From Acidobacteriota bacterium (GTDB lineage Bacteria; Acidobacteriota; Aminicenantia; S016-38), in the NCBI GenBank assembly GCA_015486055.1, contig WFSJ01000035.1, positions 1 through 52,137 of the forward strand: DNA of 52,137 bases. Reading direction: 5' to 3'. The translations under genes were made by a program, and so were the position numbers. Below the pieces are notes generated by a model, which was given only the letters and a program-made list of their open reading frames with translations, was not told the origin of the DNA and ran no database searches. Shown one piece after another: positions 1 to 52,137 of this stretch; the first letter of the stretch is position 1; each line of letters begins with the position of its first letter.

Positions 1-1062
1 AACTCCAAGACTGTAGGGATGTGAAAGACCGAGGCTTGCAGAATGTGACCATGACCCAAAGGGATAAGATTTCCATAAAGCAGAAGAGCCAGGCCCTACA
101 GCATATAAAGTATTATTATGAGCGGAGAACCGAACTCCAGTAGGGTAAAGAAAGAGAGTCTTAGCTGAATAGTTTCCCGAACTTGTAAACTTCTGAATCC
201 GGCTATTGCCGTAGTCTGCAACATAGATGTTTCCGCTGTTGTCTATTGTAAGGTCCCACGGATAATTGAACTGGCCATTTCCGCTCCCATAAGAGCCAAA
301 GCAGCTGTCAAAATTGTATTTAAAAGGGGCAAGTGTTGCATCTACATTGTATTCCTGATAACCCTTTAGCTCCATCTCCTGCTCCCATTTTCCGTAAAGC
401 TCCCTTTCCACCTTTATTTTGTGTTTCCCAGGGGCTACATTTTCCACGGTGCATGGTGTTGTGCATTTCTCAGACCCGTCCACATATACTTTTGCCTCAG
501 ATGGATTTGATGTTACTTTCAGTGTTGCTGTCCCTTTGTTCAGGAGACCTCCTTTTCTTAAGAGGAAGTATGCAGCTCCACCTGCTAAGGCAAGTCCTCC
601 AATAAAATAAAAGGCTGTCATTGAACGCTTTTTTCCCTCTTTTACCTGTGTCCCTGCCTGTGGTGCTGCGATGGGTTTTACTGTTGTTGGCTGGGCAGGT
701 TGAACTGGCTTTACTGCTGCTGGTTGAGCTGTTGGTGCCTCCTTTACTATCTTTTCAATCTCAACCCTCACGAGTTTTGACCATACAAAGCCTGTCCGTC
801 CATCCTTGAGCTTGACCTTTAGCCATACTCCAAGGTCCTCTGCTAATTCAAGCCTTTCCCCGAATTTTGCAACATAGATTATCTCACCCTTTGTTGAGGG
901 CATTGTCCTTATGTTTGCTCCTGCCGAGATTACAACTGCCCATTTCTTTACCTGGGTTTGAGTCTGCGGCTCCGGTCGGGCAAAGCCCTGAAGTCCGAAT
1001 AGAAATACCAGAAAAACTAAAATGAAGGGATACCAGATCCCTTTTGAGGAAAATTTCCTCAT
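1..1062 (-). CDS. SH3b / PEGA / NHL-repeat envelope protein, 3' part cut by window edge
   Basis: The frame runs open from the ATG at 1062 to base 1, giving 354 visible residues with the C terminus outside the window. It starts with a signal-peptide-like hydrophobic stretch (about residues 10-27). A bacterial SH3 domain follows (about 44-102; [23 protein letters not shown]), then a Pro/Ala/Gln-rich linker, a second hydrophobic segment (about 149-169), a PEGA domain (about 177-246; [23 protein letters not shown]) and at least one NHL repeat (about 255-292; [27 protein letters not shown]). SH3b, PEGA and NHL modules are known as extracytoplasmic ligand- or glycan-binding and beta-propeller modules. 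The specific job here is unknown. A strong AGGAGGTGA lies just before the ATG, and the upstream gene ends 13 bases away, so the two form an operon. The SH3b domain is clearly paralogous to that of the upstream gene. Confidence 0.85.
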
Positions 1063-1075
1063 CTTTCACCTCCTA

Positions 1076-1792
1076 TTATTTTTTGTATAATCTTTTCCTT
1101 GTCTCTTCTTCCTCTATTTCATCCTCTGCCTGTCTCCACAGTTTCAGTATCTTCTCGGGATATCTTTCCGATGTCACATTAAGCCCATAGTCAGGAACGA
1201 GCCTTATTGTGGATTTGAATGCGTCTTTTGCCTTCTCGCTTTTTCCCTTCTCTGCATAGCAGAGGCCTATAAAGAAGAATGCCTCGCCCTGAATGCTCCT
1301 TCTTTTCCCCTCGTTTTCTATTGGCGCTGCCTGGGATATGGCCTTTTCAAAAATATCTATGGCAGAAGGGTATTTTCCTCTGTAGTAAAGCTTCTTTCCG
1401 TAATCAATCTTGCCTTCAATTGTCCCTGGAATTTTTACAGCTTCCTTCTTTTTCTTAACTTTTTTCTCTACAACTTTCTCAACAGTCTTTTCAATAACCT
1501 TTACCTTTTCCTTTTCAATTTTTACAAGTGGGCCCCATACGAAGCCTATCCTTCCATCCGAAAGTTTTACCTTCATCCATCCTCCAAGGTCCTCAATAAG
1601 CTCAAGCCTTTCCCCATAGTGGGCAACATATATTACAGGGGATTTTGTAGTTGCTTTGTATCTTATATTTGCTCCAGAGCTTGAAACAACTGCATAATCC
1701 TTTTCCACCACTTTGTCAGCCTTAAGGACAGGGGAAAGAAGGAAGAGCACAGTGATGCAGATAAGGAAAAAAAGATTATTGTTCTTTCTCAT
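1076..1792 (-). CDS. Secreted SH3b-TPR protein
   Basis: This is a 238-residue protein with a typical Sec signal peptide (about residues 1-26, basic start, then LFFLICITVLFLL, cleavage near LKA). An SH3b domain follows at about 33-95 (GANIRYKA, GERLELIEDLGGW, GFVWGPLV). After it comes a Lys/Glu/Val-rich linker of charged repeats (VEKTVEKVVEKKVKKKK type), then TPR-like helices (YGKKLYYRGKYPSAIDIFEKA; FFFIGLCYAEKGKSEKAKDAF). An in-frame ATG nine codons earlier exists, but the AGGAGGTAGCT directly before 1792 and the better signal peptide decide the start. It probably sits in the periplasm as a scaffold or cell-wall-binding protein. It is first in a two-gene operon with the SH3b/PEGA/NHL gene. 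Function beyond domain content cannot be stated. Confidence 0.87.
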   Translation of the reverse strand: MRKNNNLFFLICITVLFLLSPVLKADKVVEKDYAVVSSSGANIRYKATTKSPVIYVAHYGERLELIEDLGGWMKVKLSDGRIGFVWGPLVKIEKEKVKVIEKTVEKVVEKKVKKKKEAVKIPGTIEGKIDYGKKLYYRGKYPSAIDIFEKAISQAAPIENEGKRRSIQGEAFFFIGLCYAEKGKSEKAKDAFKSTIRLVPDYGLNVTSERYPEKILKLWRQAEDEIEEEETRKRLYKK

Positions 1793-1810
1793 AGCTACCT
1801 CCTCTTTTAT

Positions 1811-1838
1811 ATGATACACGAAATATAAATTTTTTCAA
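1811..1838 (-). promoter_or_regulatory. Likely sigma-70-type promoter of the SH3b operon
   Basis: Reading on the minus strand, TTGAAA (1838-1833) is followed after 16 bases by TATCAT (1816-1811). TATCAT is preceded by TG. The expected start of transcription would leave a short leader that contains the AGGAGG before the ATG at 1792. Confidence 0.5.
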
Positions 1839-1970
1839 CAATTTAATCATTTTTTTCTTCATTTTCTTAAATAGCGAGTTTTATTTTAGAAGGACTCTCG
1901 CAAAAAAGCTTGCCTAAGGTATTTGCTTCTTCTTTTTAAGGTTGTAGAATTTTTTATAGAGGTAAAAAAC

Positions 1971-3053
1971 TTGGGGAGAAATTGTATAAGGGGGAATATA
2001 TGGAGAGAGGGGAAATTTATAGAGGGGGAGATTCATATAGAAGAGGGGAGAATAAAATTAATAGCTAAGACTGAGGTTTCAGGGAAAAAATACATCATCC
2101 CGTCTTTTTCAGACCCGCATATTCATGGAGGATGGGGATACAGCTTTCAGAACGGTGATTTTTTGGAGCTTGAGAAAAAGTTGCGAGAGCTTGGTGTTCT
2201 TTTTGCGATACCCACTCTTATGAATACCTCCATAAAGAAGTTGAGAGAGATTTCAGAGCTTTTTGAAAGATACAGAGGGAAGAAGCCTGACACAATATTT
2301 CCTTTTTTAAGGGTTGAGGGACCATTTATAAGCAAGGAGAAAAAGGGCTTTCAGGACGAAAATTTCGTGCTCGAGCCAACAGATAAGAATGTAAGAGAAT
2401 TTCTCTCCATTTCCCATTTGAAACTTTTCACATTTGCCCCGGAGATAAAGGGCTCAGATAGACTGGTTGATTTAGCTCTGAGAGCTGGTAAAATTCCTTC
2501 TATAGGCCACAGCAACGGGAAATTCAAGGATGTTCAAAGAGCATATAATTCGGGTGTAAGGCATTTTACCCATTTCCCAAATGCAATAAGAGGCCTTCAC
2601 CACAGGGAAATAGGGGTGGCAGGAGCGGGACTTCTTCTTAATGATGTTCATCTTGAGGTCATAGGAGATATGATTCATTGCTCAAAAGAGTTCCTTAAGC
2701 TCCTTCTAAAGGTGAGAGGACCTGAATTTTCTCTTGCTTCTGACCTTATTCCGTCTGCATTTTCAGAGCTGAAAGAATGGAATGGGAAGAAGCTAATTCG
2801 GAGGGGAGAAAGAATAGAAACAGAAGAGGGTATTCTTGCCGGTGGGAGTAGTCCTGTTTCCCGGCAAGCTGCCCTTCTTTTTGAGGGTGGATTCTCACCC
2901 CGCGTTATCGTGAAGATAGCCTGTTTAAATGCGAGGAAATTCTTCTCAGGGAAGGAACCCTCCGTTAATGAAGGGAAGGAAGCAAGTTTCCTTGTCCTTA
3001 ACAAGAAATTTGAAGTAACCTCTATTTATTATAGGGGAAAGAAAATTAAGTAG
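1971..3053 (+). CDS. nagA: N-acetylglucosamine-6-phosphate deacetylase-like amidohydrolase
   Basis: About 360 residues, resembling NagA, which removes the acetyl group from GlcNAc-6-phosphate in amino-sugar recycling. Family landmarks are in order: the metal-site DPHIHGG, the metal-ligand glutamate in LRVEGPF, a metal-ligand histidine in IGHSNG, the HFPNAI segment matching the family's HxFNAM, IGDMIHCS and the catalytic Asp in ASDLIPSAF. The SPVSRQAA and IACLNAR segments also fit. No strong start is visible. TTG at 1971 is favoured because a weak AGAGGT precedes it and the family's first beta strand follows, but a TTG at 1923 is in frame and open. It is transcribed with metK downstream, though metK seems to have its own promoter. 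With MltG, Slt and MurA in the window it fits cell-wall sugar turnover. The exact substrate is inferred. Confidence 0.8.
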   Translation: MGRNCIRGNIWREGKFIEGEIHIEEGRIKLIAKTEVSGKKYIIPSFSDPHIHGGWGYSFQNGDFLELEKKLRELGVLFAIPTLMNTSIKKLREISELFERYRGKKPDTIFPFLRVEGPFISKEKKGFQDENFVLEPTDKNVREFLSISHLKLFTFAPEIKGSDRLVDLALRAGKIPSIGHSNGKFKDVQRAYNSGVRHFTHFPNAIRGLHHREIGVAGAGLLLNDVHLEVIGDMIHCSKEFLKLLLKVRGPEFSLASDLIPSAFSELKEWNGKKLIRRGERIETEEGILAGGSSPVSRQAALLFEGGFSPRVIVKIACLNARKFFSGKEPSVNEGKEASFLVLNKKFEVTSIYYRGKKIK

Positions 3054-3072
3054 AGCCTGAGAGAATAAAAAC

Positions 3073-3101
3073 TTGACAAATAATAAAGAAAGCTTTAAAT
3101 T
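3073..3101 (+). promoter_or_regulatory. Possible promoter before metK
   Basis: A perfect TTGACA at 3073-3078 is followed after 17 bases by TAAATT (3096-3101), a 4 of 6 match to the -10 consensus. A TATAAG lies at 3111-3116 but has no -35 at a usual distance. A start near 3108 would give a leader of about 25 bases with the AAGGAGGT ribosome site. The leader is too short for a SAM riboswitch. Confidence 0.4.
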
Positions 3102-3132
3102 TATCTTTTGTATAAGAAAAGGAGGTAAATTG

Positions 3133-4278
3133 ATGCCAAGAAAATATTATTTCACTTCGGAGTCGGTGACAGAAGGACATCCCGACAAAGTAGCGGACCA
3201 GATTTCGGATGCAATTCTGGATTCTATAATAAAAGATGATCCCATGGGAAGAGTGGCGGTTGAGACAATAGTAACTACAGGAATTGCATTTATAGCAGGT
3301 GAAATCACAACAAAGGCCTATGCCGATTTCCCAGAAATAGTGAGGGATACCATAAAAGGGATAGGATATACAAGGGCAAAATATGGTTTTGATTATGAAA
3401 CCTGTGCGGTAGTTTCCTCAATACATGGACAGTCTCCTGACATCGCTCTCGGTGTAGATACCGGGGGTGCTGGAGACCAGGGAATGATGTTTGGGTATGC
3501 GGTTAAGGAAACTGAAGAGCTTATGCCTCTTCCAATAATGCTTGCCCATAAAATTGCGAGAAGGTTATCTCAGGCAAGAAAAGAAGGAATCCTTGATTTT
3601 CTCCGTCCGGATGGCAAAACTCAAGTTACCGTGGAATATGAGGGTAAAAGGGCTTTGAGAGTTGATACAATTGTGGTTTCCTCTCAGCATTCTCCTTCAG
3701 TGAGCCTTGATGAAATAAAAGAGGGGGTTATAGAGAATGTGATAACCCCTGTAATTCCTCTTAGTTTGATAGATAAAAATACCCGATATTTTATAAATCC
3801 AACCGGGAGATTTGAAATAGGGGGACCAATGGGAGATACTGGACTTACAGGTAGGAAGATAATAGTTGATACTTATGGAGGAAGAGCTCCCCATGGTGGA
3901 GGGTGCTTCTCAGGAAAGGACCCCACAAAAGTTGACCGCTCGGCTTCCTATATGGCTCGCTATATTGCGAAGAATATAGTGGCTGCAGGACTCGCAGATG
4001 AGGTAACAGTTCAGCTTGCCTATGCAATAGGTGTTGCAGAACCTGTCTCTGTTTTTGCTGATACCCATAGCACAGGGAAGGTATCAGAAGAAGCTCTTGA
4101 GAAGGCTGTAAGGGAGGTGTTTCCTCTTACACCAAAGGGAATGATAAAGCATCTTGACCTCAGAAGACCGATTTATAAAAAGACTGCCGTTTATGGACAT
4201 TTTGGAAGGAAAGAGCCTGAGTTTACTTGGGAAAGGACAGATAAGGTTAAAGACCTTCTTGAGGCGGTGAAAGCATGA
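3133..4278 (+). CDS. metK: S-adenosylmethionine synthetase
   Basis: This 381-residue protein makes SAM from ATP and methionine in the cytoplasm. The MetK signature segments are all present: [20 protein letters not shown] at the N terminus, [12 protein letters not shown], and the C-terminal [20 protein letters not shown] with the phosphate-binding residues. Its length is normal for the bacterial family. The open frame extends 20 codons further upstream, but AAGGAGGTAAATTG directly precedes the ATG at 3133 and family proteins begin there. Its stop overlaps the ahcY start as ATGA, so SAM production is translationally tied to removal of S-adenosylhomocysteine. Confidence 0.97.
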
Positions 4279-5531
4279 AGTATCAAGTAAAGGACATTTC
4301 CCTGGCGGATAAAGGAAAGCTCAGGATAGAGTGGGCAGAGGCTCAGATGCCTGTCCTTAGAAAAATAAAGGAAGAATTTTCAGTAAACAAGCCTTTTAGG
4401 GGTGTAAGAATAGGAGCATGCCTTCATGTTACAACCGAAACTGCTAATCTTATGATAACCCTCAAGGAAGGAGGCGCACAACTAGCCCTTACAGCATCTA
4501 ATCCGCTCTCAACCCAGGATGATGTTGCAGCTTCACTTGTAAAGCATCACGGGATATCAGTTTTTGCAATAAAGGGCGAGGACGAAAAAACCTATTATCA
4601 CCATATTGACGAGGTTCTCTCAATCGAGCCCAATATAACTATGGACGATGGAGCTGACCTTGTTTCCACCCTTCATAGGAAAGGTGGAAAACTATTGTCT
4701 AATGTTATAGGAGGGACAGAGGAGACAACCACAGGCGTAATAAGGCTTAGGGCAATGGCCGAAAACAAGGTTCTTGCATATCCTTTGATAGCAGTTAATG
4801 ACGCATATACAAAATATTTATTTGACAATAGATACGGGACCGGCCAGAGCACGCTGGATGGGATTTTGAGGGCTACAAATTTTCTCATTGCAGGGAGTTA
4901 TTTCGTTGTTGCAGGATACGGCTGGTGCGGAAGAGGAATAGCAATGAGAGCAAGGGGAGCGGGAGCAAAGGTAATAGTTACAGAGACTGATCCCCTCCGT
5001 GCTCTTGAGGCTAACATGGACGGCTACATGGTTATGAAAATGGAAGATGCAGCAAAGTTAGGGCAGATTTTTGTCACGGCTGCGGGGGATAAACATGTAA
5101 TAAGGAAAGAGCATTTCCTTGTCATGAAAGATGGAGCAGTAGTCGCAAATTCAGGACATTTTAATGTTGAGATAGATATTCCTGCCCTTGAAGGGCTTTC
5201 TGTATCTAAGAGAAAGATCAGAGATTTTGTAGATGAATACAAACTCAAAGATGGTAAAAGGATTTACCTTCTTGCAGAGGGGAGGCTTGTCAACCTCTCT
5301 GCTGCAGAAGGGCATCCTGCTGCTGTTATGGATATGAGTTTTGCAAACCAAGCCCTTTCTGCCCTTTATATCAAAGAAAACGGCAGTAACCTTGAACGTA
5401 AGGTATACAGAGTTCCTGCTGAGATAGATGAAAGAATAGCCGTAATGAAGCTACAATCCCTTGGGATAGATATCGATGAGCTTACACAAGAGCAGAAGGA
5501 ATATTTGAATTCGTGGCAGGAGGGAACATGA
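4275..5531 (+). CDS. ahcY: Adenosylhomocysteinase
   Basis: This 418-residue protein hydrolyses S-adenosylhomocysteine to homocysteine and adenosine, using tightly bound NAD. Supporting segments are [10 protein letters not shown], the substrate-site [31 protein letters not shown], the NAD-binding [15 protein letters not shown], and the C-terminal [20 protein letters not shown]. The length matches the shorter archaeal/thermophile form without the extra loop of roughly 40 residues found in many proteobacterial and eukaryotic enzymes. It sits between metK (4-base overlap) and the citryl-CoA-lyase-like gene (4-base overlap). The homocysteine product is the substrate of the methionine synthases encoded at 40-45 kb. 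Confidence 0.97.
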
Positions 5532-6295
5532 TGGGAGAAAATCACTGGAAAACGGCGATAACAAAGGTTGAGCCAAATAAGCTTCTTGTAAGGGGATATA
5601 GAATTGATAAGCTTATGGGCAGAGTGAGTTTCTCCCGGGTAATTTACCTTATCCTTAAAGGAGAACTTCCAGATGAGAAAACAGGGAAGATGATTGATGC
5701 TATATTGGTTTCCTCAATAGATCACGGAGCAACCCCACCCTCTACCCTTGCAGCAAGGACCATAGCCTCAACAGGTTCCCCTCTTAATTCAGCTCTTGCA
5801 GGTGGAATACTATCTATATATAGATATCACGGGGGAGCAATAGAGGACGCGATGAAGGAATATATTGAAATTGTGGAGAGTGGGAAGGATATAGCTAAAA
5901 CTGCTGAGAATTTCGTCAGGAGGAAGCTCGAGACGAGGAAGATAATTTTCGGGTTCGGTCACAGATATCATAAAAGAGACCCAAGGACAAAAAAACTCTT
6001 TGAGATAGCAGAAGAATTGGGATTCAATGGCAAATATATTGAAGCAGCCCAACAGATAGCCAGCTCCATAAAGAAAATAAAAGGCAAGGAACTTCCGATA
6101 AATGTGGATGGTGCAATTGCCGCCGTTCTTTGTGAGCTTGGCTTTCCTCCTGAGCTTGGCAATGCCTTTTTTATTATGGCAAGAACTCCTGGACTTATAG
6201 CTCATATACATGAAGAGAAAATCAGGATGAAGCCCATGAGGAAAATAGACCCTGTTGACCATGAATATAACGGTCCATTGGAAAGGGAAATTTGA
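5528..6295 (+). CDS. Citryl-CoA lyase / short citrate-synthase-family enzyme
   Basis: A 255-residue member of the citrate synthase superfamily, only about 60% of a true citrate synthase. It matches proteins annotated as citryl-CoA lyase (citryl-CoA to acetyl-CoA plus oxaloacetate). The opening [19 protein letters not shown] is typical of that group. Active-site histidines are visible in [11 protein letters not shown] and [13 protein letters not shown], and ALAGG and [21 protein letters not shown] cover the conserved C-terminal helices. An AGGAGGGAAC precedes the ATG at 5528, which overlaps the ahcY stop. Why it sits in a SAM-cycle operon is unclear, and no citryl-CoA synthetase is in the window. 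It could instead act on another acyl-CoA or ester. Confidence 0.78.
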
Positions 6296-6326
6296 CAGAG
6301 AGAAGCTGAAGGGTTAAAATAAAAAA

Positions 6327-6851
6327 ATGTTATTGGAAGTCGGAAAAATTTCTGAGAGGGGTTTTAGCCTTGACTTTCAGATGGTTGTCAACCAGAGATA
6401 CCTCGTTGAGGGTAAAGCAGACTCTCCCTTTGATATTCATCTTGAGCTGGAGAGGAAGGGGGAAAGGGTAAAATCCCGAAGCAGAGTGCAAGGAAAGGTT
6501 AAGTTGATATGCAGCAGGTGTGCTGATGAATTTTCCTATGGAATTGATTCGGAATTCTCGGTTGATATTTTACCAGTTTATTATCTAAGGGAAGAAAAGG
6601 TTTCCCTTCAGGATAAGGAACTGGATACAATATTTTATAAAGATGGGAAGATAGACATAGAAAAGCTCATCGCGGACCAAATTAATATTTTAATCCCAAT
6701 GAAACCCTTGTGCAAACCAGATTGTAAGGGAATATGCCCTGTATGCGGGGCAAATAGAAACAAAGTTGATTGCGGACATAAAATAGAAGCGTTAAATCCT
6801 AAACTTTCCCAATTAAAACCCATACCGGAGGTGAAAAATGGCTCAGCCTAA
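6327..6851 (+). CDS. DUF177/YceD family protein
   Basis: This 174-residue protein is recognised by the YceD layout: a beta-rich N-terminal half with a CxxC (ICSRCADEF), then the conserved C-terminal block LIPMKPLCKPDCKGICPVCG followed by NRNKVDCGH. The four late cysteines probably bind zinc. In many bacteria this gene directly precedes rpmF, as here, where the two overlap by 14 bases. Family members have been linked to 23S rRNA/large-subunit maturation, but the biochemical role is not settled. It starts the rpmF-plsX-fab run that couples a ribosomal protein to lipid synthesis. Confidence 0.88.
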   Translation: MLLEVGKISERGFSLDFQMVVNQRYLVEGKADSPFDIHLELERKGERVKSRSRVQGKVKLICSRCADEFSYGIDSEFSVDILPVYYLREEKVSLQDKELDTIFYKDGKIDIEKLIADQINILIPMKPLCKPDCKGICPVCGANRNKVDCGHKIEALNPKLSQLKPIPEVKNGSA

Positions 6852-7026
6852 GAGGCGTCATTCAAAATCGAGGAAGGGAAAGAGAAGATCCCATCAGCAT
6901 CTTGAAATGTTAACTCTTTCAATATGCCCAAAATGTGGTAATGCATATCTCCCTCATAGACCCTGTCCTTACTGTGGCTATTATAAGGGAAAACTTGTAA
7001 TTCAGCCCAGTGAAGAATATGCCTGA
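6838..7026 (+). CDS. rpmF: Ribosomal protein bL32
   Basis: A 62-residue basic protein of the large ribosomal subunit. It has the family opening MAQPKRRHSKSRKGKRRSHQ and two zinc-binding pairs (CPKCG at about 31-35 and CPYCG at about 43-47), so it is the zinc-containing form. An AGGTG lies before the ATG inside the DUF177 gene. It is followed after three bases by plsX. The DUF177-rpmF-plsX order is widely conserved. Confidence 0.97.
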   Translation: MAQPKRRHSKSRKGKRRSHQHLEMLTLSICPKCGNAYLPHRPCPYCGYYKGKLVIQPSEEYA

Positions 7027-7029
7027 GAA

Positions 7030-8091
7030 ATGAAATTAGGCGTGGATGGGATGGGGGGAGATTTTGCTCCCATAAATATAGTTGAGGGAGTGGTGAAAGC
7101 TGCTGAAAAATTAAGTGAAGATAGTTTTTTTATATTTGGCTCAGAAAATCTGATAGTAAGAGAGCTTGAGAAATGCAGAGCTCTTCCAAATATTGAAGTT
7201 GTGAATTCTCCTGAGGTAGTTGGAATGGATGAGGGGGTCGTCTCATTACTGAGGGAAAACAAGAGAACTTCTCTACACATGGGACTTGAAGCTTTAGCCA
7301 GAGGTGATATAGATTGTTTCCTTTCGGCTGGAAACACAGCGGCTGTAGTTGCTCTTTCAAGGAAAATTATTGGCACAGAAGAAGGAATTGAAAGGGGAGC
7401 AATCCTTGTTACTCTTCCATCTTTGGGGAAAGAATTCGTTCTTATAGATGCAGGTGCGAATGTTTATGCAAAGCCCATGGACTATAGAAGGAATGCAATA
7501 ATTGGAAAAACCTTTTCAGAGCTCGTCCTTGGAAGAAAGGACCCGAAAATAGGACTTCTAAATATAGGGGAAGAAGCATCAAAGGGGCATAGAATCCTTA
7601 AGGAAGTTCACAAAAGCCTGAAAGAAAGCCCTTTTTCTTTCTATGGAAATATAGAGAGCAGAGAGATTTTCTTTGGTAAGGCCGATGTCGTTCTTTCGGA
7701 TGGGTTCGTTGGTAATGTTGTCCTCAAACTTGCAGAAGGTGTAAGTGAAATATTCATTAAATTCCTCAAGGAAGAGCTTTCAAGAAAGAGCACCTATAAG
7801 CTTGGGTACATTCTTTCCAGAGGAGCTTTCCGAGCCCTGAGAGAAAGAATGGATTATTCTAAATATGGTGGAGGGCTGCTTGTGGGATTCAAAGGGGAGA
7901 TAATCGTAGCCCACGGAAGAAGCAGTGGTTCTGCCGTAGAAAATGCTCTTGTTTTGAGCAGGAAAATTCCTATGGTAGGATTTAGGAAAAAATGGAGGCA
8001 AAGGGTTTTGGAATATGATTATTGGATAAAAACTGGAGAAAGGAGGGAAAATGTCAGTAGCAGTGATAGGGATTGGCGCTTCAGTGCCTGA
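7030..8091 (+). CDS. plsX: Phosphate acyltransferase PlsX
   Basis: This 353-residue protein converts acyl-ACP to acyl-phosphate, the acyl donor for PlsY in glycerophospholipid synthesis. PlsX hallmarks are the opening LGVDGMGGDFAP, SAGNTAAVV, DAGANVYAKP, GLLNIGEEASKGH, VLSDGFVGNVVLK and the C-terminal YGGGLLVGFKGEIIVAHGRS. Its length is normal. The last 41 bases overlap the start of fabH, whose ribosome site lies inside plsX. The poorly conserved tail after VGFRKKWRQR may be dispensable. It links ribosome (rpmF) and fatty-acid (fab) genes in one operon. Confidence 0.96.
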   Translation: MKLGVDGMGGDFAPINIVEGVVKAAEKLSEDSFFIFGSENLIVRELEKCRALPNIEVVNSPEVVGMDEGVVSLLRENKRTSLHMGLEALARGDIDCFLSAGNTAAVVALSRKIIGTEEGIERGAILVTLPSLGKEFVLIDAGANVYAKPMDYRRNAIIGKTFSELVLGRKDPKIGLLNIGEEASKGHRILKEVHKSLKESPFSFYGNIESREIFFGKADVVLSDGFVGNVVLKLAEGVSEIFIKFLKEELSRKSTYKLGYILSRGAFRALRERMDYSKYGGGLLVGFKGEIIVAHGRSSGSAVENALVLSRKIPMVGFRKKWRQRVLEYDYWIKTGERRENVSSSDRDWRFSA

Positions 8092-9031
8092 AAAAGTCCT
8101 CACAAATGAGGACCTGGAGAAGATGGTGGATACCTCTGATGAATGGATAATTACGATGACAGGGATAAAGGAAAGGAGAATTTCGGCCAAGGACGAACCC
8201 AGTTCAAAGTTTGCCCTGCAAGCTGCAAAGCAGGCTATAGAAATGGCAGATATAAAACCCGAAGAAATTGACGTAGTTATAGTATCCTCGGTTACACCTG
8301 ATATGGCGTTCCCCTCTACAGGCTGTTTGGTAGCCTCAGCTCTCGGGATGAAGGAAACCCCTGCTTTTGATATTTCTGCAGCTTGTTCTGGATTTTTATA
8401 TGGGATGAGCATTGCTCAAGCCTACATAGAGTCAGGCAAATTTAATACTGCCCTTGTAATAGGAGTTGAAACTCTTACCAAGATAACAGACTGGACAGAC
8501 CGCTCAACCTGTGTTTTATTCGGGGATGGCGCAGGAGCCGCTGTTCTTAGGAGGTCAAAAGAAGAGGGAATTCTATCCATAGAGATAAGAGCTGATGGAA
8601 GCAAGGGCGATCTCCTTTACATGCCGGCTGGTGGCAGTAGAATGCCTGCCTCTGAGGAGACTGTGAAAAACAGGCTTCATTTCATAAAGATGAAGGGAAG
8701 AGAAGTTTTTAAATATGCAGTTACAAAAATGCCTGAAATATCAAAGAAAGCTTTAGAGAAAGCGAACATTACAGTTAATGATGTCTCCATTTTTATACCC
8801 CATCAGGCCAACCAGAGGATAACAGTTTCCACAGGAGAAAGGCTTGGAATTGAGGAATCAAAGGTCTACTCCAATATAGAAAGATTTGGTAACACATCCG
8901 CGGCTTCAATCCCAATTGCTTGGAGGGAAGCTTATGATAAAGGTTTAATAAAGAAGGGAGACATAATTCTCCTTTCAGCATTCGGTGGAGGTTTCACATG
9001 GGCCTCTGCTGTGATAAAATGGTTGAGATAA
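8051..9031 (+). CDS. fabH: Beta-ketoacyl-ACP synthase III
   Basis: This 326-residue enzyme starts fatty-acid synthesis by condensing an acyl-CoA with malonyl-ACP. The catalytic triad is visible: Cys112 in DISAACSGFLYG, His251 in PHQANQRI and Asn281 in GNTSAASIPIA. The ADP-binding-face residues in SDEWIITMTGIKERRI and the C-terminal LLSAFGGGFTWAS also fit. The ATG at 8051 follows GGAGGGAAA within plsX. A malonyl-CoA:ACP transacylase gene (fabD), usual between fabH and fabG, is missing here. Confidence 0.96.
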   Translation: MSVAVIGIGASVPEKVLTNEDLEKMVDTSDEWIITMTGIKERRISAKDEPSSKFALQAAKQAIEMADIKPEEIDVVIVSSVTPDMAFPSTGCLVASALGMKETPAFDISAACSGFLYGMSIAQAYIESGKFNTALVIGVETLTKITDWTDRSTCVLFGDGAGAAVLRRSKEEGILSIEIRADGSKGDLLYMPAGGSRMPASEETVKNRLHFIKMKGREVFKYAVTKMPEISKKALEKANITVNDVSIFIPHQANQRITVSTGERLGIEESKVYSNIERFGNTSAASIPIAWREAYDKGLIKKGDIILLSAFGGGFTWASAVIKWLR

Positions 9032-9051
9032 CTCGAGAAAAGAGGTTGAAA

Positions 9052-9777
9052 ATGAAATTGAAAGGAAAAGTTGCCCTTGTTACCGGGGGTTCAAGAGGCA
9101 TAGGTAAAGAAATAGCAAGAAGACTCACAGAAGAAGGGTCGAAAGTTTGGATAGCTGACATTTCAGAAAAGGAATTAGAGATAACCTCAAAAGAAATAGG
9201 AGCGGTGCCTGTTCTTATGGATGTTTCTTTAGAGGAACAGGTTATAGATGGAATAAAGAAAATAGTTCAAACTGAGGAGAAACTGGACCTCCTCGTAAAT
9301 AATGCTGGTATTACCAAGGATGGACTTCTTATGAGGATGAATTTGGGACAGTGGAATAAGGTAATATCTGTGAACTTAACAGGAACTTTTCTTGTGACGA
9401 GAGAAGCTATAAAGACAATGATCAGGCAAAGATTTGGAAGGATTGTGAACATTGCCTCTGTAGTTGGAGAAATGGGGAATGCGGGACAGGCGAATTATGC
9501 CGCTTCTAAGGCAGGGATAATTGGTTTCACAAAATCAGTTGCCAAAGAAGTGGCTTCGAGAAATATTACGGTGAATGCAGTAGCTCCTGGTTTCGTTATG
9601 ACAGAGATGACCGCCTCTCTCCCAGAGAAAGTGAAGGAAGAGTACTTAAAAAGTATTCCTTTAAGAAGATTTTCAACTCCCGAAGAAATAGCCGGGATTG
9701 TTGCCTTTCTCCTTTCAGAAGAGGCTTCCTACATTACAGGCGAGGTCATAAGGGTAAATGGAGGACTATATATATAA
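9052..9777 (+). CDS. fabG: 3-oxoacyl-ACP reductase
   Basis: A 241-residue short-chain dehydrogenase that reduces 3-oxoacyl-ACP with NADPH. It shows the cofactor motif TGGSRGIGKEIA, LVNNAGITKDGLLMRM, the catalytic Ser136, Tyr149 and Lys153 (IASVV, NYAASKAG), PGFVMTEMT and the C-terminal SYITGEVIRVNGGLYI. The frame is open for 18 more codons upstream into fabH. The ATG at 9052 is chosen because the Rossmann fold starts seven residues later and AGAGGTTGA precedes it. Its position between fabH and acpP supports the FabG role over other SDR functions. Confidence 0.95.
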   Translation: MKLKGKVALVTGGSRGIGKEIARRLTEEGSKVWIADISEKELEITSKEIGAVPVLMDVSLEEQVIDGIKKIVQTEEKLDLLVNNAGITKDGLLMRMNLGQWNKVISVNLTGTFLVTREAIKTMIRQRFGRIVNIASVVGEMGNAGQANYAASKAGIIGFTKSVAKEVASRNITVNAVAPGFVMTEMTASLPEKVKEEYLKSIPLRRFSTPEEIAGIVAFLLSEEASYITGEVIRVNGGLYI

Positions 9778-9795
9778 AAAATTAAGGAGGTAAAC

Positions 9796-10041
9796 ATGAC
9801 AAAAGAAGAAGTCACTCAGAAGGTTAAGGAAATCATTCTTAACAAACTTACTGTAGAGGAAGGAAAGATTGTGCCTGAGGCTAAGTTGATTGAAGACCTC
9901 GGTGCAGATTCCCTTGACATCCCTGATCTTGTTGCGGATTTTGAGGATACTTTTGAGATTGAGATTCCCGATGAGGACCTTGAAAAGATAATCACAGTGG
10001 GAGATATTGTTAACTACATATCCAATAAAATGGGTTTATGA
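9796..10041 (+). CDS. acpP: Acyl carrier protein
   Basis: An 81-residue acidic carrier that holds growing acyl chains on a phosphopantetheine arm. The attachment serine is Ser39 in [11 protein letters not shown]. This differs slightly from the usual DSLDTVEL, with IPD replacing TVE after the serine. The second half, [20 protein letters not shown], is standard. AAGGAGGT lies six bases before the ATG, the strongest ribosome site in the cluster, as suits an abundant protein. The stop overlaps the fabF start. Confidence 0.96.
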
Positions 10042-11285
10042 AGAGAAGAGTTGTAATAACCGGGGCAGGGATAATTTCTCCAATAGGAATAGGTTTAGAG
10101 GAGAACTGGGAATCCCTTAAGAAAGGGAAAAACGGAGTTGGCCGAATAACCCGTTTTGACCCTTCAGATTTGCCTTCTCAAATAGCAGGAGAAGTTAAGA
10201 ATTTTAATCCCCTCAAGTGGCTGGATAAAAGCGACCTGAGGAAAATGTCACTTTTCATCCAGTATGCAATTGCTGCTGCAGATGAAGCCTTCAGGATGTC
10301 TGGCCTCAAGGTTTCAGAAGAACTTGGGGAGAGAATGGGTGTTCTTATCGGTGCAGGAATTGGCGGAATTAAAGAGATAGAGGACAATACTTTACTCCTT
10401 GCCAAAAAAAATTGGAAGAGAGTTTCCCCTTATTTTATTCCCTCAGCGATAATAAACTTAGCTTCGGGGCATGTTGCTATAAGGTTTAAGGCTTATGGCC
10501 CGAATTCATCGGTTGTAACAGCCTGTGCTACAGGAACGCACGCAATAGGAGAGGCTTTTAGAATAGTTGAAAGAGGGAATGCGGATGTAATGATAGCTGG
10601 AGGTGCTGAAAGCACGATCACTCCTTTGTCCGTGGCAGGGTTCTGTTCTATGAGAGCTTTAAGCAGGAGAAACAACGAGCCCGAGAAAGCTTCAAGACCT
10701 TTTGATAAAGGAAGAGATGGTTTTATTATAGCAGAAGGAGCTGGGATAGTTATTCTTGAATCGCTTGAGCACGCAAAGGCGAGGGGGGCCAACATAATGG
10801 GGGAGGTGGTTGGATATGGAATGAGCTCCGATGCTTATCACATAACTGCTCCAGACCAGAGTGGACATGGTGCTGCAAAGGCAATAAAAGCGGCAATTGA
10901 GGATGCTGGAATAGCTCCCCAGAAGATTGATTATATAAATGCTCATGGAACATCCACTATTCACAACGATAGGATTGAAACTCTTGCTATAAAGAAAATC
11001 TTTGGTGACCATGCCTTCAAAATTGCAATTAGCTCCACGAAATCCATGACAGGACATATGCTGGGCGCAGCCGGGGCAGCAGAGGCAATATATACAATAC
11101 TTTCCATATCAAGAAATTTTATACCTCCAACAATAAATCAGGAGGAGCCTGACCCTGAGTGTGACCTTGATTATGTTCCAAACAAAGGGAGGAAAGCTGA
11201 AATTAAATATGCGCTTTCAAATTCCTTCGGTTTTGGAGGGACGAATGCTTCTCTTCTCTTTAGAAAATACGAGGAGGAGAAATGA
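10038..11285 (+). CDS. fabF: Beta-ketoacyl-ACP synthase II
   Basis: This 415-residue condensing enzyme elongates acyl-ACP with malonyl-ACP. Catalytic residues Cys163 ([10 protein letters not shown]), His303 (NAHGTST) and His340 ([12 protein letters not shown]), with Lys335 in STKS, fall at the same numbering as in E. coli FabF. The N-terminal [13 protein letters not shown] and C-terminal [14 protein letters not shown] are typical. It is the last fatty-acid gene of the cluster, and its stop overlaps the start of the LemA gene by four bases. Confidence 0.96.
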
Positions 11286-11842
11286 TAGGAGTTCTTATAA
11301 TTTTTGCGATACTGGCAATTGTGGTTATATGGTATATAGCCACATACAATAGGTTTGTAAGGCTTCGTCAACGAGTAAAAAATGCATGGGCACAGATAGA
11401 TGTTCAGCTCAAAAGGAGACATGATCTTATACCGAATCTTGTTGAAACAGTGAAGGGATATGCAGCCCACGAAAGGGAAACTCTTACAGCTGTGACTGAG
11501 GCAAGAGCCAAAGCAGCTTCGGCTCCTTCCCCTCAGGAAGCTATAAAGGCAGAGGGAGAACTCACAGAAGCTCTGAGGCGACTTCTTCTTGTTGTTGAAA
11601 ACTACCCCAATCTCAAGGCTGACCAGCACTTTCTGCAACTGATGGAAGATTTGAGAACGACAGAGAACAGCATTGCCTTTGCCCGTCAGGCTTATAATGA
11701 CCAATCAATGGTCTTTAATTCCCAGATAAAGAAAATCCCGGACAGCATAGTTGCATCTCAGATGCGGCTCAAGGAGTACCCATTCTGGGAGATAGAAGAG
11801 GCAGCAGCAGAAGAAAGGGAGGCACCAGAGGTTAAATTTTGA
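11282..11842 (+). CDS. lemA: LemA family membrane protein
   Basis: A 186-residue protein with one N-terminal membrane helix (about 2-20, [17 protein letters not shown]). The LemA core follows: [39 protein letters not shown] and [18 protein letters not shown]. The charged C terminus is Glu/Ala-rich. LemA proteins form helical bundles on the outside of the inner membrane, and their function is not firmly known. They often neighbour HtpX-like M48 proteases, as here, where the next gene begins at a TTGA overlap. Confidence 0.93.
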
Positions 11843-13398
11843 AGAAAACCTTCTGGGAAATTCAGCGGGAAAAAAAGAGGGCAATAACTCTTCTTTTCCT
11901 CTTTTTCTTTCCGTTTTTTACCTTTTCCTTGGCAGTATTATTTGAGATTTTAAGATTTTCTTCAGTATCACTGTTTTTTAAGGATGCAAAATTCTCTGAG
12001 TTCTTGATAGTTTCTTCAGTTATATCTCTTATTGTCTTTTTTATATCTGTAAAGGGTTCTTCTGAGGGTAAAATTTACAGGTATCTTGAGATGTTAAACG
12101 CCCAGGTTCCGGATTTAAAGGATATGAAACATCAGCAGGTTGCGAATGTTGTAAGAGAAATGGCTATAGCTGCAGCTGTCCCAAAGCCCAGGGTTTATGT
12201 GATTCCTGTTCTTGGCAAAAATGCTTTTTCTGCTTTCAATATTATAGCTATAACTGAAGGAGCTGTGTCGGCACTTGATAGGGACGAACTCCAGGCTGTT
12301 GTTGCACACGAAATGGCGCATTACTTAAGGGGAGATTCATATTATAAAGGGGTCCTTTCCTCATTTGCTATGACTATAACCTTTTTCCTTACAATTTCAC
12401 TCTTTTTTGCAGGGGGAGATGAAAATTCGGAAAGAAGAGGGTTCGGAGGAGGCTTCATTGGTATTGCAGTGGTAGCATATATCTTCTTAGTCGAACTGTT
12501 CACTAAATTTTTAAATGCCCTAATTTCAAGGAGGATGGAAGACCTTGCTGATGCAATGGCTGTTCAGTTTACGAGAAATCCTTTATCCTTAGCGTCTGCT
12601 CTCTTTAAAGTCTCGAGGGACAGAGTTAGAGGAATTTCACTTCTTACCAATCCAGCTGTTGCCCCTCTTTTTATAGTAAATCCTGCAAGGAAACAAATTG
12701 ACGAAAGTTCAGGAGTTTTTGGGGATATATTCGCTACGCATCCGCCGATAAACAAAAGAATAAATACTCTTTTGAAACTTGCAGGAGTTAGTAGAAAAGA
12801 ACTTGTAGAAAGAACCTCTCCTGTTAGAAATAACAGAGAATGGTGGGTGGAGAAACAGGATGAGAATCTCGGGCCTTTTACTCTTGAGGAACTTCTTGAA
12901 AAAACATGGATAGGGGAAGGAGTGAAAATAAGAGGGAAGGAAGGCGAAGTTAAACTTTCGCAGATTCTCTCGAAATTCAGACCTATAGAAGGCCAATGTC
13001 CGAGGTGTGGTGGGCCTTTATTTAATACCTATTATGATTTTGTTCCCATTATCAAATGTGGGAGATGTGGAGGGATACTTGTGAGAGAGGATAGGATTAT
13101 GAGGATTCTTGCCAGGGGAGAAAATCAAATAACTGAAGCAGAGGAAAAAGTTTCAGAATCCAGTCTTGAAAAGGAGAGGAAGACTTTTTACATTCATGGG
13201 GCATCTCCAGAGGCTGTGGATGCTTCCCAACCTTTGAAATGCCCTTTTTGTGGGGGTGAGATGTGGAGAAAATTCTTCAATTTTATTAATTATGTACCGG
13301 TGGACTATTGTCCCAAATGTAAGTATTATTTCTTTGATTCAGGGGAAATAGAAATGATAATAGCTGGGGTGAAAAGGACTAAATATCTTTACAGGTAG
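11839..13398 (+). CDS. M48 (HtpX-like) membrane protease with GYF-like and zinc-ribbon domains
   Basis: This 519-residue protein has two N-terminal membrane helices (about 17-37 and 51-71), a zinc-metalloprotease core with VVAHEMAHYLRGD (HExxH, about 153-165), another hydrophobic pair, and the third-ligand region SRRMEDLADAMA. FATHPPINKRI closes the M48 domain. Extra modules follow: a GYF_2-like stretch (WWVEKQDENLGPFTLEELL, about 334-352) and two zinc ribbons (CPRCGG...CGRCGG and CPFCGG...CPKCK). The extension of about 200 residues is unlike standard HtpX (about 290 residues). Translation starts at a TTG that overlaps the lemA stop. It is a likely membrane-protein quality-control protease, and the ribbons may sense metal or bind partners (inference). 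Confidence 0.85.
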   Translation: MKKTFWEIQREKKRAITLLFLFFFPFFTFSLAVLFEILRFSSVSLFFKDAKFSEFLIVSSVISLIVFFISVKGSSEGKIYRYLEMLNAQVPDLKDMKHQQVANVVREMAIAAAVPKPRVYVIPVLGKNAFSAFNIIAITEGAVSALDRDELQAVVAHEMAHYLRGDSYYKGVLSSFAMTITFFLTISLFFAGGDENSERRGFGGGFIGIAVVAYIFLVELFTKFLNALISRRMEDLADAMAVQFTRNPLSLASALFKVSRDRVRGISLLTNPAVAPLFIVNPARKQIDESSGVFGDIFATHPPINKRINTLLKLAGVSRKELVERTSPVRNNREWWVEKQDENLGPFTLEELLEKTWIGEGVKIRGKEGEVKLSQILSKFRPIEGQCPRCGGPLFNTYYDFVPIIKCGRCGGILVREDRIMRILARGENQITEAEEKVSESSLEKERKTFYIHGASPEAVDASQPLKCPFCGGEMWRKFFNFINYVPVDYCPKCKYYFFDSGEIEMIIAGVKRTKYLYR

Positions 13399-13435
13399 GT
13401 AGGACTTTTATTATAATTACAGATATGGAGGAAAG

Positions 13436-14050
13436 ATGAAAAGGAAGGAAAGACATAACATTAAAAAGGATGAATTCTCCAGTTTTATGGTGAGTTTTAT
13501 GAAGGCAGCTCATCCCTATTGGAAAGAAATCTCAATCACTCTGGTTATAATACTTGTTGTTCTGATATCGGGAATTTCCTATAAGTCCTATGTTAATTCT
13601 AAAATAGGAAGGGCTAATTTTATCTTAGAAAAGCTTGTAAGCTCTGGGGAGGAAGGCAATTTGAAGAAATTTCCTTCCCCATTTCCCAAGATGGAGATTA
13701 TGATAAAAGCAGAAAAATTAGCTGATAGTGGAAAGATTAAAGAAGCCATAAAGCTCATCAAGCATTCTACTCATAAAGGAATCCTATCTAATTATCTCTA
13801 CTTTATGGAAGGGGAGCTTCTTTACGAAAAAGGGGATTGTAAGGATGCAATTGAATCGTGGAAAAAAGCGAACAGGGATGATGAGAATTTCCCTTATGAT
13901 GCTCTTCTTGCACATATGGGAAGATGCCAGTTTGAACTTGGAAAAGAAAGGGATGCAATTTCAACATATAATCAGATTATAGACCTTTTCCCCAATAGTC
14001 CTTATGTGAAAGAGGCTCAATATAAGGTTGGAAGTAAGGGAGCATCATAA
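13436..14050 (+). CDS. Membrane-anchored TPR protein (YfgM-like)
   Basis: A 204-residue protein with a basic cytoplasmic N terminus, one membrane helix (about 36-57, ISITLVIILVVLISGISY), and TPR-type helices (YFMEGELLYEKGDCKDAIESW; GRCQFELGKERDAISTYNQI) ending in the motif LFPNSPYVKEAQYKVG. The layout resembles YfgM/Tol-Pal-associated TPR proteins, which assist envelope protein folding. The match is by architecture only. GGAGGAAAG precedes the ATG. The stop TAATG shares a base with the next gene's start, implying coupled translation. Confidence 0.8.
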   Translation: MKRKERHNIKKDEFSSFMVSFMKAAHPYWKEISITLVIILVVLISGISYKSYVNSKIGRANFILEKLVSSGEEGNLKKFPSPFPKMEIMIKAEKLADSGKIKEAIKLIKHSTHKGILSNYLYFMEGELLYEKGDCKDAIESWKKANRDDENFPYDALLAHMGRCQFELGKERDAISTYNQIIDLFPNSPYVKEAQYKVGSKGAS

Positions 14051-15237
14051 TGGCGGATGAAGAGCTTAACAAGGAGATACTTTCCTACATTAATTCCCTT
14101 TTACAACAAAGGGAGAAACTTTTAAGAAATGGATGGGAAGAGACAGCCGAATCCATAAAGAAAGCCCTCGATTCTTTTCTCGTGCATTTGAGAGTTGATC
14201 TTTCACCTGAAATTCCTGAAAAAATATCATCTCTTCTAAAAAAAATTAAACTTCCAGAAGAAAAGGGAGAATCTAAGGCAGTGAATGTGCTGGCTGGTAT
14301 AAGAGGAATGAAGGCGGAAACCTCGCAAAACAGGCTTATAACGCATCTCTTTGAAGCTTTATCAAGGATTGTTAATCGTTCCATTTTGTTCGTTCTAAAA
14401 GAGGGGAAAATAATCGGCTGGGATGGAAGGGGATTTGAGGGTATGAGTGAAATTGATTACAGAAGATTGGTCATGCCTTTAAACCCAAAAAGTACCTTTG
14501 GAAAAGTTATTAACGATGAAGAAATTTATATCGGAAAATTCCCCAATGGGATTGAGGACAATAAGGTATTAACAGAATTGGGAAGCAGGGAACCATTCCA
14601 GGCTATTATATTGCCGATGATAGTCAGAGGTAAGCCAGTGGGAATCGTATATTGCGACGAAATTCCCGAGGAGTCTCCGATAAAATATCCTGAGGAGATT
14701 CAAATTCTTGTTGAGTATTCCGAAGCAATGGTGGAACTTCTTCCTGTAAGGGCAAGATACATAAAGGAAAAAGCGGAAAGGAAAACATCCAGGATTTTAC
14801 TTCCTGAGGAAGAAAAAATCAAGGTAACCCCTTCTCCAAGGGCTCCTGTTTCTGAAGAAGATACACTTAAGGGCATTCCAACAATAGGAGAAAGGGAGTA
14901 TGAGGAACCAACCACGAAACCAGCGCCGGAGGTTGTGCCCGAGCTTGAAATTGAGGCCGAGGAACTTTCAGAAGAAGAAAAAGGGCTCCACGAAGTCGCG
15001 AAGAGAAAAGCAAGAGTTCTTGTTTCCGACATCATCCTTTACAACAGGGAAAAGATAGAGGAGGGCAAAAGCAAGGGCAACATATATAATGAATTGAAAG
15101 ATGAAATTACTCTTGCTAAGGAAATTTACAAGAGGAAGGTAAACCCTAAAGTAAAGGAGGACTACCTTTATCGGGAGCTGCTGGATAAGTTAGCAGACGG
15201 AGAGCCATCCCTCCTTGAGGGCTATTCCCTTGGATGA
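14050..15237 (+). CDS. GAF-like domain protein with conserved 'LVSDIILYN' C-terminal helix
   Basis: This 395-residue soluble protein has a helical N-terminal part (1-85), a GAF-like sensor fold (about 95-240; ILFVLKEGKIIGWDGRG, PFQAIILPMIVRGKPVGIVY), an acidic Pro/Glu-rich linker (about 250-315), and a C-terminal helical segment HEVAKRKARVLVSDIILYNR with KIEEGKSKGNIYNELKDE. That tail recurs in otherwise unrelated regulators of deltaproteobacteria and Acidobacteriota, next to PilZ, response-regulator or zinc-ribbon domains, and probably mediates assembly. The ligand and output are unknown. It lies between a TPR protein and a lytic transglycosylase, overlapping the latter by four bases. Confidence 0.78.
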   Translation: MADEELNKEILSYINSLLQQREKLLRNGWEETAESIKKALDSFLVHLRVDLSPEIPEKISSLLKKIKLPEEKGESKAVNVLAGIRGMKAETSQNRLITHLFEALSRIVNRSILFVLKEGKIIGWDGRGFEGMSEIDYRRLVMPLNPKSTFGKVINDEEIYIGKFPNGIEDNKVLTELGSREPFQAIILPMIVRGKPVGIVYCDEIPEESPIKYPEEIQILVEYSEAMVELLPVRARYIKEKAERKTSRILLPEEEKIKVTPSPRAPVSEEDTLKGIPTIGEREYEEPTTKPAPEVVPELEIEAEELSEEEKGLHEVAKRKARVLVSDIILYNREKIEEGKSKGNIYNELKDEITLAKEIYKRKVNPKVKEDYLYRELLDKLADGEPSLLEGYSLG

Positions 15238-16946
15238 AATTTTTAAAGTTCCTGATTTATGCCGCGCTGATTTTAGCTTTGGCATTTTTTTCAATTTTTT
15301 TAAATTATAAACTCTCCTCCAAGAAAATCCGGAAAAGGATTTTCCACCCTCTCGATTATCTTGAGGCAGATGTTAGTAATGAGGCACTCCGATTAAGAAA
15401 AGCAAAAGACCTTTTGCTGTATTCAAAACCTCAGGAAGCCATTAATGAATTATTAAAAGCCAAAGGCAATGAACTTTCATGTTGGAAAGATTATTTTATG
15501 TCAATTGCCAGAATCCAAAGCGGAGAATCCTCGGGATGGAAGGAACTCCTCAATATAGGGGATAATTGTGCTTCCCGTATTTTCGCCCTTAAGTATGTAG
15601 CCAGAAATTGTAGAGATCCTGGGATTTTAAGAGAAGCTATTGGGAAACTCCCCGAAGGGGAAATTTCCCTTATTGCCAAATGGCGAGCAGGCAACAGGAA
15701 AGCAGGGGAAGATCTTTATTGCCACTATCCTGAGACAGCCCAGGAACTTGGAATAGTTGGCAAAGCAGATAAGAATTGCTACAGGGAAAGGTTTAATATC
15801 TTTTCTTCCATGGGGAAATGGAATAAAGCCTTAAGAGAAGCCTTGCACCTTGATAGACTTTCAAGAGCGAAGAGCTATTTTTATTTAAGGAAATACAGAA
15901 AAGTTGTTCGTCTTTTACGAAGGCCAACCAATAGAGAAGAAGTTTATCTCCTTTTCAAGTCCTATATTAGATTATCGCAACTCAATAAGGCAGAAAAGCT
16001 TAAGATTAAGATGGAGAGATATGGACTTTCGGAAGATTTCCTATGGCAGGAAGCCATGTTTTATTATCCTCAAGATAAAGGATTTTTCCTTATGGGAAAG
16101 TACCTGAAAAAATATCCTCATGGAAAATACTCAGAAGAAATCTCAAGGTATATAACCCTCAGGGGAATGTGCATTAGTGGGGAGAGATATGATGAGGGAA
16201 AAGAGGGCGTATCCACCCTTTTTAATCTTTCTGACCCCTCAGACTTTGAGCTGAAGCACATGAGAAAAGCTGCGCTTTTGAAATCTGTTTTTTTATATAA
16301 GGAAGCAATAGGGGAAATAGAATTTCTGAGGAGAAAAAATGACTCTCCTTTACTTCTTTATCTTGAGGGTGCATTGAAAGAGGCATCAGGTGATTTACTT
16401 TCGGGCCTAAAGATGGTAAGGAAAGCATTTGGTGGCAAAGAGGTGTCAGACGGAAGAACTCTAAGCCTTTTTTATCCCCTCCCCTTAAGGGATAGGATAT
16501 GGAAACTTGCAAAAAGGAATGGAATTGACCCGTTTCTCCTCGCGGCTTTAATTCATCAGGAGAGCCTTTTTAATCCGGAGGCTATTTCCTCTGCTGGAGC
16601 AGTTGGTTTAATGCAAATTATGAGGAGAACATTTAAAAGCACGGTAAAACGGATGGGTGGAGAGTTTTCAAATCCCTATGACCCCGAGGAAAACTTGAAG
16701 GTAGGAATAAGACATTTTTCTGAACTTTTGAATTATTATGGTTCGGTTCCCCTTGCCCTTGCCGCATATAACGCGGGAAGAGAAAAGGTGGACAGATGGT
16801 TGGGTTACCTCAAGTGCAAGGACCCAATGGTATTTATTGAGCTTATTCCCATTAAACAAACAAGAAGTTATGTAAAAATGATCATGCATAAATGGAAAAT
16901 TTACAGGAGGATATATGAAGAAAGTGGGCCTGATTTTCGGAGGTAG
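15234..16946 (+). CDS. slt: Soluble-type lytic murein transglycosylase
   Basis: A 570-residue envelope enzyme with an N-terminal membrane/signal helix (about 5-23) and a long alpha-helical, TPR-like region (about 50-410), as in the Slt70 superhelix. The C-terminal SLT domain runs from about 420 to 560. The catalytic glutamate is in LAALIHQESLFNPEAIS, followed by SAGAVGLMQIMRRTF, NLKVGIRHF and ALAAYNAGREKVDRWL. It cleaves glycan strands to 1,6-anhydro-muropeptides. The last 32 bases overlap the ddl start. Length and order match the Slt family. Confidence 0.92.
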   Translation: MKFLKFLIYAALILALAFFSIFLNYKLSSKKIRKRIFHPLDYLEADVSNEALRLRKAKDLLLYSKPQEAINELLKAKGNELSCWKDYFMSIARIQSGESSGWKELLNIGDNCASRIFALKYVARNCRDPGILREAIGKLPEGEISLIAKWRAGNRKAGEDLYCHYPETAQELGIVGKADKNCYRERFNIFSSMGKWNKALREALHLDRLSRAKSYFYLRKYRKVVRLLRRPTNREEVYLLFKSYIRLSQLNKAEKLKIKMERYGLSEDFLWQEAMFYYPQDKGFFLMGKYLKKYPHGKYSEEISRYITLRGMCISGERYDEGKEGVSTLFNLSDPSDFELKHMRKAALLKSVFLYKEAIGEIEFLRRKNDSPLLLYLEGALKEASGDLLSGLKMVRKAFGGKEVSDGRTLSLFYPLPLRDRIWKLAKRNGIDPFLLAALIHQESLFNPEAISSAGAVGLMQIMRRTFKSTVKRMGGEFSNPYDPEENLKVGIRHFSELLNYYGSVPLALAAYNAGREKVDRWLGYLKCKDPMVFIELIPIKQTRSYVKMIMHKWKIYRRIYEESGPDFRR

Positions 16947-17913
16947 GTCTTCAGAGCATGAAATATCAATAGTTTCTGCCACATCTGTTTTTAAACACTT
17001 TCCAGACAAATATCAAGCTGTTCCAATATTCATAACAAAAGAAGGAAAATGGAAATTTGTTAGATCCCCATGGGAACTTGAGGGAGAAGAATATCCTTTT
17101 CTACCTTGGGAGGGAAAGGATATAAAGGAAAAGATAGATATATATTTTCCTCTGCTTCATGGGCCCTATGGGGAAGATGGGACCATTCAAGGTCTTTTAG
17201 AACTGGCGGATATTCCATATGTTGGTTCAGGAGTCATAGGTTCAGCCATAGGCATGGACAAATCCTATATGAAAATGGCTTTTGAGAAGGAGCATTTACC
17301 TGTTCTTCCTTACAAAGTTATAAGGAAATGGGAAAATTTTGACCAGGAGGAGATAAGAAATAGATTTAAACTCCCTGTTTTTGTTAAACCTTCAAGTCTT
17401 GGTTCCAGCGTGGGAATAACAAAGGTGAAAGAATGGAATGCTCTTGAGGAAGCCGTGAAAGAAGCCTTCTTTTATGATTATAAGATATTGATAGAAATGG
17501 GTATTGAAGGAAGGGAAATAGAGTGCTCTGTTTTAGGGAACGAAAACCCTGTTGCCTCTTCTCCAGGGGAGATAATTCCTTACAGGGAATTTTATGACTA
17601 CAGGGACAAGTATGTTGATGGGAAAACCGAGTTTAAGATACCTGTGAGCCTTCCAGAGCGTATTGAGGGTAAAATAAGGGAATATGCAATAAGGGCTTTT
17701 AAGTCCATTGAGGCATGGGGATTTGCAAGGGTAGACTTCTTTCTTTTGGACGACAATATTTATGTTAATGAAATAAATACAATCCCTGGTTTTACGGAAA
17801 TAAGTATGTTTCCAAAACTATGGGAGGTTAGCGGAATTACCTTTGAGAAATTGATAGAAAAGCTAATTGAGCTTGGTTTTGAGAGGCAAAGGAAATGGAA
17901 AATGGCAGGATAA
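16915..17913 (+). CDS. ddl: D-alanine--D-alanine ligase
   Basis: This 332-residue ATP-grasp enzyme makes the D-Ala-D-Ala end of peptidoglycan precursors. Motifs are GGRSSEHEISIVSA, LHGPYGEDGTIQGLLEL, VKPSSLGSSVGITKV, the specificity loop with YRDKYVDGKTEF and the metal-site EINTIPGFTEISMFP. The YDYRDKY loop argues for D-Ala-D-Ala and against a VanA-type D-Ala-D-lactate ligase. The ATG at 16915 follows AGGAGGATAT inside slt. The end overlaps ruvX by 19 bases. Confidence 0.95.
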   Translation: MKKVGLIFGGRSSEHEISIVSATSVFKHFPDKYQAVPIFITKEGKWKFVRSPWELEGEEYPFLPWEGKDIKEKIDIYFPLLHGPYGEDGTIQGLLELADIPYVGSGVIGSAIGMDKSYMKMAFEKEHLPVLPYKVIRKWENFDQEEIRNRFKLPVFVKPSSLGSSVGITKVKEWNALEEAVKEAFFYDYKILIEMGIEGREIECSVLGNENPVASSPGEIIPYREFYDYRDKYVDGKTEFKIPVSLPERIEGKIREYAIRAFKSIEAWGFARVDFFLLDDNIYVNEINTIPGFTEISMFPKLWEVSGITFEKLIEKLIELGFERQRKWKMAG

Positions 17914-18311
17914 TCTCTCTGGATGTCGGGGACAAAAGGGTAGGAATAGCAGTTAGTGATCCAACATCCACCATCGTTTCCCCTCTTGAGACTTATACAA
18001 GAAAAAAAGATGAGGAGGATATAAAATACATATATGATTTATACTTAGAAATTGAGGCCACAAAGATCGTCGTGGGTCTTCCTCTTCTTCTCAGCGGTAA
18101 AGAAGGGACTCAAGCCCAAAAGACAAGGAGATTTGCTGATAAGCTGTCTCAACTCGGAGTGAAAATTGAATTTTGGGACGAAAGGCTGTCTACCAATGAA
18201 GCAGAGGATTTTCTTAAGGAGAGGATAAAAAACTGGAGGGATAGGAAAATTAAAATGGATAGCATTGCTGCTGCTATAATACTTGAGGATTATTTGAAGG
18301 AGAAAAATTGA
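17895..18311 (+). CDS. ruvX: Putative Holliday-junction resolvase / pre-16S rRNA nuclease YqgF
   Basis: A 138-residue RNase H-fold nuclease. It shows the opening IISLDVGDKRVGIAVSD, the core VVGLPLLLSG, the catalytic ELS/DERLST segment FWDERLSTNEAEDFL, and the C-terminal KMDSIAAAIILEDYL with the final Asp. The family trims the 5' end of 16S rRNA in E. coli and is also called a Holliday-junction resolvase. It starts inside ddl, and its stop overlaps the mltG start (TTGA). The ruvX-mltG pairing is common. Confidence 0.93.
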   Translation: MENGRIISLDVGDKRVGIAVSDPTSTIVSPLETYTRKKDEEDIKYIYDLYLEIEATKIVVGLPLLLSGKEGTQAQKTRRFADKLSQLGVKIEFWDERLSTNEAEDFLKERIKNWRDRKIKMDSIAAAIILEDYLKEKN

Positions 18312-19297
18312 GAGGAACCCTTAAATATGTTTCTGTTGCCATAATAGCTTTGCTTGCCTTTTCTCTTTATTTCTTCTTTGAGGAATACCACTCATACTAC
18401 AAGGGATTTTCAGGGGAAAAAAAGGTGAGGATAGAAAAAGGAAGTTCTATTGAGAAAATAGCTGATTTATTGAAAGAGGAAGGGGTAATAAGGAGTAGCA
18501 GAACATTCCTTCTTTTCTATTCGCTTTTCTTTAAGGGAAGACCCCTTCAAGCAGGTCTCTATTCCTTTGGCAAACCTATGAGAACAATTGATGTGCTCAG
18601 AAAGCTCGTAAACGGAGAGATATCTAAATTCAGGGTTTCAGTACCAGAGGGCCTTACCATTGAGGAAACAGCAAAGCTATTTTCAAATTATATCCCAGGG
18701 AAGGAATTTCTAAAGGAGACCAAAGATTCTTGGCTAATAGAGGACCTCGACCCGCAAGCAAAGGATCTTGAAGGTTACCTTTTTCCTGACACTTATATTT
18801 TCCCTGAGGGCATTCCTGCTTCCGAAGTGATAAAGGAGATGGTTTCTAACTTCAGAAAGAAGTTTTCCATTTCTTTGAGAGAAAGGGCTGATAGTATGGG
18901 ATGGAAGATAAGGGATATTGTTACCCTTGCTTCCCTTATAGAAAAGGAAACCTCCAAGGATGATGAGAAACCCATCATATCTTCTGTTTTTCATAATAGA
19001 TTCAGGATGCGGATGCCCCTTCAGTGCGACCCAACTGTAATTTATGCCATGAAAAAGATGGGAATATGGAAGGGCAGACTTCTGAGAAATTATTATAAGA
19101 AGGTTAAATCTCCTTATAATACTTATCTTCATAGGGGTCTTCCCCCTGGTCCAATATGCAGCCCAGGGTTAAATTCCATAAGGGCCGCGCTTTATCCTGC
19201 TTCAACGGATTATCTTTACTTTATCGCTATTGGAAAATCCCATATCTTTTCAAAAACATATTCCCAGCACCTTGAGATTTTAGAGAGTAAAAGATGA
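18308..19297 (+). CDS. mltG: Endolytic murein transglycosylase
   Basis: A 329-residue inner-membrane enzyme that cleaves nascent glycan strands and helps terminate their growth. It has an N-terminal membrane helix (about 5-24), a LysM-like region (VRIEKGSSIEKIADLLKEEG), LEGYLFPDTYIFP, and the YceG core with the catalytic glutamate in LASLIEKET. The terminal NTYLHRGLPPGPICSPG and AALYPASTDYLYF follow. The start is a TTG overlapping the ruvX stop. It is next to murA, in line with a cell-wall role. Confidence 0.94.
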   Translation: MRGTLKYVSVAIIALLAFSLYFFFEEYHSYYKGFSGEKKVRIEKGSSIEKIADLLKEEGVIRSSRTFLLFYSLFFKGRPLQAGLYSFGKPMRTIDVLRKLVNGEISKFRVSVPEGLTIEETAKLFSNYIPGKEFLKETKDSWLIEDLDPQAKDLEGYLFPDTYIFPEGIPASEVIKEMVSNFRKKFSISLRERADSMGWKIRDIVTLASLIEKETSKDDEKPIISSVFHNRFRMRMPLQCDPTVIYAMKKMGIWKGRLLRNYYKKVKSPYNTYLHRGLPPGPICSPGLNSIRAALYPASTDYLYFIAIGKSHIFSKTYSQHLEILESKR

Positions 19298-20529
19298 GCT
19301 CCGTTTTTGTGAAGGGAAGAAAAACTCTCTCCGGGAAGGTAAGAATTTCCGGTGCGAAGAACGCTTCCCTTCCTGAGCTTGCTGCAGCTCTTCTCACTGA
19401 TAAGGAGTTAATTTTAGAAGGCGTTCCATGGGTGAAAGATGTTGAGACCATGCTGGCACTTTTGAAACAGCTTGGAACAGAAGTTAATGTGGGGGATAAA
19501 ATTTCTCTTCAAACTCACAGTGCCTCGGGAAAGCCGGAAGAAGACCTTTTTAAAGCTATGAGGGCATCGGTGCTTATCCTTGGACCAATGCTGACAAGGT
19601 TTGGAAGAGCTGAAATCCTGTGGCCAGGAGGATGTTCTATTGGAGAAAGGCCAATTGATTTTCACATAGAAGCTATGAGGAAAATGGGGGCAGAGATAGA
19701 AGAAACTCAGGAAAAGACAATTGCTAAGGCCAGAGGACTTAAAGGAAGCAGGATAAGGTTCCCAAGGAAATCAGTTACAGCAACAGAAAATGTTATTCTT
19801 GCTGCTTCCCTTGCAAAGGGTGAAACCCTTATAGAAAATCCTTCGCTTGAACCCGAGGTCGTTGACCTCACTGACATGCTGAAGAAAATGGGTGCAAGAA
19901 TAGATTGGCAAAATGATGGTCTACACATTGAGGGTGTTCGGGAACTCGGAGGTGCTGTGCATCATGTTATACCAGATCGTATAGAGTCAGGAACCTTTCT
20001 TGTTATAGGAGCATTGATTTCCTCAGAACTTGAGATTGAAGGATGTTTCCCTCATCACCTCAGGACTGTTGTAGAGAAATTAAAAGAAGCAGGTGTGAAA
20101 ATGGAGGTGGGTGAGGATAAAATAGTTGTAAAAGGAGGGAAAGATTTTTTACCACTTGAAATTCAGACAGGGGAGTATCCTGGATTTCCCACAGATATGC
20201 AGGCTCAAATTATGGTTCTTCTTTGCTTTGCTAACGGGAATTCTCTGGTTAAAGATAATATATTTCCTGATAGATTTCACCATGCCCTTGAGCTAAAAAA
20301 AATGGGAGCAGATATTGAAAAAAAATATGGGGAAGTTATAATAAAAGGTGGGGGAAATTTGAAGGGAACAAAAGTTAAAGCAACTGACTTGAGAGCCTCA
20401 GCTTCCTTAGTAATTGCAGGTCTTGTTGCAGATGGGGAAACTGAGATAACGGATATTTATCATCTTAAAAGAGGATATGAGAATTTCTTTGAAAAGCTCC
20501 GTTCTATTGGAGCGGATGTAAGGGAGTAA
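19294..20529 (+). CDS. murA: UDP-N-acetylglucosamine 1-carboxyvinyltransferase
   Basis: This 411-residue cytoplasmic enzyme transfers enolpyruvate from PEP to UDP-GlcNAc, the first committed step of peptidoglycan synthesis. The active-site loop cysteine is Cys114 in LWPGGCSIGERPIDFH (a Cys-type, not Asp-type, enzyme, so the fosfomycin target residue is present). Other marks are KISGAKNASLPELAAALL-like opening residues, TATENVILAA, the FPTDMQAQ segment and the C-terminal DLRASASLVIAGL. Start and stop are tight to mltG (4-base overlap) and the HIT gene (2-base gap). Confidence 0.95.
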   Translation: MSSVFVKGRKTLSGKVRISGAKNASLPELAAALLTDKELILEGVPWVKDVETMLALLKQLGTEVNVGDKISLQTHSASGKPEEDLFKAMRASVLILGPMLTRFGRAEILWPGGCSIGERPIDFHIEAMRKMGAEIEETQEKTIAKARGLKGSRIRFPRKSVTATENVILAASLAKGETLIENPSLEPEVVDLTDMLKKMGARIDWQNDGLHIEGVRELGGAVHHVIPDRIESGTFLVIGALISSELEIEGCFPHHLRTVVEKLKEAGVKMEVGEDKIVVKGGKDFLPLEIQTGEYPGFPTDMQAQIMVLLCFANGNSLVKDNIFPDRFHHALELKKMGADIEKKYGEVIIKGGGNLKGTKVKATDLRASASLVIAGLVADGETEITDIYHLKRGYENFFEKLRSIGADVRE

Positions 20530-20531
20530 AC

Positions 20532-20891
20532 ATGGAGGAAGAATGCATTACTTGTGAGTGTATTTTTTGCAAGATAGCAAGGGGTGAAATACCATCAAAA
20601 AAGGTTTATGAAGATGAGAATTACCTTGCTTTTCATGATATAGACCCTCAAGCTCCTGTTCATATAATAATAATTCCCAAAAAGCATATTGAGAGTCTTA
20701 ACGAAGTCTCTGAAGATGAAAAAGGGATGTTGGGGGATCTTATTATCCTTGCAAAGAGATTAGCAAAGGATTTAGGGCTTGAGAAGGGATATAGAATTGT
20801 TATAAATACAGGACCCGAAGGAGGACAGGCTGTTCTTCATCTCCACCTTCATTTGTTAGGTGGAAGGGAGATGGGCTGGCCCCCAGGTTAA
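20532..20891 (+). CDS. HIT-family nucleotide hydrolase
   Basis: A 119-residue protein of the histidine-triad superfamily, close to HinT-type adenosine 5'-monophosphoramidases. It shows CIFCKIARGEIPSKKVYED, FHDIDPQAPVHIIIIPKKHI, GQAVLHLHLHLLGGREMGWP with the HxHxH active site, and two N-terminal Cys pairs (CITCEC and CIFC) that could bind zinc. The true substrate is not deducible. It directly follows murA and its end is 13 bases before the next start. Confidence 0.93.
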   Translation: MEEECITCECIFCKIARGEIPSKKVYEDENYLAFHDIDPQAPVHIIIIPKKHIESLNEVSEDEKGMLGDLIILAKRLAKDLGLEKGYRIVINTGPEGGQAVLHLHLHLLGGREMGWPPG

Positions 20892-20904
20892 CAAGGAGGT
20901 TAAA

Positions 20905-21852
20905 ATGAAAAAAGGCTTGGTATATTCAGCATTATTTATATTTTCTTTTTCTCTTCTTTTGGCTCAGGCTTATAGAGGAAGGGGAAGGCTAATTGGCCAT
21001 GTTTACGATGAGCAGGGGAATCCTTTAGAGGGCGTTGAGGTTAAGCTTTACAGCATTAGAGCAAGTTCAGGTTTTAAGACCAAAACAGATAAAAACGGGG
21101 AATGGAGAGCAATGTGGATAAGGGGTGGCACATGGAATGTGGATTTCTACAAGATAGGATATGAGCCGAGAAAAATAACAATTGAAGTAAGAGAGATCAG
21201 TAAAAATCCCGAAGTAGAGATTAAACTCAAGAAGATAAGAGGACTTGTTATAACACCTGAGCTTGAGAAAACCCTTGAAAAAGCAAATAAACTCTTTGGG
21301 CAGGGAAAATATCAGGATGCAATTGAGGGCTATGAGAAAATCCTCGTGGATTATCCTGATGCCTATATAATAAATCTCAACATAGGAAACTGCTATTTTC
21401 AAATGCACAAATACGATAAGGCGATGGAATATTACAAGAAAGTTCTTGAAAAGGACCAAAATTACGTGAAAGCTTTAATTGGAATTGGCAATTGCTACAT
21501 CAATATGGAAAATACAGAGGAAGCTATGAAATGGTATGGGAAAATAAACATTGATAAAATAAATGACCCTGTTGTTCTTTATAATATAGGCACCATTTAT
21601 TACAATAATGGGAAATATGACCTTTCCCTTAATTACTACAAGAAATGTGTAAGTCTTAAACCTGACTATCTTGATGGAATCTATCAATTAGGGCTTGCCT
21701 ATATGGCAGTTTCTAATTTCAGTGAGGCCATAGATGTATTTAACAGGTATCTTAAGATAGATAAGGATTCCGAAAGGGCAAAGACGGTGAGGGAATCCAT
21801 AAAGTATTTAAAGGAGTCCCTTAAGGAACAGAAGGGGGTTGAGAAGAAATAA
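20905..21852 (+). CDS. Secreted carboxypeptidase-regulatory-domain / TPR protein
   Basis: A 315-residue protein with a Sec signal peptide (about 1-19, LFIFSFSLLLAQA). A CarboxypepD_reg/Cna-B-like beta domain follows (about 20-105; LIGHVYDEQGNPLEGVEVKL, WNVDFYKIGYEP). Then come at least four TPR repeats (about 125-290; GQGKYQDAIEGYEKIL, MHKYDKAMEYYKKVLEKD, NNGKYDLSLNYYKKCV, VSNFSEAIDVFNRYLKID). The upstream open frame is set aside because AAGGAGGTTAAA precedes the ATG at 20905 and begins the signal peptide. It is the first of three consecutive secreted proteins with the GWxTD gene and likely acts outside the cytoplasmic membrane. Confidence 0.86.
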   Translation: MKKGLVYSALFIFSFSLLLAQAYRGRGRLIGHVYDEQGNPLEGVEVKLYSIRASSGFKTKTDKNGEWRAMWIRGGTWNVDFYKIGYEPRKITIEVREISKNPEVEIKLKKIRGLVITPELEKTLEKANKLFGQGKYQDAIEGYEKILVDYPDAYIINLNIGNCYFQMHKYDKAMEYYKKVLEKDQNYVKALIGIGNCYINMENTEEAMKWYGKINIDKINDPVVLYNIGTIYYNNGKYDLSLNYYKKCVSLKPDYLDGIYQLGLAYMAVSNFSEAIDVFNRYLKIDKDSERAKTVRESIKYLKESLKEQKGVEKK

Positions 21853-21862
21853 AGGAGGGAAT

Positions 21863-22789
21863 TTGAGAAAGATACTTACAATATTAGCTCTTGGAGTTTT
21901 CCTTTTTTCCTCAAACTTTGATGAGGAGAAAAGGAATATCTACGACGGGCTTCGTCTAATAATGACAAAAGAGGAAAAAAAGGAATTTGAATCTTTGAAA
22001 AATCAAGATGAACTCAAAAATTTCGTTAATAATTTTTGGAAGGAAAGAGACCCTGACCCTTCTACGCCAAGGAACGAGGCAGAAGAAGTATATTTGCAAA
22101 GACTGAGGGCTGCCAAAAAATATTTCAAGGAACCGGGTAAAAAAGGATGGTTGACGGATAGGGGAAGGACTTTTCTCCTTCTTGGTCCACCAAGCAAGAG
22201 AGAACTAAGAATGATAGATGAGAACGAAGCCGACAGAATTGCTTCTACACAATGGGATTATCAGGAATTAAATCTGCAGGGCAACACAGGAGATAAGAAC
22301 GCTGAGGTCTGGTTTTATAACGATTATAGATTAACTCTTGTTTTTTTAGATGAAAGGGGAACTCATCAGTTCTTTCTGCATAATCCACCTCCTTCCCTCC
22401 TTTCTTACCTGGAAAGAGCAAAGGAACAATTTCTTCCCAAAGGTATTGTCGGAGAAGAAATGGAAGTTTTGGTTGATGTTAACCGCAGCCAGAAAAAACT
22501 CTTTATTCACATTCCCCTTTATACCCTTTCCTACAAGAAGAAGGATGGAAAATTCCTCGCGGACATAAATCTGATATTTCTGTATACTGATGTAAGAACC
22601 AATAACCAAAAGAGTTTTTCCAAAGAAATGAAATTTGAGGTGGAAAAAAGGGAAATAAAGGATAAGAAAAAACAAGTCACAATTCCTCTATTGATAGCTT
22701 CATTGAAGGGAAAATATATAATAGAGATAATTATAAAAGACCTCATTTCTAACAAGGAGGTCAAAAAGAGATATAAACTAAAAATATAA
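21863..22789 (+). CDS. GWxTD domain secreted protein
   Basis: This 308-residue protein has a short hydrophobic export signal (about 2-17) and then the GWxTD domain. That domain has a helical lead (ELKNFVNNFWKERDPDPSTP, with EVYLQRLRAAKKYF) and the signature KKGWLTDRGRTFLLLGPP. A beta-rich C-terminal half follows. GWxTD proteins occur mainly in Acidobacteriota, Bacteroidota relatives and candidate phyla, and their function is unknown. The start is TTG at 21863, supported by AAAGGAGGGAAT; an earlier in-frame TTG at 21839 lies inside the preceding gene. The next gene looks like a functional partner. Confidence 0.85.
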   Translation: MRKILTILALGVFLFSSNFDEEKRNIYDGLRLIMTKEEKKEFESLKNQDELKNFVNNFWKERDPDPSTPRNEAEEVYLQRLRAAKKYFKEPGKKGWLTDRGRTFLLLGPPSKRELRMIDENEADRIASTQWDYQELNLQGNTGDKNAEVWFYNDYRLTLVFLDERGTHQFFLHNPPPSLLSYLERAKEQFLPKGIVGEEMEVLVDVNRSQKKLFIHIPLYTLSYKKKDGKFLADINLIFLYTDVRTNNQKSFSKEMKFEVEKREIKDKKKQVTIPLLIASLKGKYIIEIIIKDLISNKEVKKRYKLKI

Positions 22790-22800
22790 GGAGGAAAAAA

Positions 22801-23676
22801 ATGAAAAAAAGCTTAGGACTTCTGCTTCTCAGTCTGGCTTTGATATTCCCTGTATTTGCCAAGAAGGGGAACAAATTTCCCAAGAATGTGAGAAAAACAG
22901 TTGAAAAAGTCTACAAAGAAGGGAATGGGAATGGGATTTACAACATAGAATATTTGAAGAGCCTTGATTTTAAAGGACCTTTAGGTATTTATCATGTTGT
23001 ATTTTTCAAAGCTAACCCACCTGTGAAAGAAAGGGAAAAGTTCTTTCTTTATATGAGATTTTATGGTAAAAACGGAAAATTTGAGGACCATCTTGCTCCT
23101 TTTAGTTCCTATGAAGGGAAATTTTTTTCCGTGGGACTGAGTCTTCTTCCCGGAAATTATAAGGCTATTTTTGCCATAGCGGATAGGAAAGGAGAAAAGA
23201 TAGGGACCTCAATTTTCAATTTTGAAGTTCCTGCTTTAGGAGAAAAGGAGAAAATCACCTGGTCCATTCCGTTTTTTATAAAAAAGTTGGAAAGGAGCCA
23301 ACTCCTTTCCGGTATAACTGTTGTTCCCGATGTCTTCTATATAGGAGCTGGAAAGTTCACACCTTACATTGAGAATAAGTTTAGTGTTGATGAAAAGCCA
23401 GAGCTTCTTATTTACCTTTATGGCATAGGCACAGGTAAAGATGGCTTGGCAAAGGGAAATGTTCATTTTATGATAAACAAAGATGGGGAAAAATTTGTTG
23501 ATTATAATCCTGTTTCCCTTAGAGGAAGAAGGGGGATGGCCGTAATTGACCAGCCATTTGTATTTAAGAAGGGAAGGGAACCCTTTGAAAAGGGAAAATA
23601 CATAATTGTGATTGAAATAAAGGATTTAATAACGAGGAAAGAAACTCGGATAAAAATTCCCTTTGAAATAATTTAA
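22801..23676 (+). CDS. Secreted beta-rich protein of unknown function (GWxTD partner)
   Basis: I do not recognise a named family. The protein has 291 residues with a clear signal peptide (about 1-20, LGLLLLSLALIFPVFA). It then appears beta-rich with repeating Ig-like phrases: LLPGNYKAIFAIADRKG, KGKYIIVIEIKDLITRKETR. The last phrase closely mirrors the end of the GWxTD protein just upstream (GKYIIEIIIKDLISNKEVKK), suggesting that both end in the same kind of domain. AAGGAGGAAAAAA precedes the ATG, so translation is probably strong. Role unknown; probably a periplasmic or surface partner of the GWxTD protein. Confidence 0.75.
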   Translation: MKKSLGLLLLSLALIFPVFAKKGNKFPKNVRKTVEKVYKEGNGNGIYNIEYLKSLDFKGPLGIYHVVFFKANPPVKEREKFFLYMRFYGKNGKFEDHLAPFSSYEGKFFSVGLSLLPGNYKAIFAIADRKGEKIGTSIFNFEVPALGEKEKITWSIPFFIKKLERSQLLSGITVVPDVFYIGAGKFTPYIENKFSVDEKPELLIYLYGIGTGKDGLAKGNVHFMINKDGEKFVDYNPVSLRGRRGMAVIDQPFVFKKGREPFEKGKYIIVIEIKDLITRKETRIKIPFEII

Positions 23677-23680
23677 ACCT

Positions 23681-24940
23681 ATGAATCTTTACCAGGAGCT
23701 TAACTGGAGGGGATTTATATACCAAGAGACAGAAGGTGCGAGGGAAGCTCTATCTCGTGGCAAGGTGACTGGATATATAGGATTTGATCCTACATCCTTT
23801 AGCCTTCATGTTGGTTCTCTTCTTCCCATAATGGGATTAGTTCATCTTCAGCGGCATGGGCACAGGGCTATAGCAGTTGTGGGCGGAGCAACAGGTATGA
23901 TAGGGGATCCGAGTGGGAAATCCAAGGAAAGGGCTCTTCTTTCAGAGAATGAACTTCGGGAAAACTTAAAGGGAATAAAGAATCAGCTTTCAAAATTCCT
24001 AAATTTTTTCGGGGAAAACCCGGCGCTTATGCTAAACAATTATGATTGGACAGGAGGGATGAGTATAATTCAATTCCTCAGGGATATCGGAAAGAATTTC
24101 ACAGCGAACTATATATTAGCTAAGGAATCTGTAAAAAGGAGATTGGAGAACGAGGGAATTTCTTTTACAGAATTTTCTTATATCCTTCTTCAAGCTTATG
24201 ATTTTCTTCATCTCTATGACGAATATGGGTGTAGTTTACAAATGGGGGGAAGCGACCAATGGGGAAATATAACAGCTGGAATAGACCTGATAAGAAAAGT
24301 AAGGAATGGAAAAGCCTATGGTATAGTTTTTCCCCTGCTTACCAGTTCTTCAGGGAGAAAGTTCGGGAAGACAGAGGAGGGAACAATCTGGCTTGACAGT
24401 GAGCTCACCTCTCCTTACAGGTTTTATCAGTTCTGGATAAATTCAGATGATAGAGATGTTATTAAATACTTAAAATTCTTCACGCTTCTTTCAAAGGAGG
24501 AAATCGATGAGCTTGAAAGGGAAGTTAAGGAAAGGCCAGATAGAAGAATTGCTCAGAGGAAACTTGCAGAAGAGGTTACAAGAACAGTCCATGGGGATGA
24601 AGGACTTGAAAAAGCGATAAGGGCTGCATCTGTACTCTTTGGAGGAGGACTTGAAGGTCTTTCTTCCCTTGAACTTGAAGAAATATTTTCTCATGTTCCA
24701 TCCTTTGAACTCAACAAGGAAGAGTTCTTAAAAATCACAATTGGTGAACTTGCAGTTAAATCCGGGCTTTTAAAATCAAAGGGTGAGGCAAAAAGACTAA
24801 TATCCTCAGGGGGGCTTTACATAAACGGTGAAAAAGCTAAGAGCGCTGGAGAAAAAATAGATTCTGGAAAATTGATTGATGGCAAACTTCTTGTTCTCAG
24901 AAAAGGGAGGAAAGGATTTTTGCTTGTGAAAATAAAATAA
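23681..24940 (+). CDS. tyrS: Tyrosyl-tRNA synthetase
   Basis: This 419-residue class I enzyme charges tRNA-Tyr. The ATP-site HIGH motif appears as HVGS in FDPTSFSLHVGSLLP, and the KMSKS loop as KFGKTEEGT. NNYDWTGGMS, LLQAYDFLHLYDEYGCSLQMGGSDQWGN-type residues in two blocks, and the C-terminal S4 domain (KSGLLKSKGEAKRLISSGGL, YINGEK) complete the protein. The ATG at 23681 has no clear Shine-Dalgarno and lies four bases after the preceding stop, so translation may depend on reinitiation. The start itself agrees with the family (MNLYQELNWRG). Confidence 0.95.
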   Translation: MNLYQELNWRGFIYQETEGAREALSRGKVTGYIGFDPTSFSLHVGSLLPIMGLVHLQRHGHRAIAVVGGATGMIGDPSGKSKERALLSENELRENLKGIKNQLSKFLNFFGENPALMLNNYDWTGGMSIIQFLRDIGKNFTANYILAKESVKRRLENEGISFTEFSYILLQAYDFLHLYDEYGCSLQMGGSDQWGNITAGIDLIRKVRNGKAYGIVFPLLTSSSGRKFGKTEEGTIWLDSELTSPYRFYQFWINSDDRDVIKYLKFFTLLSKEEIDELEREVKERPDRRIAQRKLAEEVTRTVHGDEGLEKAIRAASVLFGGGLEGLSSLELEEIFSHVPSFELNKEEFLKITIGELAVKSGLLKSKGEAKRLISSGGLYINGEKAKSAGEKIDSGKLIDGKLLVLRKGRKGFLLVKIK

Positions 24941-24956
24941 GAAGGAGGAGGAAAAG

Positions 24957-25670
24957 ATGAAGAGAATAATTACATTCCTTTTTGTTCTACCTATATTCCT
25001 TTTTTCTCAGGGATATATAGAACAGGGGGATTCTCTTATAGCTGTTAGGGATTCTGTGAAGACGATAAAGGATGCAATTTCTCTATACGAGAAAGAGCTG
25101 AATTCAAAGCCTTATGAAGCAGGTTGGAGAATAATGAAGTCCATATATTATTTCAGTAAGCATGAAGAAATGCCAAAAGTCCAGAGGGTAAAGGAATTTC
25201 AGAAAGGAATTAATATGGGGGAAGAAATGGTAAAGAAATACCCCAAAGGAGTGGAAGCCCATTTCTGGCTCGGAGTTCTATACGGTGTTTATGGAGAAGA
25301 GAGAGGAGTTATGAAGAGTTTATTTCTCATAAAGCCTATTAAAAAGGAGATGAAAGCAGTGCTGAGCATTGATTCCAAATATGATTGTGGAGGGGCTTAC
25401 AGGGTTCTTGGAAGACTTTACTATAAAGTTCCAGGTCTTTTCGGCGGAAGCAAGAGTAAATCCCTTTCGAATCTGATGAAGGCTAAAGAAATATGCCCCA
25501 GAGATCTTCTTACAAGATTGTATTTGGCTGAGACTCTTAAGGCTATGCACAGAAAGGAGCAAGCAAGAAAATTAATAGAGGAGTCCCTAAAAATAGAAGC
25601 TTCTCCTGATGAAAAGCCTGAGGAGAAGGATTACAAAGAAAGAATGAGGAAACTCCTGGAAAAATTATGA
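24957..25670 (+). CDS. TatT-like TPR protein, secreted
   Basis: A 237-residue protein with a signal peptide (about 1-17, IITFLFVLPIFLFSQ). TPR-like helices resemble the TatT family, periplasmic proteins first described with TRAP transporters. The conserved block is GGAYRVLGRLYYKVPGLFGG with SKSKSLSNLMKA, then LTRLYLAETLKAMHRKEQARKL. No TRAP transporter genes are nearby, so the transport link is not supported here. GAAGGAGGAGGAAAAG precedes the ATG. It ends the long plus-strand run and overlaps the convergent glycosyltransferase by six bases. Confidence 0.8.
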   Translation: MKRIITFLFVLPIFLFSQGYIEQGDSLIAVRDSVKTIKDAISLYEKELNSKPYEAGWRIMKSIYYFSKHEEMPKVQRVKEFQKGINMGEEMVKKYPKGVEAHFWLGVLYGVYGEERGVMKSLFLIKPIKKEMKAVLSIDSKYDCGGAYRVLGRLYYKVPGLFGGSKSKSLSNLMKAKEICPRDLLTRLYLAETLKAMHRKEQARKLIEESLKIEASPDEKPEEKDYKERMRKLLEKL

Positions 25671-26588
25671 ACCAAGGAGTTCAAGGGAAAAATTTACAAC
25701 TTTTTTGGGGGAAATTTCTTCCATACATACAGGATTTTTGCATTTTCTTTTCCAGCAGGGATGGCAGGGCAAGTCTGGCTTTATAATTTTTGAAGGGGGA
25801 AAGGGACCGTTTCTCTCAGGGTCGGTCGGTCCAAAAATACCGATCACTGGCTTTCTCAAAGCCGATGCGGCATGAAGAGGAAAGCTATCCCCGCTTATCA
25901 CAAGAGAAGAAATTTTTATAGCATAGAAAACCTGCTTTATGGTGAGAGGAGGAGAAATAGATGCCCCACTTTCCAAGGAAGACTTTTGTGAAACAAATCT
26001 TTCCTCCTCATTTCCCCAAATAATAACGGATTCTAGACCTTCTTTTTTTAGAAGCTTGGCTATTTCTGTAATTTTTTTCTGAGGTATCCTTTTGTTTTTC
26101 CATGCTCCTCCTGAGTTTATTAAGACCTTTTTCTTAAAGATTGTGTCCATTTCTTTATAAGAAGGGACCCTTAGCGGGAAATCAATATCTTTACAGTTCT
26201 TTCCAAGAAAGAAGCTTGCAAGGGCTAAGTTCTTTTCTATGATATGAGTTCCGCTAAATTCTTTTAGTCTTTTCGTATAAAAAATTGATGCGAGTGGTTC
26301 CTTTGAAAGATTCCATCCGAATCCATATCTAACTTTTGCCTTGCTTTTTAAAGAAACAAAAGCCGATTTAATAAGCCCCTGAAAATCTATGGTAATGTCC
26401 CATTTTCCTGACTTATAAGATTCTACGATCTCATCTAACCCCTGGAGAATTTCAATAATTTCCTTTCCTTTCCTCTTCACATACCATCCGATATGGTCCT
26501 GAGGCCTTGCTTTCCTCAAACATGAGAATGCAGGGATCGTGTGAATTATATCGCCCAGAGAACTTAACCTTACAACGAGTATTCTCAT
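25665..26588 (-). CDS. Family 9 glycosyltransferase (LPS heptosyltransferase-like)
   Basis: This 307-residue protein resembles ADP-heptose:LPS heptosyltransferases of the WaaC/WaaF type, which build the inner core of LPS. Supporting segments are the opening ILVVRLSSLGDIIHTIPAF, DITIDFQGLIKSA, VLINSGGAWKNKRIP, LVISGDSFPLHAASALRKPV and IGIFGPTDPERNGPF. Four late cysteines (CHPCWKRKC and CMEE) match the family's C-terminal Cys cluster. The ATG at 26588 starts with the glycosyltransferase fold; six upstream codons are open but offer nothing. No Shine-Dalgarno is present; see the promoter entry. It implies an outer membrane with LPS. Confidence 0.88.
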   Translation of the reverse strand: MRILVVRLSSLGDIIHTIPAFSCLRKARPQDHIGWYVKRKGKEIIEILQGLDEIVESYKSGKWDITIDFQGLIKSAFVSLKSKAKVRYGFGWNLSKEPLASIFYTKRLKEFSGTHIIEKNLALASFFLGKNCKDIDFPLRVPSYKEMDTIFKKKVLINSGGAWKNKRIPQKKITEIAKLLKKEGLESVIIWGNEEERFVSQKSSLESGASISPPLTIKQVFYAIKISSLVISGDSFPLHAASALRKPVIGIFGPTDPERNGPFPPSKIIKPDLPCHPCWKRKCKNPVCMEEISPKKVVNFSLELLGS

Positions 26589-26594
26589 TCTAAA

Positions 26595-26623
26595 ATAATA
26601 TCCCATATTAACCTTTTTTTTAA
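26595..26623 (-). promoter_or_regulatory. Promoter abutting the glycosyltransferase start (leaderless candidate)
   Basis: On the minus strand TTAAAA (26623-26618) is followed after 17 bases by TATTAT (26600-26595). Six bases then lead to the ATG at 26588, so transcription would begin at or within a base or two of the start codon. No Shine-Dalgarno is present. Confidence 0.5.
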
Positions 26624-26637
26624 GTTCACATACTATC

Positions 26638-26669
26638 TTGACTGAAATTTCCTTTCTTCTTAGTATAAT
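26638..26669 (+). promoter_or_regulatory. Promoter abutting the fhaA-like start (leaderless candidate)
   Basis: TTGACT lies at 26638-26643 and a perfect TATAAT at 26664-26669. The spacing of 20 is long; TAGTAT at 26661-26666 gives 17. The GTG start codons at 26673 and 26676 are 4 and 7 bases after the -10, and no ribosome site can fit. Confidence 0.5.
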
Positions 26670-26672
26670 TAT

Positions 26673-28253
26673 GTGGTGTTATTCAAAAGGAGAGAAAGAG
26701 AATTTCATGGAAGATTAGAGACTGGGAGCAAATACAGGCCTAATTTTAACTTGAAGCTCGGAAAAAATTTTCCTCAGCAAATTATCCTTGGACAGAGAAG
26801 TGCAAAACTTGCAGAATACCTCATAAATGAATTTTTGAGATACGGTTTTTACCATCTTGGTTTTATACTTATTTTCAAACAGAAAGATTTCAGCGTCTGG
26901 GCAGCCCAACTGGAGTTCATTAAGAAAAGGGTAATAGAGGAAATGGGGGAAATTTCAAGAAGGCTTGACACTAGTATAGAAACAAATGAATTCTCGGTCA
27001 GTATTTATACCGAAGCCGCTGTAAGGAGCATATTTAAAAAAGAGGGAATAGAACTGAGTTCAACTTACGATTTTGAGAAAGGGGAGTTTGTCCTTCTCTG
27101 CCTACCATTTCTTTATAGGGATTCCAAGAAGGAAATTGTCAAGGTAGAAATAGAACTTGGGGATAGGAGGATAAGTTCATCTTTCTTTGATGGACAGCGA
27201 GAGTTTGTGATCGGAGATGAATGGTTCTTCAATGCATGGCTCCCCGAGCTTTTTAATATGAAGTTTAGCATTCCTCTTAAATTTGCCTTCAAAGATGAAC
27301 CAAAGCTTATTAATATTCAGGAAGTTGGCAATCATTTTGAAGCAGTATTACAGGGAGTTGCCGTAAATGTTCTGAAAAGGAAAGAAAGAAGAAACTGGAT
27401 ATACAAGGTTTTATACAGAAGTTCAGGGGGTGAGCTTAAATACAGAATTTCCTTCAGGATGCCTGATGAGGCGAGCACTGTATTTACAGATGAGCTTTTA
27501 GAGAAACCTTTCTTTGATACGAATCCATCCATTTATCAAGATTTTTCTCTGAAGGAGGAAGACCTTACCTTTTCCTATGTCCTGATTCCAAGGCCAATGG
27601 GTCCCATAAGCTCTTTTGATACCTTTATTGACCCAAATGGGGAATTTCTCAAGGACCAGTGCCCCAGTTGTTTAGAGATTCATGTTGATAGGGATAATAT
27701 GAAAATTGGGAATGAGGAGTTCAAGCATTTTAGTGAAATTTCAGTGGAATTTCCTGTAGAGGGAGTGTTATATAAAATTTCTGTTGATAAATTTTGTGAA
27801 AAGCTATGGAAGCTTGGTAATACCTATTTCCTCATGGAAATAGAAGTTCCTCAGAAGAAGGGAATATACCTGAATGGGAATTATGCTCTCATAGGTAGAG
27901 ATGAGAGGAATAGTTTCAGACTTCCCTTTTCCGAAAGGCTGGAAGATTTTAGAAATATACATTCCTCAAGGTTTCATGCGCTTTTATTAAAAAATGATGA
28001 TGGATTACATTCGATAAATCTATCAACTCATTTCAGTATCTATATTTTTAAGGGTAAACAGGTTAAGATTATTCCTCCAATGAAAGCTGGCGAGAGATTC
28101 TATTCAAATATTGGAGTTATTGATTTTGGAAACGCAAATCTCTCCATTGCTTTAGAAAAGCTCTCCCTTGGTGGGGAATCTCCTTCAAGTTCTCTAATTT
28201 TCCCCGGGGATATTCTGCTCATAGGAAACTCGGTCTTCAGGGTTTCTGATTGA
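26673..28253 (+). CDS. FhaA-like protein: DUF3662-type N terminus and degenerate FHA domain
   Basis: A 526-residue cytoplasmic-looking protein. The N terminus (LFKRREREFHGRLETG, up to about 120) resembles the DUF3662 domain that opens mycobacterial FhaA. The middle part (about 120-370) is beta-rich and unassigned. The C-terminal part looks like an FHA fold: LIGRDERNSFRLP at about 404, SSRFHALLL at about 432 (matching the GR and SxxH core) and the final IFPGDILLIGNSVFRV. FHA domains bind phosphothreonine peptides. The start must be GTG at 26673 or 26676, because the frame offers no ATG nearby. It leads an operon with the FHA-SEDS polymerase and PBP genes, which supports a role in controlling wall synthesis. 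Sequence similarity is weak and should be confirmed. Confidence 0.7.
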   Translation: MVLFKRREREFHGRLETGSKYRPNFNLKLGKNFPQQIILGQRSAKLAEYLINEFLRYGFYHLGFILIFKQKDFSVWAAQLEFIKKRVIEEMGEISRRLDTSIETNEFSVSIYTEAAVRSIFKKEGIELSSTYDFEKGEFVLLCLPFLYRDSKKEIVKVEIELGDRRISSSFFDGQREFVIGDEWFFNAWLPELFNMKFSIPLKFAFKDEPKLINIQEVGNHFEAVLQGVAVNVLKRKERRNWIYKVLYRSSGGELKYRISFRMPDEASTVFTDELLEKPFFDTNPSIYQDFSLKEEDLTFSYVLIPRPMGPISSFDTFIDPNGEFLKDQCPSCLEIHVDRDNMKIGNEEFKHFSEISVEFPVEGVLYKISVDKFCEKLWKLGNTYFLMEIEVPQKKGIYLNGNYALIGRDERNSFRLPFSERLEDFRNIHSSRFHALLLKNDDGLHSINLSTHFSIYIFKGKQVKIIPPMKAGERFYSNIGVIDFGNANLSIALEKLSLGGESPSSSLIFPGDILLIGNSVFRVSD

Positions 28254-28254
28254 A

Positions 28255-30720
28255 ATGGCTTCCTTTTTCTTTTATCTATTCTTTGCTTTTTGGAGTGCCT
28301 TTGTCATTTTAGCTTTCCTGAATTCCATATTTCCTGGCAGAAGAAAAACCATCGCGCTTCCAGGCCTTGTTTTATTGTCCTTTACTTTTCTGTTTTTTTC
28401 CTTGAAATATTACTCCAAAGAAAAATATCCGCTTTGGGTGAAGTCATACAGCCTGAGCACCAGTAGGAAAGAGCTTGTAATAGGGAATCGGAAAGATGGC
28501 TCAGATATTACTATATTTAATCCGAATTCCGTTTCCCATCACCTCAGGATAGGCTTTGGTAAAGATACATTTTTTATTGAGAATCTCAGTAATAAAAGGA
28601 GGGTTGAATTTGATGGGGAAGGACTTGACATATTAAGTCTCAAGGAAAATGTAAGTGTAGAAGTTAAAGGGGCAAAGATTAAGGTCTTTAAAACTTTTTC
28701 TTCTTTTCCTCTCTCAAAAAAGATCAAAGTTTCTATAGATGGAAAAGTGATAGAGAAAAATCTTTTACTGCATTCTCCATTTTCCTTTTCCTCAGGGCCT
28801 AATAAATTTTCCATGTTTTATTCGCTCCCAAAATTTCTCATATTTGACCTATACATAATAGAAATTATCCTGCTTCTTTTATTTCTTTCCTTACTGATTT
28901 ATTTTTTCCTTAAAGGAGAAATCCCTTACTATTTCTTCCTGATATACCTTTTAGCCCTTCCTGGCTTTTTAGGTCTATATCCTTTCTGGATTTCAATTTT
29001 AATTTCCATTTTCCCGCTTTTCAGGAAGTTAAATCCTGGGAAAATGACTCTCTCTTTACTGCTTGTATTTAGTTTTGTTTCCCCCCTTCTCAGGGAAGGG
29101 GATTTCAAGCTCAAGGGGTACGGAAAAAATGGAAGGATTTCTTTCAGAAAAGAATATGCATATGGAAAACATCTTTTGATTCTCGGATTTACACCTTACA
29201 GTATTTCGGTTAAAAAAGGGAAGATAAAACTTGAACCTTTATCTGTTGAGGGAATAAAATCCGATGTTAAAAACATATATTCCGGGAATGATTTCCTGAT
29301 AAGCAAGGGAAATCTTTATCTTCCGTTTCCAAGGGAATTTTCGGCAATAAAATCCATAGGGAATGAGATTAAGATAAACGGGAAGAGAGGGGGAAGCCTT
29401 ATCCTTTCCTCAAGCACCCCTGAGTTTCTTAAGAAAGGATTTAAATTTTGCAGCTTAACGGCCCTTTCCTTCATCATAGTTCTGGGTTTATTGTGGATAT
29501 TTTCATCACCTCCTCCTTCGGAAATTACAATAATTTCAGTTCTTTTCTTTATGCTGTTTTTATCACTTCTATTTTCTCTTTCCCTGTCCCTTTTTAATCC
29601 GAATTTTTACTTTAGTTTTTCCTCTTATGCCAGGTATGGATTGTTGCCCGGTCTGCTACTTGTAATTTTTTCATTCTCAGGTGGAATTTTTAGATTCATA
29701 AAGTCCTCAAGGGACTTTCTAATAAAGGGTCTTAATCTGAAGCAAAAATTTAGATTCACTTTAATGGAGTTAAGGGAGACTGGCGAGGGCATAAGCCTTT
29801 TTGAAATATTGAATAGAAAAATTTCCGGGCAAATACTCTGGGTCGATCTTCTTTTCTTTCTATCCCTCCTTATAATTTCCCTTCAATACTTTTTTGGAGC
29901 TGAAACAGGGATAAAAACTTCGGGATTCTCATTTCAGTTGTTTGAAGCAGGAAAAATACTTCTTGCAGTATATCTTGCTGACTGGTTATTTAGGGCCGAA
30001 GAGAATAAGTTCTTCTTCCCATTTTGGCTTCCCTATATTTTGGTCTTTATACCTTTCCTTTTTCTTATTTTCACCATGAGCGATTTTTCTCCCCTTGCTG
30101 TTTTTTCTCCTTTGCTCCTCGTTCATTTTGTCCTCCTTAAGATAGATGTAAAGAAAAAGATAAGGGCTTTTTTGGTATTTTTCGTTGCCTCCATATTATC
30201 CATTTTCTTATCAATTCATTTTCTATTCCCGAAAAGTGTTGCTCTGAGGATTTTGTCCTGGGTATATCCTGGAAAGTTTCCCGATTATTCAGAACAATTT
30301 CTCAGGGCATTCTGGCTTTTTAAACAGGGGGGAAGCCTTGGGAATTTCCCTGATTCTTTCAGCCTTGCTGGTTTTGTCCCCCTCCTTCAGTTTGATTTTC
30401 CGCTCTCCCTTTTCTCTGCGAGTTTCGGTCTTCTGGGCCTTATTCTTCTTTTTTTGACACTCTTAATTCCTTCCTTAATCTTATTAATAAAGGGAGGGGA
30501 ATTGCTTAATTCCTCTTACGAGATGAGATGGAATTTTTATGCACTTTTCTTTATAGGCATTATTTTTCTTTCCCAGTGCTCAATCCCGCTTTTAATATTA
30601 ACAGGTCTTCTGCCAGTGATGGGACAACCTTTCCCATTCCTTTCAAAGGCCAATTCAAATCTCCTTCTTTTTGCTATCCCATATTTCCTCCTCAATATAT
30701 ATTTAATGAGGAAAAGATGA
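28255..30720 (+). CDS. SEDS (RodA/FtsW) glycan polymerase with N-terminal FHA-like domain
   Basis: An 821-residue polytopic membrane protein, about twice the usual RodA length. Two helices (about 2-24, 33-51) precede an FHA-like domain (about 70-140; ELVIGNRKDGSDITIFNPNS, then SVSHHLRIGF). More helices surround a soluble beta region (about 285-400). The C-terminal half carries the SEDS signatures in divergent form: FQLFEAGKILLAVYLADWL, FWLFKQGGSLGNF, FDFPLSLFSASFGLLGLIL (with the loop Asp matching the catalytic region of RodA) and LLPVMGQPFPFLSKANSN. SEDS proteins polymerise lipid II together with a class B PBP, and the next gene encodes one. The stop overlaps its start (ATGA). The canonical SYGGSS near the end is lost, so activity is uncertain. 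Confidence 0.8.
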   Translation: MASFFFYLFFAFWSAFVILAFLNSIFPGRRKTIALPGLVLLSFTFLFFSLKYYSKEKYPLWVKSYSLSTSRKELVIGNRKDGSDITIFNPNSVSHHLRIGFGKDTFFIENLSNKRRVEFDGEGLDILSLKENVSVEVKGAKIKVFKTFSSFPLSKKIKVSIDGKVIEKNLLLHSPFSFSSGPNKFSMFYSLPKFLIFDLYIIEIILLLLFLSLLIYFFLKGEIPYYFFLIYLLALPGFLGLYPFWISILISIFPLFRKLNPGKMTLSLLLVFSFVSPLLREGDFKLKGYGKNGRISFRKEYAYGKHLLILGFTPYSISVKKGKIKLEPLSVEGIKSDVKNIYSGNDFLISKGNLYLPFPREFSAIKSIGNEIKINGKRGGSLILSSSTPEFLKKGFKFCSLTALSFIIVLGLLWIFSSPPPSEITIISVLFFMLFLSLLFSLSLSLFNPNFYFSFSSYARYGLLPGLLLVIFSFSGGIFRFIKSSRDFLIKGLNLKQKFRFTLMELRETGEGISLFEILNRKISGQILWVDLLFFLSLLIISLQYFFGAETGIKTSGFSFQLFEAGKILLAVYLADWLFRAEENKFFFPFWLPYILVFIPFLFLIFTMSDFSPLAVFSPLLLVHFVLLKIDVKKKIRAFLVFFVASILSIFLSIHFLFPKSVALRILSWVYPGKFPDYSEQFLRAFWLFKQGGSLGNFPDSFSLAGFVPLLQFDFPLSLFSASFGLLGLILLFLTLLIPSLILLIKGGELLNSSYEMRWNFYALFFIGIIFLSQCSIPLLILTGLLPVMGQPFPFLSKANSNLLLFAIPYFLLNIYLMRKR

Positions 30721-33700
30721 TAAGAAAATATCGTATAGCTTTCTCAATATTGGTTTTTCTCTTTCTTGTTCTCCCATTTGTGAGGCATGCAGTTCAGCTT
30801 GAAAAATCCCCTGATTCTTCATGCAAAATGTCCGCCATCAAGAATGGATTCAAGATCAAGTGGTCTGGTATAAAATTTTATGTGACCGGAGGGGGAAGGC
30901 TTTCTGAGCCCATGTGTTTTAAAAAAGAGGGAAAAATCTTCTCAATTGTCAGAGTTCCCAACCCGTATGAAAGGATTTTCAAAAGACCCATTCACGAGCT
31001 TCAGGGACACGAATGGAAAATAGGAAAAAGGGATAAGAACACGATAATTGAAGTTTCCGAAAGGGTATTGAATAAGCTTAAGTGCAGGGATGAGATTCTG
31101 AAAATAAAGAGGAAAGGGAAAGGAATAGTAGTCGAGTCATGCCTTCCGGCTGTTTTAGTTAATGAATGCAGAGCAAAGAAAATTCCTCCGGATGTTCAAT
31201 GCCTGCTGAGGGAAGGCGAGTCTATTTATCTGGGGAAAATTGGCATGAAATTATCCCTCAGAAAAGAAAGGGGATTACTCCCGGGGAAGATTGGGAAATT
31301 AACCAGACTTTTCCCTTTTGAAAACCTTATACTTGAAGTGGACCAGATTACCAACGAAAAACCTGTTCTTGCAAGCCTTAAAACACAGGAGGGGATAATC
31401 TATCCTTTAAAGGAAGGGGAAAATTCATTTTTGCCAGTTAACAACTTATTCCCTCTCCTTCCTCCCTCTGATTATCAGAGTGGAAGAGATATATTTTTGG
31501 AGAAACTCATAGATGAAGGGGATTATTTTATAAATAAAGATGGTTTTTATGTACCTAAAATTAAAGGGAATTCAGCTAAGATGGCAAAAAAACTTGGTCA
31601 TTGGAACTATTTTAAGAAACAGCTGAATGTTTTAAATAAAGCTCTTGGGGAAGGGGGGATTTATTCAAGACTTCCCTGCTTTAGAGTGAGCATTGAGATG
31701 AAGCAAAGTAAGAAAGAGCCAAAGTTCGGGGAAGGAATGAAATGGTTTTATAAAGCATTGCCAGCCGTGGGATGGAAAACTTCAAAAAAATTTACGGGAT
31801 GGATTGAAGCCGAGAAAAAAGGCAATTTGATCTGCGGGGAGAAGTGGTCTCCTCATTTTTCCGGGGTAAGGAAAAGGTATTTCAAAAGCCTTTTCACCCT
31901 TGAGTCTAAGCCAGAGAAAGTTTCCCTGAAGGTTTCTCCCAATGCCTTTCTTTTCATAAATGGACTTCCCACTGGAAGCGGGCAGGACGCTTTAAAATCT
32001 TTGAAAATCGGCAAAAATATTATATCTGCGAGAGTTGAAACTAAGGGAATGGGAAAGCCAAATGGAATTTTAAAAATAGGAAATGAGCTTATCATTAAAA
32101 TTTACAGAAGAACTATCAGAAAGTTTCCTAACATAAAGAGAAAAGGTGGTGTAATCTCCGACAGGGATGGCTTCTCGCTTCCAAGACTTGAAGTTTTAGA
32201 TGGGAATACGATCTTCAGGGATGGTGATGAAATAGAATTGCCTGCGCATCTGGTTTTTACGAACAGAAAAACTTTTAATTTTTTAATAGGCAGGAGGAAA
32301 TATTCAGTAAATATTTACGACAGGAATTTGAGGACAAGGTATTTCACTTATATTAGGGGGAATCCCCATTTTAAATTTGGAGACCTCATAGTTACAGATG
32401 GAAAAATCCTCGGAATTTTTAGGCGTAAAAAGGCGAATTTAAAAATTAAAATTAAAGGAGACTATTTTTTTAAAATTAAAAATGAGAAGCTTTTTATAAA
32501 GAGCAAAAATGAGGAGAGAAAAGTAGAGGATGGAGAGACATTTAAATTAGAGAGTCTTATCTTCAGATTCGTAAAAAACAGAAGGGGAGAAATTTCCTTC
32601 CCGTGTCATGGGCTTAAAGGATGGAAAAGGTGTTATTCTTCCATATACAGTGGGCTTTCTTCAATAATAGGAATGAGCGGAACTGCTGCTCGGGGGATAG
32701 AATGGAGCTATTCTAAACTTCTTTCAAATCCAGGGGCAGAGATTAAACTTACAATAGATGATGATCTTCAGGAATTAACTAATGATATTCTTGAGGAAGA
32801 AATACTCAAACTGAAGAGATCAGAGGAGGGGAGGACAAAATCCCTGAGGCTCAGAATCGAAAAGTATCATAGGGAATTGGAAAGACTGAGGAGCTCTTAT
32901 AAAATGGTAAGGAAAGGGAAAACTGCTGCGAGAATTTTCTCCCTTGAGAAGGATCTTAAGAAATTGGATTTAAAATACAAAAAGCTCAAGAATCCGTTCT
33001 ATGAGGGGGCAATTTTGCTTATGAATCAGGATGGGGAAATAATTTCAGCAGCTACTTACCCATATGTCCCTTTGAGAAGGAAAAGAATTAATAGAGCCCT
33101 AAAAAAAGGTGGAGGATTGGGTCTTTTGAACAGATGCTGGATGGAAACCTACAATCCAGGTTCAACATTCAAGCTTGTTGATTTTATAGCCTTTCTTGAG
33201 AGGGAAAATCCCTATGTTAAGAAGATTCTTAGAGGTTTCCCGTTTTATGGGAAAGGGTCTGAAAATCTTAGAGGGAAAAAACTGCTCAATGGGGAAAAAA
33301 TTAATTTTGACCTCAGAAACTTTAGGAGAGAGAAGATAAAGTATAGAAGATGCAGCATTGAGGAGGCCTTTGCCAATTCCTATAATGTATATTTCGCTTA
33401 TACAATCCTTCACAGTTATATTCCTGCACTTAATGGGAGGGTTTTGGCGTTTTTTCCTGTCAGCCTTTTCAGGAAAAGATTTCCCCTTCTGGATTTGGCA
33501 GAGAAACTCGGGTTCAATAGAAGATATGAACTTTCGGGAGGTGCACCAAAGCCAATTTTTACAGCTAAATCGGTCTTTCCATTGAATGCCTATAAAAGGA
33601 GCGAGATTGCCCACTATTCCATAGGTCAAGCAGGTCTAAGGGCAACTCCATTGCAGCTTGCTCTGATAGCTCTTTCAGTTTATAGAAAAGGGGTTTTTGT

Positions 33701-34082
33701 TGAGCCTATTCTCATAAAGGAGATGAAAACCAGGGGTGTGAACATAAAAATCAGGAACAAAAAAACCAGGGTTTTTTCCAGAAGGACCGCATATAAACTT
33801 GAGAGAGCAATGAATTTAGTCGTTCGGGAAGGAACAGCCTCTTCGGTGTTTAAGAATTGGCCCCTCAGGGCGAAGATTTTCGCAAAGACAGGGACAGCGG
33901 AAACATCACTTTACAAAGATAATTCCATTTTTGTCGGTTTTTTCAAGCTAAATAGGGGAAAGGCCGTTATATTTGCTGTTGTCCTTCCTCGCTCAGGAAT
34001 TGGAGGGAAAATCGCAGCGCCTATCACAAAAAGACTTATAGAATCCTACATTTACTATAGGGAAAGGAAAAGAGAATTTTAA
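30717..34082 (+). CDS. Giant class B penicillin-binding protein (transpeptidase)
   Basis: A 1121-residue protein with one N-terminal membrane helix (about 6-24) and a long extracytoplasmic part. The transpeptidase domain is at the C terminus: SxxK is Ser816-Lys819 in YNPGSTFKLV, SxN is Ser888-Asn890 in NSYNVYF, and KTG is Lys1057-Gly1059 in FAKTGTAET. TIDDDLQ at about 679 marks the usual entry to the catalytic region. A charged coiled-coil-like insert of about 70 residues (about 694-764) then splits it from GAILLMNQDGEIISAATYP. The first 650 residues match no PBP pedestal I know and contain beta-rich stretches ending in DGDEIEL- or DGETFKL-type phrases. The ATG at 30717 overlaps the SEDS stop; the frame extends further upstream but inside that gene. 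It should cross-link glycan made by the SEDS partner. Confidence 0.87.
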   Translation: MIRKYRIAFSILVFLFLVLPFVRHAVQLEKSPDSSCKMSAIKNGFKIKWSGIKFYVTGGGRLSEPMCFKKEGKIFSIVRVPNPYERIFKRPIHELQGHEWKIGKRDKNTIIEVSERVLNKLKCRDEILKIKRKGKGIVVESCLPAVLVNECRAKKIPPDVQCLLREGESIYLGKIGMKLSLRKERGLLPGKIGKLTRLFPFENLILEVDQITNEKPVLASLKTQEGIIYPLKEGENSFLPVNNLFPLLPPSDYQSGRDIFLEKLIDEGDYFINKDGFYVPKIKGNSAKMAKKLGHWNYFKKQLNVLNKALGEGGIYSRLPCFRVSIEMKQSKKEPKFGEGMKWFYKALPAVGWKTSKKFTGWIEAEKKGNLICGEKWSPHFSGVRKRYFKSLFTLESKPEKVSLKVSPNAFLFINGLPTGSGQDALKSLKIGKNIISARVETKGMGKPNGILKIGNELIIKIYRRTIRKFPNIKRKGGVISDRDGFSLPRLEVLDGNTIFRDGDEIELPAHLVFTNRKTFNFLIGRRKYSVNIYDRNLRTRYFTYIRGNPHFKFGDLIVTDGKILGIFRRKKANLKIKIKGDYFFKIKNEKLFIKSKNEERKVEDGETFKLESLIFRFVKNRRGEISFPCHGLKGWKRCYSSIYSGLSSIIGMSGTAARGIEWSYSKLLSNPGAEIKLTIDDDLQELTNDILEEEILKLKRSEEGRTKSLRLRIEKYHRELERLRSSYKMVRKGKTAARIFSLEKDLKKLDLKYKKLKNPFYEGAILLMNQDGEIISAATYPYVPLRRKRINRALKKGGGLGLLNRCWMETYNPGSTFKLVDFIAFLERENPYVKKILRGFPFYGKGSENLRGKKLLNGEKINFDLRNFRREKIKYRRCSIEEAFANSYNVYFAYTILHSYIPALNGRVLAFFPVSLFRKRFPLLDLAEKLGFNRRYELSGGAPKPIFTAKSVFPLNAYKRSEIAHYSIGQAGLRATPLQLALIALSVYRKGVFVEPILIKEMKTRGVNIKIRNKKTRVFSRRTAYKLERAMNLVVREGTASSVFKNWPLRAKIFAKTGTAETSLYKDNSIFVGFFKLNRGKAVIFAVVLPRSGIGGKIAAPITKRLIESYIYYRERKREF

Positions 34083-34089
34083 AGAATGT

Positions 34090-36879
34090 TCAAATGTTAA
34101 GACCCTTGTCCGCAAACTTGAACTTCTTTTCGGAAAAGAGTTTTAAGCAGGCTTCAACTACCTGAGGATCGTAAAGGATACCTTTATTTTTTGAAATCTC
34201 TTCCAGAGCTTTATCTATGCCGAGAGCTGGACGATAAGGCCTGTGGGATGACATCGCTTCTACTACATCTGCCACACCTAAAATCCTTGCTTCTAAAAGA
34301 ATATCATCTCCTTTAAGCCCTTGAGGGTAACCAGAGCCGTTAAGTCTTTCATGATGCTGAAGCACTATCTCGGCAACAGGCCATGGAAAATCTATTTTCT
34401 TTAATATCTCATATCCTACCGAAGGATGACTTTTCATCAACTCAAATTCTATCTCATTTAACTTGGCCGGTTTAGAAAGAATTTCAGAGGGAATAGAAAT
34501 TTTACCTATATCATGGAGAAGCCCAGCTATCTTTAACCCCTCTATTTGTTCTTCCGGGAGTCCCATTTCTCTGGCAATGGCACAGGCAAGCTGGGTTACT
34601 CGTCGCTGATGCCCAGCAGTATAAGGGTCTCTTGACTCAACAGCTGCCGAAAGAGCATCAGCTGTGTCTATTAAGGATTTTCTCAATTTTGCAAGGCTTT
34701 TCTTAAGCTCTTCTTCTGTTCTTCTTTTTTCAGTGATATCTTCTACAGTAATGATAGCACCTTTAAATTTTTTACCCTCAAATATGGGAGCTCCCCTGAG
34801 TGAGATATAAGTCCTCTTCCCGTATATGGACTCAAAAAATGTTTCTTTTGATATTTTTTCCCCCTTTAGAAGCTTATTAAAGAGAGAGGAAATCCCTGCC
34901 TTTTTTACCGAAGGAATTTTCCTTATATCCATTTCCATTGCTTTGGATTCTTTTCCAGGATGAACCCCTATTATTATTTTCATTTCTGGATTTTCATATG
35001 AGATTTTCAATTCATTATCCAGCTTTATTATCCCTATTGGGGAGTTCTCCAAGATATTTTCATTAAGTTCAAAAAGTGATTTGTATAACTTTTCTGATTC
35101 TCGTAAATTTTCAAGTAATCTAATATTTTCAATAGCAGTTGCTATACCTGATGCAAGGGTCTGAAGCAGTTTTAAATCTTCCTCTCCAAAGGCGTTTAAT
35201 CTCTCATTTTCTACATTTAGAACGCCAAGAACTTTCCCTTTGACTACAAGGGGGACTGCCATTTCTGAAAGCATCATCCTTTTCCCCTTTACATATCTTG
35301 GCTCTTTCCTGGTGTCAGGGATAATAATGGGTTTACCAGTTCTTGCAACCCATACTGTTACCCCTTTCCCTCCGTTCAAAGGGAGTCTAATGTCAATTTC
35401 AAATCCTCTTTTGCCTTTTATGTAAAGTTCATTCTTTTCCTCATCTATAAGAAGAAGGCTGGAAGAGGTAAAATTCAGAATATTTTCAATCGTATCAAGA
35501 GCTGCGGTTGTTATCTCATCCATATCCAAGGACAATGCCATCTTTTGATTTAGTTCATAGATAGCAGAGATTTTTCTTTCCATCTCAACCCGCTCTGTAA
35601 TATCTCTACCAAAGCTTATTGTTCCAACCGCCTTCCCTTTCTCAAATATAGGAGCTGTATTTACAGAAAGGATAAAAATTCCACCATCTTTTTTATAAAC
35701 GCGCACCCTATAGCTTTGGGGTTTTCCAGCAAGGGTCTTTTTGAAGACTCTCTGAATATCAGGGAGGTCCTCAGGAACAATTAAAGGAGCAAAGCTTTTT
35801 CCTTCCCAATCTTTAAATTTATACCCGCTTACTTCCTCTGCTCTTTTGTTACTGTATATGAAATTTCCTTTTCTGTCCAATATCCAGATAAGGTCGTTTG
35901 CACTTTCTACCATTGTTCTGTATTTTTCTTCAGAATCCCTCAATGAATCAAGGATGCGAGTTCTTGCAATTGCCTGGCCTGCCTGGTCGGCAAAAGTGGA
36001 GAGAAGCCCCCTCTCATTTTCGGAGAATTTTCTGTATTCTTGACTCATGATACTGATGACTCCAAGGACCTCCTCTTTAAACTTAATTGGAATGCAGAGA
36101 TATGATCTTAGATTGTATTTCTCAATGACATTTTTCTTCACTTCCTCAGGAAAATCAAGCTCCATCAAGTCTCTGACATAATGAGGCTCTCCATCTAATG
36201 CTGCAAGTCCGCATATGTTGTATTCATACTTTCCGATAGGAACAATCTTCCTGAGTTTCCAGTAGTCACTTCCTGCCCCTCGGATAATCTTTAGCACCAG
36301 GACATTCCTTTCTTTATCCAGCAAATGAAGGGAACAGTTATGGAATCCAATCACTTCATTTATGGCATCAACTATCTTCTCAAGCGTCTGGTCTAATTCC
36401 AATCCTGAATTCAAGATTGTGGCTGTTTTATAGAGTACTCTTAGTTCTTTTTCTGCTGACTTTCTTTCCTGAGTGATTTTCATATGCATTAGAGCATCTT
36501 CAACCTTGCGAGCAAGCAGCAAATAAAGCTTCCTTTCTTTTACTGTAACAGGAGAAACCTGCTCCATAAATAGTAGCCCAAGTTTTCCCTGCTTTCCAAG
36601 GTGAAATTTGATCTGATTTGATTTATTTTCCTTTGCTTTTCTTAAAACATCCTTAACATTTTTAAATCCCCATAAGGAAACTTCTCTGAGCTCTCCCTTT
36701 TCTTTTGAAAGGAACGCAAAGCTGCGAAGGTTAAAGAGTCTTACAGCTTTTTCCGACACTTCTTCTGCTAAACTCTTCAGGGAATCAGAGAAAGAGAGGG
36801 TGGCAAGCTCTGTGGTAACGGATAATTCCGCGATTATTCGTTTATATAGTGATATTTCTTCATTATTTTTCGGAATCAT
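34090..36879 (-). CDS. GAF/PAS sensor with HD-GYP output (c-di-GMP phosphodiesterase-type)
   Basis: A 929-residue cytoplasmic multidomain protein. From the N terminus: a divergent GAF (about 25-130), a GAF (about 150-312; CGLAALDGEPHYVRDL), a PAS (about 318-435; RTMVESANDLIWILDRKG), a GAF (about 450-600; GKGVTVWVARTGKPIII), a PAS (about 625-725), and HD-GYP (about 745-920). The HD-GYP domain has GHQRRVTQLACAIAREMGL, the metal-binding HD in LLHDIGKISIPSEIL, HPSVGYEIL, LQHHERLNGSGYPQGLKG with the GYP signature, and EAMSSHRPYRPALG. The key residues are intact, so it may hydrolyse cyclic di-GMP. The start overlaps the FIST gene by 17 bases, so FIST and HD-GYP act in one operon. Its end is eight bases from the convergent PBP gene. 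Confidence 0.9.
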   Translation of the reverse strand: MIPKNNEEISLYKRIIAELSVTTELATLSFSDSLKSLAEEVSEKAVRLFNLRSFAFLSKEKGELREVSLWGFKNVKDVLRKAKENKSNQIKFHLGKQGKLGLLFMEQVSPVTVKERKLYLLLARKVEDALMHMKITQERKSAEKELRVLYKTATILNSGLELDQTLEKIVDAINEVIGFHNCSLHLLDKERNVLVLKIIRGAGSDYWKLRKIVPIGKYEYNICGLAALDGEPHYVRDLMELDFPEEVKKNVIEKYNLRSYLCIPIKFKEEVLGVISIMSQEYRKFSENERGLLSTFADQAGQAIARTRILDSLRDSEEKYRTMVESANDLIWILDRKGNFIYSNKRAEEVSGYKFKDWEGKSFAPLIVPEDLPDIQRVFKKTLAGKPQSYRVRVYKKDGGIFILSVNTAPIFEKGKAVGTISFGRDITERVEMERKISAIYELNQKMALSLDMDEITTAALDTIENILNFTSSSLLLIDEEKNELYIKGKRGFEIDIRLPLNGGKGVTVWVARTGKPIIIPDTRKEPRYVKGKRMMLSEMAVPLVVKGKVLGVLNVENERLNAFGEEDLKLLQTLASGIATAIENIRLLENLRESEKLYKSLFELNENILENSPIGIIKLDNELKISYENPEMKIIIGVHPGKESKAMEMDIRKIPSVKKAGISSLFNKLLKGEKISKETFFESIYGKRTYISLRGAPIFEGKKFKGAIITVEDITEKRRTEEELKKSLAKLRKSLIDTADALSAAVESRDPYTAGHQRRVTQLACAIAREMGLPEEQIEGLKIAGLLHDIGKISIPSEILSKPAKLNEIEFELMKSHPSVGYEILKKIDFPWPVAEIVLQHHERLNGSGYPQGLKGDDILLEARILGVADVVEAMSSHRPYRPALGIDKALEEISKNKGILYDPQVVEACLKLFSEKKFKFADKGLNI

Positions 36880-38005
36880 TATTTCCTATAGCCACAATTA
36901 ATGTGGTTTTGTTGTGAAATAAGGGTACTTGCTTGAAGCTCCCTATTTCTCCGAATGTTAAAGCTCCAATCATGGGAATATTTCCAATAGCTTTCTTTAT
37001 GGCTTTTAATTCTCGCTTAAATTCTTTGCCCATAAGCAAGTATCTGGAGATGCAATCAAGGACCAGCACTAATTGTGGCTTCGCTATCTTCCCAACGGCG
37101 ATCTTTGCAACTGTACCTGCTGTTTCAATTAATTCTTTGATACTTCCTTTCATTATATGCCCAATTGCATTTGTGGGAACTTCGGTTACGAAATCTATGC
37201 TCCCGTCTGGATTAACCTTCAAAGGATCACGAATAAAGAAATCCCCATGAATCCCAGGGAAACCGAGTGGATATTTCATTCCATATTCAGGAAATTTTTC
37301 TTCTGGAATTTTTCCGAAAAAATCTGTATAGGCTTTAAAGGCAGGGAGACCGTTTATCTCAAAAACTCTTTTCTCTTCAGCTTTTGTAATTACCAAAGTT
37401 TCTCCGGCAGGCTTCCACCCATGTCCGATTCCAGTCCCTATTGGAACTCCTCCAAGAAGCGCAGTTGCCAGCGCATTGCTCTCCACATTATCTTCTGTGA
37501 ATTGATAAGTCTTAAAAAATCTGAGATTATCTCCTGAAGCCCCTCCTGCAAAGCTAAATTGTGGGCCCATCATATTATAGAGGCCGTGAATCATCTCTAA
37601 GAGATTTGGGGCAAATCCATCAGGAAAAATAAAAACTGTTCCCTCATTAATTCCACTGCTGAGAAGAGCCTCCCCTGTTGATTTCCCCACATCTCCGGGA
37701 TTTTCACCAAGTCCTTTTTGTAAGGAAGTCATGGCGCGAATTCTCTCGCTGCTTAAGGTTGCTACTCCAATTCCCTTTTGAAGCACTCCGTCTTCTGTGA
37801 TTATTCCCCCTGAACAAAAGCCTATGATTCTAGAGCTTTCCACCACTTCCTTAACACCTTTTAGAACTTTTCTCTGGTTATAAAAATCTGTTGTAAAAAG
37901 AAAGGTCAGGCCAGGTTTTCCAGAAGATTTTACAGCGCTAAGAGCAGCTTCTTTCCCAGCCTCATAAGAATTTTCGGATTGGCTATATCCGATTCCTTCT
38001 CTCAT
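36863..38005 (-). CDS. FIST N/C domain sensor protein
   Basis: A 380-residue protein with the FIST_N domain (about 20-200; GLTFLFTTDFYN, IIGFCSGGIITEDGV, SFAGGASGDNLRFF) and FIST_C (about 210-365; GTGIGHGWKP, DFVTEVPTNAIGHIMKG, MIGALTFGEIGSF). FIST is a presumed small-molecule, perhaps amino-acid, sensing module usually encoded beside GGDEF, EAL, HD-GYP or chemotaxis proteins. Here its partner is the HD-GYP gene it overlaps. The frame is open 40 codons further upstream, but a GGGGGTTAGC before the ATG at 38005 and the promoter at 38039-38067 rule those out. There is no membrane segment, so it is probably a cytoplasmic input protein. Confidence 0.9.
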   Translation of the reverse strand: MREGIGYSQSENSYEAGKEAALSAVKSSGKPGLTFLFTTDFYNQRKVLKGVKEVVESSRIIGFCSGGIITEDGVLQKGIGVATLSSERIRAMTSLQKGLGENPGDVGKSTGEALLSSGINEGTVFIFPDGFAPNLLEMIHGLYNMMGPQFSFAGGASGDNLRFFKTYQFTEDNVESNALATALLGGVPIGTGIGHGWKPAGETLVITKAEEKRVFEINGLPAFKAYTDFFGKIPEEKFPEYGMKYPLGFPGIHGDFFIRDPLKVNPDGSIDFVTEVPTNAIGHIMKGSIKELIETAGTVAKIAVGKIAKPQLVLVLDCISRYLLMGKEFKRELKAIKKAIGNIPMIGALTFGEIGSFKQVPLFHNKTTLIVAIGNNDSEK

Positions 38006-38038
38006 TGCTAACCCCCTTATCTTTTCATTACATTTAAT

Positions 38039-38067
38039 ATTATAGCCCTTCCCTTTGTGTCTGTCAA
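38039..38067 (-). promoter_or_regulatory. Consensus sigma-70 promoter of the FIST/HD-GYP operon
   Basis: On the minus strand a perfect TTGACA (38067-38062) and a perfect TATAAT (38044-38039) are separated by exactly 17 bases. Transcription would begin near 38032, leaving a leader of about 27 bases with the GGGGGT ribosome site. This is the best promoter match seen in the window. Confidence 0.75.
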
Positions 38068-38166
38068 GGAAAGAGGGTCTCTTCACAGCCAAGTGATGAA
38101 TTGCAGGCACAATCAATGGCCTCAATCCTACTGAGAGCTAAGAAGGGTTTTATTATTCCTCTCATT

Positions 38167-38200
38167 TCCACCTTTTGTAAAGGAAAGTTAGGAGGAATTT
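38167..38200 (+). repeat. Intergenic hairpin repeat, copy 1
   Basis: A 34-base element (TCCACC, then TTTTGTAAAGGAAAGTTAGG, then AGGAATTT) between the FIST promoter and the kinase gene. It aligns base for base, with one gap, to the copies at 45379 and 45441. The arms around TTTTGTAAAG can pair imperfectly. It may also serve as a weak transcription end for either side. Confidence 0.6.
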
Positions 38201-38230
38201 ACTTCCCACAACAAATCCCTGAGAATTTCA

Positions 38231-39925
38231 CTATTGCTCTGTTTCCTTTTTCAGTATATAGATTTTCTTTTTAATTTTTTCATTTGGACTTATGAAAATC
38301 TCATCTATTATGGTTTTGTAACCGCTTTTCTTTAAAGTTATTTTATGCTTTCCTTCTCCTAATTTTATATTGTATTTGGGAGAAGAACCGAGAAGCTTTC
38401 CATCTATATAAATATCGCACCAGGGAGTGCAATTTATCATATCTACTATCCCGAAAAGCGGGAATTTTCTCTCTACCCTTCTCCTTTTTCCTCCTGCTTT
38501 TATGGTGATTTTTTTCTTTTCTTCAGGGTATCCTTTAGCCTTGAATCCTATGATATACTTTCCTGGAGGAAGTTCTATTTCTCTCAGTTTTCCTGGATAT
38601 ACTTTACCAAAGGATTTTCCATTTATTGTAACTTCTGATTCAAGATTGGAGGAGATAACCACAGAACCAGTAGTTGGGGGTGGAGTTGGCTTTTCAGGGG
38701 TTGCTTTCTCTTTCTCATTTTTTTTTGCTTTCTCCTTAATTTCCTTCTTTTTCTGTGTCTTGCTCCGCTGATGCTTCGGAGTGATAATATATTTGTTCTC
38801 CCCCCTCTCACTCGCAAAATAGGAACAATAGGCTGTCTGGACTGCATTATTTATGGGATTCCTGAAGAAAATATATGAGAGGATTAGCGCTCCCAAGATG
38901 AAAATAAAAGTGATTGTCCCAGCAGAAGACCCCCTATACTTCGGGAGAATTGTGGACTCAATTTTCAACTTCTTTACATCTCCCAGCATTTCGTCTGCAG
39001 TTCTATATCTATTTTTCGGTTTCTTTTCAGTTGCTTTTTTTATTATGCTTTCAAGGGAAGGAGAAATATTGGGATTGATTCTTGAAGGAGAGGGTAAAGG
39101 TTCCCTCACATGTTTCCAGAGAACTTGAAGAGGAGTATCTGCCCGAAAGGGAAGAACTCCTGTAGCCATCTCAAAAAGAGTTATCCCATAGGAATAGATA
39201 TCCGAGGATGTTGTTATTTTTTCCCCCTTGGCCTGTTCAGGGGAAAGATAATGCGGAGTCCCGAGCATTTCCCCTGTTCTTGTAAGATGGGATTTTCCCT
39301 CTATCCTTTTGGCAAGTCCAAAATCTGCAAGAATAGCTTTGTTAGTTCCATCCTCGATTATTATGTTTGCGGGTTTTATATCCCTGTGAATTATACCTTT
39401 GGTGTGCATATAATTCAGGGCGGAAAGGATTCCCTCTGAAATAAATTTTATTTTTTCTATGGGCAGAGGAGCACTTTGCTTTATAATATCCTTCAGAGTT
39501 TTCCCTTTTATATATTTCATAATAATATAAGCAGTTTCCTCATAGAATCCGAGGTCATATATTGGGACTATATTTGGATGCTCAAGTTCTGCATATAATC
39601 TGGCTTCCCTCTTAAATCTCTCCATCATCTCGGAAAAGCCCTGGGTAAGATCAGGAGACAGAATTTTCAGAGCGCATTCCCTTCCAACGAGCTTGTCCTT
39701 TATCAGGAAAACCTCAGAAAATCCTCCCTTACCTAAGAGACCTATTAACTCATACTTATCACTGAATTTTTCCATGATGGGTTCAAGCTCTTTCAGAACC
39801 ACGCTCTTGGGAATTTCCCTTACCTTTACAGTCTTTATTTCCTCTTCTTTTATTATATGCCCGCAGAAGGGACAAACTTCGGAATCATCAGGGATGCTCC
39901 TTCCACAATTTGGACATAACTTCAT
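38231..39925 (-). CDS. Ser/Thr protein kinase with zinc ribbon and two PEGA domains
   Basis: A 564-residue protein. It starts with a zinc ribbon (Cys4, 7, 18, 21) followed by a Hanks-type kinase domain (about 58-320). Kinase residues are the Gly loop GKGGFS (65-70), Lys87 in ALKIL, HRDIKPAN (180-187), DFG (201-203), SPE (228-230) and the DIYSYGITLFEMATG helix. All catalytic residues are intact. One membrane helix follows (about 337-353), then a charged Lys/Pro linker and two PEGA domains (about 420-485 and 492-560; YIIGFKAKGYPEEKK, CDIYIDGKLLGSSP). The extracytoplasmic PEGA modules resemble the PASTA-for-sensing layout of wall-linked kinases, with PEGA replacing PASTA. Its likely targets include partners of the FHA-type proteins at 26.7-30.7 kb (inference). 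No ribosome site precedes the ATG. Confidence 0.92.
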   Translation of the reverse strand: MKLCPNCGRSIPDDSEVCPFCGHIIKEEEIKTVKVREIPKSVVLKELEPIMEKFSDKYELIGLLGKGGFSEVFLIKDKLVGRECALKILSPDLTQGFSEMMERFKREARLYAELEHPNIVPIYDLGFYEETAYIIMKYIKGKTLKDIIKQSAPLPIEKIKFISEGILSALNYMHTKGIIHRDIKPANIIIEDGTNKAILADFGLAKRIEGKSHLTRTGEMLGTPHYLSPEQAKGEKITTSSDIYSYGITLFEMATGVLPFRADTPLQVLWKHVREPLPSPSRINPNISPSLESIIKKATEKKPKNRYRTADEMLGDVKKLKIESTILPKYRGSSAGTITFIFILGALILSYIFFRNPINNAVQTAYCSYFASERGENKYIITPKHQRSKTQKKKEIKEKAKKNEKEKATPEKPTPPPTTGSVVISSNLESEVTINGKSFGKVYPGKLREIELPPGKYIIGFKAKGYPEEKKKITIKAGGKRRRVERKFPLFGIVDMINCTPWCDIYIDGKLLGSSPKYNIKLGEGKHKITLKKSGYKTIIDEIFISPNEKIKKKIYILKKETEQ

Positions 39926-39931
39926 ATAAAA

Positions 39932-39960
39932 AAAATATCTTAAATTCTCTATTATGTCAA
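39932..39960 (-). promoter_or_regulatory. Promoter abutting the kinase start codon (leaderless candidate)
   Basis: On the minus strand TTGACA (39960-39955), a 17-base spacer and TATTTT (39937-39932) are followed by six bases and then the ATG at 39925. The predicted first transcribed base is the A of the start codon, and no Shine-Dalgarno exists. Confidence 0.55.
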
Positions 39961-40055
39961 TATCATCTCATCCTTCCAATCCATCTTCCTTCAAAATTCT
40001 TCCAATTTCCGTTTTTTCAATGTAAAATTATTATTTGTATGAGGGAAGATGATCA

Positions 40056-40083
40056 TTTACAAGGGTTCATGGATTGATATAAA
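40056..40083 (+). promoter_or_regulatory. Likely promoter of the methionine synthase operon
   Basis: TTTACA (40056-40061), a 16-base spacer and TATAAA (40078-40083), each a 5 of 6 match. The start would lie near 40090, with an AGGA ribosome site at 40102 before the ATG at 40111. The leader is too short for a cobalamin riboswitch. Confidence 0.45.
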
Positions 40084-40110
40084 AACAACGAAAGTTATGG
40101 CAGGAAGATT

Positions 40111-40734
40111 ATGGTTTTTGACAAACTCTTAAAGTATGAGAATTTTCAGTTTGAGATAGATAAAAGAGCGGTTTACTCACTTTTGGGATATAGAAAAGGG
40201 GAAACCACTATCTCGAAGGAAATGGCTACTCTTCTTGAGAATTCTTTTAAAGAAGCAATTGAGCTTGTTGATACAAAAGGAGTTTATATTGTTAGAAGGA
40301 TAAAGGAGAAGAAAAATGGAATAAGCCTCTTTAATTCAGAGATTGTATTGAGAGGAAAATCAATGGAAAAACTCCTTTATGGCTCCTTTGGAGTTATTTT
40401 TATGGCTGTAACCATTGGACCTGAACTTGAAAGAAAAATCTCAGAGGATATGGAAAATGGAAGCTTTGAAAGGGCTATTGTCTTTGATGTTATAGGTTCA
40501 GAAACAGTTGAAGCTGTGGCTAACTCCTTTAACAGTTACCTTCTTATTCAGGCAAGGCAGATTAAAAACTCACTGACAAGAAGGTTCAGCCCGGGCTACG
40601 GAGATCTTCCCCTTGAATTTCAGAGGGAAATTTACAGGGAGCTTTCTCTTTCTCGGCTTGGAATTGAAATAAATGAGAAAAATATTCTTTTCCCTTATAA
40701 GACAATAACCGCGATAATCGGGATAGAGAGATGA
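40111..40734 (+). CDS. Stand-alone methionine synthase activation domain protein
   Basis: A 207-residue protein matching the C-terminal activation (SAM-binding) domain of MetH: TIGPELERKISEDMENGS, the GSETVEAVANSF helix and above all TRRFSPGYGDLPLEFQREIY with ILFPYKTITAIIGI. In E. coli this domain uses SAM to remethylate oxidised cobalamin bound to MetH. Here it is a separate gene overlapping metH by four bases, the same split known in Thermotoga. It should work in trans on the next gene's product. Confidence 0.88.
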   Translation: MVFDKLLKYENFQFEIDKRAVYSLLGYRKGETTISKEMATLLENSFKEAIELVDTKGVYIVRRIKEKKNGISLFNSEIVLRGKSMEKLLYGSFGVIFMAVTIGPELERKISEDMENGSFERAIVFDVIGSETVEAVANSFNSYLLIQARQIKNSLTRRFSPGYGDLPLEFQREIYRELSLSRLGIEINEKNILFPYKTITAIIGIER

Positions 40735-43139
40735 TTTCCGATAAATTAAAAGAGAGAGTTTTAATCCTTGATGGTGCTATGGGGACTGAGATTATAAGAA
40801 GGGCTGGAAAAAGTTTTAACTTTCCAGAGATTCTTAACCTTGAGGCGAAGGATTTAATTCTTGAGATACATAGAGATTACATTGAAGCAGGCGCAGATAT
40901 AATAGAGACAAATAGCTTTGGCGCAAACAGAATAAAGCTCTCGGAATATGGTGCGGAAAGCAGGGTTGAGGAATTGAATATCGCTGCGGTTGAGATAGCA
41001 AAAGAAGCAAGGAAAGGGAAAGAAGTTCTGATCGCTGGTTCCATGGGTCCTGTTGGGAAATTAATAAATCCTCTCGGTGAACTTTCAGAGAGCGATGTAT
41101 ATAAAACCTATGCCGAACAGGCAGAAGCTCTTGAAAAAGGGGGAGCTGACCTTCTTCTCATTGAGACCCAAATAGATATTCTTGAGGCAAAAATTGCTCT
41201 TATAGCCTCAAAGGAAAGCACTTCTCTTCCAGTCGCCGTTTCAATATCCTATCCTCTTGAGGGAGGAAGGACAGTAACAGGTTCTGATCCTGAAACTGCA
41301 TCAATAGCCTTTTCCTCAACTGATGCGGATGTTTTCGGCCTAAACTGTGGGGGAGCCCCTGAAGATTTTGAGGAATTTATTGGAAAAATCCTGCTTCACA
41401 GCAGCAAACCTCTCATTGCCTATGCAAATGCTGGGGTCCCCGAGAAAAAGGATGATAGGGTTTTCTATCCTCTTGGACCTGAAGAATATGCAAAGCATGC
41501 ATGGAAATTTTATGAACTTGGGGCTTCTATAATAGGTGGATGTTGCGGAACTACCCCTTCTCACATAAGGTTGATTTCTGAGAGGCTAAGGGGAAGAAAG
41601 CCTTTGAAGAAAAAGGAAGAGAGGCATTTCTTTTCTGCCTCGAGCAGAAATTCATCTCTTATTGTAGGAAACTCCTTTCCTTTCAGGATTATAGGGGAAA
41701 ATGTAAATCCTTTTGGGAGAAAGAAGCTTAACCAGGAACTTAAGGAAGGGAAATTAGAGCTTGTAAGGGAATATGCAAGAAGACAGGAAAAAGCAGGGGC
41801 AGATGCGCTTGATATAAATCTTGGGAAGAAGGGGGAAAGCTCACCTGAATTTTTCTCCTCTGCAATAAGAGAACTTCAGAGCACGACGAAACTTCCCCTA
41901 TTCCTTGACAACAGCAATTTAACTTCGCTTGAGCTTGCACTTTTGTCTTACGCAGGAAAAGCAGTTATAAATTCTGTAAACGGTGAGAGGAACTCCTATG
42001 AGAGCTTTTTTCCCCTTGCTAATAAGTATGGCGCCTCTGTTATTCTTCTTGCCATGGATGAGGAGGGAATTCCTGAGAAAGCAAAGGATAGGGTAAGGAT
42101 AATAGAGAGACTTTACAAAATGGCTCTTGATTTCGGGCTCCATGAAGAGGACATTCTTGCAGACCCTGTTGTCCTTACAATTTCTACTTCTCAGCAAAAT
42201 GCCATAGAAACTCTAAAAGCTATAGAGATGATTAAATCCATTGGAATCCACACGGTCGTTGGGCTTTCAAACCTTTCATTTGGACTTCCTCGAAGGAAGC
42301 TTCTTAACTCCTCATTTTTACCTATGGCCATGGAAAGAGGGCTTGACTCTGCAATTTTAAATCCTCTTGATGAGAATCTTTGTTCTGTTATAAAAGCGTG
42401 TGATGCTATCCTTGCAAGGGATAGAGGAATGCGTTTTTACATAGAGAAATTTGGGAAGGAATTAGAAATAGAAGTTGAAGAGAAAAGGGATTTTAAATCC
42501 AATGCCCCGGAAGATGAGCTTTTTTACGCTATTATTGAAGGAGAGGAGAAGAAGGCAGAAGAGTTGACAAAAGTCTTAATTAAAAAGGGGGAAAATGGTT
42601 TTGATATTCTTGAAAAGATTCTATCCCCTGCTTTAAAAAAGGTAGGTGAATATTACGAGAAAAAAATATATTTTCTTCCACAACTCATTCTTTCTGCTGA
42701 GGCTATGGAGAAGGCTTCAAAAGTTCTTGCTCCTTTTCTCGGGACAGAGGGAAAAGCAAAAAGGAAACTCAAGATTGTTATTGCAACTGTAAAAGGAGAT
42801 CTTCATGATATAGGAAAGAATATAGCATCACTTGTTCTGCGAAATTACGGATATGAGGTCTTGGACCTCGGGAAAAATACCGGAGCAGAAGAAATTGTGA
42901 AAACTGCCTGCAGCCAGAAGGCTGATTTCATAGGTGTTTCCTCTCTTATGACAACTACAATGGATGAAATAGAAAAAGTGGTAAAGCTAAGGGACTCAAT
43001 GGCTCCTGAAATAAAGGTGGTAGTTGGAGGAGCTGCTGTAACTCCATCTTTTGCAAGGGAAATAGGTGCTGATGCTTACTGTAAAGATGCAATGGATGCA
43101 ATCAGGAAAATAGAGAAGCTTTCAGGGGAGAGCAAATGA
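40731..43139 (+). CDS. metH: Cobalamin-dependent methionine synthase without activation domain
   Basis: An 802-residue protein that methylates homocysteine from methyltetrahydrofolate through cobalamin. It has the homocysteine domain (about 1-290; LILDGAMGTEIIRR, FGLNCGGAPEDF and GGCCGTTPSHIRLI supply the zinc cysteines) and the folate (pterin) domain (about 310-570; FRIIGENVNPFGRKK, DALDINLG). The cap and B12 domain follow (about 590-802), with the cobalt-ligand histidine His692 in GDLHDIGKNI and VSSLMTTTMDEIEKVV and VVVGGAAVT. It stops where the reactivation domain would begin; that part is the upstream gene. The ATGA overlaps on both sides indicate coupled translation. Confidence 0.95.
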   Translation: MISDKLKERVLILDGAMGTEIIRRAGKSFNFPEILNLEAKDLILEIHRDYIEAGADIIETNSFGANRIKLSEYGAESRVEELNIAAVEIAKEARKGKEVLIAGSMGPVGKLINPLGELSESDVYKTYAEQAEALEKGGADLLLIETQIDILEAKIALIASKESTSLPVAVSISYPLEGGRTVTGSDPETASIAFSSTDADVFGLNCGGAPEDFEEFIGKILLHSSKPLIAYANAGVPEKKDDRVFYPLGPEEYAKHAWKFYELGASIIGGCCGTTPSHIRLISERLRGRKPLKKKEERHFFSASSRNSSLIVGNSFPFRIIGENVNPFGRKKLNQELKEGKLELVREYARRQEKAGADALDINLGKKGESSPEFFSSAIRELQSTTKLPLFLDNSNLTSLELALLSYAGKAVINSVNGERNSYESFFPLANKYGASVILLAMDEEGIPEKAKDRVRIIERLYKMALDFGLHEEDILADPVVLTISTSQQNAIETLKAIEMIKSIGIHTVVGLSNLSFGLPRRKLLNSSFLPMAMERGLDSAILNPLDENLCSVIKACDAILARDRGMRFYIEKFGKELEIEVEEKRDFKSNAPEDELFYAIIEGEEKKAEELTKVLIKKGENGFDILEKILSPALKKVGEYYEKKIYFLPQLILSAEAMEKASKVLAPFLGTEGKAKRKLKIVIATVKGDLHDIGKNIASLVLRNYGYEVLDLGKNTGAEEIVKTACSQKADFIGVSSLMTTTMDEIEKVVKLRDSMAPEIKVVVGGAAVTPSFAREIGADAYCKDAMDAIRKIEKLSGESK

Positions 43140-44944
43140 AATTCAGGGATTTCTTTGACAGTAAAGATTTCATTCTTTTTGACGGGGCCATTGGGACTCA
43201 GATATATGCAAAAGGAGTCCCAAAAGGTCATTGCTATGATGAACTAAATATATCAATGCCTGAAATCCTGATGGAAATTCACGGGGAATATATTGAGGCA
43301 GGAGCAGAGGTCATGACAACCAACACCTTTGGAGCTAACAGATTTATACTTGGTGAATATTATGACCTTGCCGCAAAGACAAGGGAGATAAACTATTATG
43401 GGGCAAGAATAGCAAAAAGGGTTGCAAGAGACAGGGCTTTTGTTGCAGGTTCCATAGGGCCTGTATCCAGACCTCTTGACAGGGAGAGAAGGCTTAGGGA
43501 TGAGGAGATAGCCGAAATCATGAGGGAACAAATAGAGTCTCTTCTTGAAGGTGGAGTGGACCTTATAATCTTTGAGACATTTTCCTGTCTGGAGGAACTT
43601 CTAATAGGGATTAATGTAGCAAGAAAGGTCAAGGATGACCTGTTTATAATAGCTGAGATGTCCTTTCCGAACAGTGGACTCACTATTTTTGGAAGAAACC
43701 CCTATGAGGCTGGATTGAAACTTAGCTCTACAGAAGCGGATGTTATCGGCACAAACTGTGGAGCGGGCCCGAAAAATGTTTACGAAGCAGTCAGGAAAAT
43801 GGCTTCAGTTACAGAAAAAGAACTTTCTGCAATGCCAAATGCAGGACTTGCCCGTTTCATTCAGGGAAAGTTTTACTATCCTTATAATCCTGAATACTTT
43901 GCAAAATACGGGAGGAGGTTTCTGAACTCGGGGGTGAAAGTTACAGGAGGATGTTGCGGAACCACCCCTGAACATATAAGACTTTTAAGCCGGAGTATTG
44001 AAGGGCTAAAGCCAAAAAAGAGAAAGAGGAAAAGAGTTGAAATCGTAGAGAGAAGGAATGTAAGAAAGGAGGAGAAGATAGAATCAAAACTCAGGGAAAA
44101 ACTTCGCACAGGAAAAGTTTTATCTATTGAGGTTGACCCGCCAAAGGACCCTGATTTTGAAAAATTTCTCAGGAGTATAGAGCCCTACTCAAAATATATA
44201 GATGCAATAAACGTCTCGGACAGCCCAATGGCAAGACCGAGGATGTCTTCAATATCTACTGGAAAACTCCTTAAAGATTCCCTTGGAAAAGAGATAATTG
44301 TTCATTATACATGCAGGGACAGAAATATACTTGGAATTCAATCAGACCTTCTCGGGGCCTCTGCCTTGGGTCTTGAAAACTTCCTTGCCATAGGAGGAGA
44401 TCCCCCGTCAATCGGGGACTATCCATTTGCAACAGGAGTTTATGACCTGACGTCAGAGGGACTCGTGGAGCTTATGTCGTCTTTGAATCATGGAGTTGAC
44501 CTCCTTGGAAGCCCGGTGGGAAAACAGACGCAGTTTTTTATAGGAATTGGGATGGGAGCCGGAGGAGACAGGGAAAAGGAACTCCAGAGAGTTGAGGCAA
44601 AGATAGCCAAAGGTGCCCACTTTGTCATAACACAACCAATCTTCAACATAGATGAAATTAGCGTAAGGATAGAGAAAATAAAAGGTAAAGGGATTGCTGT
44701 TATTGTCAGCATAATCATACTTTTCTCATTTAAAAATGCTGAATATCTGCATTATGAAGTTCCAGGAATTGCAATTCCTGAAAAATATCTAAAAAGAATG
44801 GAAGGGAAAAGGGGTAGAGAAGCAGAAAAGGAAGGGGTTTCGATAGCAAGGGAACTTCTCGCAGAGATTGAAGGCATAGCGGATGGAATTCTTCTTATTA
44901 CTCCCCCTGGAAAATTCTATCTTGTAGAGGAAATTCTTTCATAA
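43136..44944 (+). CDS. Homocysteine S-methyltransferase / methylenetetrahydrofolate reductase fusion
   Basis: A 602-residue bifunctional protein like Bacillus YitJ. The N-terminal half (about 1-290) is a homocysteine methyltransferase domain with ILFDGAIGTQIYAKG, VIGTNCGAGP and VTGGCCGTTPEHIRLL (zinc cysteines). After a Lys/Arg-rich linker (about 290-320) comes MTHFR (about 325-602): VLSIEVDPPKDPDFEKFL, VHYTCRDRNILGIQSDL, FLAIGGDPPSIGDYPFATGV, AKGAHFVITQPIFN. The reductase part should supply methyltetrahydrofolate to MetH. The methyltransferase part closely resembles the N terminus of the preceding gene and lacks folate and B12 modules, so its methyl donor is unclear. It ends the operon. Confidence 0.93.
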   Translation: MKFRDFFDSKDFILFDGAIGTQIYAKGVPKGHCYDELNISMPEILMEIHGEYIEAGAEVMTTNTFGANRFILGEYYDLAAKTREINYYGARIAKRVARDRAFVAGSIGPVSRPLDRERRLRDEEIAEIMREQIESLLEGGVDLIIFETFSCLEELLIGINVARKVKDDLFIIAEMSFPNSGLTIFGRNPYEAGLKLSSTEADVIGTNCGAGPKNVYEAVRKMASVTEKELSAMPNAGLARFIQGKFYYPYNPEYFAKYGRRFLNSGVKVTGGCCGTTPEHIRLLSRSIEGLKPKKRKRKRVEIVERRNVRKEEKIESKLREKLRTGKVLSIEVDPPKDPDFEKFLRSIEPYSKYIDAINVSDSPMARPRMSSISTGKLLKDSLGKEIIVHYTCRDRNILGIQSDLLGASALGLENFLAIGGDPPSIGDYPFATGVYDLTSEGLVELMSSLNHGVDLLGSPVGKQTQFFIGIGMGAGGDREKELQRVEAKIAKGAHFVITQPIFNIDEISVRIEKIKGKGIAVIVSIIILFSFKNAEYLHYEVPGIAIPEKYLKRMEGKRGREAEKEGVSIARELLAEIEGIADGILLITPPGKFYLVEEILS

Positions 44945-44979
44945 AAAGAAGGTAGATCTTGCATCGTGAAGGCCAATTA

Positions 44980-45203
44980 TTATTTGTAGATATCCCTTCT
45001 ATGTCCTACAAAATGAATAGTTATTTTGAGTCCTTCCCTCTCCACAATATAGATTACCCTCCAATCTCCAACCCTTGCTTATAGAATTTAAGATCAAAAT
45101 TTTCTCCCAACCATTCTACCTTTTTTGTTATCCTTGCGGCTATTTTTCGATCAATTCTGAAAAGGCTTTCTTTAGCGGATTTTGTAAAATTTACTTCATA
45201 CAT
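44980..45203 (-). pseudogene. Decayed RelE/ParE-family toxin gene
   Basis: Starting at the ATG at 45203, the minus strand reads MYEVNFTKSAKESLFRIDRK followed by IAARITKKVEWLGENFD, a clear RelE/ParE-type opening. That frame stops at 45054. In another frame the family's C-terminal end continues to the stop at 44980: RVGDWRVIYIVEREG and IHFVGHRRDIYK. About eight to twelve middle residues are missing and the frame is shifted, so no intact toxin is made. Such toxins cut mRNA or poison gyrase when intact. A fragment of the antitoxin lies just upstream. Confidence 0.8.
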
Positions 45204-45206
45204 CTA

Positions 45207-45269
45207 TTACAGGTTCAATTCCTTTTTTATCTCGTCCAGAGAAAAAATCTCTCCTTTTTCTTCTTCCTT
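45207..45269 (-). pseudogene. Fragment of the cognate antitoxin gene (C-terminal end)
   Basis: On the minus strand the last 20 codons before the TAA at 45207 read KEEEKGEIFSLDEIKKELNL, typical of the C terminus of a small RelB/Phd-type antitoxin. No start or DNA-binding part is found upstream, where hairpin repeats begin. The stop lies three bases before the toxin remnant's ATG, the normal antitoxin-toxin order. Confidence 0.55.
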
Positions 45270-45314
45270 GAAGCAAAAACTGAGGAGGGATTTTTATACT
45301 TCCCCCTTAGTCCC

Positions 45315-45332
45315 CCCCTCTAAAGAGAGGGG
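45315..45332 (+). repeat. GC-rich hairpin within repeat cluster
   Basis: CCCCTCT, loop AAAG and AGAGGGG form a perfect seven-base-pair stem. Flanking text (CCCCCTTAGTCCCCCC before, ATATGAGGATTT after) resembles the neighbouring repeats in reverse order. It could act as a terminator-like or REP-like element between the two convergent operons. Confidence 0.55.
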
Positions 45333-45378
45333 AAATATGAGGATTTCCCTTATTCCCTATTTTTCTATTCGCTTAAAT

Positions 45379-45413
45379 TCCCTGCTTTCGTAAAGGAAGG
45401 TTAGGGCGGATTT
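45379..45413 (+). repeat. Intergenic hairpin repeat, copy 2
   Basis: A 35-base copy (TCCCTGCTTTCGTAAAGG, then AAGGTTAGGGCGGATTT) of the same family as 38167 and 45441. The arms CTTT and AAAG, with flanking partial complements, form an imperfect stem around CGT. Confidence 0.6.
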
Positions 45414-45440
45414 TTTACTTCTATTTTCCTCTCTTTCTAT

Positions 45441-45475
45441 TCCTCCCTTTCGTGAAGGGAGGTTAGGAGGGATTT
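45441..45475 (+). repeat. Intergenic hairpin repeat, copy 3
   Basis: A 35-base copy (TCCTCCCTTTCGTGAAGG, then GAGGTTAGGAGGGATTT). CCTCCCTT and AAGGGAGG form a perfect eight-base-pair stem with loop TCGTG, followed by TTAGGAGGGATTT. It is the best-formed copy of the family in this window. Confidence 0.65.
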
Positions 45476-45535
45476 CTCTCTATCCCCCCAGCAAACTCGC
45501 CTCACTCCACTGAATTCTCTTTTCCCAATGCGAAT

Positions 45536-47521
45536 TTATGTTTTCATCTTTTTGAATCCAAATGCAGCCGAGACAAGGATGAGGAATATCCCAATGAGGC
45601 ATCCCCTGAAGCCAAGAAAAGGGACAAGAACCAATCCAATGGAGAAACCAGATATTGAGGAGCCGAGAAGGTCGGAGAAATAAAGAGAGGAGAAGTTCTT
45701 CGTTTTTCCCGAAAGGAACCCAAAGCTTCCCCCTTCCAGGAATCCTAAGAGAAAGAACAGGGTGTAAAAAATTGCAAGCGAGGGTTTTTGAACTAAAATT
45801 ATTAAAATTGGGAGTAAGGCAAGGATTATTATTGAGTATTTTTTCTTGAAGAATATTGAACCAAGACCAAGGGCAAACATGACAAGGCCAGCAAGAAGGC
45901 TGACCTGAAGGTAGAAATACCCTCTCTGATATTGAAATAGGAGGAGAAGGAGGAGCTCGTAGGCAAAGGCAGAGAAGCTTATCATTCCCATTGAAAGGGA
46001 AGGGGTGGACTTAAAAAATGGGAGAATCAGGAAGAATGCGAGGGGCAAAAGCCATAAAAAATTTTTTCTAACCATTGGAAATCCAGGGGAATAATGTCTT
46101 ATCCACTTTACAAGGCTGAAAACATAGGATACAGGTTTCCCATCGGTGTTGGGCTCAGTTTTTACTATTGCTGAGTGGAATTTCTCCATTTCAAGCTCAT
46201 TTGTTTCAAAGGAGAGCTGAATTGGGAAGTAAATCTCAGGCGTTATTGAATTAATTTTCAGGAAATTCTCGTAAGACTCAGGGCTAAGGTTAAAGTCCTT
46301 TGACGAACCTATCAAAACGAGCTGATTACCAGGGGCAGCCTTAACCACAGGAAAAGCTCTTTTCACTGAATAGTATACGGAGCTTATTATCTTTGAGTCA
46401 ACATCTGAATAATAATTTCCCGATGCAAGGGATAGGGCAACTCTCAGGGAAATTCTTTTGAGGGATGAGAAAAATTCCACTGTGTAAAATCTCGTGGCAG
46501 AGGAAGATGTAGGAGGAGGAAGGTCAATTATTGCAAGGTCAAATTTTTCCCTTGTTTTCCTTACGAATTCCCTGCCATCTGTAAGGGCGATCTTTACTCC
46601 TTTCATATTGAAGAATCTCCTGGCAACTTCTGTTAGGGCTGGATTCGGCTCAACATAAGTTACCTCAATTCCTTTTACTTTCTTTAAGTACTTAAGGCAT
46701 CTCCCGCCTCCCCCTATAAGAAGCACTTTTTTACCTCCATTTATAAGGGGCAAATAGGATAGCTTTTCTGCAGGGGTTGGAGGAAAGTCGTATAATTTCT
46801 CCCCGTTTTCCCATATTGTATAAACTCCGTTATATTCTGTAAGAGTAATCTTTCCATAAGGGGATTCCTTTTCCTCTACGAGTTTTAAAGGGGAAAAAAG
46901 CCTGCTCCAGCTTGGCCTCTCAAGAAAAAGGAGAGGAACAGCAAGGAGGAGAGCCAGAATAGCCTGAGTCCTCAGCTTAAAGAGAAGCATTAGAAGCAGG
47001 AATATCGCTGTCGCAAAGGAAGCGGAAATATAGGAGGGAAATCTCGGAAGAAAGAAAAGATAAAGGAATAAAGCTGCTGTGAATGAGCCTATTGCATCCG
47101 CTCCATATACAAGGGCAGGTTTTCTGAATTCATCCGAAAGGGAGGAAAAAAAACCACCGCTGACTAAAGAAAATGGAATCAAAATTAAAAGTGCTATTAT
47201 ATAAACCTTTAAAGGAGGAAGCTGACCAGGGACATAAATACTCCATTTAAGGATGGGCCTTAAGGATAAAAGGGAAATGAGGAAAAAAGGGGTAAACCAA
47301 AGGAAAAGTTTTCTGTAATTTACTCTCCTTAGAATATATGCCCCTGCGCCGCTCGCGAGAAGGTAAATAGCAAAATAAAAGGAAATTATTACCTCATTTT
47401 GTGGGAGAAGGGAAAGAACTTCTCTCAGATAAATTATCTGGGCTGAAAAGGAAGCAAACCCTGCAGCGAAGCTAAGACCAAACGCCTGGTATCGGTTCTC
47501 CACAGTATTCGCACTTCCCAT
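45536..47521 (-). CDS. Membrane-embedded spermidine-synthase-like protein
   Basis: A 661-residue protein with about six membrane helices in the N-terminal part (to about 205), a soluble Rossmann methyltransferase-type domain (about 210-450), and another group of helices (about 480-660). The soluble part resembles polyamine synthases: KKVLLIGGGGRCLKYLKK, VTYVEPNPALTEVARRFF, TDGREFVRKTREKFDLAIID and TRFYTVEFFSSLKR. The acceptor-binding segment reads DLPPPTSSS where true spermidine synthases have a D-S/T-DP-type motif, so polyamine synthesis is doubtful. The ATG at 47521 has no ribosome site and overlaps the radical SAM gene by 50 bases; a GTG at 47503 is an alternative. It is third in an operon with DUF362 and the AmrS-like gene. 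Confidence 0.8.
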   Translation of the reverse strand: MGSANTVENRYQAFGLSFAAGFASFSAQIIYLREVLSLLPQNEVIISFYFAIYLLASGAGAYILRRVNYRKLFLWFTPFFLISLLSLRPILKWSIYVPGQLPPLKVYIIALLILIPFSLVSGGFFSSLSDEFRKPALVYGADAIGSFTAALFLYLFFLPRFPSYISASFATAIFLLLMLLFKLRTQAILALLLAVPLLFLERPSWSRLFSPLKLVEEKESPYGKITLTEYNGVYTIWENGEKLYDFPPTPAEKLSYLPLINGGKKVLLIGGGGRCLKYLKKVKGIEVTYVEPNPALTEVARRFFNMKGVKIALTDGREFVRKTREKFDLAIIDLPPPTSSSATRFYTVEFFSSLKRISLRVALSLASGNYYSDVDSKIISSVYYSVKRAFPVVKAAPGNQLVLIGSSKDFNLSPESYENFLKINSITPEIYFPIQLSFETNELEMEKFHSAIVKTEPNTDGKPVSYVFSLVKWIRHYSPGFPMVRKNFLWLLPLAFFLILPFFKSTPSLSMGMISFSAFAYELLLLLLFQYQRGYFYLQVSLLAGLVMFALGLGSIFFKKKYSIIILALLPILIILVQKPSLAIFYTLFFLLGFLEGGSFGFLSGKTKNFSSLYFSDLLGSSISGFSIGLVLVPFLGFRGCLIGIFLILVSAAFGFKKMKT

Positions 47522-48587
47522 TTTTTATGTGAATCTCTTTTATCTTGTAGCCAACCCTCTTTATTACTGTTTTCCCGCATTTAGGGCAGTAAGTGCTTTC
47601 TCCTGGATGCCCTGGAACATTACCAACATAAACAAATTTCATACCCTCGGACATGGCAATTTCCCTTGCCCTTTCGAGGGTTTTCACTGGAGTTGCAGGG
47701 AGATTTTTTAGCATATACATAGGGAAAAATCTTGAGAAGTGAAGGGGGACGTCTTTCCCCACTTCTCTTACAAGCCAGCGGCTCATTCTCTTTATATCGT
47801 CCATATTATCATTGAGGGTTGGGATAACAAGATACACTATCTCAAGCCATTTCCCGCTTTTCGCAGCTGCAACTATTGCATTGAGAACTGGCTTTAGATG
47901 ACCCCTTACGATTTTTCTGTAAAAATCCTCTGTAAAAGCTTTAAGGTCAATTTTTACTCCATCCATCGCGTTCAATATATCCTTCCAGGGCTCGGGATTA
48001 ACATGGGCCCCTGTAACAATAACATTCCTTATCCCAAGCTTTGATGCCTGCTCTGCAGTATCAAGCATATATTCAACAAAGATTATTGGCTCTGTGTATG
48101 TATAAGCTATTATGGGAGCCATGTATCTGTAGGCCAGTGAGGCTATTTTTGAGGGAGGAAGGTTAAGTGATCTTGCCTCCTCAGGTCTTACCTGAGAAAT
48201 CTGCCAGTTCTGACAGAACTTACAGTTTACATTGCAACCTGCTGTTGCCATAGAAAAGGCATTTTTTCCGGGCAGAAAATGGAAAAACGGCTTTTTTTCA
48301 ATGGGGTCTATGGCTATAGAGCATGCTTTTCCATAGACAAGGCTTATGTATTTTCCCCCTCTGTTTTCTCTAACTCCGCAGTATCCCCTTTCCTTATCTC
48401 CAACAATACATTTTCTTGGACAGAGAAGGCATTGAATGCGTCTATCGGGAAGCTTTTTGTAATATCTTGCCTCGTGGGAGGAAAGAGAGCTGACGTGATT
48501 AGGGCTTTGACCTTTTAGTTTTGGGACCTCTATTACAGGAAAAACAAGGGTTCCCCCTAAGATTTTTATGAAATCCCTTCTTTTCAT
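47472..48587 (-). CDS. Tat-signal radical SAM protein of the AmmeMemoRadiSam (AmrS) family
   Basis: A 371-residue radical SAM enzyme. The cluster cysteines are Cys118, Cys122 and Cys125 in TAGCNVNCKFCQNW. Before it lies a second cysteine set, CLLCPRKCIVGDKERGYCGV (53-70), typical of this family. IAYTYTEPIIFVEYM, GVKIDLKAFTEDFYRKI, HFSRFFPMYML and the C-terminal zinc-ribbon-like CPKCG...CEYCG follow. The N terminus MKRRDFIKILGGTLVFPVIE is a classic twin-arginine export signal. Neither AMMECR1 nor Memo partner genes are in the window. The stop overlaps the spermidine-synthase-like gene and its start overlaps the DUF362 gene by four bases. Substrate unknown. Confidence 0.9.
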   Translation of the reverse strand: MKRRDFIKILGGTLVFPVIEVPKLKGQSPNHVSSLSSHEARYYKKLPDRRIQCLLCPRKCIVGDKERGYCGVRENRGGKYISLVYGKACSIAIDPIEKKPFFHFLPGKNAFSMATAGCNVNCKFCQNWQISQVRPEEARSLNLPPSKIASLAYRYMAPIIAYTYTEPIIFVEYMLDTAEQASKLGIRNVIVTGAHVNPEPWKDILNAMDGVKIDLKAFTEDFYRKIVRGHLKPVLNAIVAAAKSGKWLEIVYLVIPTLNDNMDDIKRMSRWLVREVGKDVPLHFSRFFPMYMLKNLPATPVKTLERAREIAMSEGMKFVYVGNVPGHPGESTYCPKCGKTVIKRVGYKIKEIHIKNGKCEYCGEPIPGVWS

Positions 48588-49399
48588 ATTTCCTCCACTT
48601 CGTATTTAGTGCTTCCAAGTCCCATTTTCTCTGCTGTAAATATCCATTTAGGCTCCCTGTTCTCATTTTTAAGAGGAGGGAGGCCTGCTTTTGCCCTTAA
48701 TTTTTCTATCATTTTCCAGCCGAGATGGTCCACTGCTACAGGGTCTTCTCCCATTATTAAAAGTCCAGGCTTTGCATACCACCTGACATGATAGGAAGGG
48801 CCCCTGTGAAACTGAACCTTTGTAGCATCTATTATTGACATCCTGTGCTTTGTAACCACTGGCTCACAGGAGAAAAGTTCGGGAATAAATGGGTCGCACC
48901 CATTATCGTGATATTTGTTTGGATTGTGAACTGCACCATAGTAATTCTTCATTGAGAGAGTAACCCCTGCTAAATCATGGTCCTTCAGAACAGCTAAGGA
49001 AACAGAGGAGTCAGCATATTCCTGTATCTTGGAAAAAAGTGAACCAATATCCCCATTGACTCTTAACCTGCCGTATCCAACCCTTGGAGAATCCGTTGCA
49101 ATCACCTTGAGACTTCCTCTCCTCTTGATGTCGTATCCCGCTCTCTTCATCTCCTCCTCTTGCCTGTCCCAAACTGCAACCTCATCTCCAAAAGCCTCAA
49201 GGATGATCTGAGCTAAGGAAAGGGAAAGTTGTGGGGTCGTGGAAAGCAATTTCCCGGAAAGAGTGTTAACTTTAAGAGATGCGAATTTTCCCCTGAAGTA
49301 TTTCTTAAGCCAGGCCTTGTAGGATGGGAATAGATAGGATAAACCTTTAAGGATTGAGTCCTTAAAACTTCCCCTCACTCTTACAATGGCAACCTTCAT
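48584..49399 (-). CDS. DUF362 domain protein
   Basis: A 271-residue protein of the DUF362 family, which often groups with iron-sulfur or radical SAM proteins. The family marks seen are VKVNTLSGKLLSTTPQLSLS-type opening residues, VAVLKDHDLAGVTLSMKN-like core, KNYYGAVHNPNKYHDNGCDP and MIDATKVQFHRGPS-type residues before LLIMGEDPVAVDHLGWK. No ferredoxin-like CxxCxxCxxxC cluster is present in this copy. It lacks a membrane segment. It starts the three-gene operon with the AmrS-like and spermidine-synthase-like genes. There is no Shine-Dalgarno before the ATG; see the adjoining promoter. Confidence 0.85.
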   Translation of the reverse strand: MKVAIVRVRGSFKDSILKGLSYLFPSYKAWLKKYFRGKFASLKVNTLSGKLLSTTPQLSLSLAQIILEAFGDEVAVWDRQEEEMKRAGYDIKRRGSLKVIATDSPRVGYGRLRVNGDIGSLFSKIQEYADSSVSLAVLKDHDLAGVTLSMKNYYGAVHNPNKYHDNGCDPFIPELFSCEPVVTKHRMSIIDATKVQFHRGPSYHVRWYAKPGLLIMGEDPVAVDHLGWKMIEKLRAKAGLPPLKNENREPKWIFTAEKMGLGSTKYEVEEI

Positions 49400-49405
49400 A
49401 ATGTA

Positions 49406-49411
49406 ATTTTA
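49406..49411 (-). promoter_or_regulatory. -10 box abutting the DUF362 start (leaderless candidate)
   Basis: TAAAAT on the minus strand (49411-49406) is six bases before the ATG at 49399, with no ribosome site between. No convincing -35 is visible at 16-18 bases, so this call is weaker than the other leaderless candidates. Confidence 0.35.
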
Positions 49412-49531
49412 CACCCAATTTAATCCCCATTTACATGAGTTTTCTAAATTAGTCATGAGAAGAGTTCAGGCGTTAATTTCTTCTTGCCTTTCCTTCTGGA
49501 AAGAGGAAAAATCCTCAAAATAAGTTATCAC

Positions 49532-49560
49532 TTGACCTTTCAGTAAAAATTGTGTATAAG
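49532..49560 (+). promoter_or_regulatory. Promoter of the HU gene
   Basis: TTGACC (49532-49537), a 17-base spacer and TATAAG (49555-49560), each 5 of 6. The start would fall near 49567, leaving a leader of about 23 bases with a GGGGGT ribosome site before the ATG at 49590. Confidence 0.65.
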
Positions 49561-49589
49561 ATTAATGAGAAAATTTTATAGGGGGTAAC

Positions 49590-49883
49590 ATGACTAAGAC
49601 AGAACTTGCAAAAAGACTTGCGGAACAAACCGGTCTTTCTCAGGTAAAGGCCCTGGAAGTTATTAGCACAATTTTCGATGCTCGTCCGGGAAAGGGAATT
49701 ATAGCAGAAGAGTTAGATGCCGGAGGAAAGGTAATAATTCCAGGTTTCGGAAGCTTCCATACTCGTCACCGCAGTGCAAGGGAAGGACGGAATCCTGCCA
49801 CAGGTAAGAAAATGAGAATACCTGCAAGGAGCTATCCTGTTTTCAGACCAGGAAAAACCCTGAAGGAAAGAGTGGGAAAGTGA
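49590..49883 (+). CDS. hup: HU-family DNA-binding protein
   Basis: A 97-residue basic nucleoid protein that bends DNA as a dimer. It has the helical dimerisation part (MTKTELAKRLAEQTGLS, KALEVISTIF), KVIIPGFGSFHTRHRSAR, and the DNA-contact arm GRNPATGKKMRIPARSYPVF, followed by RPGKTLKERV. A few extra residues before the first strand (ARPGKGIIAEELDAG) make it slightly longer than E. coli HU. It is a single-gene unit with its own promoter, convergent with prfB. The 70 bases after it hold no clear hairpin. Confidence 0.95.
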   Translation: MTKTELAKRLAEQTGLSQVKALEVISTIFDARPGKGIIAEELDAGGKVIIPGFGSFHTRHRSAREGRNPATGKKMRIPARSYPVFRPGKTLKERVGK

Positions 49884-49953
49884 AAATCAAGGGGTTGTCC
49901 TTTGGGCGGCCTCCTATTCTCTCTAAAACTCCGAAGAATTTGTAAGAGATTTT

Positions 49954-51091
49954 TTAAGTTGTCAATTTGTTCTTGGGTTGAACCGAAGAAGTTCTTTCCT
50001 TTGACTTCATTTTAAAGAGAAACTCTTTAAGAAAGATATCTATCTCTCCGTTAAGGACTTTGTCTGCTTGAGGAATTTCTATTCCTGTCCTATGGTCCCT
50101 GACTGCCTTGTAAGGGTAGAGGACATAAGTTCTTATCTGATTTCCCCAAGATATGTCCTTCTTGCTTTTTTCAAGTTTTTCCATCTTTTTCTCTTTTTTC
50201 TTTTTCTCCATTTCATAAAGCCTTGAGCGAAGAATTTTCATAGCAGTTGCCTTATTTTTATGCTGGGACCTTTCATTCTGGATAGATACTACTATTCCTG
50301 TAGGAATATGGGTTATTCTCACTGCTGAATCCGTCTTGTTAATATGTTGCCCTCCATGTCCGGAAGCCCTGAATGTATCTATCTTGAGATCTTTTGGGTC
50401 AATATCAACCTTAACATCCTCCTCAATTTCAGGATAAACGAAAACAGATGAAAACGATGTGTGTCTCCTTTTGTTTGCATCAAATGGTGAAATTCTTATA
50501 AGCCTGTGGATTCCTGACTCCCCCTGGAGAAGGCCGAAGGCATATGTACCCTGAATATCTATTGTCGCGCTTTTTATACCAGCCTCATCACCTTCCTGAA
50601 GTTCGAGAAGCTCTGCCTTATATCCCTTTTCCTCTGCCCATCTAAGATACATCCTCAAAAGCATCTGCGCCCAATCTTGGCTCTCCGTGCCCCCTGCCCC
50701 AGGATGTATTGTCAGAAGGGCATTTCTCATCTCGTCGTCTTCTGTGAAGAGATTCTTTACCTCCTCTTCCTCTATAATTTCTTCAAGTCTTTTTATTGAG
50801 GCTTCCAGCTCCTTTAGTTCCACTTCTTCGTAGAGTTCCACATGAAGTTCTGCATCCTCTACGGCATCCTTCATCCGAATGTAAGAATTTAATCTATCCT
50901 CAAGGACTTTTTTCCTCCCCCCGAGTTTCCTTGCCTTTTCTGGATTTTCGCTCCACAGATTTGGAGAAGAGAGCTCCTTGTCTATTTTTTCTATTTCCTT
51001 CCTTATTTTTTCAGGGTCAAAGATACCCCCTTAGTTTTTCATATTTTTCCTTGAATTTTTCAAGCTTCCTTTCCGCTTCGTAAACTTCCAT
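49954..51091 (-). CDS. prfB: Peptide chain release factor 2, made by programmed +1 frameshift
   Basis: Release factor for UGA and UAA codons, about 378 residues after frameshifting. The first 24 codons run from the ATG at 51091 (AAGGAGGTCATC before it) to an in-frame TGA at 51019-51017. Translation continues in the +1 frame to 49954. The factor 2 features are the SPF stop-codon tripeptide in RISPFDANKRRHTSF and the catalytic GGQ in RASGHGGQHINKTDSAVR, then ITHIPTGIVVS. A caller starting at the ATG at 50874 would lose about 70 residues of the N-terminal domain. The first codons overlap the 3' end of lnt by 61 bases, so the two are probably cotranscribed. Confidence 0.95.
51016..51028 (-). promoter_or_regulatory. 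prfB programmed +1 frameshift site
   Basis: On the minus strand the bases GGGTATCTTTGAC (51028-51016), with AG before them, give AGGGGGTATCTTTGAC. This is the well-known site: a Shine-Dalgarno-like AGGGGG, three bases, then the slippery CTT followed by TGA C. Low release factor 2 lets ribosomes slip forward by one base, so the protein controls its own synthesis. Confidence 0.93.
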
Positions 51092-52137
51092 GATGACCTC
51101 CTTACAACTGATATAATAAGGAAAATAAAAGTCAGGGTCAAGTAGAGCAAATCAAGATATGGAGAAAGAACCACGAACAAAGTTTTATCTGCTTTTGGAG
51201 AGAATTTTCCAATTATCGTCTCTGTCTTGTAGATCCGGCTCATCTTGAGGATTCTTCCGTACGGATCTACTATCCCAGAAATGCCGGATGAAGCAGCTCT
51301 CAGAAGATATTTTCTGTTTTCAACAGCCCTTACCCTTGCCTGCATAAAATGCTGATATGGGGCAGGAGTTCTTCCATACCATGCATCATTCGTGGTGTTT
51401 ACGAGGAACTCAGCTCCCTTTCCGACCATCCTCCTTATAAGCATGGGAAATATTGCCTCATAACAGCTTGGGGTAGCGAACTTATGACCCTTCATCACAG
51501 CAAGCCTTATCCTTTTGCCAGGAGAATAATCCCCCACCTCCATTGCGATCCTTGGAATGAGCCTGCGAAGGAATGAGAGAGGATTGTATTCGCCGAATGG
51601 GACAAGATGGATCTTTCTGTATATCCATAACTTTCCCTCAGGAGAGAAAACAAAGGTGGAATTGTAAAACTTTCCTTCAGAAGTCTCAGTGGATGGAAAA
51701 ACTACATAAGCATTCCATTCTTTTGCCCTATCTTTAAAGAACTGGAGCCACTGGGGAGAAGAAAGATATATATATGGGACCGTTGTTTCAGGAAATACCA
51801 TCAGGTCAATGCCTTTTTTTGATGCTTCATCTGCCATTTTCATATATTTAATGAATACCTTGTTGGATTTTTCCTGGCTGAAAGGGGGCCTAAAATCCCA
51901 TGATGACTGAAAAAGAGCCACTTTATATTTTCCTCTATCGTAAGGACCTATCATAAAAATTCCCCCTATGTGTAGGGAAATCAGGAGAAAAATAAAAATC
52001 CAGTATTTTTTCCTTACGAGGAGAACGGCAAGAAAAACCATGAACAGTCCCAGAAGCCTTACCCCGCCGATTGAAGCATATTGGATAAATGGGAGATCAC
52101 CAACTGCAGTGTATCCAAGGCTTCCCCACGGAAATCC
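51031..52137 (-). CDS. lnt: Apolipoprotein N-acyltransferase, 5' part outside window
   Basis: At least 368 residues are visible. The frame is open to the last base, so the start lies outside. Lnt adds the third acyl chain to lipoproteins on the periplasmic side of the inner membrane. Upstream of the first internal ATG the frame reads GFPWGSLGYTAVGDLPFIQY, a typical Lnt membrane-domain segment. The nitrilase-like domain then shows the catalytic triad: Glu in LMVFPETTVPYI, Lys in YRKIHLVPFGEY and Cys in ATPSCYEAIFP. NTTNDAWYGRTPAPYQH and RAVENRKYLLRAASSG complete it, and a C-terminal membrane helix follows. It implies a diderm with triacylated lipoproteins. Confidence 0.94.
   Translation of the reverse strand, partial: GFPWGSLGYTAVGDLPFIQYASIGGVRLLGLFMVFLAVLLVRKKYWIFIFLLISLHIGGIFMIGPYDRGKYKVALFQSSWDFRPPFSQEKSNKVFIKYMKMADEASKKGIDLMVFPETTVPYIYLSSPQWLQFFKDRAKEWNAYVVFPSTETSEGKFYNSTFVFSPEGKLWIYRKIHLVPFGEYNPLSFLRRLIPRIAMEVGDYSPGKRIRLAVMKGHKFATPSCYEAIFPMLIRRMVGKGAEFLVNTTNDAWYGRTPAPYQHFMQARVRAVENRKYLLRAASSGISGIVDPYGRILKMSRIYKTETIIGKFSPKADKTLFVVLSPYLDLLYLTLTFIFLIISVVRRSSWKFTKRKGSLKNSRKNMKN

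Follow-up and report, generated by a model that had tools for sequence, protein, structure and literature searches.

A predicted third SEDS–class B PBP synthase with FHA-like modules and a probable FHA partner protein in Aminicenantia

The window (the whole analysed stretch of 52,137 nucleotides, contig C35 of a 1.86-Mb host assembly with 98.9% completeness) contained three co-directional genes, designated P1, P2, and P3, whose products are predicted to constitute a third SEDS–class B PBP synthase of this organism rather than its RodA/PbpA pair. The favoured reading, held with reasonable though not high confidence, was that the trio would be a third peptidoglycan synthase with phosphate-blind FHA folds outside the membrane and with a phosphothreonine (pThr)-competent P1 gating it from the inside. 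The sequence-only reading had described this locus as an actinobacterial-type, kinase-linked cell-wall module; as a whole this interpretation was partly supported. The features were as follows:

26673..28253, plus strand: P1, 526-aa FHA protein (GTG start; synteny in relatives)
27828..28250, plus strand: probable C-terminal FHA domain of P1, aa ~386-526 (invariant residues; hhalign; PF00498 in homologues)
28255..30720, plus strand: P2, 821-aa SEDS polymerase with a large N-terminal extension (PF01098)
28426..28710, plus strand: FHA domain of P2, aa 58-152, predicted extracytoplasmic, pThr residues lost (hhalign)
29092..29430, plus strand: second soluble domain of P2, aa ~280-392, predicted extracytoplasmic
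29515..30717, plus strand: SEDS core of P2, aa 421-821 (FtsW alignment)
30717..34082, plus strand: P3, 1,121-aa class B PBP (corrected start) with one N-terminal membrane helix (PF00905, TIGR03423)
30840..31292, plus strand: predicted periplasmic FHA-like region of P3, aa ~42-192 (model, Foldseek, and hhalign)
32718..34052, plus strand: transpeptidase domain of P3 (PF00905, TIGR03423, and motifs)
38231-39925, minus strand: window kinase, zinc-ribbon/kinase/PEGA protein, intact (Pfam E 1.5e-55)

The ORF list confirmed the three genes at these coordinates, and they abutted or overlapped as had been claimed: P1 ended at 28253 and P2 started at 28255, while the P2 stop codon TGA (30718-30720) overlapped the likely P3 start codon ATG at 30717 (ATGA). 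The listed P3 ORF start at 30528 was too early, and the start was set at 30717 because homologue alignments began at this Met, the ATGA overlap was found there, and GAGG was located upstream at 30708-30711. TTGACT and TATAAT with a long spacing of 20 were seen just 5′ of the P1 GTG (26638-26676); since they abutted this GTG and a clear Shine-Dalgarno sequence was not seen, the operon may give a leaderless mRNA. The trio was flanked, by Pfam, by a divergent glycosyltransferase-9 gene upstream and by three convergent genes downstream, namely a GAF/PAS/HD-GYP gene, a FIST gene, and the zinc-ribbon/kinase/PEGA gene. Further along the window (40731-44944) were two neighbouring fused one-carbon genes: (i) homocysteine methyltransferase–pterin–B12 (802 aa) and (ii) homocysteine methyltransferase–MTHFR (602 aa).

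The assignment of P2 as a SEDS polymerase was borne out by PF01098 at aa 521-810 (E 2.4e-13, 50.3 bits versus the curated cut-off of 26.4), and P2 aligned to the solved FtsW chain 25hr_A (also 8p1u). The catalytic Asp of SEDS proteins was kept: D714 (30394-30396), invariant in 7/7 sequences, aligned with the HTDF Asp of FtsW in extracellular loop 4. P2 had no Trp in the loop that precedes QPSE(L)xK (MRWIG aligned to IKTSG), and no P2 homologue had a Trp at that position near the SEDS active site; P2 thus lacks the Trp found beside the RodA active site, and its activity could therefore be altered.

P3 likewise proved to be the class B PBP that had been proposed, a transpeptidase with SxxK, SxN, and KTG motifs and without a GT51 domain. 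It matched PF00905 (E 2.3e-22) and TIGR03423 (PBP2; E 8.3e-31 over aa 668-1112), its transpeptidase domain was closest to PBP2, and all motifs were kept: STFK (33162-33173), SYN (33378-33386), and KTG (33885-33893, as KTGTA). The synthase reading follows from this SEDS/class B PBP identity, the kept catalytic motifs, the adjacency of the two genes, and their fusion in relatives (see below): P2 would polymerise glycan strands, and P3 would cross-link them.

PF01098 detected three SEDS proteins in the window genome, and the same number in well-assembled members of its family. The other two in the window genome were located in (i) a complete dcw cluster (mraZ, rsmH, FtsI, MurE, MurF, MurD, FtsW, MurC, FtsQ, FtsA, and FtsZ, named by sequence and order) and (ii) an elongasome cluster on contig C39 with PBP2, MreD, MreC, and MreB. 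With complete FtsW/FtsI and RodA/PBP2/MreBCD sets elsewhere in the genome, the trio would therefore represent an additional, third SEDS–class B PBP pair. In a small tree with no more than three canonical sequences, whose branches were long, all FHA-SEDS proteins, including those of Myxococcota type (see below), formed a clade apart from the FtsW and RodA of this genome (support 100/99). As with RodA–PBP2, FtsW–FtsI, and SpoVE–SpoVD, the trio had its SEDS gene next to a class B PBP gene, the SEDS catalytic Asp, the SxxK/SxN/KTG motifs, and a transpeptidase domain closest to PBP2. Unlike canonical SEDS proteins, P2 carried ~400 extra N-terminal residues, with the FHA domain, the second soluble domain, and approximately seven extra helices; P3 had ~600 residues before the transpeptidase domain, and the pair differed further from the canonical ones as a third copy whose SEDS member had no active-site Trp.

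SpoVE/SpoVD is a third SEDS–PBP pair in spore formers. By an alternative reading, P2 and P3 would be a diverged pair that has given up bulk peptidoglycan synthesis and instead serves another polymer, a special structure, or a special condition. The occurrence of the pair beside a complete divisome and elongasome, the low similarity of P2 to canonical SEDS proteins (PF01098 score of 54 bits versus ~250 for the other two SEDS proteins of the genome), the lost Trp, and the very large extracytoplasmic additions would all fit, but the retention of the catalytic Asp and every transpeptidase motif, together with the PBP2-like transpeptidase domain, makes this alternative rather unlikely, and peptidoglycan synthesis is preferred.

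An FHA-like domain on the SEDS protein, proposed from short motifs, was substantiated at profile level. Pfam did not detect FHA in P2 of the window itself, and PF00498 matched six of the 10 P2 homologues, being above its cut-off at the same place in L045 (E 4.3e-9) and L053 (E 3.6e-5). The region from the 10 homologues, compared with eight FHA domains encoded in the window genome, gave an hhalign probability of 97.8% (E 8.8e-13, 78 columns; column-shuffled controls <1%). A profile of the SEDS N terminus recovered ordinary FHA proteins from genomes of the class, mainly via positions ~63-150, and among them were two Pfam FHA matches of the window genome. P2 homologues also matched PF16697 (YscD-type FHA). 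On these profile comparisons the FHA fold of P2 is regarded as secure, while hhalign of the second soluble domain against FHA gave no signal.

The implied reading of phosphothreonine by this domain was not upheld. The Arg of the GR motif was replaced by Asn or Ser in 10/10 homologues (GN in P2) and the Ser of SxxH by Val, Asp, or Ala in 10/10 (VxxH in P2), with the His kept, by which the pThr pocket is judged to be lost. The domain is most likely periplasmic: the positively charged loops TM1-2, TM3-4, and TM5-6 placed it outside the cytoplasm, and so did the helix count back from the FtsW-anchored SEDS core. The positive-inside rule, together with a count of two helices for aa 223-258, is the basis of this topology. 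Without the pThr-binding Arg and Ser, and with its likely periplasmic location, the P2 FHA domain would therefore be a poor pThr reader of a cytoplasmic kinase. Were it cytoplasmic instead, it could read pThr or proteins in an unusual manner beside P1; FHA domains neighbouring the membrane are normally cytoplasmic (as in the YscD type, the PF16697 matches of the P2 homologues being of this kind), and the topology was derived from sequence rules only, but the charged loops, the helix count, and the loss of Arg and Ser in every homologue all speak against it, and we consider it improbable. The periplasmic placement, which is preferred, also separates P2 from the degenerate FHA folds of YscD/PrgH: the P2 domain resembled these in having no pThr pocket and in the PF16697 matches of its homologues, whereas it is predicted to be periplasmic and to form part of a polysaccharide polymerase.

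P3 also appeared to begin with one or more FHA-like folds on the periplasmic side, a feature that the sequence-only reading had not included. In an AlphaFold model of the P3 N terminus (652 aa; pLDDT of the whole model, 66), fragment residues ~60-170 had pLDDT 85-92, and FHA was among the most probable Foldseek matches of this model (APLF 5w7w and Ki67 2aff, both probability 0.99; MDC1, 0.93), with E-values of only 0.03-0.1 for a long, multi-domain query. In the PBP of a second Aminicenantia family, the segment directly after the membrane helix matched the second half of FHA (hhalign ~90%, E ~1e-6; shuffled controls <1.3%), while hhalign of the later part of the P3 N terminus for FHA gave no signal. 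Cys 67, 123, 142, and 151 of P3 were invariant in the first family, that of the window genome, and four such residues fit a periplasmic N terminus.

Inspection of the P1 sequence revealed no obvious signal peptide or membrane segment, because of which P1 is taken to be a soluble, cytoplasmic protein. Its claimed likeness to FhaA stood only for the C-terminal end, where an FHA domain is probable. G408, R409, S432, R433, H435, and N449 were invariant in 11/11 homologues, some only 18-20% identical, and the pThr signature (GR, SxxH, and N) was thereby retained, which makes P1 likely to be competent for pThr. The C terminus matched the FHA profile of its own genome (hhalign 73.8%, E 2.9e-5), and the PDB FHA-like protein 3hx1 aligned across the FHA motifs (E 0.03). 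Window P1 itself had no Pfam match; PF00498 matched 5/11 homologues at E<=1 (best E 0.0017), and in the one inspected (L041) FHA lay at 402-457 (E 0.0019, 19.0 bits, below the cut-off of 20.7). A direct phmmer search of P1 against PDB returned no match, and neither did Foldseek return an FHA match for the P1 model (pLDDT 73, pTM 0.48), in which 409-433 was among the weakest stretches (pLDDT <50). The FHA calls made from short motifs in the first two proteins thus held, P2 by profile and P1 as a well-supported assignment below the Pfam cut-off, and the two FHA folds do occur, in a bacterium of Gram-negative type, beside a SEDS protein and a class B PBP. The fold comparison of P1 with DUF3662 (FhaA_N) turned out differently: Pfam gave no DUF3662 match at E<=1 in any of the 11 homologues, and on this absence from every family member the actinobacterial FhaA label was rejected as unsupported. 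The P1 N terminus had no PDB match, and hhalign of the middle of P1 for FHA gave no signal.

The kinase noted 4 kb beyond the trio was intact by Pfam, but its membership in the module did not hold: it lay on the minus strand with the HD-GYP and FIST genes in between, and its closest homologues were located elsewhere in every relative checked (in G004, the trio was at C6:146-153 kb and the kinase homologues were at C6:26 kb and on C3). With approximately nine kinase-domain loci in the 1.86-Mb genome, the chance of one lying within ~6 kb of the trio was ~6% by our own arithmetic. A different kinase was the fourth operon gene in three relatives (G003, G005, and G006), overlapping the PBP stop codon and encoding a kinase–FGE-sulfatase membrane protein; the proteins encoded at L042:13371-15182, L040:3151-4929, and L043:3639-5507 each combined a kinase domain, a single membrane helix, and an exported SUMF1-like (FGE-sulfatase) domain. 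In L053, a distant copy, the trio was followed by a small membrane protein and then by a kinase–TPR–TonB_C protein (L053:17401-20181). The operonic kinases of G003/G005/G006 and L053 scored 97-104 bits against each other but only 40-55 bits against the window kinase, and none contained PASTA domains. Both types had a degenerate Gly loop and DFD or DFE in place of DFG (DFD in the kinase–FGE-sulfatase type), and the L053 kinase apparently had Arg at the kinase Lys position (read by eye); their kinase activity is therefore uncertain, and the L053 protein is possibly an envelope-linked pseudokinase. G004 lacked the operonic kinase–FGE-sulfatase gene, and the window genome had neither an operonic kinase nor an orthologue of that of the relatives. 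Conservation of the trio with a kinase was accordingly found in part of the lineages: a kinase would belong to the module in some of them and would be dispensable or replaced in others, including the window genome.

The actinobacterial fhaA–fhaB–pstP–rodA–pbpA–pknA–pknB operon has been described (PMC11898655), and the trio resembled it in that FHA proteins adjoined SEDS and class B PBP genes, with a kinase adjacent in some relatives. The claim that the same set was present here failed: the trio had no FhaA N-terminal domain, separate FhaB, pstP, or PASTA kinase, neither of the latter two being found among its neighbours, and canonical RodA/PBP2 were encoded elsewhere. A PP2C phosphatase was instead found on contig C54 of this genome (L075, 1-2772, minus strand), in a cluster of a PknB-type kinase cut by the contig end, the PP2C gene, a small FHA protein (also GN, not GR), and a zinc-ribbon FHA protein, which looked like the ordinary kinase/phosphatase/FHA set of the genome. 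If the trio were a homologous counterpart of the actinobacterial operon, elongation would be kinase-controlled through pThr–FHA contacts on the SEDS protein. This reading has in its favour that both loci combine an FHA protein with SEDS and class B PBP proteins and that a kinase is the fourth gene in some relatives, but P1 lacks the FhaA N-terminal domain; the FHA domain fused to the SEDS protein is predicted to lie across the membrane and is pThr-blind; the trio is not the elongation pair, RodA/PBP2/MreBCD being present elsewhere; PP2C and ordinary FHA genes sit with the PknB-type kinase on C54; the place of the window kinase is not conserved; and the operonic kinases lack PASTA. Such homology is thus very improbable, and a separate, third synthase is preferred.

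Conservation of the trio in relatives, all Candidatus Aminicenantes MAGs at close range, extended to a second Aminicenantia family and to Myxococcota-type MAGs. By the SEDS N-terminal profile, FHA-SEDS proteins (full-length or contig-end fragments) were present in all seven family genomes (7/7) and, within the second family, in two genera, 12/142 genomes of the class in total, and the trio was syntenic in the family genomes wherever the contig extended far enough. A single-sequence scan of contigs with P2 gave no match, while an alignment-based scan found relatives. A phylum-wide scan with the P1 profile recovered only genomes of the family itself (4/396), which underestimates the spread because the SEDS N-terminal profile found remote members. 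Three MAGs labelled Myxococcota or 'proteobacterium' (L055, L057, and L058) carried FHA-like SEDS proteins; in one Myxococcota-type MAG a giant PBP adjoined it, and in two the upstream gene pair matched the P1 family over 412 columns with 92% probability. The PBP of L057 was ~1,400 aa long, and after it came a protein with FG-GAP/MopE repeats, also giant.

Three complete loci of genus g25 (L051/L099, L054, and L056/L098) had SEDS and PBP fused in a single ORF of 1,938-2,117 aa, and a fourth fused locus (L045) was cut by the contig end; split SEDS/PBP copies were also present in two of the g25 genomes with fusions. A 107-aa ORF 3′ of the fused gene (L051:16554-16877) resembled the PBP C terminus and is perhaps a remnant of a duplicated or once separate PBP copy. 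Natural single-ORF SEDS–PBP fusions have been mentioned (PMC10449877), and hence fusion alone is not new; engineered SEDS–class B PBP fusions are functional (PMC10449877, PMC6207328). The fusions of the relatives are like these, whereas the genes are separate in the window and the relatives' fusions also carry FHA-fold modules. A description of the FHA-SEDS trio was not found in the open-access literature searched, a limited collection.

The topology, the docking role, and the kinase input are what we infer. The predicted periplasmic FHA folds of P2 and P3 would act in docking or assembly independently of phosphate, keeping polymerase and transpeptidase together or linking the pair to a partner in the envelope, while the P1 FHA domain may sense threonine phosphorylation by a cellular Ser/Thr kinase and may gate or recruit the synthase from the cytoplasmic side; in some relatives, the operonic transmembrane kinase with its exported domain would be the natural candidate input. 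A broader proposition, advanced tentatively, is that the trio typifies a third class of SEDS–class B PBP machine (Aminicenantia plus Myxococcota-type), joined via periplasmic, phosphate-blind FHA modules and linked to Ser/Thr kinase signalling by P1.

SEDS–class B PBP pairs are core wall synthases and beta-lactam targets. For the question of how such pairs are held together and activated, the locus and its relatives offer natural variants: apparently external FHA folds, which in the polymerase have lost the pThr pocket; an adjoining invariant pThr-type reader; and polymerase and cross-linker as a single chain. They would also allow Ser/Thr-kinase input to wall synthesis to be tested in bacteria of Gram-negative type, in a case that does not appear to descend from the actinobacterial operon.
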